A DNA stretch of 14,079 nucleotides from positions 1 through 14,079 of the forward strand of contig CAMGCN010000005.1 in assembly GCA_946040935.1 (NCBI GenBank), given 5' to 3'. A program made the position numbers and the translations under genes. Source of the DNA: an uncultured Clostridia bacterium. GTDB lineage: Bacteria; Bacillota; Clostridia; Oscillospirales; CAG-272. The notes beneath the pieces were generated by a model. It did no database searches. It saw only the letters and a list, made by a program, of their open reading frames with translations, and was not told the origin of the DNA. Below, piece by piece: positions 1 to 14,079 of the stretch; position 1 is the stretch's first letter; each line of letters begins with the position of its first letter.

Positions 1-44
1 CACCTAAGCCTTCGTCGGCAGCGTCAGATGTGTATAAGAGACAG
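1..44 (+). other. Nextera P5-side adapter (synthetic)
   Basis: Not biological. Bases 12-25 (TCGTCGGCAGCGTC) and the 19-base mosaic end at 26-44 (AGATGTGTATAAGAGACAG) are the Illumina Nextera read-1 transposon adapter. Bases 4-11 (CTAAGCCT) match the i5 index I remember as S508, preceded by the CAC that ends the P5 oligo. Genomic sequence starts at 45. Any protein called from here would begin with the adapter-derived residues MYKRQ. Confidence 0.98.
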
Positions 45-245
45 ATATATAAGCGTGTGCTTCTCAAACTTTCAGGGGAAGCTTTAAGCGTAGGCGGAAC
101 GGGAGTTCTGAATTTTGAAATTGTAGATAAGATATGCAAAGCGATAAAGGAACTGTCGGACAGCGGCACTCAGGTTGCTCTTGTAGTCGGCGCAGGAAAT
201 ATATGGCGCGGACGTTCGAGCGGGACAATGGACAAAACTCGCGCT
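45..245 (+). CDS. pyrH: UMP kinase PyrH, internal fragment in inverted chimera
   Basis: Fragment of UMP kinase, the amino-acid-kinase-fold enzyme that phosphorylates UMP to UDP in pyrimidine nucleotide synthesis. From base 48 it reads YKRVLLKLSGEAL, the phosphate-binding start of PyrH, and later VVGAGNIWRGRSSGTMDKTRA, the glycine-rich nucleotide site. About 66 residues are present. The 5' end is cut by the adapter just after the start region and the 3' end is lost at the junction with tsf near 243, where the reading turns into antisense tsf. In Firmicutes pyrH follows tsf on the same strand; here it faces the opposite way and misses several hundred bases. I read this as an amplification or library chimera of neighbouring DNA and not a real gene arrangement. 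Confidence 0.9.
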
Positions 246-247
246 TG
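240..247. other. Chimeric junction between inverted pyrH and tsf
   Basis: PyrH-like translation on the plus strand holds up to about 245 (TRA), and EF-Ts-like translation on the minus strand holds down to about 244 (QDPKNANK), so the two share only 2-3 bases. The fold-back orientation, short microhomology and loss of the sequence between two adjacent genes are typical of inverted chimeras from multiple displacement amplification. The exact breakpoint cannot be fixed without the native sequence. Confidence 0.85.
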
Positions 248-930
248 TTTGCATTTTTAGGATCCTGCTTAATCTGTGCGATAAGAACAGCCTTTTCCTC
301 GTCGATTGCGCTTTGAGGAACATCTTCCTTTGTTGCGTATGCGGGACTCATAGCTGCTATCTGAAGCGCAACATTCTTTGCACATTCTGCGAACTTATCG
401 TCCGTTGCAACGCTGTCGTCAGCATTGAACTTAACGATAACGCCCGTTGCGCCGAGGCCGTGGATATAGGTGCTCATTACACCTTCGACAACCGTGAAAC
501 GGCGAATGGAGAGCTTCTCACCTATAACAAAAGTCTTATCATTGAGTTCGGCTTCAACTGTATTTGCCGTTCCGTCAAAAGGAAGAGCCATAAGAGCGTC
601 AACGTCAGCCGGTCTCTCCTTAAGGATAGTTCTGAGTATTCCCTTTACAAATTCCGAGAAAGACGCGTTTTTAGCAACGAAATCCGTCTCAGAGTTAACC
701 TCAACCATAGCCGCGGTTTTCTTGTCATCGGAAAGCATAATGTCAACAAGGCCTTCAGCCGCAACTCTTCCCTGTTTCTTTGCCGCTACGGCAAGACCTT
801 TTTCACGAAGAATCTTCTTTGCCGCCTCAAAGTCTCCCTCAGCCTCTACAAGCGCCTTCTTGCAGTCCATCATACCGCAGCCCGTAGCTTTTCTGAGTTC
901 GGCAACCTGACTTGCACTAATATTTGCCAT
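244..930 (-). CDS. tsf: Elongation factor Ts, truncated at C-terminus
   Basis: EF-Ts, the nucleotide exchange factor that releases GDP from EF-Tu in translation. The first ~45 residues form the N-terminal UBA-like domain (VAELRKATGCGMMDCKKAL), followed by the conserved SETDFVAKN segment around residues 80-88 that contacts EF-Tu. The start at 930 has an AGGAGG 8 bases upstream. About 229 residues are genuine; after KNANK the frame runs into the chimeric pyrH piece, so an estimated 60-80 C-terminal residues are missing. Continuing the frame to a stop at 64 gives a false tail. It lies 21 bp downstream of rpsB in the usual rpsB-tsf operon and should share its promoter. Confidence 0.96.
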
Positions 931-951
931 ACTTTATTCCTCCTAATCTGA

Positions 952-1722
952 TTATTCAGCCTCGGCTTCGGTTTCAACCTCAGCTTCAGCGGAATTTGCC
1001 TCGTCCTCTTCAGACGCTTCCTCTGCCTCGGGAGCGTCTTCGCCCTGCTTGCCCTCGAGGACAGCGTCAGCGAGAGAAGACGAGATGAGCTTAATTGCTC
1101 TGATTGCATCGTCGTTTCCGGGTATTACATAGTCTGCATCATCGGGGTCGCAGTTTGTATCAACTATTGCAACAACGGGGATGCCGAGCTTCTTTGACTC
1201 GAGAACGGCGTTTCTTTCTTTATGAGGATCAACGATAAATACACAGTCGGGAAGGCCGGGCATATCCTTGATACCGCCGTAGTTCTTTTCAAGCGCGTCC
1301 ATCTCTTTTAAGAGTGCCGCAACTTCTTTTTTAGGAAGAAGATCGAACGTTCCGTCCTCCTGCATCTTGTTGAGAGCGTTAAGACGTGCTATACTTCTCT
1401 TAATAGTTTTGAAGTTGGTAAGCATACCGCCCGGCCAACGCACATTGACGTAGTACATACCGCATCTCTGTGCCTCCTCCTTGATAGCGTCTGCCGCCTG
1501 CTTCTTTGTTCCGACGAAAAGCACATTGCCCTTTTCAGCGGCAACGTCGCGTACAAACGCATAAGCCTCGTCGAATTTCTTAACGGTTTTCTGAAGGTCG
1601 ATAATATATATACCGCCTCTTTCGGTGAAGATGTACTCAGCCATTTTAGGATTCCATCTTCTTGTGTGGTGTCCGAAATGAACACCTGCTTCAAGCAACT
1701 GCTTGATTGAAATAACAGACAT
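952..1722 (-). CDS. rpsB: 30S ribosomal protein S2
   Basis: Small-subunit ribosomal protein S2, 256 residues. It begins [31 protein letters not shown] and contains the hallmark [12 protein letters not shown] and [13 protein letters not shown] segments, then the [17 protein letters not shown] and [13 protein letters not shown] motifs of the family. The last ~35 residues are a Glu/Ala-rich acidic tail. The start at 1722 is chosen because AGGAGG lies 9 bases upstream and the S2 family begins there; an upstream in-frame extension to 1842 runs through the leader and promoter and is false. First gene of rpsB-tsf, with its own promoter at 1831-1859. Confidence 0.98.
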
Positions 1723-1824
1723 TTTTATGTCCTCCTTCGGTTTGTTCCACCACGGCGCCACTTCCGCTTTACGGAACCGATAGTACACCGTGTGTGATAT
1801 ATTTTTCCGGGTTATTACCCAGAC
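1723..1824 (-). promoter_or_regulatory. Structured rpsB leader (candidate)
   Basis: About 100 untranslated bases lie between the expected transcription start and rpsB. Minus-strand reading shows three stems: CTGGGT/ACCCGG around AATA; TTCCG/CGGAA around TAAAG; and an enclosing CACGG/CCGTG. A second possibility pairs GGTTCC with the GGAAC(AAA)CC stretch just before AGGAGG, which would exclude the TTCCG hairpin. This layout would suit autoregulation by S2. I do not recognise a known leader family, so function is inferred only from structure and position. Confidence 0.4.
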
Positions 1825-1830
1825 TCGGCA

Positions 1831-1859
1831 ATTATACCACAAAAAAACAATAAAATCAA
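1831..1859 (-). promoter_or_regulatory. Sigma-A promoter of rpsB-tsf
   Basis: Minus strand: -35 TTGATT (1854-1859), 17-bp spacer, -10 TATAAT (1831-1836), preceded by TGG, giving an extended -10. The start of transcription should be near 1824. The promoter begins only about 11 bp after the T-tract of the upstream terminator. Confidence 0.85.
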
Positions 1860-1869
1860 GCCTTCACAG

Positions 1870-1905
1870 AAAAAAACCGCCGAATTATTTTTAATCCGAC
1901 GGTTT
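1870..1905 (-). terminator. Intrinsic terminator of spoIVA-ymxH
   Basis: On the minus strand an 11-bp stem, AACCGTCGGAT with ATTCGGCGGTT (G-U pairs included; arms 1894-1904 and 1875-1885), closes an 8-base AT-rich loop and is followed by seven T. It starts 4 bp after the ymxH stop codon. Confidence 0.88.
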
Positions 1906-1908
1906 ATC

Positions 1909-2187
1909 TTATTTTTCTTTTCGCACTTGCGGCATAGTCGGCTTTACAAGTATTGTATCGTCGCCGATTTTCTCAATATTGCACCAGGGGATATTTATCA
2001 TATCCGGTTTTTTGAAGCTGAAAAACTTATTACACCCCGGAACGATTATCGAAAGAATGCACCCGTTACATATATCAACCGTTAAATCGCATATGTACCC
2101 GAGACGCCTTCCGTCACAGACGCTGATAACTTCCTTTTCCTTCAGCTCGTCTATGGTACATCCCGGTATCTTTACAGAATTATGCAT
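1909..2187 (-). CDS. ymxH: YlmC/YmxH-family PRC-barrel sporulation protein
   Basis: Small protein of 92 residues with one PRC-barrel domain, the fold of YlmC/YmxH proteins found in spore formers. Family-like features are the early DELKEKEVISVCDGRRLGYI stretch (residues 13-32), the strand pattern DLTVDICNGCILSIIVPG, and the closing IPWCNIEKIGDDTILVKP (about 66-83). Molecular function of this family is not established. The ATG at 2187 lies inside the last codons of spoIVA, a 16-bp overlap; no strong ribosome binding site is visible, so translation is probably coupled to spoIVA. It is rich in cysteine for its size (five). A terminator follows at once. Confidence 0.82.
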   Translation of the reverse strand: MHNSVKIPGCTIDELKEKEVISVCDGRRLGYICDLTVDICNGCILSIIVPGCNKFFSFKKPDMINIPWCNIEKIGDDTILVKPTMPQVRKEK

Positions 2188-3650
2188 ATCAAACCGCCAC
2201 TGCCTTCATTAAATATCCGCTGCAGGGTTTCGGCAAGTTTCTTTCTCGACTCGGGCGACATATGCTCAAGCTTTCCGTGAAGTCCCTCGTTTACAAGGTC
2301 ATATAAGCTCTTTCCGAATATGTTTGAGTTCCATATCGCCTTGGGATCCTCGTCAAACTCATTCATGAGATAATTGACAAGCTCTTCCGACTGTTGTTCC
2401 GTACCGACCGCGGGATTTATCTCTGTCTCTATATCCGCTTTAATAAGGTGAATAGACGGTGCGCTGGCGCGGAGCTTCACTCCGTAGCTTCCCTGTCTCT
2501 TTACTATCTCGGGTTCGGCGAGCTTCAGGTCCTTTACGTCGGGCATTATTATGCCGTAGCCGCTCTCTTCCACCTCGTCAAGCGCCTTTGCCACCGAGTC
2601 AAAGCGACGCTTCTGACGCGACAGCTCTATGATAGAATACATGAGGTCTTCCTCGCCTTTTATCTCCGTTCCGGTATATGAGCTTACAATATCATAAAAC
2701 ACGTCGTTTTTGAGTTTTGCGCTCATAACGACTCTGCCGCTTCCTGCATCAAGCCGTTCTACCCCCGCGCTTTCTACGCTGTCGTTTTCGAGCAGTATAG
2801 AGCTTGCGCTCTTCGCGTCCTCAAGAGTATGCGCATTTGCGGCACATTTTTTTGCCGCGTTAAAGAGGCTGTTTTTCAGCTCGCTGTCATCGCCGAGACA
2901 GGAAAACCAGCGCGGAAAGGCAAACGCCATTTCCTTTATCGGAAATTCCTCAAGCATCATGCTCATAATAGAGTTGACATCTTCCTCGCTCATTGAAAGA
3001 CAGTTAATAAGAGCCACGGGTGCGTTATATTTGCTCTCAAGGGAAAGCGCGAGCTTCGCCGCCTCCTCAGACTGAGGCTCGGCGCTGTTAAGTACAATTA
3101 CAAAAGGCCTGCCGTACTTTTTTAAGTCGGCTATTATCTCTTCTTCCGGCTTTTCGTAATCCGCGCGTTCAAGTTCTCCGAAGCTCCCGTCCGACGTCAC
3201 GGCGACGGCGACTGTAGAATGCTCGCTTATTACTTTCATTGTGCCGAAGCGGGAAGCTTCCTCAAAGCTCATTGCGCTTTCGCTCCACGGCGTCATGACC
3301 ATACGCGGCTGTGCCTGTTCAAAATAACCGAGCGCGCTCTCTACAGGGTAACCGACGCAGTCGATAAGCTTAACCGAAAGCTGTATGCCGTCTCCGAGCG
3401 ACACCTTGACCGCTTCATCGGGTATGAACTTGGGTTCTGTCGTCATCACCGTTTTTCCCGAACCGCTCTGGGGCATACAGTCTATGGCGCGTTCCTTTTC
3501 AAACGAGTTTTCAATATTCGGAACGACGATATCCTCCATAAACTTCCTTATAAACGTACTCTTTCCTGTTCTTACTGCTCCGACAACTCCGATATATACG
3601 TCACCGTTTGTCCTTTTTGCTATATCCTTATAAACCGATGTTTCTATCAT
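2172..3650 (-). CDS. spoIVA: Stage IV sporulation protein A, coat-basement ATPase
   Basis: SpoIVA polymerises with ATP hydrolysis on the outer forespore membrane and forms the base of the spore coat; it is also needed for cortex formation. The protein has 492 residues, the same length I recall for B. subtilis SpoIVA. Visible motifs: Walker A GAVRTGKST at residues 24-32 (Lys30), the TT pair at 70-71 (sensor threonines), and the Walker B aspartate in VKLIDCVG (Asp97); these numbers agree with the B. subtilis residues. The C-terminus ends GGLICIIL. The start at 3650 has GGAGG 6 bases upstream, and an upstream in-frame start (3671) is rejected because it would lie before this site. Cotranscribed with ymxH from a sigma-E-type promoter at 3675-3703. 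Confidence 0.98.
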   Translation of the reverse strand: MIETSVYKDIAKRTNGDVYIGVVGAVRTGKSTFIRKFMEDIVVPNIENSFEKERAIDCMPQSGSGKTVMTTEPKFIPDEAVKVSLGDGIQLSVKLIDCVGYPVESALGYFEQAQPRMVMTPWSESAMSFEEASRFGTMKVISEHSTVAVAVTSDGSFGELERADYEKPEEEIIADLKKYGRPFVIVLNSAEPQSEEAAKLALSLESKYNAPVALINCLSMSEEDVNSIMSMMLEEFPIKEMAFAFPRWFSCLGDDSELKNSLFNAAKKCAANAHTLEDAKSASSILLENDSVESAGVERLDAGSGRVVMSAKLKNDVFYDIVSSYTGTEIKGEEDLMYSIIELSRQKRRFDSVAKALDEVEESGYGIIMPDVKDLKLAEPEIVKRQGSYGVKLRASAPSIHLIKADIETEINPAVGTEQQSEELVNYLMNEFDEDPKAIWNSNIFGKSLYDLVNEGLHGKLEHMSPESRKKLAETLQRIFNEGSGGLICIIL

Positions 3651-3674
3651 TGTGCACCTCCGTATTTTCACTTA

Positions 3675-3703
3675 ACAATATGAAGGGCAAAATGATAATA
3701 TGA
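3675..3703 (-). promoter_or_regulatory. Sigma-E-type promoter of spoIVA
   Basis: Minus strand: TCATATT (3697-3703) fits the sigma-E -35 consensus KMATATT exactly. It is followed after 14 bp by CATATTGT (3675-3682), which keeps the CATAnnnT frame of the -10. This leaves about 20 bases of leader before the ATG. spoIVA is a mother-cell sigma-E gene in B. subtilis, so the assignment fits. Confidence 0.72.
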
Positions 3704-3743
3704 ATAGGGGCTGTAAAAAAACGTGCAGAACGAAGGAAAATCA

Positions 3744-3776
3744 GTTTGCGGCGTCGGCAAATCCGACGCCGCAAAC
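3744..3776. repeat. Perfect 14-bp hairpin inside the MITE
   Basis: GTTTGCGGCGTCGG (3744-3757) and its exact complement (3763-3776) flank a CAAAT loop. It is GC-rich against an AT-rich surround. Downstream on the minus strand is only a short T run (TTTT), so it might slow or end transcription from the kinase operon, but it is not a textbook terminator. Confidence 0.9.
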
Positions 3777-3785
3777 CCTCACGAC

Positions 3786-3802
3786 GGCGTACCATGTACG
3801 CC
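3786..3802. repeat. Second MITE hairpin, 7-bp stem
   Basis: GGCGTAC, loop CAT, GTACGCC: a perfect small palindrome 9 bp from the large hairpin. Together they give the element strong secondary structure, as is common in MITEs. Confidence 0.85.
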
Positions 3803-3913
3803 GAGCGGTAATTTTCGTTTGCAGTTCAAGGAATATTCATCAAGCGACAAAGCAAGATTTCAGCCGAAAATATCCGCCGCAAATCAAGTATATCTTTCCT
3901 TGAGGGCTCTGCG

Positions 3914-5260
3914 TTATTTTTTTACAGCCCCATTACTTTTCTTAAGTTTTACGGTTATTGTGAATATACCCTCCTCGGTCTTTGTAGTGAGAACTCCGCC
4001 TGTCTTTGCAAGAATCCGGCGACAGCTCTTAAGTCCTATTTTTGTACTCGCTGTTTTCAGCGCCTCACGGTTTACATAGTTGGAAACAGAAACCGAAGCA
4101 AACTTTTCATCATCTGTAATAGAGATTCTTATGGGCTTTGCCTTATCGGCATACTTCTGTATGTTTGAAAAGATATTGTCAAACACACGGCAAAGCATAT
4201 CCGTATCTGTTTCTATGGCAAACTTATTATATGTTTCATCATAAAGATTATCAGTCTCGAAAATATATCCCTTATCTTCAAGGGCATACACATTCTCTGA
4301 TATCATTTGAGCAAGAAGCTGGAAGCCGTCCTCATACATCTCCACGCCCATACCTTCCCTCTGCTCGGGATTCTTAAACGCCGTAAAATATTCAAACAGC
4401 TTGTCTGACATTGACTTAATCTGATATGACTTATCGAGGCATTTCTTAATATATTCGTCTTTTTGTTCAGGCTTTGAATACTTTGACGATTCGATAATCT
4501 CAAGATATCCGATAAGTGCGGAAAGAGGCGTTCGCAAATCGTGCGACATTGCCGCTATAAGCTCTCTGTTTGCGGCGTAAGCCTCCTTTTCCGAATTCAG
4601 CTTATCAATGAAAGAAACACGCAAATCCTCAACGCTTTGTGCAAGCTCTGCTATCTCGTCGGTTCCTTTAACGGTAACGGCTTTTTCAAGCATACCGTTT
4701 TCTATCTCGGTAACCTCGGACGAAAGGGCGTTTATATAAGAAATCCTGCCGTGCATAAACCAATATATAAGAAATGCAAAAAACAAAAGCGCAACCACGG
4801 CTGATATCAATGTGAAAATCAAATCCAGTCTGTCGTATCTGCCCACGGCTACCCATACAGACGCAACATTATCTGTAAATCTGACCTCTGTCGAATTCCA
4901 ATAGTAATTATTTTCCGACTCGTCGTAGCTGATACTGTTTTCAGCGGGATCGTCCGAGTTGAAGACGCGCTCGCTGTCTACGAATACACGCAATATTTTG
5001 ATATCGTTTCTGTTTATCCATTTTGACAGGGAGCTCATGTCCTCGGTGGACATCTTGCTGCTCTCTACATAATCGGCAACCTGCTCGAGCTTTCCGTTCA
5101 GATAAACGGTCCTTGAGTACCAGGTTACTGTCTTCGCACCGCATAAATATAAAACAAAAAACAAACCGCAGGAAAGAATAAGCGCGCCGAACACGGATAG
5201 TATAAACTCCGTTCCCAGGCGTGATTTTATTCTACCTGCGCTGTGTTTTTCCTTACTCAA
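3914..5260 (-). CDS. Membrane sensor histidine kinase
   Basis: Two-component sensor, 448 residues. Two membrane segments (about 19-41 and 147-169) enclose a ~105-residue extracellular sensor region. A HAMP-like linker follows (about 170-225), then HisKA with the H-box AAMSHDLRTPLSALIGYLE (His240, the phosphorylated residue) and an HATPase_c domain with N-box FDNIFSNIQKYADK (Asn362, Asn366). The ATP lid is reduced: no DxGxG is seen where VSNYVNRE stands, and the G2 box is STKIGLKS. Translation begins at a TTG inside the regulator's last codons (overlap TTGAGTAA, 8 bp), with GGAAAGGG upstream. The last residues, GAVKK and stop, come from the end of the MITE, so the native C-terminus was probably different. 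Its partner is the regulator just upstream. The signal sensed is unknown. Confidence 0.93.
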   Translation of the reverse strand: MSKEKHSAGRIKSRLGTEFILSVFGALILSCGLFFVLYLCGAKTVTWYSRTVYLNGKLEQVADYVESSKMSTEDMSSLSKWINRNDIKILRVFVDSERVFNSDDPAENSISYDESENNYYWNSTEVRFTDNVASVWVAVGRYDRLDLIFTLISAVVALLFFAFLIYWFMHGRISYINALSSEVTEIENGMLEKAVTVKGTDEIAELAQSVEDLRVSFIDKLNSEKEAYAANRELIAAMSHDLRTPLSALIGYLEIIESSKYSKPEQKDEYIKKCLDKSYQIKSMSDKLFEYFTAFKNPEQREGMGVEMYEDGFQLLAQMISENVYALEDKGYIFETDNLYDETYNKFAIETDTDMLCRVFDNIFSNIQKYADKAKPIRISITDDEKFASVSVSNYVNREALKTASTKIGLKSCRRILAKTGGVLTTKTEEGIFTITVKLKKSNGAVKK

Positions 5261-5942
5261 TCCTATATCCCTTTCCCCATACTGTCTTTATATATTTAGG
5301 ATTTTGGGGATTATCCTCTATCTTTGTTCTGAGTTTTCTTATATGCACCATGACCGTATTATTCGACGCGTAATAATACGGCTCGTCCCATATACTCTCA
5401 TATATATTCTGTATTGTGAAAATCTTCTTTCTGTGCGTCGCCATTAAAAGAAGAATTTTGTATTCTATATCGGTTAAAGTAATTTCGGTATCGCCCTTAA
5501 AAACTTCATTATAGTTTTTGTTTATTACAAGGTCGGATATCGTAATGTGAGAATCGTCTTCCTTTGTTTTGCCGTTATACGTATAAAAACGGCGAAGCAA
5601 CGCTTTCACACGTGCAAGAAGCTCATTATAGGAAAAAGGCTTTGACAGGTAGTCGTCTCCTCCCGAGGAAAAACCCATCGCTTTATCCGAGTCAAGAGTC
5701 TTGGCGGTAAGAAAAAGAATCGGCACAAAAGATTTTTCCCGTATTTCGGAACAAACCTTATACCCCGATATACCCGGCATCATAACGTCGAGTATAACCA
5801 GGTCAAATGTGTCGTCAAATTTTTCGAGCGCCTCCGCTCCGCTTCCGACAGCAACGACATCATATCCCTCCCCGCCGAGGAATATGGATATTACCTCAAG
5901 CAGGTCGGGATTATCATCGACAACAAGTATTTTATTTTTCAT
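5253..5942 (-). CDS. OmpR/PhoB-family response regulator
   Basis: DNA-binding regulator of 229 residues. The N-terminal receiver (1-~118) has the acidic pair Asp9-Asp10, the phosphorylation site Asp52 (DLVILDVMMPG), Thr79 and Lys101 (YLSKPF). The C-terminal winged helix (about 130-229) has the recognition region NNTVMVHIRKLRTKIED and the closing TVWGKGYRIE wing typical of OmpR/PhoB proteins. Its start overlaps the glycosyltransferase end by 11 bp (site AAAGGGGCG upstream), and its end overlaps the kinase by 8 bp, so the three are translated as a unit. It is the natural candidate to bind the TTAAGAA repeats before its own operon and before galT. Confidence 0.96.
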   Translation of the reverse strand: MKNKILVVDDNPDLLEVISIFLGGEGYDVVAVGSGAEALEKFDDTFDLVILDVMMPGISGYKVCSEIREKSFVPILFLTAKTLDSDKAMGFSSGGDDYLSKPFSYNELLARVKALLRRFYTYNGKTKEDDSHITISDLVINKNYNEVFKGDTEITLTDIEYKILLLMATHRKKIFTIQNIYESIWDEPYYYASNNTVMVHIRKLRTKIEDNPQNPKYIKTVWGKGYRIE

Positions 5943-7215
5943 GTCCCGCCCCTTTATTTTGTAATATAAAATCGGTCATCGCAGGATTTGCAACAGGTGC
6001 ATGCATTATCGGCTTCCACTCTATCTTAAAGAACAGAGCATATATTGAAACAGGAATATAGGTAAACATAAACAGCGGGAAACTGAAAAGATACATTATC
6101 TTTTTATATCCCTTACAGCATATATAATCCCACTCGGTAATAAGGGTAATCAGGCCCATGAGGAAGAACATACCGTAAAAACCGAAGAGCGCCTGAAGAA
6201 GAAGCTGTCCGAGCTTGGCAAAAGCAGGGTCTCCTACTGCGCCCGCAAAAGCAAATGCAATTAAATCAACTATAAAAGTAACCACCGTAAAGAGAGTAAG
6301 CGGACCTATCGTTACGAGCATATCGTAGTTTGAAAAACGCTTTGACTTAAAAATCGACTTAAAGAGTTTTGCGCCGTATTTGAGAAAGACCTGATAAAAG
6401 CCTTTTGCCCATCTGCTCCTCTGTCTGAAAGACTGAGAAAGCTTTGTCGGCTGTTCGTCATAAATAACCGCTTTATCGGCGTAGCCTACAGTCTCTCCGT
6501 TTATAACATTTGATATAGTAAATTCAATGTCTTCGGTGAGAAGATAATATCTCCACCCTTTATTTTTTCTTATTATTTTATCGCTGATGAGAAAGCCCGT
6601 GCCTGAAATCGCGCAGCTGTTTCCTAATATCATACGCGAATTATTAAGGTATCTCGCCTCGCGCAAAAACCAAAGAGAGGACGCGGCGGAAATCCAGTTT
6701 GAGTCATAATTCTTTGAATTACGATAACTTGTAACTATACCGTATCCGCTGTCAAAAACAGCGTTCATTTCCTTAATATAGTTCCTATCAAGAATATTAT
6801 CCGCGTCAAATACTATAAATCCTTCATACTTTTCATATGCGTACTCGGTATATATCTTCTTGAGTATAAAATTGATTGCGTAGCCTTTGCCGACATGCGT
6901 GGTGTCGTTTCGCTCATATACGCGGGCTCCGCCCCTGCGTGCGACGTCCGCTGTCGAATCGGTACAGTTATCGGCAACGACATAAATATCGACAAGCTCC
7001 TCGGGATAATTCTGCGAATGGATGCTTTCTATAAGCTCACCTATAACATTTTCCTCGTTTCTGGCTGAAATGAGAACGGCAAACTTATGATTTTTCTTTG
7101 CAATATATCTCGCCGGCTTTTTTACAAGAGAAACAAAAACGTAAAAATACTGATAACAGAAAAACAGTGTGAACACCGCAAACATTATAAAATTAATCCA
7201 TATAATTAAATTCAT
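5932..7215 (-). CDS. Membrane GT2 glycosyltransferase
   Basis: Family-2 glycosyltransferase of the membrane, processive-like type, 427 residues, expected to use a nucleotide sugar to build or modify a surface polysaccharide or glycolipid. One N-terminal membrane segment (about 4-30) precedes the cytoplasmic catalytic domain. This has the start motif VLISARNEENVI (47-58), VVADNCTDST (Asp82), the metal-binding FDADN (Asp137/Asp139), the acceptor-base motif TED (227-229) and QRSRW (265-269), the product-binding QxxRW. Three C-terminal membrane segments follow (about 300-325, 338-360, 373-395), then the EWKPIMH tail. IcaA/PgaC- or chitin/hyaluronan-synthase-like enzymes share this layout; the sugar cannot be read from sequence. 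The ATG at 7215 is chosen because GAGGAG lies 7 bases upstream; a TTG at 7230 would overlap that site. First gene of the operon with the regulator and kinase. Confidence 0.92.
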   Translation of the reverse strand: MNLIIWINFIMFAVFTLFFCYQYFYVFVSLVKKPARYIAKKNHKFAVLISARNEENVIGELIESIHSQNYPEELVDIYVVADNCTDSTADVARRGGARVYERNDTTHVGKGYAINFILKKIYTEYAYEKYEGFIVFDADNILDRNYIKEMNAVFDSGYGIVTSYRNSKNYDSNWISAASSLWFLREARYLNNSRMILGNSCAISGTGFLISDKIIRKNKGWRYYLLTEDIEFTISNVINGETVGYADKAVIYDEQPTKLSQSFRQRSRWAKGFYQVFLKYGAKLFKSIFKSKRFSNYDMLVTIGPLTLFTVVTFIVDLIAFAFAGAVGDPAFAKLGQLLLQALFGFYGMFFLMGLITLITEWDYICCKGYKKIMYLFSFPLFMFTYIPVSIYALFFKIEWKPIMHAPVANPAMTDFILQNKGAGHEK

Positions 7216-7267
7216 TGCATATCTCCTCAATGTATTTATTCAAACGTGAATATCATACATTGATATA

Positions 7268-7318
7268 ATATTACAACAAGCTTAAATACTACCTTATGAA
7301 TTTCTTAAAATTTCTTAA
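7268..7318 (-). promoter_or_regulatory. Promoter with tandem regulator boxes, GT2 operon
   Basis: Minus strand: two exact 10-base direct repeats, TTAAGAAATT twice in a row (TTAAGAA cores at 7312-7318 and 7302-7308), with a possible degenerate third near 7292-7298. A -10 candidate TAATAT lies at 7268-7273 and has no good -35 (TAAGGT), as expected of an activator-dependent promoter. The nearer box begins 34 bp from the -10 edge, the same as at galT. The leader before the ATG would be about 45 bases. Confidence 0.65.
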
Positions 7319-7347
7319 TTTTTCAGTCGTTTACGTCAGTATTATGT

Positions 7348-7376
7348 AAAAAAGCAGACATAAAGTCTGCTTTTTT
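7348..7376. terminator. Bidirectional intrinsic terminator
   Basis: Six A, GCAGAC, loop ATAAA, GTCTGC, six T: a perfect 12-bp stem with a T-tract in both directions. On the minus strand it ends transcription of the small-protein gene and insulates the glycosyltransferase operon. Confidence 0.92.
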
Positions 7377-7550
7377 ACCTTAAACACTTAATTAAATGCT
7401 CATCCGACCAGAATAATCCATAATACCACAAGACTATTGTTAGGGAATAATCTAAAAGCAGAACGGACTAAACTTTTAAAGCTTCTTTATGTACCAAGCG
7501 CCTCCGGATGCAAAATGCGGCTTGTCCGCGATAAAATTCAATTTAATGAA
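7377..7550. other. Gene-free stretch after the small ORF
   Basis: No gene with a start and ribosome binding site is seen on either strand. On the minus strand the 55-residue ORF's frame continues after its TGA for 23 sense codons, including ASGGAWYIKKL, to a TAA. On the plus strand a frame of about 55 codons is open but has no convincing start. Both may be remnants of a longer gene or an inserted repeat. Confidence 0.4.
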
Positions 7551-7718
7551 TCAGTCGAAATACCGGTCGTATGACCCGTTGTCGTTAAAATACGCATCTG
7601 TGTACCATACGTCATCTCCACTATCATTCGTAGTGTAAACTGTCGTCGACACAATCATAATATCGTCCGATACAAACTCTTCGACTAAAGCCGTTGGCAA
7701 TTCGAAGATTTTCTTCAT
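7551..7718 (-). CDS. Small acidic protein of 55 residues, unknown function
   Basis: A short ORF that I think is real. It begins MKKIFELPTALVEEFVSDDI and ends GSYDRYFD; it is strongly acidic (Asp/Glu about 13), aromatic-rich at the end and has no membrane segment or signal peptide. The start MKK-[IY]-[YF]-E-x-P-x-x-x-V followed by an acidic D-[IV]-[IM] resembles, from memory, a loose group of 40-60-residue gut Clostridia and Bacteroidota proteins with unknown role. AAAGGAG lies 14 bases before the ATG, which is long; a CTG three codons earlier, at 7727, would have better spacing. It has its own sigma-A promoter (7794-7822) and a terminator after it, so it is a single-gene unit. No modification enzyme or transporter lies beside it. 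Confidence 0.65.
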   Translation of the reverse strand: MKKIFELPTALVEEFVSDDIMIVSTTVYTTNDSGDDVWYTDAYFNDNGSYDRYFD

Positions 7719-7793
7719 CGTAGTCAGATCATCTCCTTTCCGTATTATTCGCTGAGGTTTAGCAGGGTGTACATCCCCATACTATCTGTTAAT

Positions 7794-7822
7794 ATAATAC
7801 AACAAATCGTTCAAAAAATCAA
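7794..7822 (-). promoter_or_regulatory. Sigma-A promoter of the small-protein gene
   Basis: Minus strand: TTGATT (7817-7822), 17-bp spacer, TATTAT (7794-7799). About 70 leader bases separate the expected start from the ATG at 7718. It lies directly behind the pepD stop codon. Confidence 0.72.
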
Positions 7823-7850
7823 GAGATTTTTATAAATTGTTAAAAAAGCG

Positions 7851-9287
7851 TCAGCAATTTGCCAGAATCGTACATAAAAGAGAATATGTTCTCCCAAAAG
7901 AGTCGAGCGACATACGCTCTCTCGTTGTGTGAACATCGAAAATGTCAGGACCTATTGAAATGATATCTGCTTGCTCTCCCATTGCGCCTGAAACAAATCC
8001 GCATTCGACCCCTGCATGAAAAGCGCAAACACGAGCTTCCTTTCCCGTCTGCTTTTTATATAAATCCCTGTAAAGGTCGATAAGAGCGCCTTTGTCCGAC
8101 CCCTGCCAGCAGGGATAATAACCTCCCCTTTCGAGCTCGGCTCCGCAGAGATATGAAGCCGCCTCGTAATGCGCCGCATATTCATTAAGTCTTGCAGCGG
8201 TGTTAAATCTGAAAAGATAGGTAAGCTCGATTTTATCTTCGCAGGTTTTGACAGCGCCGAGATTTGATGATGCGTCTGCAAGCCCCTCGATTCTGTTTGA
8301 CATGTTAAGCAGGCCGCTCGGAGAAAGAAGCGCGCAGGATATTATCTTGTGAGTCTGTGCAAAGGTCACGGCTTCATGGGCGTCTTCCGCTTTTTTTGCA
8401 CGTATTTGCATTTTTCCGTCATCGTAACTCAAGGTAGTGCGTATTTCCGATAGGAAATCAGAAATATCGTCACGCAGCGTTTTGTAGTCGGGGTATGTTA
8501 TCACAGCCTCCGACTCACGTGTTATGACATTGTGCTTTTCCCCTCCGTTTACCGAAACTATACCGAAAGGATTACGTGAATACAAGTGAGAAAGGAGAAG
8601 AAACATCACATCGTTTGCATTTCTTCTGCCGAGCTTGACATCGGCTCCCGAATGACCTCCGCAAAGTCCCGAGACCGTAACGGTAAAGGTTTTGTCGGTG
8701 TTCTTGACTTTTTTAAGCAAATGACGGATATAAATATTTTGTCCGCCTGCACATGATACAACTGCCTCTCCCTCTGTTTCAGAGTCAAGATTGACACAGC
8801 GCTTTGAGCTGATATGCGAATAGTCAAAGCCGCTTGCGCCGCTCATGCCGACTTCTTCGTCTGAAGTAAAGAGACATTCGAGCGCCGGATGAGAAAGCTC
8901 GCTGTCATCAAGTATTGCAAGCATTATGGCAACCGCGGCTCCGTCGTCGGCGCCAAGGGTAGTGCCGTTTGCGCGAAGAAACTTGTCATCGTAAACGAGC
9001 TCTATCGGATCTTTTTCAAAATCATGTTTAACCCCTTTATTAGCTTCGCACACCATATCCATATGGCCCTGAAGCATAATAGGAGCGTCGTTTTTTCTGT
9101 CAGGGGAAGCGCATTTATATATTACTATATTATTAAGCTTGTCTCTGTAATATGAAAGCTTGCGCTCGCAGGCAAACGATTCGAGATAATCGGCAATTCC
9201 CTTTTCGTTTCCCGAACCGCGCGGAATTTTTGATATTTCTTCAAAAAAAGCAAGAGCTTTTTGCGAGTTGTTGTTTTCGCTTGACAT
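7851..9287 (-). CDS. pepD: Cytosolic dipeptidase PepD (M20C)
   Basis: Zinc-dependent aminoacyl-histidine dipeptidase (cytosol nonspecific dipeptidase), 478 residues, which cleaves dipeptides such as Xaa-His in the cytoplasm for amino-acid recovery. M20 motifs: GHMDMV with His75 and Asp77, LGADDG with the bridging Asp114, and TSDEEVG with the catalytic and metal-binding Glu144/Glu145. GLCGGHSGAD opens the lid domain, and a late His (DVHTTRERM) completes the site. The start at 9287 has GAGGAG 7 bases upstream; in-frame codons above it (to 9314) would swallow that site. No strong promoter is visible just upstream. Monocistronic by the galE terminator before it and the small-gene promoter after it. 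Confidence 0.96.
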   Translation of the reverse strand: MSSENNNSQKALAFFEEISKIPRGSGNEKGIADYLESFACERKLSYYRDKLNNIVIYKCASPDRKNDAPIMLQGHMDMVCEANKGVKHDFEKDPIELVYDDKFLRANGTTLGADDGAAVAIMLAILDDSELSHPALECLFTSDEEVGMSGASGFDYSHISSKRCVNLDSETEGEAVVSCAGGQNIYIRHLLKKVKNTDKTFTVTVSGLCGGHSGADVKLGRRNANDVMFLLLSHLYSRNPFGIVSVNGGEKHNVITRESEAVITYPDYKTLRDDISDFLSEIRTTLSYDDGKMQIRAKKAEDAHEAVTFAQTHKIISCALLSPSGLLNMSNRIEGLADASSNLGAVKTCEDKIELTYLFRFNTAARLNEYAAHYEAASYLCGAELERGGYYPCWQGSDKGALIDLYRDLYKKQTGKEARVCAFHAGVECGFVSGAMGEQADIISIGPDIFDVHTTRERMSLDSFGRTYSLLCTILANC

Positions 9288-9329
9288 AATCTGTCTCCTC
9301 ATAAAAATAAGCATTCAAAGTAATAAGCA

Positions 9330-9358
9330 CCGGCAAAGCCGGATGGTTTTAAGAAACC
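9330..9358 (-). promoter_or_regulatory. Two small hairpins in the pepD leader
   Basis: CCGGC/GCCGG around AAA (9330-9342) and GGTTT/AAACC around TAAG (9345-9358) lie 43-71 bp before the pepD ATG. Neither is followed by a T-tract, so they are not clear terminators. Role unknown: leader structure or mRNA protection. Confidence 0.4.
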
Positions 9359-9367
9359 AAACTAATC

Positions 9368-9397
9368 AAAAAGCAACAACCTAAGTTATTGCTTTTT
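9368..9397 (-). terminator. Intrinsic terminator of galT-galE
   Basis: Minus strand: AAAAAGCAATAAC, loop TTAG, GTTGTTGCTTTTT, a 13-bp stem with one G-U pair, ending in T residues and starting 12 bp after the galE stop. The A-tract on the other side may let it work both ways. Confidence 0.88.
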
Positions 9398-9409
9398 TGT
9401 CAGTTTAAT

Positions 9410-10393
9410 TCAGTCTCGGTAGCCCTGCGGATGTGTGCTGTGCCATTTCCACGCCGTAGCAATAATCTCTTTAATGCCGTATTCGCGTTTCCAGCCGAGC
9501 ACTCTCTCCGCCTTTTCGCTTGAAGCGATAAGAACGGGCGGATCTCCGGGACGTCTTTCGTTTATCGAAGCGGGAATAGGTTTTCCCGTAACCTCACGCG
9601 CGGCATTCAGTATCTCAAGGTTTGAGTAACCGCCGCCCGAGCCGAGGTTAAAGGAATCCGAACAATTATTTTTTATCATATATTCCATTGCGAGGATGTG
9701 CGCCTGTGCAAGATCGCTTACATGTATATAGTCACGAACACAGGTGCCGTCTTTCGTCGGATAGTCGCCGCCGAAGACAGAAAGCTTCTCGCGTTTTCCC
9801 GCCGCAACCTGAAGCACGATAGGAATAAGGTGAGTCTCAGGCCTGTGGTCTTCGCCTATATCACCCGACGGATGAGCGCCCGCAACATTGAAATATCTGA
9901 GACATATACTGTTTATTCCATAGGCAACTCCGAACCATTTAAGCATCTTTTCCATTGCAAGCTTTGTCTCGCCGTAGGTGTTTATCGGATTCTGCGGCGT
10001 CGTCTCTGAAATCGGAATTTCGTCAGGTTCGCCGAATGTGGCCGCGGTCGATGAAAATACAATGTTTTTTACATCATGCTTTACCATGCTGTAAAAGAGA
10101 TTCATACTCTGACAGACGTTATTATTATAATATTCATAAGGCTTCTCCATGCTCTCTCCGACGAGCGAAAAAGCGGAAAAGTGCATAACACCGTCAATTT
10201 TATTTTCGGAAAAAATCTTGTCCATCAATTCGCCGTTGCCGATATCTCCGACATAGAGCTTGGTGCCCTTCACCGCGTCGGCGTGGCCTTTTACAAGGTT
10301 GTCAACGACGACTACGCCGTAGCCCTTTTCTTTAAGCGCGGCAACCGCATGGCTTCCGATATAGCCTGCTCCGCCTGTAACGAGTATATTCAT
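9410..10393 (-). CDS. galE: UDP-glucose 4-epimerase
   Basis: Interconverts UDP-glucose and UDP-galactose (Leloir pathway) in the cytoplasm; 327 residues. It is an extended short-chain dehydrogenase: NAD-binding [10 protein letters not shown] (6-15), substrate/catalytic SSTAATFG (114-121), the YxxxK pair Tyr140/Lys144 ([11 protein letters not shown]), [13 protein letters not shown], and [13 protein letters not shown] typical of GalE. Its ATG shares one base with the galT stop (TAATG), with AAAGGCGG upstream, so it is coupled to galT. With GalT it provides UDP-galactose, a likely donor for the surface glycosyltransferase encoded in this window. No galK is present here. Confidence 0.97.
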
Positions 10394-11385
10394 TATTTTC
10401 TACCGCCTTTCAGATATTTTTCGAGCGCCTCTCTTATCTGCCCCGCGTTTCTTTCGGGAGAGGACGGATTACAGCATGCCCATGCGCCCGATTCGCTCGA
10501 AGCACGGAACTGCTGTGTGTTTGCCCCTCTCATAGGGGGAAGCATCTCGATATGAAAATGATAGTAGTTATCAGGATTTTCGTGATAGTTTACGGGGGCG
10601 TTGTGCATACACATCATATACGGGAAACGCGTGTCAAACAAGCTGTCGTACGCGCCAGTCACATTCTGTATTATCTCGCCGAGGTCGTCCTTGTCTTTAT
10701 CGTCAAACCGGGCTATACTGCTCTTATGTCCTTTAATGCTGATATTTACACCGTAAGCGTAATCGGCAAAAAAAGGAACATACGCAATAAATCTTTCATT
10801 CTCAAAAATAACACGCTCGCCAAAGCGTTTTTCCTCTGCGTCTATATCGCAAAAAAGGCACTTGCCTGTCTTTTCGTAATACTCCTTTGCCGAAGCAAGC
10901 TCGGTTTCAAGCTTTTTCGGAATGAAAGAGTAGCCGTATATCTGACCATGGGGATGCGGCTGTGTCACGCCGACCGCCTCGCCACGGTTTTCAAATATAT
11001 ATACATATTTAATCTTCTCATCGGAAGAAAGGTCAACAAATCTGTCCTTCCACAAATCGACAAGCTTTCTCATATGCTCGCGTGAGAGACCGTGAATGGT
11101 TCCGTTATGTTCGGGAGAGAACAGTATCACCTCACACTTGCCGTAAGTCGGCGCAACTTTATATAAACCTTTTGCCTCCTCGGTAAAAGGAGTATCCTCC
11201 TCGGGCGGATTTTTTGAAAGTGCAGGAAAATCGTTATCGTACTTGAGTACCGTATATTCCTCCGGCACTTTTCCCGAGCCCGGACAAAAAGGACAGTAGT
11301 CCTTGGGCATGACAGGACGCTTTGCCCTATTTGACACTACCATTACCCAATCCTTAATAATCGGGTTCCATCTTAATTCTGCCAT
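10393..11385 (-). CDS. galT: Galactose-1-phosphate uridylyltransferase
   Basis: Transfers UMP from UDP-glucose to galactose-1-phosphate (Leloir pathway); 330 residues of the HIT superfamily. Zinc-site cysteines are in CPFC (Cys31, Cys34). The active site THPHPHGQ-type motif reads TQPHPHGQ, with His146 as the expected uridylylated nucleophile. A second HIT-like half carries [11 protein letters not shown]. The ATG at 11385 follows AGGTG by 6 bases; a TTG at 11406 would lie above that site and is rejected. Promoter and boxes at 11431-11502 suggest control by an OmpR-type regulator. Galactose use or UDP-sugar supply are both possible roles. Confidence 0.97.
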
Positions 11386-11430
11386 GATAACACCTATTAT
11401 ATGCAATTAATATAAAAATACTACCTGGTA

Positions 11431-11459
11431 ATTATATCACAGCATCTAACGCATTTCAA
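11431..11459 (-). promoter_or_regulatory. Sigma-A promoter of galT-galE
   Basis: Minus strand: TTGAAA (11454-11459), 17-bp spacer, TATAAT (11431-11436), with TGA before it (extended -10). Leader about 40 bases. The regulator boxes begin 5 bp upstream of the -35. Confidence 0.85.
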
Positions 11460-11464
11460 CACAT

Positions 11465-11502
11465 TTCTTAACAATTCTTAAGAAATCTTAACTCTTTATT
11501 AA
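11465..11502 (-). promoter_or_regulatory. Tandem regulator boxes upstream of galT
   Basis: Minus strand: TTAAGAA at 11475-11481 and 11465-11471, TTAAGAT at 11485-11491, all exactly 10 bp apart, and a looser TTAATAA at 11496-11502 that overlaps the ruvX stop codon. One helical turn between half-sites is the usual style of OmpR-family binding. The same core repeats at 7302-7318 before the operon that encodes such a regulator. Confidence 0.68.
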
Positions 11503-11912
11503 CGGGAACGAGAGTCGAGATAATTTTGCAAAATAATCTGGGCGGAAAGGGTATCAATAACCGCTTTTCTGTCAGAGGCTCTGGTGTTTGTCGCGTTAAG
11601 ATAATTACTTGCCGCCATAGTCGTGCATCGCTCGTCAAACATTTGCGTTTCAATGCCCGAAACTTCGGAAAGAAGCTCGGCAAACGCACATGCCCTTTCG
11701 GATCTCGGTCCGCGGGTGCCGTTCATGTTTATGGGATTTCCCACAACTATGAGAGAACACCCTTTCTCATTTGCGATATCTGCAATTTTTTTTGCGAGTT
11801 TATTCTTTCCGTCGGCCGTCACCGTCTCGAGCCCGAAAGCAAATTTTCCGCTCTCGTCGCTTACGGCAAGTCCCGTCCTTTTGTCTCCGAAATCTACTGC
11901 TAATACTTTCAA
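11499..11912 (-). CDS. ruvX: RuvX/YqgF, Holliday-junction-resolvase-like nuclease
   Basis: RNase-H-fold protein of 137 residues, usual for YqgF/RuvX, which is linked to 16S rRNA 5' processing and described as a putative Holliday junction resolvase. Motifs: VDFGDKRTGLAVSD with Asp7, VVGNPINMNGTRGPRSER (57-73), FDERCTT with Glu94 (usually DERLTT; Cys in place of Leu), and IDTLSAQIILQ with Asp120. It starts with TTG at 11912, overlapping the hydrolase stop (TTGA). The nearest AAAGG is rather far, so coupling is likely. Last gene of its operon; no terminator separates it from the galT boxes. Confidence 0.95.
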   Translation of the reverse strand: MKVLAVDFGDKRTGLAVSDESGKFAFGLETVTADGKNKLAKKIADIANEKGCSLIVVGNPINMNGTRGPRSERACAFAELLSEVSGIETQMFDERCTTMAASNYLNATNTRASDRKAVIDTLSAQIILQNYLDSRSR

Positions 11913-12856
11913 AATCCCATTTGCCTTTCTTCAATAACGCCCTCGTAAACCTCGTCAATAAACTCGAGAAAATCCGCATATACTTCATCGCGGTTTGTTT
12001 CATTAAGTATCTCATGACGGCAGTTGTCATAGAGCTTACATTTCAGGGTGCAAAGCTCGGCGTCACGAAGAAAGTCGCGCACTATCTCAAAGCCCTTGCC
12101 GTAATCGCCAACCGGATCGTCCCTTCCGGACGCGAGAAAAACAGGCAATCCCTTGGGAACCTTCTGCGCCCAATCAGATGACGAAATTTCCCGTAAAAGC
12201 TTAAACATCTCATTATACGCGCCTACAGTAAAGCTGAAAGTACAGCGAGGGTCCGCGGCATATGCTTCCCTGATTTTTTCATCTCTTGTAAGCCAAGCAT
12301 ATTTTCCCTCGTTCGGAAAGCGTTTATTATAACTTCCCATGGCAATCTTTTCAACCATCGTACTGCGATATCTCTTTCCGCGTAACGCGCCGATAAGCGA
12401 GGTAAGAAATATTCCCGCACCGAGAGGCACGTTTCCCCCGCTGGTTCCCGAAATTATCACTCCGTCGATATGCTCACCGTAAACGGTGATGTATTTACGC
12501 GCGATAAAAGAACCCATGCTGTGTCCTAAAAGGATGTACGGAACACTCGGGTATTTCTTTTTCATTATTCCGTTAAGAATATCAATATCAGATACGAGGG
12601 TGGCTATGCCGCCGTCACCGAAAAATCCCCAATCATCGGACGCAGACGACGCGCCGTGACCTACATGGTCGTTTCCGCAGACCGCGATTCCCTTTTCACA
12701 CAGAAAAGACGCAAAATCCTCGTATCTTTCAATATGCTCTACCATTCCGTGGCTTATCTGCACAACCGCGCGCACGGGCATATCGGGAGTGTAAACATAA
12801 TACGCAATATCGTTTGTTTTGTTACTTGACTTAAAAGTATTTTTTGTTTTATTCAT
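11909..12856 (-). CDS. Alpha/beta hydrolase, monoacylglycerol lipase-like
   Basis: Cytosolic serine hydrolase of the Hydrolase_4/PldB type, about 315 residues, related to monoacylglycerol lipases and lysophospholipases. Numbered from the first Met (12862), the oxyanion-hole segment SHGMVEH is at 38-44, DHVGHG at 65-70, the nucleophile elbow GHSMGS has Ser115, the acid lies in SGRDDPVGD (Asp248 or Asp249) and the base is His283 in CRHE. No signal peptide. I choose the second Met at 12856 because AGGAG abuts the first ATG (no spacing) but is 6 bases from the second. The start overlaps the upstream kinase stop (ATGAATAA). The true substrate is unknown. Confidence 0.9.
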   Translation of the reverse strand: MNKTKNTFKSSNKTNDIAYYVYTPDMPVRAVVQISHGMVEHIERYEDFASFLCEKGIAVCGNDHVGHGASSASDDWGFFGDGGIATLVSDIDILNGIMKKKYPSVPYILLGHSMGSFIARKYITVYGEHIDGVIISGTSGGNVPLGAGIFLTSLIGALRGKRYRSTMVEKIAMGSYNKRFPNEGKYAWLTRDEKIREAYAADPRCTFSFTVGAYNEMFKLLREISSSDWAQKVPKGLPVFLASGRDDPVGDYGKGFEIVRDFLRDAELCTLKCKLYDNCRHEILNETNRDEVYADFLEFIDEVYEGVIEERQMGF

Positions 12857-13802
12857 CTTCATCTCCTATGTCAAATGACACTTCGTTTACCTTTGCAAAC
12901 CGTTCGATTTCCTCACTGCTCGGAAAGAGGGATTCACCCTTGGCGCGAGAGGCCGTAAGCGCCGAAAATACATTTGCAAACTCACACGCGCCGTTATATG
13001 TTCTGTGTTTTAAGAAATAGCTGATAAACGCCGTATCAAAGGCAATATCGGCAAATTTTGCGTCGGTTTGTTTTAGTTCAAAGGCCTGAACCGCTCTGTA
13101 ATATTTTCCCGTTGATATAAATATTCCCTTTATGCCGCGTTTTATCACCACGCATTTTAAGTGCATTTTGTTGCGGAGCATGACAGACGCTTTCATGCAG
13201 CCCTCGATAGTCGCCGCGGAAACACCCGTATATGCTTTTACATCCGATTCGTTAAGGAAAAGGGTATCAACATTCAGAAGTTCCGCCATATCTATATCTC
13301 TCTTTACGGGAGAGGCGCTTAAAAATACCGGAATGTTTCGCTTTGAAGCGAAAACCGTCGCGCAGTCGGCAGTTTCGGAATTTACGTCAAAATTCAGATA
13401 CACCGCGTCGGGATGTGATGTAAACGCATCCTCTACATCGCGTTTCGTTATGCGCGAGGCGGCGCCGGGAAATTCCACTCCCCTTTTAGATATATCGTCC
13501 GTTAAGGTCATATTAACCGAAGTTTTTATCCCCTTTGTCGGCAAAAGAAAACGAAGATCCGCTCCCGATAGTGAAAGACGTTTTTTAATACGCATAGCGT
13601 TATTATCGTCTCCTATTCTTCCGAGGAGTATGGGACACAAATCAAGAGCCCCGAATGAAAAACAGGACATCGCGCCCCTTCCGCCCACATCCTCGGTAAA
13701 AGCGCTCGCACGAACCGTCTCACCCGACATAGGCATACCGCCGATTTCAAAGGAAATCTCAAGAGACGTATTTCCGATAACAAGAACACGCGGCTTAACC
13801 AT
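12849..13802 (-). CDS. PfkB/ribokinase-family protein, degenerate active site
   Basis: Protein of 317 residues with the PfkB carbohydrate-kinase fold. Family landmarks: the N-terminal strand VLVIGNTSLEISF, the substrate-side GGRGA (usually GGKGAN), LLGRIGDD, LFLNESDVKAYTG (the NE motif) and VVIKRGIKGIFIS. The family's GAGD anion-hole/catalytic box should precede AF near residue 256, but here reads FADIAFDTAF. The aspartate is kept and the GAG glycines are gone, so catalysis may be altered or lost. The ATG at 13802 follows GGAG by 8 bases; the TTG two codons earlier is less likely. First gene of an operon with the hydrolase and ruvX. Its substrate is unknown. Confidence 0.85.
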   Translation of the reverse strand: MVKPRVLVIGNTSLEISFEIGGMPMSGETVRASAFTEDVGGRGAMSCFSFGALDLCPILLGRIGDDNNAMRIKKRLSLSGADLRFLLPTKGIKTSVNMTLTDDISKRGVEFPGAASRITKRDVEDAFTSHPDAVYLNFDVNSETADCATVFASKRNIPVFLSASPVKRDIDMAELLNVDTLFLNESDVKAYTGVSAATIEGCMKASVMLRNKMHLKCVVIKRGIKGIFISTGKYYRAVQAFELKQTDAKFADIAFDTAFISYFLKHRTYNGACEFANVFSALTASRAKGESLFPSSEEIERFAKVNEVSFDIGDEDE

Positions 13803-13837
13803 TTGCAAAACTCCGTTTCTGAACTTTTATATGTATA

Positions 13838-13866
13838 ATTTTAACACACTCGTAATCTAAAATCAA
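13838..13866 (-). promoter_or_regulatory. Sigma-A promoter of the kinase-hydrolase-ruvX operon
   Basis: Minus strand: TTGATT (13861-13866), 17-bp spacer, TAAAAT (13838-13843) with a TGT extension. Leader about 30 bases. It lies back to back with the lipoprotein promoter. Confidence 0.7.
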
Positions 13867-13879
13867 TATTATACCGCAC

Positions 13880-13909
13880 TTGACTTGATATCTTATTATG
13901 TAGTATAAT
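13880..13909 (+). promoter_or_regulatory. Sigma-A promoter of the lipoprotein gene
   Basis: Plus strand: TTGACT (13880-13885), 18-bp spacer, TATAAT (13904-13909), 31 bp before the ATG at 13941. Confidence 0.75.
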
Positions 13910-13940
13910 GTAATATCTTTTAACAAAGGACGTAATAACG

Positions 13941-14038
13941 ATGAAAAAAAATATAATCCTTTTATTTTTGGCTCTCGCTCTTGTCTTATCGCTTGTTTCC
14001 TGCACCAAGTCGGCGGACGAGCCGGAGGGTATGCAGAG
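13941..14038 (+). CDS. Lipoprotein, N-terminal fragment
   Basis: Only 32 codons before the adapter. The product begins MKKNIILLFLALALVLSLVSC: a two-lysine n-region, a hydrophobic core and the lipobox LVSC with Cys21 as the expected lipidated residue. A polar TKSADEPEG linker follows. AAAGGA lies upstream of the ATG. It should be a membrane-anchored lipoprotein, but the mature domain lies outside the window, so its function cannot be given. The only intact plus-strand gene start in the window. Confidence 0.85.
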
Positions 14039-14079
14039 CTGTCTCTTATACACATCTCCGAGCCCACGAGACGCTACGC
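14039..14079 (+). other. Nextera P7-side adapter (synthetic)
   Basis: Not biological. The mosaic end CTGTCTCTTATACACATCT (14039-14057) is followed by CCGAGCCCACGAGAC (14058-14072), the read-2 adapter, and GCTACGC, seven of eight bases of the i7 index I recall as N709. Reverse-strand ORFs entering here begin with the known artefact peptides MYKRQ and MGSEMCIRDS. Confidence 0.98.

Follow-up and report, generated by a model that had tools for sequence, protein, structure and literature searches.

An operon encoding a GT2 glycosyltransferase, a response regulator and a sensor histidine kinase is preceded by head-to-tail TTAAG repeats, which, judged from sequence comparison, are probably the operator of the OmpR/PhoB-family regulator encoded within that operon. 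The operon belongs to an uncultured Clostridia bacterium (Oscillospirales, CAG-272). It lies in a window, the whole stretch of DNA analysed here, of 14,079 nucleotides (contig CAMGCN010000005.1), which also carries galT and galE (Table 1). The case for a local regulon is strong for the glycosyltransferase operon and weaker for its galactose neighbours.

Table 1. Genes and candidate regulatory elements in the window.
Feature	Position	Strand	Remarks
GT2 glycosyltransferase	5932..7215	-	PF13641 (1.4e-25), PF13632; start ATG 7215 picked by eye
Response regulator, OmpR/PhoB family	5253..5942	-	PF00072 (1.2e-26), PF00486 (1.7e-24); VanR models closest
Sensor histidine kinase	3914..5260	-	PF00512, PF02518
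galT, galactose-1-phosphate uridylyltransferase	10393..11385	-	TIGR00209, 206.3 bits (cut-off 102.1)
galE, UDP-glucose 4-epimerase	9410..10393	-	TIGR01179, 437.1 bits (cut-off 262.3)
Candidate operator box 1, most distal	7312..7318	-	TTAAGAA; kept in 4/4 genus genomes
Candidate operator box 2	7302..7308	-	TTAAGAA; 10 bp from box 1; kept in 4/4 genus genomes
Candidate operator box 3	7281..7285	-	TTAAG; 23 bp from box 2; overlooked in the preliminary description
GT2 operon -10 hexamer, TATTAT	7265..7270	-	no good -35; placed by conserved TTAAG-N10-hexamer layout
galT operator-like array	11465..11491	-	TTAAGAA, TTAAGAA, TTAAGAT in 10-bp steps
Looser fourth TTAA box	11499..11502	-	overlaps ruvX stop codon
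galT promoter, TTGAAA-17-TATAAT	11431..11459	-	TG before -10; 11/12 consensus matches

Genes of the operon

DxD, TED and QxxRW motifs are the basis for reading a GT2 protein as a polymer synthase. The window protein combines a GT2 domain with FDAD, TED and QRSRW motifs (read by eye), as in the processive membrane type, and these motifs suggest that it is a putative polymer maker. It fell below the NCBIfam equivalog cut-offs of both EpsU, its best model (123.6 bits, cut-off 700), and PgaC (65.5 bits, cut-off 422.3), and neither exopolysaccharide synthase assignment was kept.

The regulator consists of a receiver domain (PF00072, 93.5 bits, cut-off 30.2) and a winged-helix Trans_reg_C domain (PF00486, 86.1 bits, cut-off 26.2). 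The best NCBIfam matches of regulator and kinase are VanR and VanS. Both scores lie under the cut-offs (VanR-ABDEGLN, 249.7 against 350 bits; VanS, 99.6 against 400), and the pair was rejected as a VanR/VanS resistance system. The examined genes of the window include no van resistance gene. A search of the leaders for known RNAs gave no Rfam match at the gathering threshold in the window or in L038-L040, and such an RNA is not supported.

The GT2 promoter and its conservation in the genus

The preliminary description had reported two exact TTAAGAA copies before the glycosyltransferase operon, and both were found on the minus strand (boxes 1 and 2). Box 3 lies closer to the gene, in the arrangement TTTAAG-N10-TATTAT. 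It had also been claimed that the nearest box begins 34 bp from the -10 element in both promoters. This does not hold. The TTAAG-N10-hexamer layout points to TATTAT, and TAATAT (7268-7273) was dropped as the GT2 -10 element. With the -10 placed by conservation, the distances are 37 bp (GT2) and 34 bp (galT), and equal spacing was therefore rejected as evidence for a shared promoter design. A sigma-70 consensus scan gave no match at the GT2 promoter, which suits activation.

Two TTAAG boxes 10 bp apart are present at this promoter in 4/4 genomes of the genus, which represent three lineages. The three-box layout occurs once in each of the four, always at the GT2 promoter; the backward control gave 6 matches in the same genomes. 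The box sequence TTAAGAAATTTTAAGAA is identical in the window and in genus genome G003, while a concatenation of nine proteins shows only 64% identity between them. The 10/23 spacing is found in all four genomes and also before regulator homologues in four other genomes of the family. The proposal that the regulator controls its own operon is backed by this comparison, together with the layout beside regulator and GT2 genes in other genera, and autoregulation with the glycosyltransferase as a target appears well supported.

Eight further repeat matches occur in the genus. Two lie in long frames (L138, L141) and one across a frame end (L140). Two pairs are common to G001 and G002, one where an aspartate-kinase-like frame begins (L128/L129) and one in the gap that follows an rplL-like gene (L132/L133). 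The remaining match is intergenic in G003 (L139, the same place as L220).

Chance expectation

TTAAGAA occurs 12 times on the two strands of the window, against 4.02 (s.d. 2.05, largest 10) in 200 dinucleotide shuffles. When the intergenic regions were shuffled in the same way and searched for patterns picked after the sequence had been seen, the GT2 three-box layout appeared in 0/5000 shuffles, the galT chain of three boxes in 1/5000 and the bare pair before GT2 in 101/5000. The GT2 and galT intergenic regions both have a G+C content of 26%.

The source genome (G000) comprises 1.26 Mb at 68% completeness. Counted across 15 spacings, it has 47 TTAAG pairs, close to the 40 obtained with the backward pattern as background. 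Five of the 47 have period 10. Three of these belong to the GT2 and galT promoters; of the other two, one is contained in a 713-aa frame (C58) and one straddles the end of a 310-aa frame (C184). The genome search for 10-bp tandems that had been suggested earlier returned only these two beyond both promoters, and a wide regulon of such pairs in G000 is not supported.

The layout in the family and class

We scanned 196 genomes of the family for the three-box layout irrespective of genes. Sixteen sites of CTTAA form were found (control, 2) and eight of TTAAG form (control, 4). The next gene downstream encodes a regulator homologue or a GT2 protein at 13/16 CTTAA sites (10 regulator homologues, 3 GT2) and at 8/8 TTAAG sites, namely the four starting GT2 operons and four regulator homologues of other genera. 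In G182 and G176, the site precedes both a regulator-kinase operon and a GT2 gene that lies on a different contig. Within the range of 7-19 bases past the last box, the hexamer most like a -10 element lies 10 bases away at 7/8 TTAAG-type sites and 12 bases away at 14/16 CTTAA sites. In G003 it lies 15, not 10, bases past the third GT2 box. Across the class, enrichment amounts to no more than twofold (21, control 11).

Outside the genus, an OmpR-type regulator lies in the same gene run at 8/26 GT2 loci (7 genera). TTAA[GC] pairs stand upstream of the operon at four of the eight (L184, L190, L191, L192), the last three of these with three boxes; the other four have none. The GT2-linked regulators fall into two groups in a midpoint-rooted FastTree phylogeny without displayed support values.

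A wider set of 80 regulator-bearing loci together with L041-L043 yielded no GT2 or galT by tblastn at 1e-6 and one weak galE match (L096), and was therefore used for the upstream-repeat test alone. Among repeated pentamers in 82 upstream regions of 200 bp, which are phylogenetically non-independent, CTGAC ranked first (3 loci, 0.01 expected) and CTTAA/TTAAG at period 11 second (4 loci, 0.08 expected); the latter at period 10 was found at 2 loci (0.09 expected). These counts indicate that related regulators often have TTAA boxes and that the window regulator is not special in this respect. Comparison of recognition helices did not separate regulators with boxes from those without.

The galT array

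Of the three TTAAGAA copies previously described before galT, the first two are exact (11465-11471 and 11475-11481, minus strand) and the third (11485-11491) is TTAAGAT, matching at 6/7 positions. The looser fourth box was located as TTAA. Promoter-like sites in the scanned region numbered 2, with 1.2 expected. Runs of three TTAAS boxes spaced 10-11 bp apart are confined in G000 to galT (three overlapping matches) and in G003 to galT and one other intergenic place.

The array recurs in G003, one of the two other lineages of the genus, with the flanking bases mostly reversed. Compared with the window, most of the G003 boxes have TTAAG on the other strand, and on that strand the G003 array contains the GT2 operator 16-mer TTAAGAAATTTTAAGA. 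By eye, the boxes lie 36/47/57/67 bp from the -10 element in G003 and 35/45/55/66 bp in the window. The galT boxes are absent from G001 and G002 and from 7 galT loci of 6 genomes outside the genus.

Discussion

The boxes have a defined arrangement, relatives keep it, and in genomes it is associated with GT2 genes and homologues of the regulator; from these observations we infer the following model. Regulator dimers would bind the head-to-tail TTAAG boxes, the distal pair 10 bp apart and the third box 23 bp further on. The third box occupies the approximate place of a -35 element, ten bases ahead of the -10. The phosphorylated regulator would most likely activate the glycosyltransferase, its own gene and the kinase. 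An envelope signal may thus feed a positive loop that leads to a surface polymer. At galT, the regulator may bind upstream of an already good promoter and tune UDP-galactose metabolism.

Tandem TTAAG/CTTAA operators are already known from CiaR, PmrA and RR_1586. CiaR of the streptococcal CiaRH system belongs, like the window regulator, to the OmpR family. Its sites are head-to-tail TTAAG boxes, as found before the GT2 operon, with TTTAAG as the proximal box ten bases ahead of the -10 (PMC3091779). BAS0540, a homologue of CiaR, shifts DNA from upstream of its own gene that bears such a site (PMC4938410). CiaR has two boxes at period 11 (NTTAAG-N5-TTTAAG), whereas in the window a pair at period 10 is followed by a third box after 23 bp. 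The window shares the proximal TTTAAG at ten bases; 11 bp upstream of it there is only a degenerate CATAAGG, and clear boxes follow 23 and 33 bp upstream. The published recognition helix of CiaR, VVEVYVSKVRKKL, compares with TVMVHIRKLRTKI in the window regulator.

PmrA of enterobacteria controls envelope modification genes. The PmrA box, with head-to-tail CTTAAG/XTTAAT half-sites (PMC3973317), resembles the CTTAA form of the relatives. Its half-sites are five bases apart (period 11), unlike the window boxes, which have TTAAG form and period 10 and are joined by a third box. RR_1586 of Clostridioides difficile, also of the OmpR family, has TTAAG direct repeats (consensus DRTTAAGNWWWDRTTAAGNWWW) and predicted autoregulation (PMC6222199). 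It differs in its period of 11 and in targets that include sporulation and germination genes; no link to GT2 was found in the available part of that report. In the open-access literature searched, we recognised no description of such an operator at an operon of GT2, regulator and kinase genes.

The repeats exist, and an origin by chance is unlikely. Coincidental A/T-rich sequence could draw on the low G+C content of both regions, on TTAAG pairs without clear genome enrichment and on the frequency of the bare GT2 pair in shuffles. However, three diverged lineages keep the boxes, and the layout was recovered beside regulators and GT2 genes elsewhere with a fixed -10 distance, which leaves coincidence a very slim prospect; for GT2, the comparative data by themselves make it very unlikely. 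Another question is whether the regulator represses its own operon, covering the core promoter when unphosphorylated and releasing it on phosphorylation. Box 3 falls within the core promoter, and RR_1586 was described as a repressor of its own expression until phosphorylated (PMC6222199). The lack of a sigma-70 match speaks against this, as does the presence of TTTAAG at the same ten-base distance in CiaR-activated promoters (PMC3091779). We therefore consider repression improbable, and activation the preferred reading.

Assignment of the galT array is less firm. The preliminary description extended the control to galTE and UDP-galactose supply, and proposed comparing both promoters in relatives. 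The GT2 boxes persisted in 4/4 genomes and the galT array in G003; G001 and G002 keep the regulator without the galT boxes. By that description's own measure, conservation wherever the regulator is kept, this counts against the galT half. The array might be bound by another TTAA-reading OmpR-family regulator, or it might be A/T-rich sequence that acts like an UP element at a constitutive promoter, with the GT2 operator unchanged. The near-consensus galT promoter requires no activator, which is consistent with either. Tandem TTAA boxes precede many different OmpR-type regulators, so sequence alone does not tell the binder, and first-look candidates (3 in G000, 8-12 in G001-G003) suggest more such regulators per genome. 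Against this stand the near confinement of three-TTAAS arrays to galT, the GT2 16-mer within the G003 array and the 10-bp phase, which a UP element would not need. Such explanations are a serious possibility, if below even odds; that the array is a second, lineage-variable target of the window regulator has about an even chance.

More broadly, and tentatively, two or more distinct clades of OmpR-family regulators across the class may repeatedly have a GT2 membrane polysaccharide synthase as a core target. Control would act through a distinct three-box operator, with boxes at 0, 10-11 and 33-34 bp and the -10 following at a fixed distance; a distal dimer together with a lone proximal half-site would take the place of the -35. 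In this genus the regulon would have come to include the supply of galactose nucleotides; a different genus has the same operator ahead of a UDP-galactopyranose mutase-like operon. The repeat first noticed by eye has become a testable, family-wide connection of a two-component system with a putative synthase of a surface polymer. As a search string, the three-box layout recovered regulator operons without gene annotation, and it could yield target lists for orphan regulators.

Conservation of the GT2 operator

TTAAG boxes at relative positions 0, 10 and 33 are present in the GT2 promoter of all four genus genomes. The pattern TTAAS-N5/6-TTAAS-N17/19-TTAAS matches once per genus genome, always at this promoter; because its backward control gives six matches in the same genomes, the number of matches alone is no more than chance would give, and what counts is that all four fall at one promoter. 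Box 1 lies 92 to 215 bases from the GT2 start (starts estimated), and the spacing between boxes is constant. A fixed internal spacing, kept despite the variable distance to the gene, points to selection acting on the operator. Operators with TTAAG or CTTAA in tandem are already known for CiaR, BAS0540, RR_1586 and PmrA. New here is the conserved three-box layout together with the recurring GT2 target; the open-access literature searched yielded no published description of such an operator with a GT2 target.

The preliminary description had placed two exact TTAAGAA copies before the GT2 operon and three copies before galT. The copies at 7302-7318 and 11465-11481 were found as described, while the third galT copy reads TTAAGAT. 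In the source genome, TTAAG pairs separated by 2-16 bases are near the level of the backward control (47 against 40); a period of 10 occurs in 5 of the 47, three of them being the GT2 and galT promoters. With the stricter TTAASANNNNTTAASA, the four genus genomes yield 18 matches against 7 in the control, ten of the 18 within the GT2 and galT promoters. Among the eight elsewhere are two places that the near-identical genomes G001 and G002 have in common; one is intergenic, and a further target may lie there. The period-10 pair TTAAGAAGAATTAAGA lies in both genomes in the gap that follows an rplL-like gene.

Coordinates of the features discussed
Feature	Source	Position
GT2 operator, boxes 1-2	window	7302-7318
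GT2 operator, box 3	window	7281-7285
GT2 promoter, -10	window	7265-7270
galT array	window	11465-11491
Contig ends (tsf/pyrH-like junction, terminal strings), first stretch	window	1-330
Contig ends, second stretch	window	14040-14079
TTAAGAAGAATTAAGA pair	L132 (G001), L133 (G002)	near 1501
Three-box CTTAA site (end)	L243 (G006:C24)	2668
Three-box site to predicted GT2 start	L200 (G182:C20)	4425-4806
Three TTAAG boxes	L220 (G003:C10)	29167-29192

Genomic setting

The source assembly comprises 1.26 Mb in 242 contigs and is 68% complete. The minus strand of the window carries pfkB, an alpha/beta hydrolase gene, ruvX, galT, galE and pepD, then the GT2-response regulator-histidine kinase operon, then spoIVA, ylmC, rpsB and tsf. 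Names come mostly from profile matches (spoIVA scores above its family cut-off); the hydrolase, ylmC, rpsB and tsf were named by eye from translations. The spoIVA gene suggests that the source is a spore-forming Firmicute, probably a clostridial one. The block is largely syntenic in the other three genus genomes, G001-G003; a hydrolase match was obtained in G003 alone, and the regulator is 77-78% identical. By nine concatenated proteins, G001 and G002 are ~93% identical, and the four genomes fall into three lineages whose mutual identity is 63-69%. At one contig end, minus-strand tsf adjoins the 5' part of a pyrH-like gene, inverted and on the plus strand (by eye), and both ends translate to strings (VYKRQ / SEMCIRD) that are a common assembly artefact; the contig end looks chimeric.

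Model for control of the GT2 operon

Binding as dimers to head-to-tail repeats is frequent among OmpR-family regulators (PMC6222199), and CiaR-activated promoters carry TTTAAG ten bases upstream of the -10 (PMC3091779). The window GT2 promoter likewise has TTTAAG ten bases before its -10; a consensus scan for sigma-70 promoters gave no match there. The regulator could possibly repress the GT2 operon instead, but the likeness is to promoters that CiaR activates. Activation is the simplest model: a dimer of the phosphorylated regulator would bind boxes 1-2, and box 3 would be contacted next to the polymerase. The GT2 itself is, from its motifs, probably of the processive type.

The three-box layout in the family and class

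The layout was scanned irrespective of gene positions in 196 family and 391 class genomes. In the family, the CTTAA form (0, 11, 34) has 16 matches against 2 in the backward control, and the next gene downstream is a regulator homologue in ten cases (35-41% identical to the window regulator), a GT2 in three and something else in three. The TTAAG form (0, 10, 33) has 8 against 4, namely the four GT2 operons that had supplied the pattern plus four homologues of the regulator in other genera, one of them (L238) 57% identical to the window's. In both G182 and G176 a regulator-kinase operon has a site, and another site precedes a GT2 gene on a different contig; at L200 in G182, ~380 bases separate the site from the predicted GT2 start. 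In the class, the CTTAA form has 21 matches against 11: nine before regulator homologues, two before a GT2 with a kinase just upstream and ten others. This excess is modest, yet the neighbouring genes are non-random.

Within 7-19 bases downstream of each site, the best TATAAT-like hexamer lies at 12 bases in 14/16 family CTTAA sites (13 in two), at 11 in 13 of the 21 class sites (12 in two, elsewhere in six), and at 10 in 7/8 TTAAG sites, the exception being G003 at 15.

By eye, the site at L243 precedes YhcH-like, UDP-galactopyranose mutase-like and glycosyltransferase-like genes, which would tie the operator to polymers of galactofuranose in a different genus. Three-box sites also precede, again by eye, consecutive ABC-transporter-, acyl-ligase- and MBOAT-like genes (L247, G187:C45) and a GntR-like gene accompanied by an ABC transporter (L242, G006:C5), which are possible further envelope targets. 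At three class-level loci (L257, L259, L260; three genomes, all from genus g129), the site lies 510-558 bases ahead of the first long frame, which encodes a related secreted-looking protein. Upstream of 82 regulator homologues, the most enriched repeated pentamer is CTGAC at period 11 (3 loci), perhaps another kind of operator in this group of regulators.

Linkage of GT2 and regulator

GT2 matches with an E-value of 1e-40 or lower occur in 83/196 family genomes. Among the best 30, 26 lie outside the genus, and eight of these, from seven genera, have an OmpR-type regulator in the same gene run, in the order GT2-regulator-kinase (L190-L192) or regulator-kinase-GT2 (L183-L187). The remaining 18 show no adjacent regulator, several stretches ending within 1-2 kb of GT2; L206 has a partial regulator match 4.4 kb off on the opposite strand. 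TTAA[GC] pairs lie upstream of the operon in 4/8 linked loci and, among the 18, at L188 (-97 from the predicted start) and L200 (-404). In a quick tree the linked regulators split into two groups, so the association with GT2 may have originated, or been re-wired, on more than one occasion.

The galT array as a probable second target

The window galT promoter is near-consensus (TTGAAA-17-TATAAT) and is directly preceded by three boxes, to which a looser fourth is added. The array is probably a second, unproven target of the regulator. Three TTAAS boxes at 10-11 bp give 8 matches in the four genus genomes against 2 in the control: three overlapping at the window galT, three at G003 galT and two elsewhere. 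At G003 galT the TTAA cores keep nearly the same distances from the -10, with the flanking G mostly on the opposite strand; read on the reversed strand, the array contains the 16-mer of the GT2 operator. No such pair lies upstream of galT in G001 and G002, or at seven galT loci (L146-L152) in six genomes outside the genus. These seven test the idea weakly, since a regulator match at E 1e-60 is absent in four of the six genomes and only 45-47% identical in G019 and G057. The two matches elsewhere fall inside a coding frame in G001 and upstream of a predicted membrane-anchored surface protein in G003. At the latter (L220), three TTAAG boxes at 10-11 bp stand ~105-130 bases before the 453-aa protein, which is cysteine-rich.
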